This document shows, piece by piece, positions 1-64,000 of a stretch of 64,000 nucleotides of DNA (positions are counted from its first letter, which is position 1; each line of letters starts with the position of its first letter). The stretch comes from Nannochloropsis oceanica (lineage: Eukaryota; Sar; Eustigmatophyceae; Eustigmatales; Monodopsidaceae): assembly GCA_004519485.1 (NCBI GenBank), contig CP038108.1:930001-994000 (forward strand), given 5' to 3'. The position numbers and the translations under genes were made by a program. The notes beneath the pieces were generated by a model, which was given only the letters and a program-made list of their open reading frames with translations, made no database searches and had not been told where the DNA came from.

Positions 1-2
1 TG

Positions 3-1790
3 ATTGTACGCAGTCATGAATGTGTCAGCGAGGGATACGATTTGGTGCATAACGGTCGGGTGATGACCTTATTTTCAGCCTCGCGCTACTGTGGGTCACA
101 GACAAATAAAGGGGCTTTCTTGTCAATGAAAAATGACTTGCAGCCGGAGATACAGCAGTTTTACGCGCATCCGTTGCAGGACTCGCATTGGACAACACCA
201 GTTGAAGTAGGGCCGAAGGAACAGGCTGCTATGGCGCAGGTGTTAGAGGAGGATATGATAAAGATGATTATTGTCACGCTTTTGGATCAGAAGCCGTCAT
301 TGTATTGGTACTACACGCAGGTGGACAAGGCGAAGACGGGATGGATCTCCGTGGAGGACTGGGCTACGGGCTTGAAAACAGTGCTGAAGCTTGACTTGCC
401 ATATGCGTCCCTGGTGGGGCGCTTGGCGGATGTGGAGGAGGTGCCGGGGGAGGGTTTGGTTGAGGGGAAGGGGCCGTGGATTTGTTATGCGAAGTTTTTA
501 GATCGGTACCGGGTCGAGATGACGGCGGGGGGGGCAGCGACAGCGTGGCAGGAGGCGGTTATTGATATGGTGTGTGAAAAGATGTTCTTGGCGTTGCGAA
601 AGGGGGTTAAGACGAAAGGAAGGGATAAGAAGGCGACGTTAGACTCGATGGGGTCGTCTGTGAAGGATGCGTTCTCGCTGTTTGACGTTGATCAGGACGG
701 AAAGATTGAATATGAAGAGTTTATTTCTCTGTTGAAAACTATGGATGTCGGCTTGTCGGAAGCGCAAATCTATGAGTTAATGCGAGGAATAGATAAGAAT
801 AAGGACAGTGTCATTGACTTGGAGGAATTTACGTCGCGATTTGGGATTGTGTTCACCGGGTATGTGGACCGGGAAAATGAAGGGATGATCGCTGGCTTGT
901 CCCCGGCAGATAGCAAGGTGCTGATGAAGGTCGGCGAGAAGCTGGTCAAGCAACGCCAGAATCTCCGGTACGTCTACGCAGAGATCATGGGAAAGCCCCC
1001 CCCTCCCCTTTCTCTCTCTCCCAGTCGCAGGGCCTCGAGCATCGTCAGGAGTGTAAGTGGGAGCGAGCAGAACGAGGAAGGGGAGGAGGAGGAGGATGCG
1101 ATCACGTACGACCAATTCAGGACGTTTGTTCGTAAGCTGGGGCTAGGCCCAGGCAAGACCTCAGATGAACAACTGTTGAGGTTGGCGAAGCATTTGGATA
1201 TGGACGGGAATGGGTCGATCAATTTTGCAGAGTTCTCGCGGGGGTTCAAGGTCGCGGATTTGAGGGAGTTGAGGCCGAAGCATCGCCGGGCGAGTAGTAC
1301 GATTAGTCTGGTGAAATTGCCGGAGGAGGAAAAGACGCACTTGGTACGGGACCGGGGATTCGTGACGCTGGAGAAGCAGATTTCGGAGGACGTAACAGGG
1401 ATGGAGGAGTCTGAAGCAGCGGCGGAGGAGGCGATGGCGGGGCCCGGGTGGACGGATCGGATCATTCAGCAGATGTCAAATTTTTTGTTCCAGTACCGGT
1501 TGGAATTGGCGTCGTTGTATCGTGCAATTGACGTAAATAATGACGGAGTTGTCTCGGCGGAAGAGTTCAGGGACGGATTTGTCAAGTTGAATCGGGTGTT
1601 CAATATGATGCTGACCGAGGAGCAAATTGAGTTATTGATGCATGCAATCGATCAGGATGGCAATGGACAAATCACATATAATGAGTTTCTAAAGGCGTTC
1701 AAGATTGTGGATACTCAAACCGACACGCTTGCTTCTTCCCGGTGGTCCTCCATGTCTGAGAGCGGGAGTAGCAGTGGGGAGAGTATGTGA
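3..1790 (+). CDS. PPEF/RdgC-type Ser/Thr phosphatase with EF-hands, 5'-truncated by window
   Basis: The frame is open from the window edge, so the N-terminus and most of the phosphatase domain lie outside. What remains begins with the end of a PPP-family domain: RSHE, whose His is a metal ligand in this family, then GYDLVHNGRVMTLFSASRYCG, corresponding to the GY...LFSA.NY segment of PP1 and PPEF. Five canonical EF-hand loops follow at about residues 227 (DVDQDGKIEYEEF), 264 (DKNKDSVIDLEEF), 399 (DMDGNGSINFAEF), 510 (DVNNDGVVSAEEF) and 550 (DQDGNGQITYNEF). A phosphatase core followed by EF-hands is the PPEF/RdgC plan, implying a calcium-regulated protein phosphatase. PPEFs usually have two or three C-terminal EF-hands, so five is many. 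An acidic, Ser-rich linker lies near residues 340-365. It reads through to its stop without an intron. The family is fairly sure; substrate unknown. Confidence 0.85.
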   Translation: MVRSHECVSEGYDLVHNGRVMTLFSASRYCGSQTNKGAFLSMKNDLQPEIQQFYAHPLQDSHWTTPVEVGPKEQAAMAQVLEEDMIKMIIVTLLDQKPSLYWYYTQVDKAKTGWISVEDWATGLKTVLKLDLPYASLVGRLADVEEVPGEGLVEGKGPWICYAKFLDRYRVEMTAGGAATAWQEAVIDMVCEKMFLALRKGVKTKGRDKKATLDSMGSSVKDAFSLFDVDQDGKIEYEEFISLLKTMDVGLSEAQIYELMRGIDKNKDSVIDLEEFTSRFGIVFTGYVDRENEGMIAGLSPADSKVLMKVGEKLVKQRQNLRYVYAEIMGKPPPPLSLSPSRRASSIVRSVSGSEQNEEGEEEEDAITYDQFRTFVRKLGLGPGKTSDEQLLRLAKHLDMDGNGSINFAEFSRGFKVADLRELRPKHRRASSTISLVKLPEEEKTHLVRDRGFVTLEKQISEDVTGMEESEAAAEEAMAGPGWTDRIIQQMSNFLFQYRLELASLYRAIDVNNDGVVSAEEFRDGFVKLNRVFNMMLTEEQIELLMHAIDQDGNGQITYNEFLKAFKIVDTQTDTLASSRWSSMSESGSSSGESM

Positions 1791-2800
1791 TTGTGAGTGA
1801 GTAGTGATGTGGCAGAGTGCTGAGATAATATTAGTACAATCAAACAAACGAAATCAAAATGATGAATGGAATGATGCGATCAAATACATATATGAAATCC
1901 GGTGCAGAGAAAAATAGTATTGCGGTGACACAGGCCTTTTGCTTGCAGCATGTGCTTTTCTGTTCTCGAATGCAGGCTGTTGATGGTCCGCTTTCCAGGG
2001 TTCTATGGTGTCTTTGGCACTATTTTTGATTGTGCTTCCGCACACTCATCTATAACACCTTTCCTTTGATTGTTTGCACCGTTTTCAAGGTCTTTTTTGT
2101 TCTGACTTCCAAATATGCTGTGGTCTGTCAGATTGAGGCACACCACACATTGAGCATGTATAGGACGAATTGAGAAGGAATGAATGTGGTATGTGGATTA
2201 TAAGTGCCCCGAGAGCCGTTAGTCGCCTGTCGCCTGTGACTTAATTTTGAAAAATGGCAAGACAGAGGTAACGGCAGGCATGGGCACCGGGAAGTCCGGA
2301 AAAACCCGGTGAAGGGTGTGTGTGAGGGAGGGATCGGGTGGAGAAGTATGTGGGGGGGAATTGGGTACCAGGGCCCCCCTGCATGTAAATCATTAGCCGG
2401 GTGGATTTTTACCCGTGTTTTTAATGGTCACCCGGAATATCAGTACCCGGTGCCCTTCTTTGAGTAACGGTCAATTCTATTGATCGGCGAGTTGATCAAT
2501 AAAAGACATCTCTCATGTCAGAGCTGAGGGAACTAAGGATCACCATGAGCCCTACATCCATCGATCGGGGTAGTGAGTTCCATGCTAGCGCCGCGGAGCG
2601 GCTTGCTTATCATGCTTTTGCTACTTACGTGTCATGCATCTCTGCCCTCCTCGCCTTCATGACTCCTGTTTCCTCTGCTCCCCACTGATGCCAACTTCTT
2701 CACAATACCTAGCTTATAGATAACACGACCCAGATTAGTTCATTGCTAATTACTGGCCGCCTCTTTCACGTGGTGGCGGTGGCCTACATTAGAGAGATCC
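1791..2800. other. Intergenic, no gene seen
   Basis: About 1 kb between the PPEF stop and the fucosyltransferase start. I see no coding frame with recognisable content and no tRNA. It contains a short, CCGGG-rich inverted-repeat region, listed separately. The last few hundred bases should hold the fucosyltransferase promoter and 5' leader, but I can name no motif. Confidence 0.6.
2282..2455. repeat. Inverted repeat with 10-nt perfect arms, CCGGG-rich interior
   Basis: GGGCACCGGG at 2282-2291 is the exact reverse complement of CCCGGTGCCC at 2446-2455. Between the arms are further CCCGG/CCGGG words near 2309, 2398, 2411 and 2431, plus AAAAACCCGG against CCGGGTGGATTTTT. It could be a MITE-like remnant or a folded transcript element. 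No target-site duplication or longer terminal repeat was seen, so its nature is open. Confidence 0.3.
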
Positions 2801-5576
2801 ATGCATGCCGGCGCTATGGCCAGCGGCGGCCTCTATCACCAGCACGGGTCACGAGGTGAGTAGAAATACAAAAGCACATGTGCGTCTTGCGCATATATAT
2901 GCACCCTTTCCCCTACTCGAAGATTGAATTGCTCCCCTCCTTCACTTGTTCCTCTCTTTTTTCCTTCATGCCACGCCTCAAGGTCGTCAACGCCCTAGGG
3001 CCAACCAAGTGATCCTGGTAGCATTGATCACTGTCACCTGCTTTTTTTTTCTCTCCATTTGTTTCCTTTTCTCTCGAAGTTCGTTTTCTTTGCATGTCCA
3101 CGAAGACAGTGCGCGCCAACTTTTGCATCTGACGGAAGAAGCCGTAAAGGAGAAAGAAGCTTTCTCGACGTCACGCAGTTTGATGCAAAAGAAAAAGGTG
3201 CTTATTTTTCTGCATGAATGTAAGTAACAAAATTTGGTTTTATTTAGTCGTCGGCATATGGTTTGAGGTTCGAAGGACGGAGGGAGTTGGAGGAAGGATA
3301 TGCATTGTTGTCTTCTTGACACGTGTTCTCAAGGTCATATGCATGTTCCATAATAAGCTGTGAAGAATCATCACATGATTATCATTTTAATTCTCCTCTT
3401 ACAAAATAACAGGGAATCACACCCATAAAAGCGAGCAAGAACTTCTCGAAGCCTTCGTTGCTTTCTCTGAGGCGTCTGATCAAGAAGGGTCAGAACTCTC
3501 TTCGGAGAAGCTTGCCGTCATAACCAAGCTTCTTGGACACAACGAAGGAAAGGACCTTTCTTCTGCTTTAGATAAAGTAAAGGCAGGGCAACGAACCGAA
3601 GAAAGTGTCCAGTCTGCTAAACGAGAGCAAATGGAAAACGCAGAGACTGATTCGCCTGTCGATCCGGCTGTGCCCGATCTTGTCGACGCTCCTGACGCTT
3701 CTGAAGCTCCTGCTACTGGTGCTGATCTTGCCCCTGCTGCTGCCCCTGCTTCTGCTATCGAGACCGTCGAGGCACTCGAGGCTTTATCAGTCATCCTCGG
3801 GTCGGCTACAGAGTCTGTGGGGGGAGGAGAAGAGCAGGAGGGTGGGACCGGAGAGCAGGCTAACAGCGGGGAGGACGTTAATGCCAGGACGATTGACTAC
3901 GCGATGCCTCCGCCAGAGCCCCCGACGCTCGATTTTCTGGCCACCTTGCTGGAACAATACCGGGTGGAGCATCTGCTATGGGACCAGCGTAAGGAGCGAG
4001 AGAATTTTGAAGGGAGCAAGTATCATTTGGAGGTGCTGCAGGAGAAAATTGGCAGGTACCAAGCTCTCCCTGAAATCGAGGCCTATGCCACAGCCGTGCG
4101 AGAGGCAACAGTGCAAGGTCTCCGTCGTCAACAATCGGATTGCTCCCGGACATTACTCTGCGAATTAAATAAGCTTTGTGGGTTTGGATGTCAGCTGCAT
4201 CACGCCATTCATTGCTTCACGAATGCCGTAGCTACTCGACGGGCGCTTGTCCTCGATGTTCACCCCTGGAGTTACTCCGAGCACTACGAGACGTATTTCC
4301 ATCCAGTCAGCACATGTTCTCACGCCGAGATCCCACAGGAGCGGAAGAATCGAAGACTTTTCATTCGGGAGAATGAAGACCACGACCATGTTTTCATGGG
4401 GATTATCGATAGAGAGGCCACTGGGTTTGAGCCACCATTCCTCCCTCCTGACGTGATGGCACTCGTCCGAAAATTCCACTCGGAGCCCCATGTGTGGTGG
4501 GTTGGCATTTTGTCTGCCTACCTACTTAAGCTTGAAGACCCATCTATCATCACCTACCCTCCCTCGCCTTACTCAGCTTTGCATGTCCGTCGTACAGATA
4601 AGGTACGTAGAGTACGAATGAGAGAGGTAGGGAGCAAAGGGAGGAGAAAATGAGAGAATTTTTTGGGTGCAGTGTTGGGTATCTCTCGGTCATACTCACT
4701 GATTTACTTGCATCCACTCACCTACACCCTCCTCTCACTCCAATTTTTAAAATGCAGGTCGGGACGGAAGCAGACTTTCACGGGCTAGACGAATACATGC
4801 CTTACGTTAAACATAAAAATGTCTATCTCGCCACTGACGATCCAAAGGTTGTGCAAGGCGCCATAGACACATACCCGGACTACACCTTTTACAACAATCT
4901 CGCAGGGGCTAAGGTGGCGAGTGTGTCATCCCGCTACACCGATGCTTCCCTCGAAGGGTTGCTCCAAGATGTGTTTGTCTTGGCACGTGCTGATTTCTTA
5001 GTGGGGACTTTCTCGAGTCAAATTTCGCGGCTGGCTTACGAGCTCGCACAGATGTGGCAAGTAGATGGGATTCGCAAGGCTCACTCCATTGATAGTGGGT
5101 GGTATTTCGGCGGATGGATTCCGTTCCAACAATGTTTGGTTGAGGACTACAAGGGCTTCCTGAAGGGGTATGCAATTCAGTACGATTTAAACAAGTGTGA
5201 ACGGACAGGCTTCTTTAAAGATAAGAACACTCAGGAGCACTTCCCTTTTCATTTGACGGAGACTTGTTCTCCTTACTATGCCAACTTGTTGAGTGATGAA
5301 AAGATGATGCCACCGCCCCCACCCCCAACCCTGCTTCCGGAGGTGAGAGAGGTGAAGGAGGTAGATGAGGATAAGAAGAGGAGGAGGCAGAATAGAGGGA
5401 GGGTGCTTGCTGGGGAGAAGAAGACGGGGTACGAGAAGGGCGTCACCGTGCAAGGCAAGAAAGCTCGTGTGGCCGTGAGAAAGAAGGGATCGGGGGAGAG
5501 AGTACCCTTGGAAGTTAGACCCAAGGGCAAGGGGCGCGCCAGGATACACCGGAAGGAGAACCGTGCGGGCAGGTAG
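2801..5576 (+). CDS. FUT8: Alpha-1,6-fucosyltransferase (core N-glycan fucosylation, GT23/FUT8 type)
   Basis: Transfers fucose from GDP-fucose to the innermost GlcNAc of N-glycans in the Golgi. Four exons join in phase: 2801-2855, 2983-3219, 3413-4602 and 4758-5576, giving about 766 aa; every junction is GT-AG. Residues about 27-48 form one hydrophobic segment after a short basic tail, the type II Golgi anchor expected. Then comes a stem with weak coiled-coil character. FUT8 landmarks: CELNKLCGFGCQLHHAIHCF near residue 346 (human NKGCGYGCQLHH), VWWVG, then HVRRTDK|VGTEADF split exactly by the last intron (donor-substrate loop), VYLATDDP, and ADFLVGTFSSQISRLAYE. The C-terminus is divergent: YFGG and an RTGFF segment recall the end of the FUT8 SH3 domain, but the domain is short and ends in a long Lys/Arg-rich tail. 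The start at 2801 is chosen because only it joins the membrane exon in phase through a GTGAGT donor. Confidence 0.9.
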
Positions 5577-6351
5577 GGGGGAAGTGTTGCTGCTGCGAAT
5601 GTATTACATACGGAGGGAAGATTAGAAAGGGAGAGGTTCTCAATGATTCTGTTTTTTGTGTATTTTATGGAAAGGTCGGTGTTGTGCCAGATAGAAGAGA
5701 GAAAGAGAAAGAAAGAAAAGAGGAAGCGCGACAAGAGTCCGCGGAGGCCATGAACGACAAGATGTCATCTTATCAGGCGAATAGCGAGTAAGGTGTGGAA
5801 ATATAAAGTTACATCTACACGATGTTGAAAGGCGACAACGCAAAAAATGTTCATTGAAGAAAAAATGACGGGCTCTTTTTCTTAGTTCTCCTGTGGAGTC
5901 AAAAGGATGGGGGGAGGGGTAACACTCTTCCCCAAAACACACCGTTTCGGGGTGGGCGAATGAGTGCCTACGGGAGAGAAACGGGCCAAGCAAATACAGG
6001 CAAAGCGTGTCGTCGTCACTTCATTCTTCCGCCCCTTTTTTCTCTGCTGTCTGTCGCTTGTGACGGCATAAATACCACCACAATCATCTTCCACTTCCCT
6101 CTTCCTCTCGCCTCTCTTCTGCTCTTATTATCTCGTCCGAGTTCTTCACGTTTGATCGTGTTTTCTACCCTGATCGCCTTTCAGTCACAACACTTTCCGT
6201 CAAACTCTTCCATAACTCAAAATACTAGATTCCTTGACTTCCAAACAGAAATCCTTGTTCTCTTACTATAGCCCCCCCACACACTCATTCTCAATCCCAC
6301 CTAAAGCAAACTCCTTGTTCCTCCCTCCTTTCCTCCCTCCCGATCCCCCCT
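5577..6351. other. Intergenic between two convergent genes
   Basis: Holds the 3' flanks of the fucosyltransferase (plus strand) and phosphoglycerate kinase (minus strand). The right half is pyrimidine-rich on the plus strand, with many CTCC and CCCTCC words. No coding or RNA feature recognised. Confidence 0.6.
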
Positions 6352-8291
6352 TCACTTCGCATCCTGGATCGCCGCCACACCCGGCAACACCTTCCCTTCC
6401 AGCATCTCCAACGAGGCCCCACCCCCCGTCGAGACATGCGACAACTTTTCCCCCAGTCCTGCCTTCTCCACAGCAGCCACTGAATCCCCTCCACCCACAA
6501 TAGTAGTAGCGCCCTTGGACGTCAATTCCGCCATAGTCTGGGCAATCGCGCTGGTGCCTGTGGCGAATTTGTCGAACTCAAACACGCCCATGGGACCATT
6601 CCAGATGATGGTCTTGCAGTCCGCGAGCTCCGCCTGGATCATCTTGGTCGTCTCCGGGCCGTTGTCGAGGCCCATCCACCCGTCGGGGATCTCAGTCGCG
6701 GGCACCACTTTGCTTTCCGCATCGGCAGAAAATTTATCAGCAATCACCACGTCGGTGGGAAGAACGAGCTTGACTCCTTTCTCCTTGGCGATGATTTCCA
6801 ATTTCTTTGCGAGCTCAAGGAAATCCTCTTCCACGAGGGATGAACCGACCTGGAGAGGGAGGGAGGGAGGGAGGGAGGGAGGGAGGGAAGGAAGGAGGGG
6901 GTGAGCAAATTGAGAACACGCACAATATATACCTGAAGCACATTAGCTGAAGAAAAAATGCACATGAGTTTAAAAAATATCGAAGGGGGAGAGAAGAGAA
7001 GAAAGCAGGAAAGAAGGACTCACCCCGTGGCCCTGGGCCTTGAGGAAGGTGAAGACCATGCCCCCGCCGATGATGAGCTTGTCAACCTTGTTGATGAGGG
7101 CCTCCACCACCGTGATTTTGGTCGAGACCTGATACCGCAAGGGAGAGAGGATGAGAAAGAAAGGAGACTGATCAGCAAAGGTTGATAGGTGGTAGCCTGT
7201 CAGAAAAGGCTCACACACATTCTTCCCATCCCTCATCCCTCCCTCCTTTCTCCGCTTACCTTGGATCCCCCCACAATTGCTGCAAAAGGTCTCTTCGGGT
7301 TCTTGACCGCCCCATCCAGATAGTCCAACTCCTTTTCCATCAAAAAACCGGCACACGTCGCCTTCACGAGCTTGGCAACCCCCTCGGTACTCGCATGCGC
7401 ACGGTGCGCCGTCCCGAACGCGTCATTGACATACACATCGGCAAGCCTCGCGAGCTTCTTAGCAAAGTCCGGCGCATTCTTCTCCTCCTCCGGATAGAAA
7501 CGCACGTTCTCCAACAGGGCAACTTGTCCCGGAGTGAGGGCAGCGACAGACGACTCGATTTCGTCGCCCACACAGTCTTTGAGGTACACAACGTCTGTGC
7601 CTAAGAGCTCGGAGAGGCGGGCAGCGACAGGACCCAGGCGCAGGGATTCAGTCACGCCCTTTGGACGGCCGAGGTGACTACAGAGGATGACGCGGGCCTC
7701 TTTTTCCTGTTCGGTTGGGAGATTGGTAAGAAGATGGGAAGCGGAGATGGGAGAGGAAAATGAGTGAATGATTTTGTGCGCAATGAGAAGGGGTGCCTGC
7801 AGCTGGAAATACTTGGTCCTTGAAGTAGTGACTGGTCCAATTGTGAAATTTGCACATGTGCAGCACCGTCGCATACGAGAATATAAAATAAGGGGGCGCC
7901 GTGGCGGTTTAGGCAGTCAGGACGCTGCGCCTCCAACATGGCAAATCAAAATAGGGACGTACCACCAGGAACTTGATGGTGGGGAGAGCGGCGCGGATGC
8001 GAGTGTCGTCCGTGACCTTGGACTCCTTATCAAGAGGGACTGTGTGTGTAGGGAGAAATGGTATGAGACATAGGAGGGCATGTGGGTTATGTCCACAAGT
8101 ACGTACCATTGAAATCAACGCGGACGAAAACTCGTTCGCCCTTAAGCTCAGTATTACTGGCCAGGCTCTTGAGCGTCTCCTTTCCTGTATATTATAGGTA
8201 ATAGAGATGTGTGTCAATGCGTTAGCGGCGCTATTTGCTCCATGAGGTGCGTGCGGGTTGGAGCGACGGTGGCACGAGACGTACCAGACAT
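6352..8291 (-). CDS. PGK: Phosphoglycerate kinase
   Basis: Interconverts 1,3-bisphosphoglycerate + ADP and 3-phosphoglycerate + ATP in glycolysis or the Calvin cycle. Six exons on the minus strand join in phase: 8285-8291, 8107-8184, 7963-8039, 7260-7706, 7024-7128 and 6352-6849, giving about 403 aa, normal for the family. Motifs in order: [13 protein letters not shown] (substrate loop), [65 protein letters not shown] and GGGDSVAAV. The first exon supplies only ATGTCTG, so the minimal protein begins MSGKETL and would be cytosolic. The same frame is open upstream to an ATG at 8447, which would add a 52-residue extension ending in an Arg/Ser-rich stretch that could be an organelle presequence. 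The intron at 6850-7023 contains a GGGA microsatellite. Confidence 0.93.
6855..6900. repeat. GGGA/GGAA microsatellite inside a PGK intron
   Basis: About ten GGGA units followed by GGAA units, in the intron just upstream (in coding sense) of the last PGK exon. On the coding strand it reads as a TCCC polypyrimidine tract near the acceptor, so it may act as an extended polypyrimidine tract. Confidence 0.8.
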
Positions 8292-8727
8292 AATGGATGG
8301 AAGACGGCGGGTTTTTGAAGCGATTTGCTTGAGAGAAGAACGAGAAACTGGAGGCCCTGTGGGGATTGTGTGATTGAGAATGTTTGTGAGTGGGTGTGTG
8401 CAGTAGCAGTTGCATCTGAGATTATTCTGGAGCTTCAAGCAAGGCACGGAAGGAAGATGATCACCGTGATAAGGAAGCCTCGCTATCTATCGTGTGTCCG
8501 ACGTTCTTTTTTTCTCTCCACCATGCTGCCATACGCTAGATTGAGAATACATAGTCCCTTGCTGACGCCTTTCCCCACATCGTATCCCAAAGTGCCGGGC
8601 GTGTGCCTCGGGCAGAGCTAGTCGAAACGCGCCACAAGAATCATCGCCGCCCCACTTCAACACTGCTTGTGACGTCTGACCCCTCGCGTTCACTTCGTCA
8701 TGAAGGTGCGCCGTCTATCCCCTCGTC
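8292..8727. promoter_or_regulatory. Spacer between divergent PGK and MAT2B-like starts
   Basis: About 435 bp separates the minimal PGK start from the MAT2B-like start on the opposite strand, so it must hold both promoters. Part of it, up to 8447 on the minus strand, is open in frame with PGK and might be coding. No TATA box or named motif is claimed. Confidence 0.4.
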
Positions 8728-10276
8728 ATGAGCTGTACTGCCGCTGCATCAATGCCTCCCCTGCCTGCCAACCTTGTGCTGGGTGCTACAGGCATGCTGG
8801 GGCCGGCTATCCACCAAGCCTTGCGGATGTCACGTGTAAGCCAAGCGTAAGTGGTCCGCTCTGCGCATTCCAGGACGCAAGGAGGTTTGGTCCCCTGCGA
8901 TGTAACGAATGAGACGAGCCTGCGTGCATTCCTAGCGTCTCAAGCCCCACAAGCTGTCATCAATTGTGTGGCGAAACGATGGCCGGACGTGGTGGGGAAA
9001 GAGCCGGCGAAAGCTCAGGTACTTCATATTCGCTTAGTTAAAATTTTGGCGGAAGAAAGTGCCCGCCTACGTTTTTGTCAGGTGCATACGTTCACATATT
9101 ACGCGTTTGATAGCACGAAGCCACAGTTCAAATCCTACGATCCGCCGCACCCGCTCAATGTCTATAAAGAGCACAAGCTGCGGAGAAGGTGTTGAGACAG
9201 GGGCATGGGGGGTGCAGGTATGTCGGTGCGATAGGAGGGAGGGGGAGGCGAGGACATGGTATCAAATGCATGTAGACGACAATGAAATACTTGCATAGAT
9301 AAGCGGCTTTCAAAGCTGCGTCGCGGAAACCGGACAAATTTGTCACCGGCATATCCACCTCTCCATCAACTTCCGGCTGAAGCCCCTTCATTTCCGTCGA
9401 GCCAAGTCAAGCCAAGATGATTTCTTTTTCCTTGATCGATACCAACGGGGGCTAAGCCGTTGCTGGATTGAAGAGTCTTACTCGTCAAATCATACTTTCC
9501 CTCTATTCCGTCTCCCTTCCCCCCCTCACGAACTATGTGATCCTCCGCGTCCGCGTCTTGTATGGAGACAGCGTAGACCTGGCCGAATCCTCTATCACCC
9601 TTCCTCCTCACGGCGTTTTCCCCTTTTCCTCTTTCTCTGAAAAGAGGGATAAGGCCAAAATTGGCAGGATAAAAATGGGCTGCGCGCTATGCGACCCACA
9701 CTGAAGACGTCGCTCGCGTGCTTGCTGTCATGGTCGGCAAGTCCCTGCAGCAGCAGCACCACCACCACCACCACCATTACCAGCACCAACAGCAGCAGTA
9801 AAAGATGGAAGGAGTGCTGTAGGTTATTTTTCACTTAAGTAGTAACGAGAAATGAAGCGAAAGAGAGGCGTATGAGAAGGGAGGGAAGGCATACACGAAC
9901 TATAGCATGAGTTTACTAATTGGAGATTTTGGAGCAGTCGACGAAGCCCTTGGAGGCAGACCTTGACCCGCCACAAGGAGGGCGCCACGACCCGAAGATT
10001 GTAAGTGGTGCGAGGAAGAAGGGGGGAAGAGGAGAAGGAGGACGAGAAAAAGAAGAATAGAATGGACGGAAAAAGGAGGGGTGAGATACGTAGGTTCGTC
10101 CTTTCGCTGGTTCACACCTCTCGTTGACCTCCCGTCCGCTCCTTTTGTTACCATGCATCATGACAGGCGAGTTGGGCATCACCTCGTTACGAGCCGCATT
10201 GGGCGAGAATGTGGGAAAGCCTAGACCACTGCGCGAGAGATTGACAGAAGTGCTCCAAAAGATCTTGGTTGGCTGA
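8728..10276 (+). pseudogene. MAT2B-like (methionine adenosyltransferase regulatory subunit, RmlD fold), apparently broken
   Basis: Pieces of one NAD(P)-binding protein occur in the right order. From 8728: NLVLGATGMLGPAIHQAL (Rossmann glycine motif). From 8882: GLVPCDVTNETSL, AKRWPDVVG and PLNVYKEHKL (YxxxK). Near 9530: VILRVRVLYGDSVDLAESS. Near 9680: RYATHTEDVARV. Near 9830: VIFHLSSNEK. From 9892: YTNYSMSLLIGDFG. From 9967: RAPRPEDCELGITSL. These match MAT2B segments such as AERRPDVV, LRIPILYGEV, RFPTHVKDVA, FHWSGNE and RPRNAQLDCSKL. The gene looks damaged. The frame slips by one base near 9184, since AEKVLRQGHGG follows HKL only after a frame change. An in-frame TGA lies at 9964-9966, and some exon edges lack GT/AG. 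The final intron (10001-10166) is intact. It is either a recent pseudogene or a locus with assembly errors. MAT2B tunes S-adenosylmethionine synthesis where functional. Confidence 0.55.
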
Positions 10277-10654
10277 CCGCATCACTATATTCCTCGCCTT
10301 CTTCCTCCTCCACCACCACAACTACCATTACCACCACCATCACCACCGTGTCACTGTGTCTTTTCGGAGCCGCTTTGTTACCCTTCATTTTGCTCGCACT
10401 TTTCTCATCGTTTGTGCGATGGGGACTGAGTTGGAGTAACGGGCGAGTTTCATTCGATTTGGAGATAGAAACAGATCGAGACAGAGAGAGATTGCGTCCA
10501 TATAAGGGGGAAAAGAAGAGCAAAGACAAGGCGAAGACGAGCAACCGCAGATTCAACGTAACAATTTGCCTGCCCCATCCTCAGGCCCAAGCCACAGTTG
10601 CTGTTTAGGCGTTCAAACTCTTCCTCCCTCCTTTCACCCCCTCCTCTTACAGCA
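10277..10654. other. Intergenic, with CAC/CCA-type simple repeat
   Basis: A run of ACC/CCA triplets occupies about 10308-10350; the rest should be the leader of the next gene. No gene seen. Confidence 0.5.
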
Positions 10655-12245
10655 ATGCCATCCTCCTCCGCCAGCGCCCGCCTCCGCCGCCTCCTCTCCT
10701 CCTCCCTCTCTACCCCCTATCCACGAAGCCTGGCCATGCCCGGTGCGTTCAATGGTCTCGTTGCACGTGCAGTCGCACATGCAGGCTTTGAAGCTACCTA
10801 TGTGTCAGGCGCGGGCGTTGCTGCAGGAATGGGGTTGCCTGACATTGGACTGGCAGGTAAGCAGAATGAGAGGTTGAAAGGCTTTGTGGGCGCAGACTCT
10901 GCCTTAGCTCCTTTCTTTCCCTCTTGATTTTAGTTCCTTCCATTTCTCTTTTATACTCTCTTGCAGCTCCCTGCTTCTCAGACGCCCAATCCCTTCTTCG
11001 CTCCCTTCCTCCCTAGGCCTAGGAGTTTTTGTTCGCATAACCAAAGACATGTTATCTTGCTCCAGACTCCCCCCCACCCCATCGACCTTCTCTCTCTCTC
11101 TGTCCCTCCCTCCTCTTCTTTCCCTTCCTACATTGTTCACCTTCGGCAAATTTGCAACCCCTCATTTTCATCTTTCCCTCCCTCACTCCCTCCCTCTTTC
11201 TCCCAAGGCATCGAGGATTTCACACGCGTCGTTCGCGACGTGTCCACCTGCTCCGGTCTCCCCTTAATCGCCGACGCCGATACCGGAGGAGAGGGCGGGA
11301 GGGAGGGCGTGCGTCGGCTTGTCTTCGAGTACAGGCGAGCAGGAGCCGCTGGTTTGCACATTGAAGATCAGGTTTTCCCAAAGAGATGTGGTCATTTGGA
11401 TGGAAAGCAATTGGTTCCCACCGCAGACTTTGCCTTGAAAATACAGGCAGCAGCGGAAGCGAGGGACGAGGAAGCAGAAGAGGAAGGTCAAGGAGGGAGG
11501 GAGAAGGAGGGAGGGATGGTGATCTGCGCGAGGACAGATGCAAGGTCGGTAGAAGGGATTGAGAAGGTGATTGAGCGGGCGAAGCAGTATGTTGATGCGG
11601 GGGCGGACATGATCTTCCCAGAGGGTTTGTACACGGCGGCGGAGTTTTTAAAAGTGAGCAAGGCCTTGAGAGGTTACAATGGGGTGAATGAAGGAGAAGG
11701 GCCGTTTCTCTTGGCAAATATGACGGAGTTTGGAAAGACACCTCTGCTCTCTACCATCAAAATGGGTGAGTGAGTCGGGAGGGAGGACGGGGAGTGGAGG
11801 CATCTGTCGAGCGTGTCCCACTTACGCGAATGCTACTTTCCCTCGTCTTTTCTTTGTGTTGTTTTCCGTTTTTAACCTCCCTTCTTCTCTCTTTGTCCCC
11901 ATTTCCCTTTTTCTCCTCCTAGGTGAGCTCGGCTATCACTGCACCATTTTTCCCATGACTCTTTTCCGACGGGCCATGCGTGGAGTCATGGAAGGGTTGG
12001 AGGAGCTGAGGGAGGGCGGGAGGGTGAAAGGGAAAACGTTGAGGGAGGGGAGATTGATGACAAGGGAGGAGACGTATGAACTTCTGGGATATACGCCTGG
12101 GAAGGAGTGGGTTTACCCGAGCGCGAACGCAAGGGGGGAGGGAAGGGGGGGAGGGAAAAGGAGTGGGTTTGTACAGACTGGGGGGCCTGTGGGCAAGGGG
12201 GATGAGGAGGAAAGAGGAGGAGTGGGAAGAGGAAAAGTGAGGTAG
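10655..12245 (+). CDS. PEP mutase / 2-methylisocitrate lyase-like enzyme
   Basis: Belongs to the isocitrate lyase/PEP phosphonomutase superfamily, closest in motifs to PrpB-type 2-methylisocitrate lyases. Three in-phase exons (10655-10856, 11208-11765, 11923-12245) give about 360 aa. Seen in order: PGAFNGLVARAVAHAGFEA, YVSGAGVAAGMGLPDIGL, LPLIADADTG (Asp ligands of the catalytic metal), LHIEDQVFPKRCGH (the KRCGH signature with the catalytic Cys, about residue 127), ICARTDAR, IERAKQYVDAGADMIFPE, and after the last intron LGYHCTIFPMTLFR and YELLGYTPG. The first 25 residues are Arg/Ser-rich, so a mitochondrial address is plausible. In propionate breakdown such an enzyme would split 2-methylisocitrate to pyruvate and succinate. 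Oxaloacetate decarboxylase or another superfamily activity cannot be excluded. The Gly-rich tail of about 40 residues after PGKEW is low complexity. Confidence 0.85.
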
Positions 12246-12675
12246 AAATAAGAGGAATTAGACAGCTGTAATGCGTGTCCATCTGTGCCCGGGGATCGTC
12301 AAGGATTTGTTGACGTGCTTTGAAATGATGTATGTCTTGTGGGATTCATTCGTCGTCCTTGCCCTTTTCTTTCTCTGGTGCTGCTTTTCTTGTCGCATTT
12401 CTCTTCAGATTTCTGTTCTCCTTTTTAAATCTTCAAATTCACACCTACGATTACACTCTATTTCCCTTTACATCTGTGTGGATAAATACATGTGTAGGCG
12501 GCCAACCTTTCCCGTGCTTTTTTTTAAAAAAAACACACACACCTTTTTGATTAAAGTACTCTCACACGACACACGCTGGCACAGAACCTTTTTCATTTGC
12601 TTGTTCCACGACAAAATAACCCTAACCCTACTAAATAGCATATACAATTTCCCTTTTCCTCCCATTTCCTTTTCT
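12246..12675. other. Intergenic between convergent genes
   Basis: T-rich sequence, including an A7 tract and CA repeats near 12530, then two telomere-like units (CCCTAACCCTA) at about 12609. Two units are too few to call an interstitial telomere. No gene seen. Confidence 0.5.
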
Positions 12676-12945
12676 CTACAGATTTCCTTTCTCAATTTCG
12701 GCAAAAGGGTCGTCATATACACTCACCAACCCTCCCACCGACGGCGCCATCGATCCTCCCCGGCCATCCATCGCTCCTCCTCCCATCCATGCTCCCCCCA
12801 TTCCTCCCCCTCCACCACCCATCACGCCCATCGAGTTCGTTGGCGAGAGAATCCGAGCCCCTGCCCCTGTTGTTCCAACACCATAAGGGATGCCGTAGGC
12901 CGGCACCGCTGACGGTAGCACGTTTTCAAACGGGTTTCCTATCAA

Positions 12946-12997
<52 letters not shown>

Positions 12998-15900
12998 ACA
13001 ACAGCGGCGATAGGTCTGGCTTCGATGGGGGGGAGTACATCAAAACGAATGGCCCCAGCTGCTGATTTTTGAGGGGAGAATGTCTCGGGGAAGGATTCCC
13101 AATGAAGAGCTGGAGGAGAGGAGGAGAACGGAGAAAGAGGGAGGAGGGACATGGTAGGGGAAGCGGTAGTTTCAGCAACAGTGAATGTCTCCCATTGAGA
13201 CCTAGGCGGCTGGACCCCTACAGGATTAAGATGTGCGTCCGTTGAGCTAGTCTGAGTAAAGAGAGACGAGGACACAGCTTTCGAAAGCAAGACCGGGTCT
13301 TCCTGCTGCTCCTCTGGCTCTGCCCCCCTCCCCTCTGCCCCGCTCTCCTCCGCAGCACACGCTGAGGCATCAATCAAGGGCATAATATTGCCATTCTCAC
13401 TCCTTTTGCCTCCAATACCCATATACTCACTCCCACTGCGTAACGGATCTGGAGGCGGCGCCACCCCGCTGCATCCCCAGGACGTCGACAATGAGGACGG
13501 CGTCAAGGGCGACGGTGGGACGGACGAAAAGGGGGCGGAAGGACTCGGTGCCACCGCCTGATGTATACTAGTGAAAGATGAAGTGAGAGCAATGTCAAAG
13601 CTCAGTCTCAACCCTGGAGGACTCATCTTCTTTTTGATCCCCCAGTACACAGCCCGCTGCAACATGAACTGCCTCCCTTCCAACAGCAAAAACAACACCC
13701 TATGCGCCACCTCCCTGACCCTTCCTCCCTCCTTTCCTCCCCCACCCAAGCCCCCTGCTTTATACATCAAAAATGTCCTCAAAAGAGTCACGTTCGAGAG
13801 GGCGTCCGAAAACACACTCTCTGGACCCCGGAGCAGGAGCTCTTCCAGCAGCAACAGTGACTTGTATGCATGCTTCCACCTGAGCCCTCTGCAATCCACT
13901 AGCCTTGCCCACACCACCCGAAGGATGGAAGGAAGAAGTGTCGAAGAATATGCATCCTCCACCAGCTGGTGCAATACCCGCTGAGCATCAGCGGAAGCAG
14001 TGCCTCCTCCCGAGCTAGCAGTAAGCTGAAGCGCAGCCTCGTGGAAAAGCGTCCATCTCCCCGACACCTGCTCAGCCTCCGCCGACAGACCACCTTTTTG
14101 CGTTGCTTCCACCGCTGAAGCAACTGCCTGCTGCTGCTGCTGTTGCGCCTGAGCCTTCAAGGCCCTCTTGATATTACTCACCGAGAATGCCTCCCCCCGG
14201 GCTTTCACCACCTCCACACACCTCAAAAACGGCCCCCCTCCCTCCATCCCTCCTCTTCCCCCCCCTCCATTCGGCGAGCCCCTCCTCAACATTTCCGCTG
14301 CCATCTGTCCCTTCCTTGTCTCAGCCAATCTCTCAAACAGCTGACTCTGCACCAGCTCCAACAGGAAATGACTCAATGCTGGCCCGTCCCCCAGCATCCC
14401 CCGACTTTCAATGTAAAAATCTTTGTCCAATTTTGGATTCCCCGCCCGATCGAGCCTCATGTGAGTGCTTACATCCCCCACCAAATTTACAAAAAAAATC
14501 AACAAGGCATCCCTCAACTGCTGCTCCTCAATGACCACACTCTTCTCCAAGGGACTCTTCGCCGTTGCCGACTTTCCCCCCCCGGTCCCTCCCCCTCTCC
14601 CTCCACTGGGCCACGCAATGGGGTAGGATGCTCGAGACTGCCCGAGTAGAGAAAGCTCCCATGCTAGAATATTTGCAGCGTCCGGTTTGGCCTCCTCCAT
14701 CTCTTTGGAGAATTGTTGCCCCGTATATTTCTGCAGGAAGGCTACCCCTTTATTGAAAGCCTTGTCAAGTTTTTCGGCTGCCTTTGCAGCTTCAGCTCCC
14801 AGCCTCTGTGCGGCCTAAGAAGGTAGAATAGAGTAGAGAGAAAAAGGCGTGAGCGCACAGTAGAAAAGGGACAAAACAGGGCGGCTGACACTTTCCCAAA
14901 AACATCGCTTTCCTTCCCTCCCTCCTTCCCTCCCTCCCTCCAATCTACCTGCACCATTTGGCTCGTGTTCGGCAAGACGTAAAAATCAGGCACAGGGCAA
15001 GGGCCAGAACCACTCCAACTTAACTCTCCTGAATCCAGATCGACATAAATGAGGTCCTCGCTCAGGGGCGATGGAGGAAGGGTGGCCAGGTGTTGTCGGC
15101 GGATGCCGAAGATGATCGGACTCGGGGTGGAGGCGTAGGAGAGGAGAGAGGCAGGGAGGACAGGGATAAAGGCGTGTTGCCAACTAAAGGGGTAGAGAAG
15201 ACCAACGGCAGCGTGGGTGCATGCAAAGAGCTTGTCCATTTCGGAGGAAATGAAGCAGATGCGGTGTTCGCAGAGCATGGCGGAAAGTAGCAAGGTAAAG
15301 GACCTCGGTTTCAGCTGCTGGAAGATATAGATGGTGGCCAAAGCATCGCCCATGGGGACTTCTCCTTCTGCTGGCCAGATGTATCGGTAGGCCCGCGCGG
15401 CGTGTTCGGTCCCGACGGGCGTTTGTTTGAGCATGAGTGTCTCGCCGGGAGAGGGGAGGGAGCGGTGGTAAAGGTCGCTAAGCAGGGATTCGATGCGGGC
15501 AATCGGGGCAAACATTAATCGCAGGGCGTGCACCTGCTGGAGTACCTGGCGGAACATGGACTGGGCTTGTGGGCAGCGAGTCAGAAAGCAGAGACATTCC
15601 GGGTACCGTTTGCCGACGTCGTAACGCATGCCAAAGCCCGAGGGCAGGCACCGATACACCACTCCAAAGATGAGTGTGCCATGTGCCTCTGTGAAGGTAA
15701 ACGTGTAGAACTCTGCTCGGAAAAAACTGCTGCTGCCCGGAGTGACTCCATTACCCACATCGCTGCTCAATGCGCTGGATGTCGGGCTTGTTGCCGGGTA
15801 ACTGTTGTTGGTGCTGGTGCTGCTGCCTCCGTGGCCCAAGGAAGGTGGGGCAGCGGGACCCCCCACTCCCATAACGCCCATCTTTTCCCCAATCTGGTTG

Positions 15901-16208
15901 AGTTGCGGGCGTGACGCTGCATTGCCTTTAAAATCCAAAGAGCGTGTCTTGCGGAGGTCGTCCAGGTCGGGAAAGCAAAAGTTGATCACGTCCGTGGGCC
16001 GCGGCAGCTTTGGAGACGAAGACATGGCTGCGGCCGCGCTTGGGTACTCGTAAGGAATAACACCCTCCCGTCCATGCGGAACAGTAAGCAAGTAGAATTT
16101 GTCAAACATGTGCGGCGGTGGTAGCGACGACGCCATGTTGAAGGGATAAGCCTGGTGCGAGTGTCGATGCCTGTGCATGTCGGCCGGGAAGAAAGAAGCA
16201 AGGAACAT
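12676..16208 (-). CDS. DENN-domain protein with C-terminal ENTH-like domain and NPF/DPF endocytic motifs
   Basis: Two exons, 14949-16208 and 12676-14814, join in phase 0 and encode about 1132 aa. The N-terminal half is a DENN module, a Rab-GEF fold. It has an upstream segment near residue 35 (FDKFYLLTV) and a core including YRCLPSGFG, LMFAPIARIESLL and FIPVLPASLLSYASTPSP (about 344-361). A dDENN-like segment follows (LRDALLIFFVNLVGDV about 505, LSHFLLELVQSQLFERL about 553). Residues about 695-810 read like an ENTH/ANTH fold (WKHAYKSLLLLEELLLRGPE, REVAHRVLFLLLEGRQF). The disordered C-terminus carries about 15 consecutive Gln (about 1028), an NPF (EH-domain ligand) and a DPF (AP2-ear ligand). 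Animal DENND1 also binds AP2/clathrin through a tail, so a Rab-GEF acting in clathrin traffic is a reasonable inference. DENN is confident; ENTH is moderate. Confidence 0.82.
12947..12992. repeat. CTG/CAG trinucleotide run (polyGln)
   Basis: About 15 CTG units, read as CAG (Gln) on the minus strand inside the DENN-ENTH gene. It sits immediately before the NPF motif, so length variation would change the reach of that motif. Confidence 0.9.
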
Positions 16209-17735
16209 CAGGAGGCTCGCTCAGTAGAGCCGCGGACAACATGAATGGTCGCGCGGATCAGCCATTAGGACACAGAAAGTGTAAACGTGACTGTCGACTG
16301 CAATAGTGTTTCTTTCAAGTGAATTACGTGCGTGTGCTTGGCAATTGGCAATTGGCAATTGAGACTTCCGGTAGGGAGAGGTGATAACGGGCCGCCCGGC
16401 ACAAACGCGTCGTCAAGCGTTCGACCTCCTGGCTTCGCAGCAACGCAATTGTAATGTAACAAAAGCTGGGAATAGATACTTCCCTTCCCTTGTTTTTGCT
16501 TGGAAAGTATGTTCTCTTGGGTCTCATTTCTTCGTCGCATCATTAAACCTGATTTGTTGATCATCTTCCTTTCTCCCCTCTTCAGCCTAGCTATTCGCTC
16601 AAAACATCCCGCGTCGTCAACCCATCCATTAACCTCTCTGTCGGCACCAGCATCCTACTGGGAATATATTTCAAGATTATGTTCCACATTGAAGCCTCTA
16701 TCGTAGTGCCTGCCTATAAATGCCGGGTCCTTGGCTCTTTTCACTTGCTTGGACAGTCCTACCAATAGAAAATCAGGCTGCATAGAATGGGAAAAAAGGA
16801 TAGGTTATATACTTCAACGACAATTTGATTATATGGAAATAGCTATTTGTTTGTGGTTTGAGAAGCGATGGGATGGATGCATGGTCACTCTGTTCGTCTA
16901 CATAAAGAAAATAATTGAGCATTTCATATTGCGGCCTTCAAGTTGCAGTCGGAACGCAACTTGGAAAGAAGAATAATGGGGGGAAAAATGAACCCCCAGT
17001 TTTATCGTTTCGTTATGTCATGCTCACCAGTATTGCGCACACTTATCTCCCTTTTCCTTCCCCTTTTCCCACCTCACTACCTGAAAATGGATCTGGTAGT
17101 CGTGATGATGACCAAATGAAGATAAAGAGCCCGCACATGTTTCTATTGTCGCTTTTTGAATTATCTAAGAGGAATTGTTCTGTGGTATAACTAGAAAGCA
17201 ACCTGGACGACCTCTCAACTCGATTAAGGAGAGTCTTACAAAAATCAACGTTCCCTGCTCGTCCTCGTCTTTCCATAAATTAATCTTTGAACAGATATTG
17301 ACCGAGCCGGAAGCCTCCCCAAAGATCGTGAGTAAAGACAAAACAGAAAACTGTTTACGTATGTCAGAGGTGCATCTCTACATATTCACATGATCGAGTG
17401 GGAAAGGCCCCCAAAAAAAAATATGTCCACCAAGTTGACGTATTTCTTTTTTTTTTGCGCGAGTGGCATTGATTTTGCGGCTGCAGTTTGGTGGTCACAA
17501 GTTCTCATGCCATCGTATTTCCCAATTCCTGGCTAGTACAGAATCACTAACCTGAAGATATCCTGCTTGCTACTTTTGCAAGTATAGCTCCTGGTGTTGC
17601 CAAGACGGTGCCATTTAAGGCACTCAATCTTCTAGTCTCCCACTACTTTAGGGGCAACTTGACGTCAGGCACCACTTAAGCAGCAACTCAGCAACCTTCT
17701 ATCATCTTTATCAACGCACACCTCTACTACTGCAG
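16209..17735. other. 1.5-kb intergenic spacer between divergent genes
   Basis: Lies between the start of the DENN-ENTH gene (minus) and IlvD (plus), so it should carry both promoters. It is more AT-rich than the genes around it. A 7-nt unit (CAATTGG) is repeated about three times at 16341-16363. I see no tRNA, no convincing reading frame and no mobile element. Confidence 0.5.
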
Positions 17736-19583
17736 ATGAACAAGACCAAGTCGTCTCCGCTGGCCCTCCTGGCGGGCGTCATGTTCCTTGGCACCGTCAC
17801 GCAGGCATGGATTCTCCCGCATCACCGTCTCGTCGCCTCCCACACGCACCGCCGCCCCCACCACACGATGATGGCAGCCGGGGCTGGGGATGCCGAGAAG
17901 AGCGTCATGAACCGGTACAGCCGCACGATCACGCAGCCAAAGAGCCAGGGAGCGTCGCAGGCCATGCTTTACGCCACGGGGCTGGAGCCTGAGGACATGA
18001 ACAAGGCGCAGGTAGGGATTTCGAGCATGTGGTTCGAGGGCAACCCGTGCAACATGCATTTGCTGGACTTGGCCGCACATGTCAAGAAGGGCGTGGAGGC
18101 CTCAGGGATGGTGGGCTACCGTTTCAATACTATTGGTGTGAGTGATGGAATCAGCATGGGCACGTCGGGCATGTCCTTTTCGTTGCAATCCCGCGATGTT
18201 ATTGCGGATTCCATTGAGACACTGATGAGCGCCCAATGGTATGACGGAAACATTGCCCTGCCCGGGTGCGATAAAAATATGCCGGGTTGTCTCATTGCAA
18301 TGGGTCGATTGAACCGTCCTGCTTTGATGGTGTACGGAGGAACGATCCGGGCTGGTTGCTCCCCAGGACATGAGCAGCTGGATATCGTCTCGGCTTTTCA
18401 GGCGTATGGTGAATTCCAATATGACCGCATTGACGAGAAGGAACGCTCAGAGATCATCCAGAATGCTTGCCCGGGCCCCGGAGCATGTGGAGGGATGTAT
18501 ACAGCTAATACGATGGCAACTGCGGCTGAAGCGCTGGGTATGACCTTGCCTTACTCGTCCTCTACCCCCGCGGACGATCCTCTCAAGTTGCAGGAATGCG
18601 AGCGGGCAGGGGTGGCGATTCGGAATTTGCTGGAAAATGATATCAAGCCTAGGGATATCATGACGCGAAAGGCGTTCGAGAACGCAATGGTAACGGTCAT
18701 GGCTTTGGGGGGGTCTACTAACGCGGTGCTCCACCTCATCGCCATGGCGCGGAGTGTGGGTGTGCCGCTGACCCTAGACGACTTCCAAGCCTGCTCTGAC
18801 CGTGTCCCCTTCATTGCCGATCTCAAACCCAGCGGAAAATATGTAATGGAGGACGTGCAGAAGATCGGAGGCACCCCAGCAGTCATGAAGTACTTGATGG
18901 ATAAGGGGTATATTGACGGGTCGTGCATGACGGTCACGGGCAAGACCATCGCTGAAAACCTAAAGGATCTACCTGGCCTGAGCCCCGGACAAGAGATCAT
19001 TCTGCCGGTTGAGGCTCCTATCAAGGCCACGGGCCACTTGCAGATTTTGTACGGGAATCTGGCGCCGGAGGGGAGTGTGGCCAAGATCACAGGGAAGGAG
19101 GGAGAGAGGTTTTCAGGGGTGGCGGCTGTTTATGACTCCGAGGAGGATATGCTGGCGGCTTTGGAACGAAAGGAGATCAAGGCCGGGATGGTGATTGTGA
19201 TTAGATATGAGGGGCCCAAGGGAGGACCCGGGATGCCTGAGATGCTGACGCCGACGAGTGCGATTATGGGGGCGGGGTTGGGGAAGGACGTGGCCTTGAT
19301 AACCGATGGGCGGTTCTCCGGGGGTTCGCACGGGTTTGTGATCGGGCATGTCAGCCCGGAGGCGCAAGAAGGGGGGCCGATAGCGTTGGTTCAAAATGGG
19401 GACCCTATTGTGATTGATGCTTCGAAGGAGACAAGGCGGATGGATATCTTGATTTCGGAGGAGGAGATGGCCAAGAGGCAGGCGGCTTGGCAGCGACGAC
19501 CGTACCCGGCCACCCGTGGTACGCTCTATAAGTATATTAAGAATGTGGCCTCGGCCTCAGAGGGGTGTGTGACGGATGAGTGA
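17736..19583 (+). CDS. ilvD: Dihydroxyacid dehydratase, plastid-targeted
   Basis: Dehydrates 2,3-dihydroxy-isovalerate and -methylvalerate to the 2-oxo acids in valine and isoleucine synthesis. One exon, 615 aa. The first 25 residues are a signal peptide (short basic start, hydrophobic [13 protein letters not shown], small residues, then W) followed by a His/Arg-rich transit-like stretch. That is the bipartite plastid address of secondary red algae and fits the plastid site of this pathway. The mature part carries the iron-sulfur cysteines in [15 protein letters not shown] and [16 protein letters not shown], then [38 protein letters not shown], and [23 protein letters not shown] with the catalytic Ser region. 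Length and motifs are complete. The start at 17736 is the first ATG and gives the signal peptide. Confidence 0.96.
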
Positions 19584-20061
19584 TTGATTGAATGAAAGAA
19601 GAGCGAAATGAGAGGAGGCAGAGTGGGAAAGAGTGAGGGGAGGATGAGGGGAAAATGTGAATGGATGACCAAAATTGGAGTGTGTTGTTGGATGGAGATG
19701 ATGGTGGGCAAAAATAGGACTGAGAAAAGTGACGATAGATGAGGGAGGCCGCAGAGAAGCAAGACATTTTTGGGTGCTGGCGGAATGAAGGGAGAAACGG
19801 AGAACGGAGGACGACAACGAATCGCACTTCTCGCCTCTAAAAACTTGCAGGAAGAAATAGGAAGAACAAAGAACCAAATTACAGGCGAACGGATATCACT
19901 GTTGTCTTGCGCTTGTCTTGAAGAAGACATGTATCAAGGCTTTACTTAATTTTAATATTCATCTGGGTCAAAAATTACATACGCATCCAAAATGTCGTAT
20001 GTACTAGCTGTCAAGCTGTCATTATCATCAACATCATCAACATCATTACCTTCTTACTCTC
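19584..20061. other. Intergenic between convergent genes
   Basis: 3' flanks of IlvD and of the minus-strand methyltransferase. The last part has ATC/ATCAAC repeats (about 20022-20047). No gene seen. Confidence 0.55.
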
Positions 20062-21027
20062 TCAAGCCGCCCGAATGAAAGTCACTTCAGTATCAATCGG
20101 TTGGCGAGCCGCCCTATCTATCTTACCTGTCACTGGATCCTCCACAGACAAATCAAAAGCAGCTATGTGCTCCTCCACCACTCGGTCCACCCGCGACCGA
20201 ACGAGCGCCTGCTCCGATCTCGTCAATGACGCGATATAGCTCTTACTCAACACCCTCTCCCATGCCATGCCCTTAGTAACTATCATTTCTTGCTGGAAAA
20301 AACGAGTAGTCAGCGGGCCGGGAAACAAGCGTTGGGCTTCGGGCAAGGCAAAGACTTTTTTCCATTCCCCATGACGGTACTGAGGTATATGTGTATCATA
20401 CTGCTCATACACGTCTCTTAATTGCCCCATCCACGGTGCACTCCGACTTTCCATATTCCAAATTAGGACCAACGTGCCTTTCGGACGGAGGACCCGATGA
20501 ATTTCTCGCAGGGATTCGAGAGTGCTCATCCAATGAAACGCCTGCGCGACAGTCACAGCATCAAAATGCTTATCCCCGAAAGGAATGGCATCACCTGTCC
20601 CTTCAAGGCAAGGAATCATAGGCATCATCTCTTTGAACACACTGCGCATGGCCGCCACGGGCTCCACCGCACTCACCTCTAGCCAGGGATGTCTGGCCAA
20701 GAGACGGGTGAATTTCCCTCCTCCCGCCGCCAAGTCCAGCACGGGGGATGATGTGCCTTGGAGCTTCTGCGCTCGAATTAGCTCGATGACGTACTCCACG
20801 GAGTTGAAAGGATAAGACGGTCGCGTTTTCTCGTACATCGCCGCCTGATTTTCAAAACCCGCGGCCGCAACATTGTGAATGCGGTGACGGGCAGCGGGAG
20901 CAGCAAGGTGCAGCGAGGAGGTCGTAACATGAGAAGATGGAAAGACCAGGCACGGGGCGACGGCGAAGGAATTACCTGCGTCTACAGCTGCAGCACGTAA
21001 CGTGCATAGTTGCGGCCTGGCACGCAT
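20062..21027 (-). CDS. Class I SAM-dependent methyltransferase (type 11 family), unknown substrate
   Basis: Single exon, 321 aa from the first ATG at 21027. The frame is open further up to 21096, but only through a GTG. Residues about 1-55 are Ala/Arg/Ser-rich and could be an organelle presequence, though no clear signal peptide is visible. The catalytic core starts with FENQAAMYEKTRPSYP, then motif I VLDLAAGGGKFTRLL, an acidic end of strand 2 (VEPVAAM), GTGDAIPFGDKHFDAVTVAQAFHWM (motif II/III) and LREIHRVLRPKGTLVLIWN. The AxxxHW pattern resembles the group of small soluble methyltransferases found in yeast and Dictyostelium, whose substrates are mostly unknown. It lies head to head with ELP4, 251 bp between starts. 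The fold is sure; substrate not assignable. Confidence 0.88.
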   Translation of the reverse strand: MRARPQLCTLRAAAVDAGNSFAVAPCLVFPSSHVTTSSLHLAAPAARHRIHNVAAAGFENQAAMYEKTRPSYPFNSVEYVIELIRAQKLQGTSSPVLDLAAGGGKFTRLLARHPWLEVSAVEPVAAMRSVFKEMMPMIPCLEGTGDAIPFGDKHFDAVTVAQAFHWMSTLESLREIHRVLRPKGTLVLIWNMESRSAPWMGQLRDVYEQYDTHIPQYRHGEWKKVFALPEAQRLFPGPLTTRFFQQEMIVTKGMAWERVLSKSYIASLTRSEQALVRSRVDRVVEEHIAAFDLSVEDPVTGKIDRAARQPIDTEVTFIRAA

Positions 21028-21278
21028 TTGCCGCGCACTTTGACTGTGTTTCGAGGTAGGGCTGTCATGTGAGCACCCGATACGAATGGCGAACACGAGT
21101 TTTTAAGACTTGGCGAGCATATAAATTTTTGTTACCACCACAACACCGCCGCATGGATAACCTCCCCAACCACAGGGTATTGGGTTTTTAAGGACTGTCC
21201 TGAGTATAGTAGATGTCACCCATCTCTGTACACCAAAACTGGCAGTCCCTAAATCTAACCTCCCCACACCACACAGTC
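21028..21278. promoter_or_regulatory. Shared divergent promoter region, methyltransferase / ELP4
   Basis: Only 251 bp separate the two start codons on opposite strands, so both promoters must sit here or overlap. It includes an AT-rich stretch near 21101-21135. No specific motif claimed. Confidence 0.45.
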
Positions 21279-22676
21279 ATGGCGTCGTCATCATCCTCCT
21301 TCCGTCGGCTGGACAGGCCCGTGACCACAACAATGACAGGGCAAGGGATAAGCATCGAGCATTTGTCTCCATCCAAAATCGCTCCGCCACCGCCTAAAGC
21401 CCCAGGCACCAGGCCTTGGATCAATGGCAATACGCTCATCTCTTCGGGTAACAAGGACCTTGACAGCGTCTTGGGTGGTGGCTTGTGTCTGGGCACGCTC
21501 ACGCTGGTGGAGGAGGACCGATTTTCCGATCATGCCTTACTGCTGGGCAAATATTTTGTGGCGCAGGGCGTGAGTGGGCAGCAGCGTTGCCTCGTGGTGG
21601 GCGCGGAGGGCAGCAAGGCTGCGCTTGAGGAGACATATGTGGCCCAGCTCCCCTTTGACCTGACCTATAAGAGGAATGAACAATCGAAACAGGAGCAAGA
21701 GCAAAAGAAGCCAGCGCTGAGCTCGATACCAGCTACATCGACGAGAAGTACACCACCACCGAGTGCCCTGTCAACATTTCCTTCAGGGCTGCAACAAGCC
21801 CTTCCCACCCTTCCTTTTCTGTCAACCAAAATAGAAGACCCTCTCAGCATCGCGTGGCAGTACCGAAAATATATAGGCAAAGGCCATTCCTCCTCCTCTT
21901 CCTCCTCCTCCTCTTATTCTTCCACGTTCTGTCACAGCTACGACTTGAGCCGGACAATGCAAACCGAAGTGCTAGCGGCAGCCACCGCCCCACCCCTTCT
22001 CATAGACCTCGCCGACATCACCGACGACAACAAACACCTACAGCAAGGTAATGGAGGTAACGCACACACTAATGTCAATAGCTTGAGCCACGTCTACGAC
22101 GCCGTCGCCTCCACCCTCCAATCCCTTCCCCCTCGCACCGTCCTCCGCGTCCTTCTGAAATCCTTCCTCGCCAAAACCAGTGCGTGGCCCACCGCTTCCC
22201 CTGGGCATGCTCTCCTCCTTCTCCACTCTCTTCAACAGCTTGCCCGTGGACAGCCAATGGTCGTTCTAGTCACATTACCTTCTTGCCATCTCTCTCGAAG
22301 ACAACTTCGCCTCTTCAGCCGCGTGGCGGACACGGTCCTGGAGCTCTCCTCTTTTGCTGCACGAGGGAGGGAGGGAGGGAGGGAGGGAGGACCTCGTGAG
22401 TTTGAGGCATTTGCAGGGTTGTTGTATGTAAAGGGTTTGCAGCATATAAATGCATTGGCTCCTGTCCGAGGAACGTCGAATAAATGGGGGGTGAGGAGGG
22501 ATAGGAGAAAATTGTACATTGAACCGTTGCACTTGCCCCCTGAAGGGGTGCGGACTCTGACAGAAGATGTGGAGGAGAAGAAGGGTGGGAGAAAGAGGAA
22601 CAGAGGGAAGGTGCCGGGGATGATGTGCGCGACGGGTGGAGGGGGGGATGGAGGGGGGTCGTCCTTGGATTTTTGA
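21279..22676 (+). CDS. ELP4: Elongator complex subunit ELP4
   Basis: Part of the ELP4-5-6 subcomplex, a RecA-like ring of Elongator that works with ELP3 in modifying wobble uridines of tRNA. Single exon, 465 aa from the ATG at 21279. Hallmarks: GTRPWINGNTLISSGNKDLDSVLGGG (the start of ELP4/PAXNEB, with the LD..LGGG strand and degenerate P-loop), LTLVEEDRFSDHALLLGKYFVAQG, CLVVGAEGS, SIAWQYRKY, and FCHSYDLSRTM. The middle contains long Ser-rich and Pro/Thr-rich inserts, and a run of GGGA repeats (22364-22390) is translated as Arg-Glu-Gly-Gly in frame. The C-terminus becomes basic and Gly-rich. ELP4 is about 400-460 aa in other eukaryotes, so the length is normal. Confidence 0.88.
   Translation: MASSSSSFRRLDRPVTTTMTGQGISIEHLSPSKIAPPPPKAPGTRPWINGNTLISSGNKDLDSVLGGGLCLGTLTLVEEDRFSDHALLLGKYFVAQGVSGQQRCLVVGAEGSKAALEETYVAQLPFDLTYKRNEQSKQEQEQKKPALSSIPATSTRSTPPPSALSTFPSGLQQALPTLPFLSTKIEDPLSIAWQYRKYIGKGHSSSSSSSSSYSSTFCHSYDLSRTMQTEVLAAATAPPLLIDLADITDDNKHLQQGNGGNAHTNVNSLSHVYDAVASTLQSLPPRTVLRVLLKSFLAKTSAWPTASPGHALLLLHSLQQLARGQPMVVLVTLPSCHLSRRQLRLFSRVADTVLELSSFAARGREGGREGGPREFEAFAGLLYVKGLQHINALAPVRGTSNKWGVRRDRRKLYIEPLHLPPEGVRTLTEDVEEKKGGRKRNRGKVPGMMCATGGGGDGGGSSLDF
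22364..22390. repeat. In-frame GGGA microsatellite in ELP4
   Basis: About six GGGA units within the coding sequence, translated as REGGREGG-type residues. The same unit occurs in a PGK intron, in the PEP-mutase-like gene and in spacers of this window. Confidence 0.8.
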
Positions 22677-23186
22677 AAGACAGAGAGACATGAAGATTAA
22701 GGGCTTATCGGAAATGTGGAGAAGAGAGAGAAGAGGGGAGGGACGGAGTGAAGGATGATGTGCTGACGGGTTGGGGCGGGGTAGAGGTAGCAGGATCTTT
22801 GATCTGGTTGTGTGCTGGAAATGTTGACAGGGATCAGAAATGTCACGGATTGCAACGGTGATGGCAACGCTGGGACGTAAATTTAGGTCCTGGACCGGGT
22901 GAGGGCACGGTGCTTAAGTTGGTATAATTATCCCGTCAATTTATTGCTCAGTCAGATGGAGTGATATCGTATGTGGCTCTCTTTTTTTACATTTTTCTTC
23001 AATTTCCTCTCTTTGCCCACTTATGTCCTGTATACACACACAGAGAGAAAAACACGCACGCACACATGCACAATTACACAGGCGCTGGTACTTCCCAAAC
23101 AAAGGAAAGGCACTGAAGTTTCTCCTCGTTGCCCCTGCACTTTACCCTATCTACCCTCCATAAGAGCAGCAGCAGCAGCAATGGCG
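22677..23186. other. Intergenic between convergent genes
   Basis: 3' flanks of ELP4 and of the minus-strand J-protein. CA-rich words near 23031-23085. No gene seen. Confidence 0.55.
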
Positions 23187-24794
23187 CTATAGCCCCATCT
23201 GCTTTTTCAATTTCTGCAACTCCTCCTCCACCCCTCCCCCTCCTCCTCCGCCTTTTCCGCCGCTTCCTCCTCCTCCTGCCACAGACCTTCCCGCTCCTCC
23301 TCCACCACCACCAGCAGCAGCAGCAGCAGAACCAGCAGAGCCAGCAGTATTTGTTCTAGAGCTCGCACTCCCTTTCGCTCCCGGAGAAGCATACTTCGAA
23401 TAAGCAGACCTCCCTCCCATTCCCCACCTCAACTCCTCCGCCCTGAGCATCAAACGCCTCTGCCGTTTATCCGCACGTTTCATGTGGCCGTCCAGGTCTT
23501 GCACCCGTGCCTGCATCGCGGCCACGCGTTCAACGGCTTCGAGTTGCTTGTCCACAGCAGCCATATCTCTTGCGGCTGCTGCTGATTGGAGGGTGCGAAG
23601 CTTCCCTTTAGCGACCATCATGTCTATTTTCGCCTGCTGCTGCTTCTCTCTCAGTTTGGGAATCAGAAAATTCAAATTTTCAATTTCTTCTTGCACCTGA
23701 GGAGGAGGGAGAAGGGGAGGAGGGGGAAGGTGGGAAGGAGGAAAAGATGAGGGACGAGTTTGTGGGAGGCTTGGGCGACCATAAGGTCCCTGGAGCCTTC
23801 TTGTTCTCTTTAGCGCGGCTCAGGGATTCTTCATCTCTGTTGGGCCCGTAGAGGAAGAAAGGGAAGGAGGGTAAGGAGGAGGATGACAACGCCTGGGTAC
23901 GTGTGCATAGATAGGATAGAGGAGAAGAAAAGGGGGGCAAATGTATTATTATCTACTTACCAACGTCAAATCATCGCTCTTCAAGATCTCCTCAAACTCG
24001 GCATTGCTCTCCTCCCCGAACCCATCCACGCTGTTCTCCAAAAACTCCACGACATCCTCCAACACGCCCCGTCCTCCCTTGCTCGCCACCCCACCCACAA
24101 AATCTCGAAAAATGCTACTGAAACTATCATCGATGCTCTCCCGTGTGTCTTCGTTCGCTCCCGGCCGACGACCACCAAACCCACTAGGATCGTATTGATC
24201 GTACCATGTCCGTGACGAAGACGAAGACGACGTGCTGCCACGACCGGCCGCACCACTACCCCAGCGGCTGCTGTATCCTCCTCCATGCATGCCTCTAGCC
24301 AAATCGTAGCCTTTGCGGGCCTCGGCGTCTGAGAGGACTTTGTAGGCTTCGCAGACCCGCTTGAATGTCTCGGATGCATCAGGTGCCTTGTTGACATCGG
24401 GATGGGTTTGCAGCGCCAAGCGGCGGTAGGCACGTTTTATGTCATTCAAGCTCGCAGTTTTATCTATATTCAGCCGTCCATAATAATCTTGCTTGGCGTC
24501 AAACTTTACTTTCATGGCCAGCATGCCTGACCGGCGCGAGCGCTGCTGGGCTGCTGATGCTGGTCTTGCACCCCAAACCACGTCTGAAGTACGTGTTGAC
24601 GGAGCCTTGGCCGTCCGGGTGAAGTCCATTAGGCTTCTGATGCTGTTTCCGTCGCCGCAGAAGAAGGCAAACGCCTCACAGCAGGAGGACGAGTAGCAGA
24701 TGAGGAGGAGGACGAGCACGACGTTCAGGCTGGGTGAGGTGGCCAGAGGAGGCCGGCGGCCGGCTGCATTTCTTTTTGGTCTCGAGGGCAGCAT
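23187..24794 (-). CDS. Plastid-targeted DnaJ-domain protein with C-terminal coiled coil
   Basis: Two exons, 23961-24794 and 23187-23696, join in phase 0 (about 447 aa). From the chosen ATG at 24794 the protein opens with a basic n-region, a hydrophobic core ([14 protein letters not shown]) and CCEAFAFF, close to the AFAP-type cleavage motif of ochrophyte plastid preproteins; an Arg/Ser/Ala-rich transit stretch follows. The J domain spans about residues 107-168 and is complete: [26 protein letters not shown] with the Hsp70-activating HPD, and [22 protein letters not shown]. Next come Ser/Gly-rich and acidic linkers. Exon 2 encodes a Gln/Lys-rich coiled coil ([19 protein letters not shown]...), a Gly-rich stretch and a final short amphipathic helix, with no CxxCxGxG zinc finger, so it is a type III J-protein. 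It would act as an Hsp70 co-chaperone in the plastid. Upstream in-frame ATGs near 24957 would bury the signal peptide. Confidence 0.85.
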
Positions 24795-25196
24795 CTCAGC
24801 TGATAAAAGGTGCTGCTGGGCATGGAAGTGGTTTTGGTCGTGGGTTATAAGTTCAGAATGGATAAGATGCTTTCTTTCGCGTCTGAGGCATGGACGCACA
24901 CGCATCAGAGCACCGACCTCAAGGCTTCCTCCGGGCTGCTCAGCGAACAGACTCATCATGACTTGGGAGTATCTTGCCACCAACGGTCATATATGTCCAC
25001 GCCCACGGACCGAGCGGCTCGCGCACCTTCTACAGGTCCCTGCCTATCTCTACCATACACGCTACAGCATTCAAGATCATGGTGTTGCCTCCGCTGCCCC
25101 AAAAAGCAATACAACCTCCCCACCGTGCCCATGTCCACCACTCACCACTCATGGTGTTCTATCCTTCCATTTCCTTCTCTCTCCAAAGCACCCACC
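24795..25196. promoter_or_regulatory. Divergent spacer, J-protein / DDX18
   Basis: Four hundred bases between the two starts. The plus-strand helicase frame is open through it, but that part lacks helicase-like content and overlaps the antisense J-protein frame, so I read it as promoter and leader rather than coding. Confidence 0.45.
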
Positions 25197-27236
25197 ATGG
25201 GGAAGCAAAAAAAGCTGCAGCAGCAGCAGCAGATCCAGCAGGCAAAGAGGGTAGCCAAAGTAACCAAGAGTCTGACCCAACCCAAGATCAAGGCAGCAAA
25301 CAAGGCCCAACGCAAGGAGCTTGAAGCACGGATGACCCAGCGCCAAAAGGAGGAGGCAGCCAAGCGCAAGCAAGAGGTGGGGTCCGATGTAGAAGAAAAG
25401 GAGAATGAAAGTGATGAAGAGGACGAGGCGGAGGGATTTGGTGGGGGAGCAAGCAGCAGCAACGATAGCCAGGTGGTGCAAGACGATGACGATGAAGATG
25501 AAGCGGAAGAGGAGGAGGAAGAGGAGCAAGTCCCTTTGGTGCCCGCCAAGCGCAAGGCTGAACCGTCAGTATCGAAGGCCCAAACAAATAAGAAAACTAG
25601 AGACGAGAGTGGAAATGCTGCGACTGCTTTGCCCGAGACGCCCCGCATGGAGGAAAGTGCTGTTAGCACCACGACAAGCTGTACTAGCAGCAGCAGTAGA
25701 AGCAGCAGCAGCAGCAGCAGCAGCAACGGCAACGGCACGGTCTTCTTCGCCAACCAGCCTTTCGACGAGCTCCCCATCTCGGACGCCACAAAACTTGCGC
25801 TGAAAGCGCTCAAATTCGTGAACATGACACACATTCAATCTCTTGCCATTCCCCCCCTCCTCACGGGAAAGGACGTTGTGGGTGCCGCCAAGACTGGTTC
25901 GGGCAAGACGCTCGCGTTCCTCGTGCCAGTGATTGAGCTGTTATCTAAGGTCAAGTGGGCCAATCGGAATGGGACGGGAGCGGTCATTATCAGTCCGACC
26001 CGTGAGTTGTCGTTGCAGATCTATGGAGTGTTGCGTGACTTGTGCGAGGAGGGGAAGCATTCCTTGACGCACGGTTTGGTGATGGGTGGGGCCAATCGGA
26101 GGGCGGAGGCGGAGAGGCTAGTGAAGGGGGTGGGGATCTTGGTGGCGACCCCGGGGAGGTTGTTGGATCACTTGCAGAATACCAAGGGGTTTGTGTTTCG
26201 AAATTTGCAGGTATTGGTGATTGATGAGGCGGACCGTATTTTGGAGCAGGGTTTCGAGGAGGACATGCACCAGATCATTAAGATTCTGCCCAAGACACGG
26301 CAGACGATGCTGTTTAGCGCGACCCAGACCAAAAAGGTGGAGGATTTGACGCGGTTATCGATACAGGGGCGGCCGGTTTTCGTGGGGGCGCATGAGGAGA
26401 GTCTGGTGGCGACTGTAGGGGGTTTGGAGCAGGGATATGTGGTTTGTCCCTCGGATAAGCGGTTCTTATTGCTGTTCACGTTTTTGAAAAGGAACAAGCA
26501 TAAGAAGATCATGGTGTTTTTTTCGTCTTGTAACAGTGTCAAATTTCACGCGGAGCTGCTGAACTACATCGATTTGCCAGTGATGGACATCCATGGCCGC
26601 CAGAAGCAACAGCGTCGAACCACCACGTTCTTCCAATTCTGCCGACAAGAAACTGGAATTCTTCTGTGCACAGACGTCGCGGCTCGAGGGTTGGACATCC
26701 CTGCGGTGGACTGGATCATCCAGTACGACCCTCCCGATGACCCCAGGGAGTACATTCATCGAGTGGGGCGGACGGCGCGTGGCTCAGAGGGAAAGGGACG
26801 GGCGCTGTTATTCTTAACAGCGGAAGAGGTGGGTTTTTTGAAGTACCTGCGTGCAGCTAAGGTTGCTTTGAATGAGTATGAGTTTCCGGAGAAGAAGGTG
26901 GCGAACGTCCAGGCGCAGTTGACGAAGCTAGTGGAGAAGAATTATTATTTGAATAAGTCGGCGAGAGATGCGTATAGGTCTTATTTGCTTGCATATGCCT
27001 CACATTCGCACAAGGACATTTTCAATGTGCACGAACTGGACTTACAGGCGGTGGCCAGGGCGTTTGGATTTTCGGTGCCCCCACGGGTGGATATCAATTT
27101 GAGTAGTAAGGGTCCAAAGGGGAGAATGAAGAGCACAAACAAGGATAAAAAATTTGGAAGTACCGGGCATGCATTCTCGGCCAACAATCCTTATGGGAAG
27201 AGGGGGGCAGGGGATGCACGGCAATTTACGCGGTAA
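25197..27236 (+). CDS. DDX18: DEAD-box RNA helicase, Has1/DDX18 type (ribosome assembly)
   Basis: ATP-dependent RNA helicase of the nucleolus, needed for 60S and 40S subunit maturation. Single exon, 679 aa from ATG 25197. The N-terminal 170 residues are Lys/Gln-rich and then acidic with a poly-Ser run, typical of nucleolar helicases. Motifs in order: [20 protein letters not shown] and [12 protein letters not shown] (Q motif), AAKTGSGKT (I), PTRELSLQ (Ia), [20 protein letters not shown] (Ib), [17 protein letters not shown] (II), LFSATQT (III), [11 protein letters not shown] (IV), [23 protein letters not shown] (V) and HRVGRTAR (VI). The C-terminus has [20 protein letters not shown] and [10 protein letters not shown], which are specific to Has1/DDX18 among DEAD-box proteins. 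Complete and undamaged. Confidence 0.96.
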
Positions 27237-27577
27237 GGCAGATGTGTGGAAAGAAACGAAGGAGGGAATGGGGGAGACGAAAGGAAGGGAGACGTGGATG
27301 GGGGAGCGTATATATCAGTCATGATTGATGTCACGAGCCGAAAGTCAAGAATTCAATACGTCGCGTGGCCATTTTAATTCATGTGTCCCTTATTTATCGG
27401 TTAATCGCGCGAATGGCAGCGTGAGAGCCTTTGGTACAAATGGCGGCTTGGGAGCCTTTGATATTGCTTCCCTTGCCCGCTGCATTCATTGTCCCCTTCA
27501 TTACCACCAAAAAAGAAACCTAAACTGAGTCAAGAGCGCTTCATAGTGCTCATTTAATACTTTCTACCTTTTCAATC
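27237..27577. other. Intergenic
   Basis: 3' flank of the helicase and leader of the small gene that follows. Nothing else recognised. Confidence 0.5.
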
Positions 27578-27943
27578 ATGTCCTTTCACGTTTGGCTTGG
27601 TGTTGTTATGCTTGTTAGTGGCAGCGCTGAGGAACGCTGGCCCATGGATCTTTCTTGGCTACGTGCGACTTGCCTCGACATCTCTCTTGAGAAGCTAGTC
27701 GCGAAAGGCTCTGAACCAGACAAATGTTGGATACTGTACGGAGCGTTCGCAGCCCTAAATGCAGTTTTGTACGCAGAAAAGCCATCTTCGTTTACTGTCG
27801 ACCTCCTCTCCCTATCGCATCATGATGAGACGCTGCAGCTACGTGCAACACTGAACCCTGAACACGCCTGTGCTAGGTCACCACGTCATCCTAATCATTA
27901 TCCCTTCCAAAGTTACAGGCACTGGTCCAGGTCCACGTGTTGA
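27578..27943 (+). CDS. Small protein of unknown function
   Basis: An ATG-started frame of 121 aa sits alone between the helicase and the SUMO ligase. Its composition looks protein-like: balanced, few simple repeats, and alternating hydrophobic patterns such as ILYGAFAALNAVL and FTVDLLSLSHHDETLQLRAT. The second half vaguely resembles the alpha-beta pattern of small RNase P subunits (Rpp14/Pop5), but no family-specific residues convince me. A possible 43-nt intron near the end (donor after 27875, acceptor AG at about 27918) would only remove a short stretch before the same stop. No membrane segment or targeting signal is clear. It could be a real small gene or chance; I think the former is slightly more likely. 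Confidence 0.4.
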   Translation: MSFHVWLGVVMLVSGSAEERWPMDLSWLRATCLDISLEKLVAKGSEPDKCWILYGAFAALNAVLYAEKPSSFTVDLLSLSHHDETLQLRATLNPEHACARSPRHPNHYPFQSYRHWSRSTC

Positions 27944-28237
27944 CCAGGCCAAGGAGCTGCGCCGAATGGGAGCACACTCACATTTTAGCCTGCCCGCCGT
28001 GCGTTAAACCCAGTTAAACCCAGCATCCATTTCCTCCGACGAAGCCAAGGCCACCTCTTCATCCGAGAGGTTGTGTGACCTCACAACGTGTGACTTCTAT
28101 TGTGCTCCAAAACAGAGCAGGTGAACGAAGAGCAACGCAACGCAGCAGGCTGTGTTTTTTAAGAAACAGAGCAGTCTTCAGGGCCGAGCTAGGCCCCCCC
28201 GCGCCAACCAAGTAGGCAGGGCTCATCGCTTGCAACC
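27944..28237. other. Short intergenic spacer
   Basis: Leader of the SUMO ligase gene. A repeated AAACCCAG word occurs near 28006-28024. Nothing else seen. Confidence 0.45.
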
Positions 28238-30787
28238 ATGGCTGGCCAGGTCATGGATATCAACAAATGGTGTGGACCGGAGGATTACGCGCGATTCAAA
28301 GAAGTTTTGGCGTGTGAGTTAAACAAATTGCGCATCGTGGACATCAAGGTCGTCCTTACTCACATGCGCCTAGCCAAGTCGGGCAACAAGGCCGAAATGA
28401 TGCAACGGATCGAGAATACCATCGCGGTGCTCAACAGCCAGCAACGCTTTGCAGAACGGGACAGCTGTATTGAGGTGATACGCAATATCGTTCAGGAAGT
28501 GAGGGGGTTCAGTCAATTGCCGACCCTTGGGCCAAACCGATCTCGCAACCCCTCGACAAGCATAGCTGCTGGTACCCATGGTGGTAGCGTTGGCGGAGGT
28601 GGCAGTGGAGGAGAGACAAGCAGCAGTTCTTTCATGATGCGCTTGAATGTTGGTAATGCCGCTGGCAGTGGGGGTGCTTGGGGGGGCGGAGGGGCATCTG
28701 CCTCATCATTGACCAACGTGCATGCTTTGGCTATGCTGGGTCGGACCCCAACAGGGTTTGGTGCTGTTGGTGGAGGAGTATCAAAAGGATCGAATGTGCT
28801 GATTCAGTGCGTGTGCGGGCAGAATGCAAGGACTGGGGATGAGGTGGTGTGTTCGGAGTGTAATAAAGTCTTCCACAACCAATGTTATGGCATCTCCATG
28901 CGATCCCGTAACAAGCTCTACCCCGCCCGGTGCTTCCTCTGCCTCTCCTTAAAGCAAAATCCTTTCTACGAAGTAATCGAGACTATCGTCAACCCCACCC
29001 GCATCTCCAGGCGGTCCAAGGTCGAATCCACGGTGGCCGTCAAAGTCAGCATGCAAACCCAAACCGAGGTCAACCTCTCTCGCCGCGCCGGCCCCCAAAA
29101 AGCAGGCATCCTCTCCATCCTCGTCCGCTGCTTTCCCCTCAACCTCTTGGAAATGGTCAAGCCGAAGCCCGGGCAAGAGCTCATAGACCAGCAGCATAAA
29201 CCTCCCTACTACCCCACTCATTGCTGGCCCCTTGAGTCTCAGCTCTTGGTTAACAACTTGCCGGTAGCGATAAAGCAACGACAGGTCTATTTCTGTGGTG
29301 TGCAACGGAAATGGAAGGGGCAGTCCGAGCCCGTGGACATCTACAATTTCTGTCGCTCGGGAATTAATCGTCTTACCCTTGTCCACAACGACCCCGACAA
29401 GCACTTCGTCCTCCTCGTTCAGGTTGTTCGATCTGTCTCAGTCGAGCAGCTGCAGCAGCGCGTGATCTCCTCCCCTGATACTCCCAGTGCGGCTGAAAGT
29501 CTTGAGAGAATCTGCCAGTCTTTCAAGGCATGCTCGATCGATTCAGATGGTGAGGGTGAGACGCCCATGGCCACGGTGACGCGGCTTTCTCTCCGTTGTC
29601 CGCTGGGCCTGACGCATATCCAAACCCCGGCCCGAGGGAAGGAGTGTCAGCACTTGCAGTGTTTTGATTTGGGGACTTTCTTGAGATATAATGAACGGGG
29701 TTCAGCGGCGGGATGGAAGTGTGGGGTATGTCACGCAGGGTTAACCGTGGAGGGGTTGCAGGTCGATGCATTTATGAGGGACATTCTTGAGGAGCTGAAG
29801 GAGCGGAGGGATGGGGGGGAGGGGGAGGAGTTGGACTCGATTCAAATAAATGATAAAGGGGAATGGAAGCTGTTTAATTCGAGTAAGGCCGCAGAGGAAC
29901 GCGCAAACAACCGAAAGAGGAAGGCGGAGGTTGCAACGGAGGCTGAGGGGGGGGGAGAAAGAGGAGGAGGACGAGGAGAAGAAGGGAGAAGAGGGGGAGG
30001 AGGAGGAGGGGCGGTGAGTGTGGATGTTGATGATGATGGTGTGGCAGTCTTGACAGAGGCGGGTTCGAGGAGGTCTTCGGCGGGAGGGGGAGAGGGTGGA
30101 AGTGGAAGTGGGGGCCAGCAGCAGAACGAGGGGGAGGGAGGGTGGGAAGGACAAAGAGGAGGGGAAGGAAGGGGAGGAGGAGGGCGGCCAGTGGGGGCGT
30201 CGGTTGCGATTGACCTTACTGTGAGCAGTGACGAGGAGCCTGAGGACAACGGAAAGGGAAACATGGACGAGGAAGAGGACGAGGAAGGGTTGGTGAAGAG
30301 TAGCCGAAAGCGCCGCGGGCGGTTTATCGAAGACGACGAGTCAGAGGATGAGGACGAGAACGAGGCTGAGGGACGGGGTGAGAAGCACCACGCGGGCACC
30401 GTCGAAGGGATGCGACATCATCCCGCCATTTGTGCTGCTGCTACCACCACTGCCCTTGGGAATGCTGATTCTGCGACCGCCCGGCGCCTTCCCCTCGCAC
30501 CCGCTTCCGCGCTCGCATCAGTCCCTGCACCCTTTGCGGCTCCTACGGCCGAGCCGGCAGAGCCAACAGCGCCTGCATCCATCCATACCCATGCCGCAGC
30601 GTTATCCCCTACTCCCTCAGCAGCAGGAACAGGAACAGCAATACTCCCCAGGTCTGTGCAAGCAGTAGCACCAGCAGCACAAGCAGCAGCAGTGGCGATA
30701 TCAGAGCCCGCAGGCTCTGGAGGAGAGGCGCTGTCGATGTCAAATGAACTAACTCTTCCCAATGACATAAATGACCTGTGGGCATGA
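28238..30787 (+). CDS. SIZ1: SIZ/PIAS-type SUMO E3 ligase (SAP-PHD-PINIT-SP-RING)
   Basis: Helps the E2 Ubc9 pass SUMO to nuclear proteins. Single exon, 849 aa. N-terminal SAP-like region (VDIKVVLTHMRLAKSGNKAEMMQRIE, about residues 33-58) for DNA binding. PHD finger near 188-232 (CVCG..., VVCSECNKVFHNQCYG, ARCFLC). PINIT-like region about 240-430 (ILVRCFPLN, YYPTHCWPLESQLLVNNLP, IYNFCRSGINRLTLVH). SP-RING about 450-500 (LSLRCPLGLTHIQTPARG, CQHLQCFDLGTFLRYN, WKCGVCHAGLTVEGLQVD). A SUMO-interaction motif VAIDLTVSSDEE, with the usual acidic flank, lies about 656-667. The PHD makes this the plant/fungal SIZ plan rather than the animal PIAS plan. The region 540-850 is low complexity (Gly/Glu, then Ala/Pro). 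Domain order is complete; confident. Confidence 0.93.
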   Translation: MAGQVMDINKWCGPEDYARFKEVLACELNKLRIVDIKVVLTHMRLAKSGNKAEMMQRIENTIAVLNSQQRFAERDSCIEVIRNIVQEVRGFSQLPTLGPNRSRNPSTSIAAGTHGGSVGGGGSGGETSSSSFMMRLNVGNAAGSGGAWGGGGASASSLTNVHALAMLGRTPTGFGAVGGGVSKGSNVLIQCVCGQNARTGDEVVCSECNKVFHNQCYGISMRSRNKLYPARCFLCLSLKQNPFYEVIETIVNPTRISRRSKVESTVAVKVSMQTQTEVNLSRRAGPQKAGILSILVRCFPLNLLEMVKPKPGQELIDQQHKPPYYPTHCWPLESQLLVNNLPVAIKQRQVYFCGVQRKWKGQSEPVDIYNFCRSGINRLTLVHNDPDKHFVLLVQVVRSVSVEQLQQRVISSPDTPSAAESLERICQSFKACSIDSDGEGETPMATVTRLSLRCPLGLTHIQTPARGKECQHLQCFDLGTFLRYNERGSAAGWKCGVCHAGLTVEGLQVDAFMRDILEELKERRDGGEGEELDSIQINDKGEWKLFNSSKAAEERANNRKRKAEVATEAEGGGERGGGRGEEGRRGGGGGGAVSVDVDDDGVAVLTEAGSRRSSAGGGEGGSGSGGQQQNEGEGGWEGQRGGEGRGGGGRPVGASVAIDLTVSSDEEPEDNGKGNMDEEEDEEGLVKSSRKRRGRFIEDDESEDEDENEAEGRGEKHHAGTVEGMRHHPAICAAATTTALGNADSATARRLPLAPASALASVPAPFAAPTAEPAEPTAPASIHTHAAALSPTPSAAGTGTAILPRSVQAVAPAAQAAAVAISEPAGSGGEALSMSNELTLPNDINDLWA

Positions 30788-31472
30788 ATGAGGGAAGAAA
30801 GCGGAGAAGGAGGAGACTTCCAAGTGAAAATTGTTCGTCCCACGGACGTATTGACAAGTGGGCAGAGGGGGGGAAAGGGAGCAAAGAGAATAGAAGAATG
30901 TACATAAACACAAGTAGTAGTAGCAGAGGGGGGGAAAGGGAGCAAAGAGAATAGAAGAATGTACATAAACACAAGTAGTAGGAGAAGAAAAAGGGTCCGG
31001 CGGAATTTCGTAATGTGTTGTGTGTGGGGAAAGACTGTGGTCACGGAGACGGAGGCAATGAGAGGATGAGTGAACGAGTGGTCGAGAGAGGGAAGACGAG
31101 TTGGGGTAGAGTTGCGAATGACGGGCAGCAGCTATCGAAGGGGAAACCCAAGAGAGGGATTGCGGCGGCACCAAGAAATGTACATCTATTTAGATAGAGA
31201 ATGAAAGTAGGAGAGAGTAAGGAACGCGAAAGATGTGGAGGATGGGGGAAAGCGGCGGGAGGTAAATGGGTAAACGAGTTAGTCAGTGTACACACCAGCT
31301 ACCATAAATGAAATCAAGAATCATATCACTCCATACGCTCGTTCTAAAATCACACATATAAAAAATTATGTGCCCTTGCTCTTCTTGCTATCTTCCTCTT
31401 CCTTCACTTTCTGTTGCCATCTTCCCTTCTATAAGTGTCTTTATACAAGAATACTCAATTGTACTTACACAT
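30788..31472. other. Intergenic between convergent genes
   Basis: 3' flanks of the SUMO ligase and the asparagine-synthetase-like gene. Contains a 61-bp tandem duplication (separate entry). No gene seen. Confidence 0.55.
30862..30982. repeat. 61-bp unit duplicated in tandem
   Basis: Copies begin at 30862 and 30923, each starting GCAGAGGGGGGGAAAGGGAG and ending ACAAGTAGTAG. They are almost identical, so the duplication is recent. It lies in the probable 3' flank of the SUMO ligase gene. Confidence 0.9.
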
Positions 31473-34400
31473 TCATCTTTCCCCCTCCTTCTCCTCCCCT
31501 CTTCCTCCTTTTGGCAACCCTGGCACAACCCAGCCGGCACTCGCAGCAGTCTTCCGCCACTTTTTCTGTTTTCCGGCCCGATGACTCCCAAAATTGCACA
31601 AACTCCCCTCCCTGGCACTTCTTGAGCCGAACTGAATCGCCCTCTTGACTAAAGTGGCTGCTCCTTCCAGCCCTAACCCTTCCCTTGCCACGCGGCGTAA
31701 AATTTGTTTGTCTCCCACTCCCATGGGCAGGGTGAGAGAGTATTTAAGAGAGGGAGGGAGGGAGCGAAGGAGGGACATGACTTCTTCGTCGAGGTAGGGG
31801 AAGCGCGCTTCGCGGCTGTGGGAGGCGATGATGCGGTCGTCGCGGCCTAGATTTCTGTTCGAAGACATGTTTTTGTGGGTGGTGGACGAATGTGGGACCA
31901 TGAAATAAAGAAAAGGAAGTGGAGTAAGGAAACATTCTATTCTTTCTCCAAAAGAGGTAAAGTGAGGGAAAAGATCACGGGTGAAAGAAATCACCTTTAT
32001 CTTGGACGTGCTTTTTCTCCTGAGATCAAAGAAGGTATGGTGAAAACAAAACGGATCGCTTCGACTTGTATTAGTGGTGATGAAATGTGCCTGCCGACAG
32101 GTCATCTCCTCTACGGTGTTTCAACACACAAAAAGTGCAGGAAAGCGAGGAGTGGTTTTTAAAGCGGGTTTAATTCCATGGAATCATTCTACGGGCCACT
32201 TGACACCTTCCCCCTATCTGCGTCACACCTTTTTGTTTAAGATGCTTTCAACCCATTTTGAGAAGAACGCTAGGGGATTGGCAACGCCTGCGACCCGAAG
32301 ATGTCGTCTTTCCTTCTAAAACACAGAATCAAAAAATAACACAGAAGAAATAAAATTTGTATGATGGTTTTATAGGAAGATAAGATCAAAGACAAACGCA
32401 CGACCGAATACATGTTTAAAAACATTTACCCTTTTTCCCCTCCGCCTTCTCACCTGGTCCATAGTCGCCCCATGTCCATCTCCAACTCCCTCGCCAATGC
32501 CTCCTCCCCCCCCCTCAAAAACGTCGACCGATGCCTGCCGTACCCTGCTAGCTGCTCGTCGGCCCCAATCCCCAACAACACAACACGGGCTCGGCTTCGG
32601 TAGCGCAAGCGCGAAGACGAGGCTAGGACCAGAGAAGGGGCAAGGGGGGAGGAAAGAGGAGCAGCGGGACAGGCAGCAGGAGCAGCAGTAGTGGGGGAAG
32701 GAGGGTTGGTCTGCGGTACTAACCAGCTCTTGCCAAGTTTGTGCACACGACACGGCTGGCGCTGCTTCTGTTGCTGCTGCTCCTCCTCTTGTTGTTGATG
32801 CTGCTGCTGCTCTAGCATACCGTTGCCTTCTCCTCCTCTGCCAACAGTAGTAAGCCAAAACGCCTTTTTCTGCGCCTTCAAACAGCAATGCCCACACAAT
32901 CTTTCATTACATCCGGGCTTGAACACACGTTGACACACCTCCACCGAACACGGGCCCGGCAATTCCTTCCCCTTCTCTTCTTCCCTCCCTTCCTCCTCCG
33001 CTCCCTCCATCGTCCCTCCATATCTCAACAATCCCTCCCCCTCCGTCTTTTTCAAGACCTGCCTCGCTTCCTCCTCCCCCTTCATCACCCTCCCCACCCC
33101 CCTTGCAGCATGCCAGAACGCACAAGCAATATTGAAGTCCATGGGGGTCTGACAAGGCAGAATCAAGCGCTTAACTACGCCTTCTTCCTTCTTAACCTCC
33201 TCTTCGTAGTCGTCGATATCTACCAACAGCAAACGCCAATGCCTTGAAGGGAAAAGCCTGCGGAGCTCTAGCCATCCAGCTAGGGCCGCCAAGCGATCAG
33301 GAGACCGATGTCCCCCTTGGAAATCAAAACAGACATTAATCAAATCGATGGGCGGATAAGTAGCGGCAGTGGTGAAGGCAGCAGCAGCGGCCGCAGCATC
33401 AGTAGTTGCGTCTTCCGCTCTTCTCTGTTCTTCTTCCTTTGTGAGTTGGAGGTGGGCAAGGGCTGCCAGTACTTGGCAGTCCAACCCTCCACTATACAAC
33501 ACCGCCACCCGAGCAGGTGGCCCAATACTGCGCTTTTCTTCCTCTTCTTTATCCTGATTCTCTTCTTTTTCCTCCTCTTCTTTATCTTGCTCCTCCTCGT
33601 CCACTTTAATCTTACTCTTGGCAAAAGAATGAAGTGAAGAAGAAACGAAAGGCAGGGGCGTCGGCGCGGACACCACACGCCGTCGTACCGCTTCGCCCAG
33701 CGCATATAGAAGCTTGTTGGTGGCATCAGATGGGGATGTAGGGAAAGGCTGTCGTTGTCGCTGCTGTCCTTGTTGTTCTTCTAGAAAAAGAGGAGTCCAC
33801 GGCACGAGCTGCGGAGAGGAAAGGCCTGCAGAAGACGACGACAACGAAGACAGGTCCACGCACCAGAGCCCATCTACCTTAACCTCACTCCAGGCATTCA
33901 AGCCCTCTGTCTCCTCGTCTTCCTTCCCTGGAGGAGCGACGAGGGGAGCGCTGGTGGAGGCCACGGCCAACCACTCACCCCCTTCTATTGGTGCTGCTCC
34001 TCGAGCTGCTGCTGCAATATGCATGACCAGGCTCCGACGCCCCAACCGATCGCGTCCATAATGCACTGTTTTTGATGCCTTGTGGTAGTAAATCATGGCC
34101 CACGGCCCTTGGATGTTGGCCAGGGTCTGTCGCACGTGCCGGGAGATGAGGGAGGGAGGCAAGATATTTGTCTCGTGGTGAACTTCATCGTCCTTGTAAT
34201 GGCCATCTTTTTCCCACGCCCTGCCCAATGCCTGCAAAACTGCTTTTGTGTCGCTTTCTCCTAGCCCTGGATTGGCGGTTGCTCGTGCTTCTGGTTCTTT
34301 ATCCTCCGTAAGTCGCCCTGCGAAAACCTCCCCATTCCAAAGCAGGACGTTCCCGGCCTCGTCATGGGCAGGCTGAGGGTAAAGCTGGGGTCCACGCATG

Positions 34401-34570
34401 TGCAGCACCGATGTTAATAGAACCAGTTTCCAGTCGTGGTCAAGCGTCAGCGTCATGCGTCCTTGTTGGTCGGGTCCGCGCGGTGCAATGGCAGCCTCGA
34501 GCGCTCCCGTCCATTGCTGGGCGGTTGCCCCCACCGTTGGGTGGTGCAACAATACGGCAATGCCGCACAT
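31473..34570 (-). CDS. ASNSD1: Asparagine synthetase-like protein, ASNSD1 type
   Basis: Class II glutamine amidotransferase joined to an asparagine-synthetase domain. Two exons, 32454-34570 and 31473-31854, meet in phase (AG|A) across a 599-nt intron: 832 aa. It begins [11 protein letters not shown] with the catalytic Cys2; [27 protein letters not shown] and [11 protein letters not shown] follow as in ASNSD1. The PP-loop reads [15 protein letters not shown] (about residue 355), with Cys where SGGxDS has Ser. [17 protein letters not shown] and [16 protein letters not shown] come next, and exon 2 supplies [25 protein letters not shown]. Long Glu/Lys-, Ala- and Gln-rich inserts break the synthetase domain, and a Cys-rich insert ([19 protein letters not shown], near 550-570) looks like a zinc site. 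Human ASNSD1 has no proven activity; the function here is likewise unproven. Divergence from ASNS (no canonical SGGLDS) supports ASNSD1 over true asparagine synthetase. Confidence 0.87.
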
Positions 34571-34811
34571 CTTGCCCCGAGCTACTGATTGGCCCAGGTC
34601 AATAGGCGTGAGGTATTCTTCGAATCATGGCCTGAATTGATTGTATGCGGTGTAGACAAAAAAGTTAGGAAATGCATTTTTGGGACAGTAGTTGGGGAGA
34701 GGGTTTGGTTCTTCTCAAACATATCGGCGAGCCAGGATTCTGGTGTTTGTATTGAGATCTTTCGTAGGAGACTTTCCCTTAAAAACTGCAAGGCTGCTGC
34801 TACTTCTACTG

Positions 34812-35191
34812 CTACCTGTGATGTCTGCCTCCGTGGCCGACAATGTAGAATCTGAAACGCGCTCGAGTGTGAGCGGTTGTGTTGTTGTGGTCTCGTGGGG
34901 AAAACCCTGAGGTGAGGAGGTCATCCCCATTCTTGCCCTCTACCCCTCTGTTTGCTGCAAGAACATCCACACGCCTCTCTCTTCCTACACACATAAAGGG
35001 CACAAACGTGCCGTTTAGATACTCTTGCCCCCGCGTTACTTCTTCTAGACGTCCAGCTTGGCCCGCGCGTAGTAGGGCTTCAGTCGTCAGATCCACCGTC
35101 CCGGCTTTTGCCTCCGCAGCTGTTGCAGTCCTTCGTACTCAACACCACCCGCGCGTGCTGTCCGCACATGCCCGAGCACAAGCGTATCCAT
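34812..35191 (-). CDS. Possible small gene of unknown function
   Basis: A minus-strand stretch has coding-like composition: DLTTEALLRAGQAGRLEEV, EYLNGTFVPFMCVG and RRVDVLAANRG, with no simple repeats. No ATG opens the frame directly. From an ATG at 35191 the first 15 codons plus one base could join the main frame if 26 nt (GTGTTG...CAACAG) were removed as an intron, which is far shorter than other introns here. The 3' end is unclear: frames continue to about 34582, just upstream of the ASNSD1-like start, but I could not find consistent splice sites. It has no recognised domain. It may be a real small gene next to ASNSD1, part of a 5' leader, or chance. Confidence 0.25.
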
Positions 35192-35364
35192 GTCATTACG
35201 GGCCTACTGTGGTGTGGGCTTGCCAGTTTCCCTGCAGCACGTCTTGCAAGACCGTGCTTTTAGAAATGCATCAAAAGTATCATCATGCTCCGACATGAAT
35301 ACCAACACCTTTCCACCCATTTCTCTTGTAACAGGTCACTCGCCTCTCAAATCCCTTAGAAATC

Positions 35365-36067
35365 ATGTTCGGACGTCTGTGGACAAAGTACAATGCGGCA
35401 TTGGAGACGAACCCTCTGCTGATCAAGGCTATGACCTCCCTCACGGGCTTCACCCTCGGTGACATCCTCGCCCAGAAATTCGTTATGCCCGACGAGAAGG
35501 GTTACGACGTGATGCGTACCGCCCGTCTGGGTTCCTTCGGTTTCCTGGTTCACGGGCCCACTGGCCACTACTTCTACAGCTGGCTTGACAAGCAGATTCC
35601 GGGCACGGCCATGAAGACTGTTGCCACAAAGGTGGCTATCGATCAGCTCCTTTGGAACCCATGCTTCGGCGTCATGTTCTTCTCTTACCTAGGTTTGGCC
35701 GAGGGCAAGTCGTTTACGGACATCCAGGCCAAAATTAAGAATGATTTGACGACGGCGGTGGTGGGGTCGTGGACGGTGTGGATCCCTGCACACTTTGTGA
35801 ACTTCCGTTTTGTGCCCTCCAGCCAGCGACTGGTACGTGTTCTGCTCTCTCAATCTAGCTTTGCCCCTTCCTCGACTGATTTTTTTTTCTGATGCACATC
35901 TTCTCTCTCCCTTCCCATCCCCCTACTACACACAGCTCTACATCAACTCCATCCAAATTGGGTACAACATCTTCTTGTCCTTCCTAGGGAACAAGAAGGT
36001 CGATGCACCCGAGGTTGTGAAGGAGGCGGAGGGCGCCGTGACTTCGGCGGTGGACAAGGCGAAATAG
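35365..36067 (+). CDS. Mpv17/PMP22-family membrane protein
   Basis: Small multi-pass protein of the mitochondrial inner or peroxisomal membrane; relatives include Mpv17, PXMP2 and yeast Sym1. Two exons, 35365-35832 and 35936-36067, join in phase 0: 199 aa. Family features: an N-terminal WxxY.....PLL pattern (LWTKYNAALETNPLLIKAMT), GDILAQ, the R-x-x-x-x-G-F-x-x-x-G-P segment (ARLGSFGFLVHGPTGHYFYSWLD), KVAIDQLLWNPCFGVMFF, and the signature WTVWIPAHFVNFRFVPSSQRLLYIN, corresponding to W..WP..Q..NF..VP...R. WIPAHF replaces the usual WPxxQ. About four hydrophobic spans are visible. A short Lys/Ala-rich tail ends the protein. Family members form channels or stabilise membranes; the exact cargo is unsettled. 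Confidence 0.92.
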
Positions 36068-37743
36068 ATATAAGGAAGCAAAGGTGAAGTACTTAAGTTG
36101 CGGGAGAGAGGAGGAAAGGAGGAAAGGCAGGAAGAGAGGAAGGGAGATGGAAATGCAAACAAGGGTCGTGGTAAAAGGCACTTTCGGGTGGGGAGGGGAG
36201 GTTGTGACGGTGGATGAGGAATGACGATGGTCAGAATCTGTTTGTCATGAGACGTTCAGGGTGTCCATGTGTGCGGGTGAGGAACATGACGATGCAGCTG
36301 CCGCAGCAGCGGCTACAGCAACAGCAGCGGCAGTAGCAAGAGTGTGGGGAAAAGGGTCATATGCCGGTCTAAATTATTCTGTAGGAGGATGATAAGAAGG
36401 GGGTGGGCGGTAAAGGTAAAAAGGGTGAGTAGGGTAAGGAGATCAGGAAAACCAAGAGGCTGCTGCTTTTCCTTGGCTGATGCTCACGTCCGAATAAGAT
36501 GGGCACACGCAACGCGACAACATCAATCAAGTGGATACTGCGAGCGTGGCCACCGCCCCTTGACCAACATACAATGTACACAGCAAGGCCCCAAAAAATA
36601 AAACCACCAAGCGGGAAAATCCGTGGCACCACCATTATCGGCCATGTTCGCCATCACACGCCGTTTCCTGTGCCATTGTCCAGCTCAAAAGAGAGGCCCG
36701 GCTTGCCCTGTGGCCTGCGTTCGCCGCAAGTCAGAGGACAGCTTGCTTTTCTTCCTTGTCAGTTTTCTATTCAGCCTTTGTTTTTCCGTCTTATACGTGT
36801 GTTTCTTTATGGAATCTTTGCTCACCTTCCTCATTTCTAAATGTATGTTTCTCTCTTGTTTTTTCTCTTGTCTCTCTTTCTCCTTCATTACTCCTTTTAT
36901 TTCTGTACCTTCTGTCCCTGACTGCCTTACGACATGGGTGGAAAGGCGCGCCATTTGTTCACGTCCGCGAGGAATGTAGCAGAGCAATCGAGGGGTATGA
37001 CATATCTCGTGACGTGAAGGAGGGAGGGAAGGAGGCCGCACACCCGCTGCAGAAAAGAATAAACGCCGTACGATAAGATAAATGGCAATCACGCGCAGGA
37101 GAAAGAGCCGGAGATCAAGAGCAAGCAGTGGCATGCCGCTACAGAGGGGCATAAAGAGTCTGGAAAAAAATGTTGAGAGGATATTAAACGAGAGATGGAG
37201 AAAGGGAGGGAGAAAGGTAGACTTTCTTAAAAAAGAGAAGTGAAAGCTCGAGACAAAGCGTTCTGATTGTGCAAGACAAATCAGATGTCGTAGGAAAAAT
37301 CAGAGGAAAGGTTTCGTTAACATTAACATAACCCATCGAGTAGCTTGCCTGACCGAAGTGCTCGCTGATTATTTTTTTGGGGTTTCTTACAAGTCCGCTA
37401 CGATGTTCATCCCATATTCATATCCGTCTCTTTCTCTTTTCAGATTCCTCCTCGTCCTTCCCCACCACTACCATCTCCAGACCTCCGCAATGCATGCCTC
37501 CTGCTTTGCCTTTAACCTATTGCTCTATTGCTGGCTGCTGCTGCTGCTGCTGCTGCTGCCACCTTCACCAACCATCACAGTCATGAAAGACAAGCACACA
37601 CATCAGCCCCCTATGGTACTCATCCCATCTGACCTCCCCACCCCTTCCCACCCTCTTTCCCTCCCTTCATTCCTCCATCCTTCTCTCATGTCGAAGAACT
37701 CACCGACGAAGATCCACTGCTCTTATTACTGCTTGTAGTCGCC
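36068..37743. other. 1.7-kb intergenic spacer between convergent genes
   Basis: Between the Mpv17-like gene (plus) and CK2 alpha (minus). CAGCAG/GCAGCAG words lie at about 36293-36340, and an eight-unit TGC run at about 37531-37560. Open frames are hydrophobic or repeat-driven and show no family motif. No tRNA or mobile element recognised. Confidence 0.5.
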
Positions 37744-38793
37744 TCACTCGCCGTCACCCCCGCAGCCCCTCCTCCCCCCCCCCCCCGCGGCATTTGCCCG
37801 CACCGGCGCAAAATACGGATGGGCCATTGCCTCCTGGGCCGTTAGCCTCTCTTGGTGATCGTACCTCAACAACTTTCCCATAAAATCCAGGGCCTCGTCA
37901 CTCACCAACGCCCTATTCTCCGGCGTCACGAACTTTCCCCAGGCTTTCTTCGAATGCCTCCCTAGAATCCCGTCAAACTGCGGATCCAACTCTAAGTCAT
38001 ACTTATCCAGGTACGTAAATAAATCATCCGTCCCCAGGACCTTGGCGATCTTCACCAGCTGGTCGTAATTATTATGCCCGTGGAAAAAAGGTTCCTTCCG
38101 GAACACCATCCCTGCAAACATGCATCCCAAGCTCCACATATCCAAGCTGTAATCATACTCCTGGAAATCCACCAAGAGTTCCGGTCCCTTAAAATACCGA
38201 CTTGCTACCCGCACATTGTATTCCCTCCCGGGATGATAAAACTCGGCCAAGCCCCAATCGATCAACCGCAACTGTCTCCGTTCATGGTCTATCATCACAT
38301 TGTGTGGCTTCACGTCCCTGTGCATGATACCATTCGAGTGACAATACTCCAATGCCTTGAGCAACTCATGCATATAAAATCTAATGTCCATGTCCGTCAG
38401 TGTGGGATACAACACCTTAAAATCCGTGTTATGAATGTACTCAAAAATCAACGACGGCGTCTTCGACTGCGGATCCCGCACCACATCCAAGAGCTCGATG
38501 ATATTCGTCCCTCCGCACAAATTCTGCAAGATCTTGATCTCCCGCTTGATCTTTTTTTTCTTAACGGGTTTCAGAATCTTGACCACGCAGCGGGTGCCAT
38601 TCGCCGCGTTCACCCCCTCAAACACCTCGCTGTACTTCCCCCGGCCGATCTTTCGTACCACCTCGTACTCTTCCTGATCCCCCCATGTGACCGTCAATCC
38701 TTCGTAGTCCCAATACTCTCGTGGCCGCTGCACATTCACATCTGTGTACGCCCGGGCGCGGCTCCCGCTCGTGCCCACGCCTGTTCCACTCAT
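37744..38793 (-). CDS. CK2A: Casein kinase 2 catalytic subunit alpha
   Basis: Acidophilic Ser/Thr kinase, constitutively active, acting in nucleus and cytosol. One exon, 349 aa. It starts with a short leader and then [19 protein letters not shown], the CK2 alpha N-terminus that contacts the activation segment. Kinase motifs: [12 protein letters not shown] (Gly-rich loop), [20 protein letters not shown] (catalytic Lys and the CK2 basic cluster), [23 protein letters not shown] with DWG in place of DFG, a hallmark of CK2, [28 protein letters not shown] and [17 protein letters not shown]. The Gly/Arg tail is translated from a G-run (C-run at 37776-37789 on the plus strand). Nothing is missing. 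Intronless; the first ATG follows no obvious targeting signal. Confidence 0.97.
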
Positions 38794-39535
38794 GCCTTTG
38801 TCGCGGAAGTCTCGGCAGGAGCTGCGGAGGAAGCAGAAGGGAGGAGAGGGAGGGCAGCTGCGACTGATGCCGCTGCTGGTGGTGAGGGAAGTTCTGCTGC
38901 TGCTACTGGAATGGACAATGGCGGGGAGAGTGCCCTGAAGGTTAAGGAGAAAAGAATGTGGTGAGCAAGAGAGATAGGAAGGAGAGGGGAGGCTAGCTAG
39001 AGAAGATCCTTTGTTTTCCGCAGAACTTGATCACTTATTGTACGTACCACGCCTAGCAAAACTAATATGAAGTGTGCGACCGGTAGGGTGTACCTAGACG
39101 TCTTCCCTATGTTGGAAGACGGGGCGGGGCCGTACGGGTCTCACCACACCGAAAAAAAGAGTGAGGGGAGGTGATCACGCCGATGAGAGAGTGTCTCTCG
39201 CGCTCGACCCTGTATTTGTGGGGGGAGTTCGTGCAGGATGCCGCAAGGATGAAAACCGTGGCCTCCACATCACCATATACGGAGCAGGGTATTTTTTGGG
39301 CTCAGAAAGCTTCGAGGTATCCTTATCTTCCGAGTGAGGCTGCTGCTCGCTCGCCGTAGACAAAAGCGTGCGGTGCGTGCCGTTGCTCTCAGTGGCCCAT
39401 TCTACCATCGCCATTCTTGTGACGAAATCAAAACGAATGGCATAGGCACCGTTTTTAATTTTTATTTTTCTGACTTCTTCCTTCTTGCTTTACGGTTGCT
39501 TTCGCTCACTTTCGATATCTCTTTTTAATTTCTCA
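38794..39535. other. Spacer upstream of CK2 and downstream of ALG1
   Basis: Both flanking genes are on the minus strand, so this holds the CK2 promoter and the ALG1 3' flank. Some GCTGCTG words near 38898. No gene seen. Confidence 0.5.
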
Positions 39536-41155
39536 TTAACTTTTGATTACCTCGAAGACAAGCAAATAAATCACGACGAGCACCAGCATCCATGACAGGC
39601 ACCTCCACCGCCTGCCCTTCGATTTCTGTTCGCCCTTTTTGACTCCTACATCCCCATTCAATAAATATGGCGCTGCATGCTTCTGCCAGTTCTCCTTCCA
39701 TCGCGCCATGCCCGCCACTCCAGCCCGCAATACATCCAACTCCTGCTTCTCCATCGGAAAACGCCCTAGCAGCTCCTCTAGATAAGCAGCCAAATCCGCT
39801 GCGGTGCGAAACACCAGTCCATTCTCTCCATGCCGCACTAGCTCGGATAATGATGAGAACCCCAGTGCACACACCGGTACTTGACATCCAAACATATCCA
39901 GGACCTTCATGGGGAGATCGATACCGGAGGTGGAGGTATGCAGAGACACTCCCAAGTCAGCACACCCAACCAAGCGAGGGTAATCTTCCGCCTCTAACCA
40001 CATCGTGCATACAGCGATACGTTGGAAGGGTAGCACTCGCATGCGTGCCTCGTACTCGGCCTTGAGGGGTCCTTTGCCCGTGACCACCACGACGATGAAA
40101 GGCTTCACGCTGCCTATTTCTTTCTCCCCAGCGGAGGAGTACGAAGACGAGATGGCTGCCGCTGCCCACTGGGCGTCCACGGTTTGTAAAGCCTCCAGGA
40201 GCAAATTAAAGTCTTCATCTTCCGTCCAACTCGTCGAGCTCACAATCAGCGCTGGCCGCTGAGCTTCTCGCAAGGCCACGTCGCTACTGCTACTGCCATT
40301 CCCCCTTCGCGTCGTAAAGAGAGTCTCTCCTTCTCCTACCACTACACCCGTCGCTGCTGAGTACCGCTCTTCCACCTGCCATGCGCGTAGCTGCGGCTCG
40401 AGGCGCAAGAAAATCTGGTGGCGGTCAGCGACAGATGTGGGCCCAAAGAAGGATGGAGGGCGATCGTGTAGCACCTTGGCTTGAATGCCGAAATTGTTAA
40501 GAAGCCACAGACGCATTGCTTCCGTCACGCACAAGTGTTTGTCTGCCAACCCTCCAAAGTACCGCTCGTATAATTGGGCAAGAGTTACTAAAGGGTGGTT
40601 GTCGCCTCGGGTGTGCGCGAGAATGGAGAAGCCGAGGTTGTGCCAGTCGATGACGAGGATAGCCCCACGCAGCTTGGCCACGGCCCACGCCACAAAGAGG
40701 GTTGGGATGCTTGGGGGATTCTGGACCAGGAGCATTTCGGGCCGTGTGGGCAGCTTGATGAGAAGGAGTTCAAAGAGCTGGAAAAGTAGGGCGATGATTT
40801 TGATAGCGGCAAAGACGAGGAAACTCTTCTTGCTGTGTAAGGGGGGGGAAGGGAGATGAGTCTAATGCTCCTACTCTGCTCCTCAACAAAATTTCCCTTC
40901 TTACCGCAGCGCTTCACTGGCAAAGGGGTCAACGTAGTACACATGAATGTTCGGATGCTTTTCCACGGCGGGAATGCAGCGCTCGCCCCGGTAGCCCACC
41001 AAGGACACGTCCATGGCGGGGTCTTCTTGGGCGAGGCTGAGGGCATGGTATTGCATCCTCGGCGACCGTCCCACGTCACCCAGTACCAAAACCACTACGT
41101 GGCGACGACAACGCTCCGCATCTGGAGACGGCATATGAGACGGTATATCTTCCAT
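39536..41155 (-). CDS. ALG1: ALG1 beta-1,4-mannosyltransferase (chitobiosyldiphosphodolichol)
   Basis: Adds the first mannose to GlcNAc2-PP-dolichol on the cytosolic face of the ER, an early step of N-glycan assembly. Two exons, 40905-41155 and 39536-40832, join in phase (CG|C) to give 515 aa. The match to animal ALG1 is strong: [160 protein letters not shown] and HGENGLVF. A hydrophobic stretch after the first 84 residues ([22 protein letters not shown]) is the ER-anchoring region. Unlike the animal enzyme, the C-terminus ends in an extra predicted membrane span ([16 protein letters not shown]) before a short tail. With FUT8 in the same window, early and late N-glycan steps are both present. 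Confidence 0.95.
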
Positions 41156-41603
41156 ACTTTGCTGCTATGTTGTGGGGGTGGTGCCTGGGGGGGCCGGGGG
41201 AGGTGAGTGAGGTAATGTGTGCGAGGCTTTTGAAGCAATTTACGAGACGTTGTTATGATAACGGTCTTCGTTGTGGGGCCCATCCCAAAATGTGGCACAA
41301 CCATTCTAAACCACGCACTATCCGACAAGAACGCACCAAAAGGCCGGCACAATTACCTCCATTATTTTAATGTTTGTTGACGACTGTGATGGAGTTTCTT
41401 GGGCCAGAATCTCGAGTTTTGTCCTATATGAAGTTCCTCAAGCAACCACTTTCCAGCAACCCCACCCACCGATCCCACAGCCATGCTAATGAAAACGCAG
41501 ACCACGACTCGCTTGACGTCGACAACGACAACGGGAAGGTAAGACATTCCGTAATTATAGCTGCATTTCTCGGAGTGTCAAAAGTACAAATTTCCCCGTC
41601 CCT
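41156..41603. promoter_or_regulatory. Divergent spacer, ALG1 / SAM-domain gene
   Basis: About 450 bp between starts. An ATG frame from 41389 (MEFLGPESRVLSYMKFL...) with a GTAAGAC donor at about 41537 looks like a possible 5' exon of the SAM-domain gene, but its phase does not match the following exon, so I treat it as leader. Confidence 0.4.
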
Positions 41604-42562
41604 ATGAATAGCCATGGCACCTCCAGCACCACGTCCTCGTCCTCGTCGTCCTACCCATCACCAGAGTACATTCGGCGACAATACCAGATGCGCCAAAAGA
41701 TTGTGAAAAACGATGTTTTGAAAGAAGAGCTATACATGCACGAGCTCGAGGCGAAATTGGCCAGTCTTCGAACGCCCGCCAAGACACCATTGAGCCGGAC
41801 GGACACAAGCCAAGCCGCCCAAACATTACTTTCCGAGCAAGCAGCAGGGCATGCACAATCTACGGCACTCCTTTTGAGAAATCAGAGTGCATCGTCAAAT
41901 CAAATGGCGATGGCTATGGCCCCGTTGGCCCGTCACCCAGTCTTAGACCGCACCGACCAAGCTCTTCCCGCCCTCCTTCCCATGCATGTGCCTCTAAAGT
42001 CCCTGTCTATTTTGCAAGTTGGACGCTTGCTGCAGCATCATAATCTGACGTCCTACATTGAACCTTTCGCACGAAACTATGTAGATGGAGTCATTTTGGC
42101 GGTGCGTTTATAATCGGGGCGTGAGTTGGGTGTTCTTGCTCTCCCCGAAAAAATAGTAGAGACATAGATCCGCCCATCTCATAATTTCCCTTACAGGAAA
42201 CTACGCTGTCCCATGACGATCTCTGTGAACTCGGTGTGCACATTCGCTTGCATCGCGTGCGGTTGTTTAAGGTCATTCAGGAGTTCAAGCGCCATGGAGT
42301 ACCTCCGTCGATGCTTTATCGACATCAGAGGGAAGAAGAGCTGCCTGCCTCCCACGCCGATGATTCAGATTATGAAGATGAAGAGAACAGCTATAAATAT
42401 TTGATTGGCGTCCGTTCGACTGATACCTTAGACGAAGCATTTGCCGGTCGAGAGTCGGCAGCCTCCTTCTCGACTGTCATGGAGGGGGAGGGAAAGGAGG
42501 AGGGAATCATACGGCAGGAGGCAGCGACCAGGACAAATAGGGTTGCGGGATGTAAAACTTAA
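41604..42562 (+). CDS. SAM-domain (sterile alpha motif) protein
   Basis: Two exons, 41604-42101 and 42197-42562, join in phase 0: 287 aa. An early helix (residues about 18-48, IRRQYQMRQKIVKNDVLKEELYMHELEAKL) is likely a coiled coil. Residues about 143-195 form a sterile alpha motif split by the intron: LSILQVGRLLQHHNLTSYIE, FARNYVDGVILA | ETTLSHDDLCELGV, and RLHRVRLFKVIQEFKRHG. SAM domains mediate protein or RNA binding and often polymerise. The acidic C-terminal 80 residues look disordered. No catalytic domain. A 5' non-coding exon may precede it. The domain call is good; the role is unknown. Confidence 0.8.
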
Positions 42563-43306
42563 GAGAGATCTCAAAGGCCTTGTCTTGTGAAGATGTATAC
42601 TTAGATAAAATAATGGTCCGGCCAATAATCTGATATCTCTATGCCATTTTGTCGTTTACATTGAAAGCGTCTCAATTTTTCTTTTCACCTTCAAAAAGAT
42701 AGATTATATACTCGTCGTCTTACATTCCAAACGGTCTGAGGGGAGAAAATTACAGTTAGCATCCACTGAGGCACATTATTCAGAGCTACTGGCCACCCAC
42801 TTAGCTCCAATACCTTTGATGAATGTTTGCATTGGTAAAGATATCGACGCCGGAAGTGAAGAGCCAAAATCTGGGACCGCTCACCAGCTCCTAGGAGGCT
42901 AAGAAAGCGGAGCACTCACAGAGAATATACATGGAAGAGAGTTATTGAGTAATTAGGAGAATATCATGGTCTGTGAGAGGATAAACGTGTCGTTATTGCA
43001 CCATCTACATCCTAAGAAAGGTATTATGTGAACTAGGGGCTGCAACCCAGCAACGTGAATGACGAAGAACAACCTCCTTCGGAACCCCCGAATAAGAAAC
43101 GGCTCAACCCCGCTCAGCCCAACGGCTTTCGGGGGGTTCACTCACCAAAGGATGCCTCCAAAATTGTCACGCTTCTTTTCCACGCCGCCATTGATTTCTG
43201 GCACAATCAATAAATGTGCCGTGTTGACCTTGCACAACTTTTCAATTGTAGACCGAAGGGCATCCGCTCGCTCCTCCACTAAACCGAAGCTTGCAGGCCC
43301 CAAAAA
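42563..43306. other. Intergenic; one imperfect hairpin
   Basis: GAACCCCCGAA (43082-43092) and TTCGGGGGGTTC (43128-43139) could pair with one bulged G around a 35-nt loop. This lies in the probable leader of the next gene. Nothing else recognised. Confidence 0.4.
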
Positions 43307-45556
43307 ATGGCCTCTGCGAACTCCACGAATTCCCTACAAATGGACAAATCTGGCGCCTCCATCAGCAGACCATTGAATGCTGTCGCAGAGAATTCGAATC
43401 GTCTCGCAATGTCCCATCGCAAGAAACTCTCAACAAGGGAAGACGTGCCGCTCGTTCGTGTCCGAAAAGAGGTGAGACTGAGGGAATACGATGACAGCCG
43501 GAGCCAGAGCTATTTCTCCACCTCATATGTCATTCCTTATTTGCAGCGCCAAGAGATCGATGCCATTAAGTATAAAAATGAAGTTTTTCGGCTGGACGCC
43601 ATCCAAGGAACCCGAGAGGCCAAAATCAATGTCAAATCCGGCGCGGCACATGAAGTAGCGCGCCTCCAGGACCAGGCGGAGATGTACTTTCAGCGCATAC
43701 AGGTGGAAAAGGTGTGTGTATATGGAATAAATGTCATTGATACAAGAAAATCACCATTTTCAGACGTATTCCCTTTTGATAACGACAGAGGAAGATTGGG
43801 GAGCTGGAAAAACAGTTGAAGGTCGCCCAGATGAAGGTCCTAGATCAGAAGCAAAGGATGGGCGGTGTGAATGCCTCCAAGGAAAATGACGCCTTGATTG
43901 CCAAGCAGACTCACATCCTTGAGAACCGCCTGGACAAGACCTTGGTCAAATTCAACCAGGCGCTGGCGGAGGTGAGTGCGTGAGTGTGTTTGGGGCTTTC
44001 GCGTGTGGAGGTGTCTATATATGCCACATTTCGCATCATGTTTATGTAGAGCATCTGAGATAAACTAGTCAACCAGCTGTAAGGATCAATCGGCTATATG
44101 CACGCTTACTTAGCGAATTTGTTCTTATACATGCACACATCCGCCATAGAACAAGAGACTCCGAGAGCGCATCGACAGTCTGCGCATGGATCGCGTCGTA
44201 TATGACAGTGTCTACAAGCGGTTAGAGCGCTGCTTGCACGAAAAGAAGAAGGAGATGGGGCTAGTGATTGAAGACGCCAAACGTGTTTGTGTCGCGCGAG
44301 ATAAGGCCAAGAGCGATCTTGTCATCATGAAGCAGCAGGCTGAGAAGGAGAAGGCGGAGTTCGAGCGAGAATGGCGGGAGCTGGGCCGCTTGATTGAGGA
44401 AGATCGACATACGCGGGAAGCAATGAAGAAAAAACTAGAACTGGACCACCGAGGTCAACGACACCAACAGCAATCACGGCTCTCGCCACCTGCTTCCGGC
44501 GGGTCTCTCGGTAGAATCGCGGGCAAGACGGAAAACACTTTCCCAGTGAAAAAGGCCCCTGCTTCAGGAGAAGTTTCCGCCGTCGATGGACCCCCTAACA
44601 TGAACATGCCCAAGGACAAGACAGCCGCCGCTAGCGCGTTTACTTCTTCTGCCACTGTGGTAGCCTCAACCGTGGACCCCCTCCTCTTGCTCTCCCCCGA
44701 AAAACTGCAACTTTACGAGGACGCCTTCGCCAAAGTGCAGGAGGCCACGGGCATTAATGACATTGATGAGATGGTTAATAAGCTTCTCGAGGCGGAGGAG
44801 AAGAACTTTTCGCTGTTTAACTACATTAATGAGCTTAACAACGAGATAGACCAGCTGGAGCTACTGATTGGGGAAAACAGAGTGGAGATGGAGAAGCACA
44901 AGGGCCAAGGCAGCAGCGCTGACACGCAGCAAAAGCGGCTGGCTCGCGTGGGTGCAAACCGTTTACAGCACCTCAAAACTAAGGCCGAAGAGTATGAGCT
45001 GAAATATAGCACGGCCACTAAGACCATCAATCAGCTAAAGACGGGCATCCACGGTATCTTTTCGCGTCTGGGTTGCGCTAGCACTACACCCATGGAAGAG
45101 ATGTTAGGGAACCAAGGTGTCACTGAATCCAATATAATGCAGTACCTGGGCTTTATTGAACAGCGCACGATTGAAATTCTTCAGCTCTACACCGCGAGTC
45201 AGGCCGGTGCCACGGGCTATATTGGGAACACCGGGATTATGGCACTACCGACCTCGTCGCTCGCCACGGTGGAGTCTTCCTCCTTATCGTTGGACAAGTC
45301 ACCGCATGAAAGAGAAGATACACGCGCGTCACCCCCTGCCTCGGCGGGTGATCATCACAATGACGCGAATCCTGAATATGATGAAGCCAGCGCCACTATC
45401 GACGAAGATGACGATAATGACAGCGATGACCGTCCCTTGACGCGGCAGGAGCTGCAAAATAAAGCCCTCAAGCGGTTGAATGTGGGCAACGCGAAGCTGC
45501 GTGATGACAGTAAGGTCATAGGATGTGCGCGAACAGGATCTGGGAGCAGGAAATAA
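43307..45556 (+). CDS. Outer-dynein-arm docking coiled-coil protein (ODA1/CCDC63/CCDC114 type)
   Basis: Four exons (43307-43471, 43547-43711, 43789-43971, 44150-45556), all phase 0, encode about 639 aa. Most of the chain is coiled coil: EIDAIKYKNEVFRLDAIQG, RLQDQAEMYFQRIQVEKRKI, ILENRLDKTLVKFNQALAE and MDRVVYDSVYKRLERCLHEK. The latter resembles the IDxLRxERxxFxxxYxxLE block of ODA docking proteins. The central region LYEDAFAKVQEATGINDIDEMVNKLLEAEEKNFSLFNYINELNNEIDQLE is the strongest match: CCDC114/CCDC63 carry FxKIxxxTGxxDxxxLVxxFxxxExxNFxLFNYVNELNxE. Such proteins dock dynein arms on ciliary doublets. A Ser/Ala-rich linker (about residues 270-345) splits the two coils, and the tail is acidic. 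If the organism is a non-flagellate picoalga this gene is unexpected. Confidence 0.8.
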
Positions 45557-46195
45557 AGCGAGGGCAATGCGGCGCGGTTCAGTTAGAAAGATATCTGTAT
45601 GACGAAATGTAGATGCAGCAGCTGGGTTTAAAGACACTTAACGTAAGAGGTAAAAATAGACGTTGTTCTTGATTTTTCGCTCCTTCGGTTGGTTCGCACG
45701 TGCACGTCTACATCTATCAAATAAAACATGTGCAGTGTGTATGTGATGGTTGAAGCTTTCTCAAGAGCCTTGATAATTGTGACAAAGCAACACAGACGCA
45801 GGGTTCTTGATGTCGCACATTCAACCTTTTCCGAAGCGCAATTGCTATGTGTATCTGTGTGTAAGATGATTTATTTATGACCACATTGCTATACTGATGC
45901 ACTTGCAACCATATTAGCATATGAATGATTATGTTCGTATGTGTATGTTGTGTGCGTTTTCGTAAACTTCTCATGCGCATATGCGTGGTCGTGCCTTTCT
46001 TTCTTTCTAATCCTGCCAATCATGATACATTCAATACAAACCTTTCAGAGTCAGCGCTACAGAAGAAAGGGATGTACACCATTGCCTGAGGGAAAAAGGA
46101 CAATGTCAAAGCTATCGTTGTCGTGCAGTGGCCTTCCTCTCGTATCTCCCTCTTTTCTCTCTCTCGTCCTTTTTGATCTGTCGAGCTTAGCGAAC
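45557..46195. other. Intergenic between convergent genes
   Basis: 3' flanks of the docking protein and the RING gene. AT-rich with several TGTGTATG words near 45730-45960. No gene seen. Confidence 0.5.
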
Positions 46196-47533
46196 TCAGG
46201 GTGCCGCCTTAACCGTCCCCACCGAGCGGCAATATACACATGTACCCCCGATGCCACAATTCGAGGAGCGGTTCCACTGTTCCTGGCATTGAGTATGCAC
46301 AGATTGGCCACACAGCACGCAGTAGGAAAGGGGATCGTGGCTACCATCTTCCTCCAAGATGACTTCGAAGCAAATGGCGCACTCAAGCTCGCTTGTTAAA
46401 AGCTTCTGCGGACCAGGACCCTTGAGATCCGCAGCAGGACGCGCGGTTTCAGCAGCGGCGGCACTTAATGGCTCCAGGCGGAGGTGCGCCAAGCGATCTA
46501 TTTTGAATGTTGTCGAGAATTCATGATTAGGATAGCCAGACCTTCTGTCTGTGACAAACATATGGCAGACTGCAAAGTGCGCGCGCGAATCTTCGACAAA
46601 TGCCCACACAATCTCTTCAGAGATGCAAAACTTTTACGTACCCGAATCGAGCGCGATCGCAAATTCGTCTACCGGGAGGCTTTGGCCAGCCTGCAGCATT
46701 CCTGGCGTCATCCCAAGCACCCGGACTGCCACAAACAACTGAAGTCAAGATAAGAGAGCAGGAGAGGAGACGTTAAAATCGGAGCCTCAGTAAATTCGCT
46801 GAATAAAAGAAACAAGACTTCACAATCATCCACTCCCATTACTTACCTGATGCTTGCATGCATACCGCGATCCTTGTTTTTGGTTGTCTGGGCAACTACA
46901 TGTCCCTACACACTTGCGCTCGACCCCTCCACGACCGCTGTTCACGACCTCGAATTCGACGGTATAGGTGCTCCCCGAGTTGAAGCTTGACACTTGGAAA
47001 GTGCCCGAGGGATTATGCGTGCCCTCCTCTACTAACCCGCGCGTACCACGCAAATCCCCACTAATACAAGCAAAGCGCTGCGACAAGGCACGCACCAGGC
47101 GAGCGTCATTCACCACGGGCCTCTTCTTCTTGCGCGGAGGTCCAGCTCCGCCGCTCCTGTAAGCCGCCCTACCCATGAAAGCTGTCGCACTGGCCGTGCC
47201 ATTGCTGTTTCCGGCAGTTCCTTCTCCACCTCTCCTATCACCGCAAGCAGCTGCCGCCGCATCCAAATACTGCTTCTTCTTGTTTACCCTCTTAGCCCTC
47301 CGGCGGGAGGATGTTTCCATCTCGACATCCCGTGCTATAATTCCATCACCACCCCCACCTCCACCAGCTGCACTTGAAGCAGCGAGTGTACCAACAGCAG
47401 CTGCATCAGTCTCGGCGGTAGCCATAGCAGCACGAGCGGCAGCCCTAATTACCTCTTCTTGCTTCACGGCATGCGTGCGCCCCCTCCTCTCTACCGCTAC
47501 ATCAGTCTCCTCCTCTGTGCCAGCTGCAGTGAT

Positions 47534-47564
<31 letters not shown>

Positions 47565-48802
47565 GTGCCCTCCCCCTCAACGGACCTGCCATTTAAGACC
47601 TGCTCCCCGCGCATTGTCAAACGATAAACCGTCACAAATGCCAGCGCCTCTATCTTCTTCTTGCTCGCCGTTCGCCGACGCCGAGGAGATCCACAGGCCT
47701 TCATCTTCACCCCCTCTTTCCATTCACTTTCTCCCCCTCCCCCCTTCCTCTTGCTTTCCTCCTGCTTTACTTCCCGCTTTTCCTCCTTGATCTCATCCTG
47801 CTTCGCCTCCTTCATCTCCTCTGCAGCCGCCAGCAGTCCCTTGCCCACCGCCCTCGTCACTGAATTATTGATCGGGCCAGTCCGATGCTTGGCAATACCC
47901 AACAACTCAGCCGCATTCTTGTGAATAGCCGGGATGTCTGCCGAACCCCCCTCCGCGAGAACCGCCTTGAGCACCATCAACTCCCATTCGGTCGGCTTGG
48001 CTGGACGCTTCTTTGCCGCTGCCGTGCGCTTGACTGGGAGGAAGACCATCTGTTCATCTTCCTCCTCCTTCTCTTCATTCTTCGAACCCTCCTTTTTCAG
48101 TTTCCGCTTGTTTTTGCCCTTCTTCGCCTTGCCGCTCGCAGACAACGCTGCCACCGCTGCAGCCCTCGCCTCCTCAGCTGTCACATCCCGGTCCTGAGCC
48201 CCTCCTTCCCTTTTCATGTCCACCTTCTCGTCCAAGCCTCGATTCAACTGCCGAATGATTTCAAGGCGTTTCCCTTCTGTCCCTTTCTCGTCATTGATTG
48301 TCAATTGGAAGAAGCTCTCCAGGAGCGACATCTCATCCGCGGGGAGACTTGGAGGGAAGAAGACGCTCCAGTGCTCAAACATGTTGAGGAGGTTTCGGAT
48401 TTGCTGCGGTGTCACGCATTTGAGACAGCTGTGTGATATGAAATTAGAGGAAAAGTGGGATGAGGGAGGGAGAAGATGACTCAGACTGCGAAAGTTAAGC
48501 CGTCCAGCGGCGAAGAGGAAGAAGGAATGCGTGAGGGAAAAGGCACACACAAGCAAAATAGCACCCCTTTGTTCACACAGGACGCTGCCAAGATGGATCT
48601 GATTGTGATACATACTAACGTTCACTCTCGACCCGCCGACACAACACGCGTACCGCCAGAATGTCATCGGTATGCCATTAATTTCTGTGACAGACCCAAA
48701 GCGCCAGCAGCCCTTGGGAATCAGCTTGTTTTCTTTCTCGCAACGACCGTGGCATTGGCTGCGACCCGAACGGGCGTGCTCCAAGGCGAAGAAGTCAGAC
48801 AT
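46196..48802 (-). CDS. zf-PARP / SWIM / RING protein (MEX/ZSWIM2-like E3 ligase candidate)
   Basis: Four exons (48654-48802, 46847-48428, 46642-46738, 46196-46614), all junctions GT-AG and in phase, give about 748 aa. The N-terminus resembles a PARP-type zinc finger: EHARSGRSQCHGRCEKENKL, GCWRFGS, then FWR|CLKCVTPQQI, like the FWRHWGCVT end of zf-PARP with Cys in place of His. The middle (about 120-530) is basic and Ala-rich, with a possible winged-helix stretch (LMVLKAVLAEGGSADIPAIHKNAAELLG). A SWIM zinc finger follows (CVGTCSCPDNQ, RYACKHQ|LFVAVRVLG, about 545-580), split by an intron right after CKHQ. The C-terminus has a RING-type finger (CAICFEVI, CVLCGQSVHTQCQEQW, CVYCRS, about 686-737). 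SWIM followed by RING is the MEX/ZSWIM2 ubiquitin-ligase plan; a PARP-type finger suggests recruitment to DNA breaks (inference). Confidence 0.8.
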
Positions 48803-49979
48803 AATAACTTGCTTGCTGTGGGAGAAGGGATCAGGGGATGGGGAGTGAGGGGCCGGTAAATGTGGGGCATGCTAGGTCAAGTTGCTGTGGATGAATTTTG
48901 GAGGAAGGATCCATTCTGGCATTCAGTGCTCGTAAGACGTGCTACCCACCGCGATCCACCCTATTTTCTCGTCTACGCAATGGCAAGAAACCGGTGGACG
49001 TGGTGGTGCACCGGGTGGATGTGTGGATTATGTGTAAGTGGATGATTGTTAGTCCATTAGAAGGGAGTGGGACGTAGGGAAATCTGTCAACCTTCCTCGC
49101 TGAGCCCCTGCATGCATGAATACAAACACGGTGCAACTTTGACGCCATGAGGACAGAGCGAGCTCTAAGAGCAATGACCGCTGATCCTGTCAATACAGTT
49201 TTGACTTTCATCCTGCGCTCCTCGTCCACCTTTTCTTCGGAGGAAGAAATACAATTTAGCGAAGACAACTCCACCAACACTCCATACAGCCATAATCGCC
49301 ACCACGAAGAGGAGGTTACGGCCTCCTTCCTTTCCTATCCCTCACACATAGGTGCTTCGCTTCCGTACGAACGCCGCCATGCTCACCTGGACCTAATCCA
49401 GAATGCAACAGCTTGTCGGTGTCCCGGCAGCATAGGCGGCGGCTTAGGTAAGAAGGATTTTGTGGTGGAACGTAGTGGATGCACTCATGAGAGGTGATCG
49501 TGTTAATATGCTACCGCTGTGTGCGGAAGCGCTGAGTTAGAGAGAGACAAGCCCCAATCTCATGTACCTCAGTTGGCCTCCTTGGGATGTGTGTGACAAG
49601 GAAGAATATAGAGGCTTCCTTTCTAGCAAGTCGTCCCGTTTTCTCAAGAGTGAAGAGGGGGAAGGGAAGGGGAAGGGGAAGGGGAAGGGGAAGGGGGAGG
49701 GGGAGGAGGGGGAAGGGGGAGGGGGAGGAGGGGGAAGAGGAGGAAGAAAGGGGAAGCCATCCCCGGCATTCCATATCAAGTCTAATTCCAGGTGCACAAG
49801 CAGTCATTCGTTTGGCTTTGAGGAGAAGAGTGTCAAGGTGGTGACAAGCGAGGACACACATTTGACGGAGCTCTTCCTTTTTTCCCGTCAGAAGAAATTT
49901 GGGATGGAGTCAGGCATTAAGATGTGCGAGAACTCTAAGCATGGAGGAATGTTAAGAAGTCGCTCCTGATAAGCTTACA
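48803..49979. other. Intergenic; possible 5' remains of the Fanzor relic and a long purine tract
   Basis: A plus-strand frame from 49147 (ALRAMTADPVNTVLTFILRSSS) faintly recalls the DPGxxTxxT start of a RuvC domain and may be the front of the relic that follows, but this is weak. A purine tract occupies 49652-49756. No intact gene seen. Confidence 0.35.
49652..49756 (+). repeat. About 105-nt uninterrupted purine tract
   Basis: Only G and A on the plus strand, in GGGAA, GGGGA and GGAGGG units. Such a tract can form triplex or G-quadruplex structures. It lies just before the Fanzor relic. Confidence 0.9.
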
Positions 49980-50500
49980 TGTGCCATGAAGAAGAAGATC
50001 GATGGCATCCGGGGAAGAATGGTAGCCATGGAGAGAGAAGCGGCGCGAGAGGAGAAAATGGGGGAGAATCGGGAAAAGAGTAGAAGCCTGCGACGGGAGA
50101 TTAAGTAAGTTACCAAGGCTTGGTACCGCGCAAATGAGAGAGCCAGCAATGTGGTAAGCGATCTCCATTTCAAGACGACCGCCTTTCTCTTTCAACGGTT
50201 TGATGTAATCATCGCTCCGAAATTGGGTGTGGGGAGGATGTTAGGGGGGACGAGTATTCTGACGGCTGGGACCAAGTAGACGACGCGTTTCCAGTGGCAT
50301 AGCTCTTCAACAAGCGTATCAGGATGATGGCCGAGGTATGTAGGAGGGTCGTGTTGGATCTGGAGGAGCATGGCACGAGGCAGACGTGCAGCTCTTGCGG
50401 TCTGGTCAACGAGGGGTTAGAGGGCAGCAAAGTTTTAAAGTGTGAACGTTGCGGATACAATAAAGACTGGGAAATAATTCTGCCAAGGGCCACTAGTTGA
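49980..50500 (+). mobile_element. Fanzor (eukaryotic TnpB-like RNA-guided nuclease) relic, C-terminal part
   Basis: Three stretches in the right order match the C-terminal half of Fanzor/TnpB proteins. (1) From about 49987, MKKKIDGIRGRMVAMEREAA with a basic helical continuation, like the helical segment between RuvC parts. (2) From 50142, SNVVSDLHFKTTAFLFQRFD then VIIAPKLGVGRM, like the ELHxKxAxxLxxxFDxVxxPxF block that holds the second RuvC acid. (3) From about 50300, LFNKRIRMMAEV, RRVVLDLEEHGTRQTC, SSCGLVNEGLEGSKVLKCERCG, the zinc ribbon preceded by the usual E-x-x-T-S-x-x-C position. The final DRDxNGARNI is only vestigial. The reading frame is broken in at least two places, so this is a dead copy. 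Segments 1 and 2 can be linked by a putative 36-nt intron. No terminal repeats identified; the element's 5' limit is uncertain. Fanzors ride in DNA transposons and large DNA viruses; which carrier is unknown. Confidence 0.6.
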
Positions 50501-51089
50501 AAGCACTCGTTGGTTGGAGGGATCATATAGTATAGTGTCGTTGTTTGCCCCATAACGCTTTTTCGTGAGCATTTTATTTGAAGTCAGGTAGGTGCGTGGT
50601 GCCTGTCCTACAAATGGATGTTCAAGAAAAGGTAAATAACTGTTACGATGATTGCCCAGTATTCCATTTAGGGTATCAAACAAGCCATTTTGGTCTTCCT
50701 TTCCTCTATCCTCCTTTTCCTTCCCTCTTTCGTTTGACGCGATTTATTCAGCCCAAAGCATTTTATTCCAATAGATACGGGCATACAAAGAATCCCGAGT
50801 CATCAATGGTAGCCTGAGCGTCATTCATGAATGAAAAGTCATCAAAGCATTGATGACCCATTGGTGACCTCCCACCATGGTGACGGCACTGGCGAGGAGG
50901 GTTTGCGGTGATGTAATGAATACCCTCATGCACACACACCCCTTCCCATATTCTCAGCTTCTCTCCCCCTTTCCTTTCTCATCACTCATCTCTATATACA
51001 GGTCTTCATGACCCCCAATCATTGAAGTGGCCGAAATTCCTCTCACTCGGCCCGCGGCCCGTGTCCTCTGCCCCCTCTGTGGTCTGTCC
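50501..51089. other. Intergenic plus possible leader of SPOUT gene
   Basis: Downstream flank of the Fanzor relic. Around 50815-50890 there are short self-complementary words (CATCAA/TTGATG, TGGTGAC/ACCATGGTGAC) which could fold. The right end (51028-51089) is open in frame with the following gene. Confidence 0.35.
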
Positions 51090-52214
51090 ATGGAGGGCAA
51101 TGCCGCCAACCGTTGTGCCCATCGTCCGCGCGCTCGCAGGGACAAGGAGCCGAAGCAGCAAGAGCGGAAGGCCAGAAACACTTCGACGAACAAGAAGCGC
51201 AAGCACCCGGACGCTGCCGCTGCTGCTGCCACTGCTGGTGCTCCATCCGCCCCCGCTGCGGAGCTCGTGCCCCGCCATTATACAGTCTCGATTGCAGTGG
51301 CGGGCTCGATTGTGCTGAACGCCCAGTCGCCCGAGTTGCGGACGTACTTGATAGGTGAAATTGCACGTGCAGCGGCCATCTTTCAGGTGGATGAGATCGT
51401 CGTATTTGCAGACGCTTCGGGCGCGGGGGCGTCGTACAATTGGGGCGATCCCAATCTCTTCTTCGGTCGTCTTTTGCAGTACATTGAGACGCCACAGTAC
51501 CTCCGGAAGGCTATCTTTCCCCACCACTCTGATCTGCGCTTTGCCGGATTGCTCAACCCCCTGGATGCGCCTCATCATCCACGTGCACACGAACAGATGG
51601 TGTATCGAGAGGGCGTGACGGTCGATACACCTGCCAGTATCTCAGGAGGCTCCCTTGTCAATGTTGGCCTGCGGAACTACATCCACCTCGACCGGCGCCT
51701 CAAGCCCGGCGTCCGTGTCACGGTGAAGATGACCTCGGCTGCTTCTTCATCTGGATCATCACGCAAGCACCAAGCTTCCCCACAACAAGAGATGGAGGGC
51801 GTGGCCGTCTCCCCCGAGGCGCCCCGCGAAACACACGGCCTCTACTGGGGCTACACAACCCGCCTAGCCAAAAGCCTGACCGAGGTCTTTGCCGGAAGCC
51901 CTTACAAAGAGGGATACGACTTGACGGTGGGTACGTCAGAGAGGGGACATCAGAGCATTGATGACGAGGATTTTGCTTTGCCAGCTTTTCGGCACCTGTT
52001 GGTTGTGTTTGGGGGGGTAGCGGGCCTGGAAGCGTGTGTCGAGGCAGCGGAGGATTTGGATCTGCCTGCGGGCAAGACACACACGCTGTTTGACAAATGG
52101 TTGAATGTGTGCCCAGACCAGGGCAGTCGCACCATTCGAACGGAGGAGGCAGTGCCTATTACCATGGCGAGGTTGCGCCCTTTCATTGTCAAGAGCGGAC
52201 GGAGGGAGAAGTAA
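51090..52214 (+). CDS. SPOUT-fold RNA methyltransferase (C9orf114/SPOUT1 family)
   Basis: Putative SAM-dependent RNA methyltransferase with the trefoil-knot SPOUT fold; the animal member SPOUT1/CENP-32 acts in mitosis and RNA methylation. From the first ATG at 51090: 374 aa. Lys/Arg-rich N-terminus (nuclear-type), then YTVSIAVAGSIVLNAQSPELRTYLIGEIARAA, VDEIVVFADAS, FFGRLLQYIETPQYLRKAIFP, LRFAGLLNPLDAPHHPR, YREGVTVD, LVNVGLRNYIHLDRRLKPGVRVTVKM, HGLYWGYTTRLAKSLTEVF, YDLTVGTSERG, HLLVVFGGVAGLEACVEAAEDL, FDKWLNVCPDQGSRTIRTEEA. The knot signature (GTSERG..., FGG..GLE, NVCPDQGSRTIRTEEA) is complete. The frame is open upstream to 51012 (VAEIPLTRPAARVLCPLCGL), so translation may start in an earlier exon: an AG just before 51028 would let an upstream A complete an ATG. 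The start is therefore uncertain. Confidence 0.87.
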   Translation: MEGNAANRCAHRPRARRDKEPKQQERKARNTSTNKKRKHPDAAAAAATAGAPSAPAAELVPRHYTVSIAVAGSIVLNAQSPELRTYLIGEIARAAAIFQVDEIVVFADASGAGASYNWGDPNLFFGRLLQYIETPQYLRKAIFPHHSDLRFAGLLNPLDAPHHPRAHEQMVYREGVTVDTPASISGGSLVNVGLRNYIHLDRRLKPGVRVTVKMTSAASSSGSSRKHQASPQQEMEGVAVSPEAPRETHGLYWGYTTRLAKSLTEVFAGSPYKEGYDLTVGTSERGHQSIDDEDFALPAFRHLLVVFGGVAGLEACVEAAEDLDLPAGKTHTLFDKWLNVCPDQGSRTIRTEEAVPITMARLRPFIVKSGRREK

Positions 52215-52281
52215 GAGAGAAAGGAAAGAAACAAGAGCAAAATGTCCAAATGATCATTGGTGATTGATTTCGTGATTTTAT

Positions 52282-53346
52282 TTATTGAGTGCTTGAAGAA
52301 GCTTTCGCAAGAAGATCCACCAACTCACGGCCATAAATGAAGGCGGCATTCCCCGCAATTGCCCTCCGGACCTCCAGCGCTTTTCTCACCGTCGGCTCCA
52401 TCCCCTCCACTTCCTCTTTCTTTTTTTCCTCCTCCATCGGTGGAGCAATTCCTTCCACAAGCCCTATACATCTCCCTTCATCCCTTAAATCCAACAAAGG
52501 GGCACCACACATCCCATCACCCAATTCACGGTCCATGACAGCAAAGCCACGGCTGTGTCGGTCCTTGTACTTATTCACCGTGCCCATACTCACACACAGT
52601 CGACGGGGCTCCTCGTCTGCTTTCAGATCTAAATGTACCGTCTTGCCAGTATCGGAGTCTTCAAGTATCCCGGCAGTGTTGTTGTCGTAGTTGTTGTCAT
52701 GGGCACTGCCTATTCCCTTTCCTTCGCGCTCCACTGCAAAACCTGGCGAGACCACGGGATGACCCGGCGCGGGTACGTTGCTGCCCAGTACAAGGGGCTC
52801 AAGTCGCAGTCCATACTTGGCCATCTGCCGTATGGCATATTCTTGATTCTGAAGTCGAAGCACACACACGTCTAGCGAGTCATGGTGGACGACGGTGGGC
52901 TGTAGTAGGAATCGCTTCACTACCGGGCCCCTCCTCCCATCTGTTACATGCAGCGTGCACAGGGTGTGTTCCTCTTTCACGTACTCCAGCCATGGCAACG
53001 GGTAAAGTTTTGGCCAGCGCCAGGGTGCCGTCACATGTGAGCAGGTGAAGAAATAGAGGGGAACATTTGCTGCTTCGACAGGGCTCGTGCTGCCTCCTTT
53101 CCCTGCAGGCGGGTGCACGCAAAAGGCCGTGCCTCGACTGAGCATTTCGTACCGCATCATGCCTTGGTCAGGCAGTTGGAACCAGGAAGTGATAGAGACA
53201 CTCATGCGATGTAATGGTAAGGTAGCACCGCTGCTATTGCTGGTGCTCAAGGCGCGGCGGGCTGCCATGGTCCTGTGTGTGGGGGGTGCATTCGCGGGAA
53301 GGAGGTTGGATGCAAAGACCGGGTTCCCATTTGTACTGAGCCACAT
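52282..53346 (-). CDS. Trypsin-fold protease paralogue with Cys at the nucleophile position
   Basis: Single exon, 354 aa. Chymotrypsin-like layout: RGTAFCV, then FTCSHVTAPWRWP with the catalytic-type His, HHDSLDVCVLRL with the Asp, and DRELGDGMCGAPLLDLRDEG, where the usual GMSGGP Ser is Cys. Its divergent neighbour is clearly a paralogue, sharing PDQGM.(R/E)YE.LSRGTAFC, CSHV.AP and PWL..V..EH. The first 50 residues include MAARRALSTSNSSGATLPLHRM, which looks like a mitochondrial presequence although it follows 26 other residues. A long insert (residues about 185-245) has His/Asn/Asp-rich linkers. Cys nucleophiles occur in viral 3C-like proteases of this fold, so activity is possible, but loss of the second Gly (GA for GG) may mean a pseudoenzyme. 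It starts 158 bp from its partner. Confidence 0.75.
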   Translation of the reverse strand: MWLSTNGNPVFASNLLPANAPPTHRTMAARRALSTSNSSGATLPLHRMSVSITSWFQLPDQGMMRYEMLSRGTAFCVHPPAGKGGSTSPVEAANVPLYFFTCSHVTAPWRWPKLYPLPWLEYVKEEHTLCTLHVTDGRRGPVVKRFLLQPTVVHHDSLDVCVLRLQNQEYAIRQMAKYGLRLEPLVLGSNVPAPGHPVVSPGFAVEREGKGIGSAHDNNYDNNTAGILEDSDTGKTVHLDLKADEEPRRLCVSMGTVNKYKDRHSRGFAVMDRELGDGMCGAPLLDLRDEGRCIGLVEGIAPPMEEEKKKEEVEGMEPTVRKALEVRRAIAGNAAFIYGRELVDLLAKASSSTQ

Positions 53347-53504
53347 AACGCCCGACAGCTCGCTTCCCAGACATCATGTATGTGCTATCTGCTCTCGTGA
53401 TACAGGCACGACAGGGCCTAGAGGCTTAACCTCCCGATGAATTGCTCACATGCCAAGTATCATCCCACTTAACTCATCCACACGAGGGAAAGGTTAACGT
53501 ACGT
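53347..53504. promoter_or_regulatory. 158-bp divergent spacer between protease paralogues
   Basis: The two paralogues start back to back here, so a shared promoter is nearly unavoidable. No specific motif named. Confidence 0.5.
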
Positions 53505-54362
53505 ATGCCATGGACCAAGACAAGACCCCTAGCCAAGCAGTTCCGCAGTGTTGTTAGCGTCTCGTCACATTTCAAGGTCCCAGATCAAGGCATGACGGAG
53601 TACGAGCTGCTCAGCCGGGGCACTGCCTTTTGCCTCTCCCAACCTGGCCCTCTTCCTTCTGCTCCTGAAGTCGTCCTCGTAACCTGCTCCCACGTCCTGG
53701 CACCCTATAAATGGCGACAGCATTTTAAAGAACCGTGGCTTGACTTTGTAAATGACGAGCACGTCGAGTACCGAATTCAGGCGTGGAAACAGGAGGAGAG
53801 CGACCCCAGCAGAATTCAGCTGGGTGCCGAGACGAGGGTGTACGGCAAGTCAGTTCACCACCATAGTCTAGACTTATGTATGCTACCTATACATAAGAAT
53901 ACAGTAGATGCATATGAATTACTATCATTGGAGGACAGGGACCAACAAGAGCCCCTTGCAGAGGGCGAGGAATTGACATTTCTAGGCTTTCCCTCCGCCA
54001 TAAACTGTCCTGGCGAGGAACAGCGCGAGAAGCTTGGCGTGCTAACCCCACGTCGAGTGCAAGGGCGGGCGCTCGCATCGATCCGCGACAAACAGGGTCG
54101 AACTTATGCCAAGACAGAAGAGAGACTGACGGTGGGCATGAGTGGTGGGCCGGTGGTCGATCGGCACGGGCGATGTTGCGGCATCTTTCAAGGCATTCTG
54201 CCCCCGCCGCCTCAATCCCCCGCAGAAGAAGAGGCGCAAGCCGCCTGTGACCTCGACCCTACGCTTCGGTCACTTCAAGTAGAAGAATGGGAACGGCATG
54301 CCGGGTTCATCCCCCTGACGGCTGTCCGTGCATTTCTTGAAATTAATTTAGTCAAATATTGA
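53505..54362 (+). CDS. Trypsin-fold serine protease with complete catalytic triad
   Basis: Single exon, 285 aa from the first ATG at 53505; the open frame extends a little upstream without ATG. Catalytic residues: VLVTCSHVLAPYKW (His), HHHSLDLCMLPI (Asp) and LTVGMSGGPVVDRHGRCCG (Ser with intact oxyanion loop). The rest fits a compact two-barrel S1/S7-like fold: ELLSRGTAFCL, ELTFLGFPSAI, RVQGRALASI and GFIPLTAVRAFLEI. There is no signal peptide; the start MPWTKTRPLAKQFRSVVSV is basic and could direct it to mitochondria. It is a divergent, back-to-back paralogue of the Cys-bearing gene on the other strand, arising from an inverted duplication. Substrate unknown. It lacks a PDZ domain, so it is not a classical Deg/HtrA. 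Confidence 0.8.
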   Translation: MPWTKTRPLAKQFRSVVSVSSHFKVPDQGMTEYELLSRGTAFCLSQPGPLPSAPEVVLVTCSHVLAPYKWRQHFKEPWLDFVNDEHVEYRIQAWKQEESDPSRIQLGAETRVYGKSVHHHSLDLCMLPIHKNTVDAYELLSLEDRDQQEPLAEGEELTFLGFPSAINCPGEEQREKLGVLTPRRVQGRALASIRDKQGRTYAKTEERLTVGMSGGPVVDRHGRCCGIFQGILPPPPQSPAEEEAQAACDLDPTLRSLQVEEWERHAGFIPLTAVRAFLEINLVKY

Positions 54363-54668
54363 GCGAATACAAGAAAATTGGCGACTGTTTTGTAGTATCA
54401 CACGCATCGACTTTTGTTTAAGTTGCTTGCAATCTCCTGTTGTGTCTTCTCACTTCGACAATGTACATACATACATAAATGAAACGCAATCTTACACACG
54501 CATATACATAGGCACTGTTTGTAAGTTTTCCGCCCTCCCCCGGAGCGTACTGGCCGATTATCGAGGATTGCATGAGCTACCGATGCGGCTCCTTCCGAAC
54601 ACAGCCTTTTTTGAAGACATAGCGGCATCACAGCTTGACAGCACATCGCTGCTTGCCCAGGACTGCTG
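54363..54668. other. Short spacer between convergent genes
   Basis: 3' flanks of the serine protease and the coiled-coil gene. ACATACATA words near 54463. No gene seen. Confidence 0.5.
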
Positions 54669-56894
54669 CTACTTGCTCTTGATGTTGGCGCGCAGTCGGG
54701 TCTCGTCCTTCGCCATGTGCTGTTGTGTGCTTATACTGTCACAGAGCTGACCACTCAATTCAGATACTTGCTGTGTGGTGACGTGGAGATCGTGTCTTAG
54801 GCGGGCCAGCTGCTGCTTGCTCATATTGAGGTCGTGAGTTGTGGATGTGAGCTGGAATAGCAGGGCCTCTTTTTCTTGGTTTGCGCGCTGCAGAGCTTCT
54901 CTTTCGTGCCACAGTCCCCGATGGAGCTCATCGATTACGCCCTTGTGCTCTGTCCGAATACGCTGCAGTATTCGGGCATGGCGCGCCTGAAAATCGCAGA
55001 TGGCGGGGTCTTGTTCGCGGAGCCATGTTTCGGCCTTTAGTAGCTTGAGCGCCGTTGCCTTTGCCTGCTGCTGGTAAGACTCTTGGAGCCCCTCCAATTT
55101 GACTTGCCATGCACTCTCGGACTTTTCCCGCTGGCGCTGCAATCGAGCCACCTCTCGGGTTTTGGATCCTAGCGTGGCCTCGACGGTAGACAATTGCTCC
55201 CTCACTGCCGCGAGCTCCACGTCACGTGCTTGTAGGTTCTCCACCAAACGCCGCTTGGCATGTACCCATTTTTCCTCTCGCGCAGCCGCTTCATGCCGGA
55301 ATTGTTGCTTCTCGTGGACCAGCGATATGGCCTTCACTTCCGCTTTTCCTCGCGCCACTTCACTTTCCGTCAATCGTCGACTTAGATCCAGCAACTGCTG
55401 TCGGACCCCGCCTTGTTCGTCTTTTACGACCGTGCACAGTTCCGCGTATAAGGTTTCGCTCCGATGTTTTTCCCATCCCGCTTGCTGCACCTCCACCCGC
55501 ATACGCAGCGCACGCTCGGCCTCCGCCTTGAGTTCCTGCTCGCGCCGCTCGTATTGCTCCATCAGCTGAGACTTGCCACGTATCACCTTCTCTTCTATAT
55601 CAGCGTTCAGGCCATTCATCGATTCTTGTTGAGCTTCGAGGATACGGCGCAGTTCTCGACGGGCTTGCACCTCTCCTTCAGACGCTACCTCACACTGCCG
55701 CAAGGCCTCCTGCGCTTGTTCTCGATACCGCCCTACCATGCCAGTCATCTCCTCCTCCCGGGCCTCATAAGCCTCGACTTGAGCTTGAAGCTCCTCCACC
55801 ACACGCACCATCTCTGCAGCGTCCTGCTGCGTGACCTTCAGCGCTGCCGTCACCTCTGTGAGCTCCGCGCGCACTGCCTCGGCCTCCTCGAGCTGAGCGC
55901 AGACCCTCTGAGTCTCTCCAGCCATATTTGCTAGCTGCGTACGCAACCGGGGGAGGCATATTTCAGCGTCTCGGCATCGTATTTCTAATTTATTGTATTG
56001 TTCAGTCCACTTCGCCTCTCGGCTCTGTGCGCTTTGCTGGGCTTCGCGCAAGTGCTCCTCCAACGACTGGCATTTGTTATCGGCAGCCGCCAAGGCAGCC
56101 TTGGTCTTTCCCAAAATTTCTTCCAACATCGTTGTCGCAGAGTTGCCGCGTTGGTTTGGCTCTTGGTGCTGCTCGGCTTGGGCTTGCCGCAACGCCGCCA
56201 ATTCCTGCTGCTGTTCCTGCAGCTGCGGCCCCGCCTTCATCAGCTCGTGGAGCAGCTCGTCAATCTGCACGTCTCTCTCCGCCAATGTCCGGCTAGTCTG
56301 AGACAATTCAAGGGCGGCCAGGTTGGTTTTCTCCAAAAGCATGGCATTTTCGGCACGCAGAAACCCGGACTGCTGCACCAGCTCCGCCACGGCTTCGTCT
56401 CCGATGGCCAGTGCAAGACTGTCATCCCCTTCCTCCTCCCCTTCGTCGGTTTCGCTAAATTTACTGCCCAGAAAATCATTTCCAGAAAGCTCTTGCGACC
56501 GAAGACTCATCTTATCGTAATGCCTCTCCGCACGGGCAAAGGCAGCTTGGTGAAGTTCCTCATTTTCCAGAGCCAATACTTCGGCCCGCCCTGCCAAGCA
56601 CTCCAGCTTTCCAGCCTGCAATTGATTCAACTCCTCAAGCTCCTTGATCCGCGCGTCATAGGCAGCCATCAACGGTGTCATGGCGGCTGCGCTGGTGTTC
56701 CAGATAGGCAAATCAGGCATTCTCTCGGCTTGAGACCGCATGTGGGCACCATTGTTGGTTTTGAGCTGGTAGGCTTTGAGCTCCTTGATGCAGCGTTGGA
56801 GTTGGTCCTCCAAGAAGCTATTCTCGGCCCTCAGCTCCTCCACCATCTCATCCTCTTCCCGCTGTTGCGAATGCCCGTGATGACGGCTATTCAT
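54669..56894 (-). CDS. Large coiled-coil protein, unknown function
   Basis: Single exon, 741 aa from the ATG at 56894; the frame continues upstream to 57014 only via a TTG. The protein is almost wholly coiled coil: MVEELRAENSFLEDQLQRCIKELKAYQ at the start, LPIWNTSAAAMTPLMAAYDARIKELEELNQLQ, then heptads in Glu/Gln/Arg/Leu to the end. Motif-like islands are the PxLPxWNTxxxxMxPLLxxYDxRIxELE-type segment (about residues 60-95) and ENAMLLEKTNLAALELSQ. Such a conserved W-N-T...YD..I-x-E-L-E block recalls centriolar or ciliary coiled-coil proteins, and a dynein-docking gene lies 9 kb away, but I cannot assign a family. No transmembrane segment or catalytic domain. Structural or scaffold role inferred. 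Confidence 0.75.
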   Translation of the reverse strand: MNSRHHGHSQQREEDEMVEELRAENSFLEDQLQRCIKELKAYQLKTNNGAHMRSQAERMPDLPIWNTSAAAMTPLMAAYDARIKELEELNQLQAGKLECLAGRAEVLALENEELHQAAFARAERHYDKMSLRSQELSGNDFLGSKFSETDEGEEEGDDSLALAIGDEAVAELVQQSGFLRAENAMLLEKTNLAALELSQTSRTLAERDVQIDELLHELMKAGPQLQEQQQELAALRQAQAEQHQEPNQRGNSATTMLEEILGKTKAALAAADNKCQSLEEHLREAQQSAQSREAKWTEQYNKLEIRCRDAEICLPRLRTQLANMAGETQRVCAQLEEAEAVRAELTEVTAALKVTQQDAAEMVRVVEELQAQVEAYEAREEEMTGMVGRYREQAQEALRQCEVASEGEVQARRELRRILEAQQESMNGLNADIEEKVIRGKSQLMEQYERREQELKAEAERALRMRVEVQQAGWEKHRSETLYAELCTVVKDEQGGVRQQLLDLSRRLTESEVARGKAEVKAISLVHEKQQFRHEAAAREEKWVHAKRRLVENLQARDVELAAVREQLSTVEATLGSKTREVARLQRQREKSESAWQVKLEGLQESYQQQAKATALKLLKAETWLREQDPAICDFQARHARILQRIRTEHKGVIDELHRGLWHEREALQRANQEKEALLFQLTSTTHDLNMSKQQLARLRHDLHVTTQQVSELSGQLCDSISTQQHMAKDETRLRANIKSK

Positions 56895-57544
56895 TTTGGG
56901 CCTTGGTGCCTTGAAGGGGCCAGAGTTCAGGGAGCTTAGAGATAGAGAAGGTGCTTTGCCGGCGTAGGAAAAAGCCACCGGCCGACTCCCACAGCCACTC
57001 AGGGCACGCCCCAAAAATTATTGCCCTGTGTCGATGTGTGTGGGTCGAGGGTGATGCGGAAAGTGGGCGTGGGTTGCTTTAGGGGGGGGAATATCAAAAT
57101 TGTTATGGGCCACGCGCCCATCATTACATGGCTAGGGGAGCCTCCATCTAGAAACCTGCAGTTTTGGTTCACGATGAGGCTAGCACACGCAACGGCACAC
57201 TCCATGAGGTTGAATTCCATTCTCATGCCACCGTGGTTGAGGTTGATAGTCTGGTCGCCGGTTGCATGGATTTCTCCCGAGTAGTCACTTCTTTTGACGC
57301 CTCCATTGTTATTCTAGTAGTTCCTTCGCCATACACTCCCATTCCTTTATGGTCGTTGCGGCATGCCATCCCTTCACAATCCCACACAGAGCCCACCAGC
57401 CCTTGAATACATGCCGAGGGACGCTGAGATTCCCCTGGCAGATTTTCGGGCAGCTGGGTAGCCACCATCGACCTGCTCTGAAGCCCATCAGCGCTCGCTC
57501 AAGAAGCTCGATTGCAGCACTACTACGTGGACCTAAAACCAAAA
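56895..57544. promoter_or_regulatory. Divergent spacer, coiled-coil gene / PHD gene
   Basis: Six hundred and fifty bases between two starts on opposite strands; both promoters lie here. No reading frame with family content, no repeat of note. Confidence 0.4.
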
Positions 57545-60500
57545 ATGGCACGGCGCATTAGATCAACTGCTATTGCTATTGCTGTTGCCATCCCCACTTC
57601 TAGCACATGTAGTACGAGTGGAAGCCGACTCCCGGCCCGCGGGCGAAAGGAAGCACATGCCCGTAATGGCTCTTCCTCGAAGCGTTCCCGCCATGATTTC
57701 TCGTCGGAGGAGGACGAGGAAAGAATGGTCCCCTACCACAAGCCCGCTCCAAAGCGAGGGCGCTCGTTTCCAGCTATAGGTGTGACAGGAGCAGGCTCCT
57801 CGTCGGGTGCTGTTGCTGCCCAGGGTCAGCGTAAGAGCGTGGTCACATCGCCTCGACGCCCTGATGCATGCTGGGGGGAAGAGCGCAAGGGCATGGAAGC
57901 GGATGACGAGAAGGAGGAGGATGGGGGGGTAGAGAGCGACGGAAATGACGACGATAATAGCGGTGAGTCCAGTCGCGGTAAGGGCAAGGAGAAATGTAAG
58001 ACGAAGAAGGTGCAGAGCAAAATGCTTGGGGCTAAGAGGGGCGGTGGGGATCAGAAGAAGAGTTCTGGCGTGCATCAACACGCGCGCAACGCCCCAGCTT
58101 TTTTGAAGAGAGCTTCGGCGGCGGCGGCGACGGCGGCGACATCTGTTCAGCACACGAAAAAGAAGAAAAAGAATAGGAAGGAGAACGTTAAGGCGAGAAG
58201 CAATACGAGCCGTGGTAGGCAAATGCAGAAGACATTGGTGGTGGAAGAGGAGGATGGGTCTGTCCTTTCGGATGACGTGGAGGAGGAGGAGGAGGAGGAG
58301 GAGGAGGAGGACGTGGTGGTGATGGAACCGAAGCGATCCTCCCGTTTTGCGACTGAGGGCCGTCGCCGCTACAGTGCCGCGGATGTCTCCACCTGTTCTT
58401 CCTCCGAAACATCATCGTCGTCGTCGTCGTCCTCCCAGGAAGAGGAGAGTGAGGATGAGGCGGACGAAGATGAAAAGAAGGAGGAAGAGCCCAAGAAATC
58501 TCTCCGACTGGCGCTCAAGGGCCGGCGGCATTACAGCATTGAGGGACTGGTGGGGATGGAACAGGGGAGCCGCAGCATCAGCACCAGCAGCAAGAATGGA
58601 GCGGCTGCGGACTTAAAGAAAAGAGGACCAAAGCTTAGGTGTGCTTCAAGAAAGACCAAGAAGCAGCTCCAGCAGCAGCATTCGCAAAAGCAACAGCAGA
58701 GGCGCCGCCCCTTCAAGGTCGGGAAGAAGAAGGGGGAGGTAGAAGGGGAGGAGAGTGATGATGAAAAGGGCAGGGACGCAAGCACCAGCGAATGTTGTTC
58801 ATCGGCATCGCCGATGGTAAGGAAGTATTTGAATAAGGCAAAGAAGGGCAAGGGCGAAGGCCAAATGCAGCAGCAGCAGTTGGAGAAGAAGAAGGAGAAG
58901 AGCACTCTTCTGTCGATGAAGAAAAAGTCCTTGTCCTCGCCTTCGGCATCGGCCTCGAAGAAGCAACCGACCCCAAGGAACAACATAAGTCAAAGGAGCA
59001 GTTGCAGCAGTACTCACAGTCGTCGTGGACCTGGCCGTCCTCGTTGCCTGCAGAAGGTGAATGAGAAGATGAGGGAGAAGGGGAAAGAGAAAGATGAAGA
59101 CGAAGAAGAAGAAGAAGAAGAAGAAGAAGAAGAAGAAGAAGAAGAAGAAGACGACGAAGAAGCCAACGCTGCCCGTCGTTGTCGGCGTTCCTCCTTCACC
59201 CCACACATGACACGATCCAAGAGCAAGGGAAAGAAGTCAAGCCGCCTAGCTAAGAAGGAACGGCGTGTCTATGGGAAGCACGATTTTTTCGTGTCATCAT
59301 TCACTGTGGCAGGAGGTGGTGGAGAGGGATCAGCGGCAGCAGGAGGAGGTGCGAAAGGGGAGACGGAAGGCAAGATAAAGAGGGGAAGGCCGCGTAAGGG
59401 CAAGAGGGAGGAGAAGAAGGAGCATAAAGAGGAGATGGGGAAGAGAGGGCCGGAACAGGTGTTGGAGGGTAGAGCAAAAAAGCATTTGAAGATATTGAGC
59501 GATAATCTTTTTAAGCTTCGGACGTTGACTGACAGATGGGCGGGGACGGAGAGCGTGGAGCTGGACGGGCGGCACGTCCCTCTCCGGGAGATGATGAGCG
59601 AGGCCGAGGCCAAGGTGTCGGTGGCAAAGAAGGGTTTGAGGATGGTGATGGACGAGCTGCAGAGACTGCATGAAGATGCCCAATTGGATGACAGTGACTG
59701 GGAGGAAGAGGACGCAGTGTGTGCGGTGTGTGGTGATGGGGACGCGACGGATGAGAACGACATAGCCGTGTGTGATAAGTGCCTTGTGCCTTTCCATCAG
59801 CATTGTCATGTACCCATGCTGACGGAAGAAGATCTGGGGGAGGAGGACGAGGAATGGTGGTGTCGTCGGTGTGATTTAATATATGATTGGATGTCGAACT
59901 GCGTGTTGGACGCTTTCGGGGTGGATGAGGAGAGGGCGAGGACGTTTCGCAAGGTGCAGGGGCTGTTGAAGGATTCGGATGACGAGAACGGAGGAGAAGG
60001 AGGTAGAGGAGCAGAGGAGAACGAATATAGTAGTGACGAGGATGACGAGGATTACGTGACGGAGGAGAGCGATGAGGATGACGATGATTCGGGCTCGGAT
60101 GCCAGCAGCACCAGCAGCAGTGACAACGAGGTGGAGGATAAGGGAAGTGAGGCGAGCGCGGAGGAAGACGAAGTGGAAAATGATAGTGCTGCTGAGTCGT
60201 CATCGAGTGAAGAGGAGGAGCAGAAGTCAGCCACCAGAGGGAAGAAGAGAAAGGCAGGGGGGAGGGCGGTGCCGACCGGCAAGGGCAAGGGGAAGGGTAG
60301 TGCGGTTAAAGTGACACCAGGAAAGGGTGGAAGAGGTGGTAGGAAGGTAACCCCTGCGAAGGATAGTGCGATTAAGGCGATAGTTAGGAGGATTGAGAAG
60401 GGTAGTGGGGGAAAGGGGGCTCTGGGGAAGGGCGGTGGGAAGGGTGGTGGGAAGGGCGGCGGGAAGAACAAGGCCGAGCGGCAGCAGGCCCGGGCGCGTA

Positions 60501-60601
60501 GCGACTCTAATGACAGCTATCACTCTAGTGAGGACGAAGATTTTGATTCGGATAACTCATCCTATTCGTCGGGGGACAGCTTTGACTCGGATTTCTACTG
60601 A
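57545..60601 (+). CDS. PHD-finger chromatin protein with AT-hooks and long acidic/basic tracts
   Basis: Single exon, about 1018 aa from ATG 57545. One clear PHD finger (about residues 723-775): AVCAVCGDGDATDENDIAVCDKCLVPFHQHCHVP, then WWCRRCDLIYD, a Cys4-His-Cys3 pattern like those of BRPF/JADE and Set-domain partners, likely to read histone H3. AT-hook-like RGPGRPRCLQK (about residue 495) and KRGRPRKGKRE (about 615) suggest binding to the minor groove. A conserved helical piece precedes the PHD (FKLRTLTDRWAGTESVEL). Two similar units occur early: SSRFATEGRRRYSAADV and SLRLALKGRRHYSIEGL. Otherwise the protein is disordered: acidic Ser/Glu/Asp tracts, a poly-Glu from a GAA repeat and a GGKGGGKGGGK tail. 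A nuclear reader or scaffold is inferred; no enzymatic domain. Confidence 0.85.
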   Translation: MARRIRSTAIAIAVAIPTSSTCSTSGSRLPARGRKEAHARNGSSSKRSRHDFSSEEDEERMVPYHKPAPKRGRSFPAIGVTGAGSSSGAVAAQGQRKSVVTSPRRPDACWGEERKGMEADDEKEEDGGVESDGNDDDNSGESSRGKGKEKCKTKKVQSKMLGAKRGGGDQKKSSGVHQHARNAPAFLKRASAAAATAATSVQHTKKKKKNRKENVKARSNTSRGRQMQKTLVVEEEDGSVLSDDVEEEEEEEEEEDVVVMEPKRSSRFATEGRRRYSAADVSTCSSSETSSSSSSSSQEEESEDEADEDEKKEEEPKKSLRLALKGRRHYSIEGLVGMEQGSRSISTSSKNGAAADLKKRGPKLRCASRKTKKQLQQQHSQKQQQRRRPFKVGKKKGEVEGEESDDEKGRDASTSECCSSASPMVRKYLNKAKKGKGEGQMQQQQLEKKKEKSTLLSMKKKSLSSPSASASKKQPTPRNNISQRSSCSSTHSRRGPGRPRCLQKVNEKMREKGKEKDEDEEEEEEEEEEEEEEEEDDEEANAARRCRRSSFTPHMTRSKSKGKKSSRLAKKERRVYGKHDFFVSSFTVAGGGGEGSAAAGGGAKGETEGKIKRGRPRKGKREEKKEHKEEMGKRGPEQVLEGRAKKHLKILSDNLFKLRTLTDRWAGTESVELDGRHVPLREMMSEAEAKVSVAKKGLRMVMDELQRLHEDAQLDDSDWEEEDAVCAVCGDGDATDENDIAVCDKCLVPFHQHCHVPMLTEEDLGEEDEEWWCRRCDLIYDWMSNCVLDAFGVDEERARTFRKVQGLLKDSDDENGGEGGRGAEENEYSSDEDDEDYVTEESDEDDDDSGSDASSTSSSDNEVEDKGSEASAEEDEVENDSAAESSSSEEEEQKSATRGKKRKAGGRAVPTGKGKGKGSAVKVTPGKGGRGGRKVTPAKDSAIKAIVRRIEKGSGGKGALGKGGGKGGGKGGGKNKAERQQARARSDSNDSYHSSEDEDFDSDNSSYSSGDSFDSDFY
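59100..59150. repeat. GAA trinucleotide run (poly-Glu)
   Basis: About 16 GAA units in frame, coding poly-Glu within the PHD protein. GAA runs are prone to expansion; its length probably varies between strains. Confidence 0.9.
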
Positions 60602-60928
60602 AAGGAGCCCAACGACGACACAACCTCCTCCCGCCTCGCATGCCCACCAAGTAAGTTTAGAATATAGAGACTCGCGGTAGCATTTCATACATCAAGACAC
60701 AGTAGTAGATATATCGGTCGCTCAATAGATCACACAGGAAAAATGCAGTTTTGATCCCCAAAAAGAAATAAACAATAGCATTTCCTGTAATCAACCATGC
60801 AAGCAAAGACGAGCGGAGCGGACCGACTGCCGCAAACGGCTCACGGCAACTACAACCCAGCCACGCACCCCACCCCACACCACCAAAGACACGCACATTC
60901 ACACCACATTCTAAAACAGGGGAGCACC
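60602..60928. other. Intergenic
   Basis: 3' flank of the PHD gene and leader of Cpn60. The Cpn60 frame is open from 60797 but upstream of the signal peptide it is His/Pro-rich and looks non-coding. No other feature seen. Confidence 0.45.
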
Positions 60929-62991
60929 ATGACCACAAAGTCATTGTCACCAACGTCTACGCCCTTGTCGATGGCGGGGCGGCTCCTGGCCTTGCTTTTC
61001 TTGCTGATTTCATGCAGCCTCCCCACTCTTGGCTTCCTGCAGCCTCCAAGGGTCCCTCTGGCCTCATATGCGACGGCAAGACGACACGGCAGCATCCAGA
61101 TGATGGCCAAGAATGTGCGGTTTGGGGACAAGGGTCTGGACAAATTGGTGGAGGGGATCAACGTGGTGGGAGACGCGGTCAAGGTGCGTGACGTGTAGAG
61201 TATCTTGCATGCACACTTGCGTGTGTGTCTTGCATCCTTGCTCCCATGACAATAGACAAGGATAAAGAGGAAGCACGGGTGATATGAGGCTTTACATCTT
61301 CTTGGCTACAAAATGGTGATGTCCTATCATCATCGGCTTTTCCCCAGCCACCCTACACAGCCCCGCTACTTTGCTTTTCGAACTCAGAACGTCTGATCTT
61401 TCTACTTTATCATTTATTATTTCTACAAATGAACAAAAATTAATAGGTAACACTAGGTCCCCTTGGACGGAACGTGGTCCTCTCGCGGGTAGATGAGCCT
61501 TACCCTCAGATAGTGAACGACGGCGCAACCATTGCCCGGGAAATTGACCTTGTTAACCCCGAGGTCAATGTGGGCGTCCGACTGATACAAGAAGTGGCAA
61601 AGACGTCCGACCGACGGGCAGGAGATGGGACCAGCACATCTATCATTATGACCCAAGCCATTGTCAACCAGGGGTTGAAATACGTCAAATCAGGCATGAA
61701 TCCCGTCTCCCTTCGCAAAGGAATCATGGGCGCCACCAACATGCTGGTCGAACGCATTCCCCTCGTCGCCCGGAAGGTAACAGGAGTCGAAGACTTAGAA
61801 AAAGTCGCAACAGTCTCAACGGGTGGGGACAAGGAGATGGCCAAGATCATTGGCAGCGTCTTTGGGCGTGTCGATCTAGATGCGAAGCTAGGCGGAGCTA
61901 CCCTCCTCGAGGATGGCAACACTAGTGAGGACGAGCTCGAGATCAGCTCTGGCATGCGCTTGGATCGATCAGGCTTCGAGTCTGCATATTATGTGACGGA
62001 CATGGAGAGGATGGTCTGTGAGCTGCGCAAGCCTCGTGTGCTGGTTACGAACTACCCCCTTCTCCATAACTACCAAATGATACCAATCATGGAGGAAATC
62101 GCTAAGACTGGGGAGCCCTTACTTGTTGTCGCCGAAGAGACAAAGGATGACGCCCTATCCCTCCTGGTCGTCAATAAGCTGCGTGGTACCGTAGAAGTCT
62201 GCTCGGTCCGCGCTCCCTTCGCCGGGGCTCGACGCAAGCAGTTTTTGCAAGATATTGCGTTGGCCACGGGCGCTACGTTTATTGATTCCGATTTGGGAAT
62301 GATGCTTCAGACAATGACTATGGACATGCTAGGCGTGGCCGAAAGCGCGGTCACTACCCGGGAACACACCACGTTGCGGACGTCGGAGATTTTTGATGAC
62401 ATCATCGCGGAGCACGTGAAGAACTTGAAGAAAGAGTTGGATGGGTGCGACAACGTGTACGACGAACAAAAGCTGCAGTACCGCATCGCCGCACTCACGG
62501 GTGGTGTGGCCGTCATTAAGGTAGGAGCTGCCACCGAGACCGAGCTCAAGGACAAGAAGCTTCGGTACGAAGACGCTCTTAATTCCGTGCGGACGGCGAT
62601 TGAGATGGGGGTCTTCCCCGGGGGGGGGTCAGCGCTTGTCTACCTGGGGCAAAGCCTGCGGGAGGAGATTTTGGCAGCGTTTCCCGATAAGGAAGAGAGA
62701 GCTGGGGCGGAGATTATGCTGAAAGCGATTGAGGAACCTGTACAGCAGATTGCACGAAACGCTGGGATGTATCCGGGGAGGGTGCTGGAGAAGATAAAGA
62801 TGAAGAATGAGTGGGGCTTTGGCATGAATGCTGCGACGGGCAAGTATGAGAATTTGCTAGAGACGGGCGTGCTGGACTCGGCGAGCGTGGTACTGAATGC
62901 GTTGACCAACTCAGCCTCCATCGCGGGGTTGGTCTTGACGACACAAGTGGTTATTACCGAGAAGGCGGAGGGCGCAATAAATCAAATGTAG
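60929..62991 (+). CDS. CPN60: Plastid chaperonin Cpn60 (GroEL family)
   Basis: Double-ring ATP-driven chaperonin that folds stromal proteins such as Rubisco. Two exons, 60929-61183 and 61447-62991, join in phase 0: 599 aa. From ATG 60929 there is a bipartite address: a signal peptide (MAGRLLALLFLLISCSLPTL) with GF at the likely cleavage point and an Arg/Pro/Ala-rich transit stretch. The mature part opens AKNVRFG...; then VTLGPLGRNVVLSR, where GroEL has GPKGRNV (a Lys-to-Leu change in the ATP-loop region), NDGATIAREI, GDGTSTSIIMTQAIV with the catalytic Asp, VRAPFAGARRKQFLQDIA, KVGAATETELKDKKLRYEDALNSVR, VFPGGGSALVYL and GVLDSASVVLNALTNSASIAGLVLTT. It ends soon after, without the Gly-Gly-Met tail of bacterial GroEL. 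The extra start further up (60797) would bury the signal peptide, so 60929 is preferred. Confidence 0.93.
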
Positions 62992-63288
62992 GGACGGGTG
63001 GGAAAGGGGACAAGCGGGGCATAATAATAGTGATTTACAACGACGGTGGCCTCACATCCGAAGTTAACACAAAGCAAACAAGAAAATTTAAGCCAGATTG
63101 AACGATTGACTCATTAAATGATGCTGCCCTTCCCCTTGTTTCTTTGCAATTTCGCAAAGATCTGCATGCGAGAAAGAGAGAAAATATATCCGTGTGTCTC
63201 GGGCATTCTACAATTCTTCTACTCAGGAGCCGATAATGAAATTGGGAATTGGGGCTCTCGACGTTTTATTCCTCTCAAACTTCCCTAC
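62992..63288. other. Short spacer between convergent genes
   Basis: 3' flanks of Cpn60 and of the last gene. Nothing recognised. Confidence 0.45.
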
Positions 63289-64000
63289 CTACGCCGACAC
63301 TGCCTCAATCACAGCCACCTTCGCCACTGTAGCCACCGTCGATGCTTCTCGCGCCTTCGCGGTCGCAGCCTCCCCTTGCTCTTCCTTCCGCCGCTCGCCT
63401 ACCGGATCCTGGACCGAAAAATCAGCAACATAGGGGTAAACCACCTTCAGAGCCGAGGGACGGGTAAATGGCAAGTCCATGCTCTGCAGCGCCGCTAGCG
63501 TATCAGCCTCTACCTGCTGCCGACGGACTGTACGTGCTACGAGGTCCTTGTAGTTGGCAATTATGCCAGAGAGGGAGAACCTGCGCCCAGAGACATCAGA
63601 CAAGCCTGTGAGGGCCTGGACCTCGAGGGACTGCTGGGGGAATGCTCGATAACGGCCCCATTGCTTCTTGATGGGCAGGCGGGAGTCGTGCCACCACAGG
63701 AAGCCAAGGGGATCTCGGACGGAGGAGGGTAGGGCGTGCTTATGGATGTGGAAGAGGAGCCGCTCTCGCTCCACCGCTTCCAAGAAACGACTTCGCAACC
63801 TGTGGACGACGAAGGGAAAAGAAGGGGAGGAACCATTTGACTTAATAAGAATGAACCGTGTAAGAAGAAGGACCCCAAGCACCGCAAATGTGAGAGGAAA
63901 ATGTATACACACACCTACTAAACATTCTCCCTCCCTTCCCCCCTTTACTGCATGCACGTACCAGTCATGCTCCGCGAGAAACTTCGTTGATAAATTCTCT
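63289..64000 (-). CDS. Unknown protein, C-terminal part; gene runs off the window
   Basis: Two exons are visible: 63962-64000 (cut by the window edge; ENLSTKFLAEHD then a split Trp codon) and 63289-63799, which join in phase 2 across a GTACGT...CCACAG intron and supply the C-terminal about 183 residues. The sequence has ordered character: LRSRFLEAVERERLLFHIHKH, DPLGFLWWHDSRLPIKKQWGRYRAF, LSGIIANYKDLVARTVRRQQ and VVYPYVADFSVQDPVGERRK, then an Ala/Thr/Glu-rich tail. No family recognised; there is no visible zinc, nucleotide or membrane motif in this part. The basic, Trp-rich body is the kind seen in organelle-ribosome or RNA-associated proteins, but that is only an impression. Confidence 0.65.
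   Translation of the reverse strand, partial: ENLSTKFLAEHDWYVHAVKGGREGECLVGVCIHFPLTFAVLGVLLLTRFILIKSNGSSPSFPFVVHRLRSRFLEAVERERLLFHIHKHALPSSVRDPLGFLWWHDSRLPIKKQWGRYRAFPQQSLEVQALTGLSDVSGRRFSLSGIIANYKDLVARTVRRQQVEADTLAALQSMDLPFTRPSALKVVYPYVADFSVQDPVGERRKEEQGEAATAKAREASTVATVAKVAVIEAVSA

Follow-up and report, generated by a model that had tools for sequence, protein, structure and literature searches.

We identified, in an intergenic spacer of the window (the whole 64,000-nt stretch of DNA that was analysed), a remnant at 50109-50500 on the plus strand that is very probably a pseudogene fragment holding the C-terminal RuvC-II, zinc-ribbon and RuvC-III part of a Fanzor-type nuclease. Here, Fanzor-type refers to the clade of the TnpB family with DPG and an alternative glutamate (Ealt), a pairing described as the fingerprint of Fanzors and cyanobacterial pro-Fanzors (Yoon et al. 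2023, PMC10711439); Fanzor1 and Fanzor2 are not told apart for the remnant. The original prediction of a dead Fanzor-type gene in this spacer is supported by homology, by block order, by the kept glutamate and four cysteines, and by the breaks in the frame (Table 1), and the two peptides that it quoted, DLHFKTTAFLFQRFDVIIAPKL and QTCSSCG...LKCERCG, were both found where it had placed them.

Table 1. Parts of the putative Fanzor-type remnant
Feature	Position	Strand	Reading frame	Evidence
RuvC-II block (P0002)	50109..50276	+	Open throughout, TAG at end	Viral Fanzor-like profile; 25-sequence profile; BLASTP to L124; frameshift-tolerant profile
Break: in-frame stop closing P0002, then frame change ahead of P0003	50277..50302	+		Frames; frameshift-tolerant alignment
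Zinc ribbon CxxC...CxxC, ExxxxxxC alternative Glu, KD for RuvC-III RD (P0003)	50303..50500	+	Differs from that of P0002; open 50303-50497, stop at end (50500)	PF07282; pro-Fanzor profile; L79 chain; Ealt pattern

Homology to Fanzor-type proteins

Among the 1827 six-frame ORFs of 20 aa or more in the window, a profile of 15 pro-Fanzors placed P0003 first (3e-10) and P0002 second (0.032), with matches at profile positions 421-477 and 355-397, respectively; the two ORFs are adjacent, on the same strand and collinear. Five further reference sets were aligned without the remnant and without L79, a mimivirus TnpB-like protein. The profile search that had been proposed as a check matched both blocks significantly, with 25 Fanzor-type references giving 1.2e-10 (37.8 bits) for P0003 and 3.2e-8 (29.9 bits) for P0002, and 0.38 for the next ORF. 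The corresponding values were 2.9e-8 (30.0 bits) and 4.5e-9 (32.7 bits) with 14 viral Fanzor-like references, which likewise set the two blocks well apart from all other ORFs in the window, and 1.1e-10 and 1.4e-4 (18.2 bits) with 11 pro-Fanzors. A frameshift-tolerant alignment to the 25-sequence profile scored 129.7 at 50115-50470, with one stop and one frameshift, while the best score anywhere else in the window, both strands included, was 50.3; 40 window-length random sequences of nearest-neighbour make-up, read on one strand, gave a mean of 45.5 (sd 3.8, max 53.9). Across 1000 shuffles of each piece, P0003 reached 8.0 bits at best and P0002 reached 5.7, compared with 40.3 and 31.5 for the real pieces, the maxima being taken from the copies that HMMER reported (818 and 712) and the profile from an alignment that included the remnant.

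Within P0002, detectable homology runs from about 50112 to 50246 and comprises a helix with DLHFKTTAFL, the strand FDVIIAPKL, and GRM. Its closest single relative is the viral-contig protein L124 (43% over 49 aa, BLASTP E 1.5e-10 in a small reference set). The one PDB match up to E 10, a weak one, is to residues 387-427 of L79 (9b0l; E 0.67), and PHROGs returned no match to P0002.

P0003 keeps all four zinc-ribbon cysteines as well as the alternative glutamate, six residues before the first of them, in the pattern ExxxxxxCxxC...CxxCx(4)D. Pfam places PF07282 (Cas12f1-like_TNB) on this ORF at E 8e-8, its 32.8 bits exceeding the cut-off of 26.3; the remaining 12 Pfam families listed all fell below their cut-offs. 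In the PDB, the top match to P0003 is again L79 (9b0l; residues 447-499, E 3.5e-4), chains annotated as OrfB or transposase come next (E 0.0013 to 0.012), and in PHROGs two transposase families matched weakly (0.0012 and 0.0021). The best single relative of P0003 is L039 (38% over 58 aa).

Decay of the copy and competing readings

The expectation of a broken copy was borne out. Both the stop and the frame change fall within the Fanzor homology, as judged by the frames and by the frameshift-tolerant alignment, and RuvC-I is not detectable: with the first 80-90 profile columns, the best plus-strand score over 48-50.1 kb was 27.0, in a window where noise reaches 41.9. Columns 1-90 scored 26.9 at 49300-50135, a value equalled or beaten in 154 of 200 random sequences. 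A DPG-like SSLIPGAQAVI near 49790, spotted by eye, did not rise above noise. Given the lack of a RuvC-I signal, the remnant is classed as derived from a Fanzor-type gene and not as a working Fanzor. No uninterrupted frame carrying the D-E-D triad is present (stop, frame change, first D not found), and the copy looks dead; judged from its reading frames, the broken frame and the loss of the first catalytic residue should leave the fragment unable to cut DNA under RNA guidance, and it would be non-functional.

The original prediction had three Fanzor blocks in order; its RuvC-II block and zinc ribbon stood, and its helical spacer at 49980-50108 did not. The ORF concerned (P0001, 49956-50108, plus strand) drew no support from Pfam, NCBIfam, Fanzor profiles or BLASTP. 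Its top Pfam match was Ski2_N (E 0.072, 13.3 bits against a cut-off of 23.1), no NCBIfam model matched it, and it scored -0.3 bits even with a Fanzor profile made from an alignment that included the remnant.

That the zinc ribbon might belong to an unrelated family had been raised with the original prediction, and the databases answer in part: Pfam and the PDB favour the TnpB family, while none of the 10 NCBIfam models listed reaches its cut-off. Sub-cut-off NCBIfam matches to a rubredoxin-like model (0.0098), to eL43 (0.042) and to guided_TnpB (0.05) are about level, and the PDB holds ribosomal (eL43) and polymerase (RPB12-like) zinc ribbons that match P0003 weakly, at E 0.12 or worse. An ORF that resembles a zinc ribbon by chance, or a piece of some other protein with such a ribbon (eL43, rubredoxin-like or an RNA polymerase subunit), would nevertheless have to account for far stronger matches to Pfam TNB and to PDB chains of the TnpB family, and for an upstream block that matches Fanzors independently and in the right order. 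With the NCBIfam models level, it is this independent RuvC-II match that settles the TnpB/Fanzor reading, and the probability of a chance or unrelated ribbon is negligible, the idea being refuted as far as sequence can refute it. Derivation of the remnant from a bacterial-type TnpB, whether canonical or of a D-Leu-G type with Ealt, that had been taken up from a prokaryote or a virus is improbable, though several features fit it: the RuvC-I block with DPG, which parts Fanzors from other Ealt proteins, is missing, and Ealt proteins with D-hydrophobic-G in place of DPG have also been described (PMC10711439). All five D-Leu-G TnpBs from viral contigs used as references carry Ealt, and retention of this glutamate is therefore not enough by itself to mark the remnant as a Fanzor. 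Moreover, the zinc ribbon discriminates poorly by itself, since P0003 scores 29.9 bits (4.3e-8) with the profile of canonical TnpBs and 30.0 with that of viral Fanzors; the D-Leu-G profile gives it 21.4 bits (1.5e-5). It is the RuvC-II block that speaks for the Fanzor type, because P0002 falls from 32.7 bits with viral Fanzors to 7.3 (0.34) with the five D-Leu-G TnpBs and 6.0 (1.0) with the canonical TnpBs, the latter profile being of three sequences after two of five intended references failed a motif cut. In addition, the place of the canonical TnpB glutamate in P0002 reads IIAPKL, without a glutamate.

If the remnant is of Fanzor type, its breaks could in turn be read as those of a living, intron-bearing gene, with the stop and frame change spliced out and RuvC-I encoded by an exon farther upstream. 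Eukaryotic Fanzor genes can contain introns, and inspection by eye shows GTAAGT at 50105-50110 and AG dinucleotides upstream of both blocks. However, merely 26 bases separate the blocks, a conserved Trp can still be aligned inside them, and by eye a frame-joining intron would be shorter than about 75 bases and would remove conserved residues. This gap, together with the want of any visible RuvC-I exon, makes a living gene very improbable, and the altered RD of RuvC-III also counts against it. Slimmer still is the chance that the zinc-ribbon ORF, whole or from an ATG within it, survives as a small protein of the host, a domesticated nucleic-acid-binding fragment of a Fanzor; were this true, domestication would explain the survival of the cysteines and the Ealt glutamate amid an otherwise broken gene.

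The spacer and its surroundings

Many eukaryotic jumping genes carry a Fanzor, whose guide RNA is made from the end of the element and whose cutting of matching DNA favours persistence of the element. For the dead Fanzor-type gene described here, a transposable element may once have inserted between two host genes, leaving a Fanzor gene whose RuvC-I part would since have been lost or have decayed past recognition. Delivery by a transposon is plausible on this account. Regarding element ends, none of the 19 inverted pairs listed suits the remnant (by eye), the direct repeats around it include nothing convincing, and no Helitron-like end (hairpin plus CTRR) was found, against a mean of 0.23 in 100 random sequences. 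A search for a guide RNA gave no Rfam match at E<=1 over 46-54 kb, and the 3' flank at 50440-50640 folds no better than shuffled sequence (z -0.22). Run on a single copy, these searches for ends and guide RNA are a weak test; sister copies, if present in the same assembly, would reveal both. Downstream of the remnant, an inverted pair, GTCATCAATG/CATTGATGAC, with 39 nt between its arms, occupies 50799-50857, and a near copy of 50840-50857 occurs at 51948-51965, inside the neighbouring methyltransferase gene.

The spacer lies between an ORF at 46826-48871 (minus strand) with a sub-threshold zf-PARP match and an RNA methyltransferase gene at 51012-52214 (plus strand; PF02598, E 8.7e-104). It had been described as holding no other gene, and all 28 other ORFs of at least 40 aa at 48860-51011 indeed lack a Pfam match above cut-off; the strongest match below it is EBNA2_Core (E 5.5e-4, 19.7 of 35 bits), on an ORF that translates a purine tract. 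This tract, likewise reported in the original prediction, is 105 nt long (49652-49756) and is the longest purine/pyrimidine run in the window, the next being 50. It lies about 350 nt upstream of the remnant, nothing links the two, and many shorter tracts of this kind occur elsewhere in the window.

The genes of the window are eukaryotic in kind (Cpn60_TCP1, ODAD1 and ENTH), and an ochrophyte host, as the original prediction had it, is plausible. GC content ranges from 0.478 to 0.565 per 2 kb, which fits the 53.8% of N. oceanica without being diagnostic of it. An ORF at 44150-45556 (plus strand) encodes a coiled-coil domain of ODAD1 type (outer dynein arm docking; E 2.6e-55), which would point to motile cilia in the host, at present or in the recent past. 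Two divergent neighbouring ORFs, at 52282-53373 (minus strand) and 53430-54362 (plus strand), each carry a Trypsin_2 peptidase domain and look like a duplication. At 30862-30988, a 61-nt unit is repeated in tandem (2.1 copies, 96% matches).

Relation to known Fanzors and their relatives

Fanzors were reported from stramenopiles in 2013, with one Fanzor1 in Nannochloropsis oceanica given in Table 1 of Bao and Jurka (PMC3627910), and a Fanzor in an endogenous Ectocarpus virus is mentioned in a 2026 paper (PMC13236599). Because stramenopile Fanzors, one of them from N. oceanica, were on record by 2013, the remnant is less surprising than first held: Fanzors in stramenopiles and their viruses are already known, and it is an ordinary transposon fossil. 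The motif that Bao and Jurka give for these proteins, D-X(125,275)-[TS][TS]xx-C4-X(5,50)-RD (PMC3627910), is partly recognisable in the remnant, with the C4 finger and one [TS] present, T-R in place of the [TS][TS] pair ahead of the finger (the second [TS] being Arg), the first D not found, and RD reading KD. RNA-guided DNA cutting has been described for Fanzor proteins (Saito et al., PMC10432273). The remnant alone says nothing new on how Fanzors work; its contribution is one more fossil insertion among the Fanzor genes recorded from alga-like genomes.

Querying phage records with P0003 by tblastn (best E 3e-5) led to P0004, a protein of Microcoleus phage My-WqHQDG whose RuvC-I carries DPG and whose zinc finger is preceded, at a distance of six residues, by a glutamate. 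By BLASTP, P0004 aligns with P0003 at 41% over 51 aa (E 1e-11) and with P0002 at 26% over 43 aa (E 4e-5), and gave no alignment with P0001. From P0004, 35 loci were obtained in genome contigs (33 cyanobacterial and two from Myxococcota). In viral contigs, four scans found 1, 10, 66 and 54 loci, many of them on the same contigs; scans of viral contigs with P0002 alone and with P0003 alone found no close relatives. In a tree of 32 sequences, whose rows include no eukaryotic Fanzor1 known by name, the remnant falls on the Fanzor-type side of a Fanzor/TnpB branch with support of 92/85, below the starred level. Its own branch is very long (3.91), and no starred set includes it. Since L79 has both DPG and Ealt yet falls on the TnpB side, this branch is no clean divide and constitutes weak evidence.

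The viral-contig relatives show a pattern of their own in the zinc ribbon. Loss of its cysteines is seen in the Fanzor-like DPG proteins L116, L117, L119, L120, L128, L137, L141 and L149, and also in L121, L124, L126, L127, L133, L134 and L147. TSKT occurs in 39 of 42 viral-contig ORFs, and within 45 aa eight of these have no cysteine and seven have one. The cysteine-poor ribbons (e.g. TSKTVSWTGE...) retain TSKT and RD, and L116 and L124 pass Pfam TNB despite the loss.

Compared with known systems, the remnant may share its host, or a related one, with the Nannochloropsis oceanica Fanzor1 (NOc, PMC3627910), a likeness drawn from that paper's listing and not from sequence. The mimivirus protein L79 (9b0l) matches both of the remnant's blocks collinearly but is more distant and groups with the TnpB rows. 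The cyanobacterial pro-Fanzors (L001, L004-L038), a group described in PMC10711439, resemble the remnant in Ealt and in a zinc ribbon near KLGGSKVFKCPxCG; they are bacterial or phage sequences, however, and their RuvC-II is less alike than that of the viral set. Descent of the remnant from a cyanobacterial pro-Fanzor, which shares its RuvC-II and glutamate traits, may nonetheless be envisaged. Viral-contig Fanzor-like proteins (L124, L116, L115 and L039) have the same block order and Ealt glutamate as the remnant, but have open frames with a DPGVRTF RuvC-I, whereas the remnant has breaks, lacks RuvC-I and carries KD for RD. Conversely, the zinc cysteines that the remnant keeps are mostly or entirely gone from L124 and L116.
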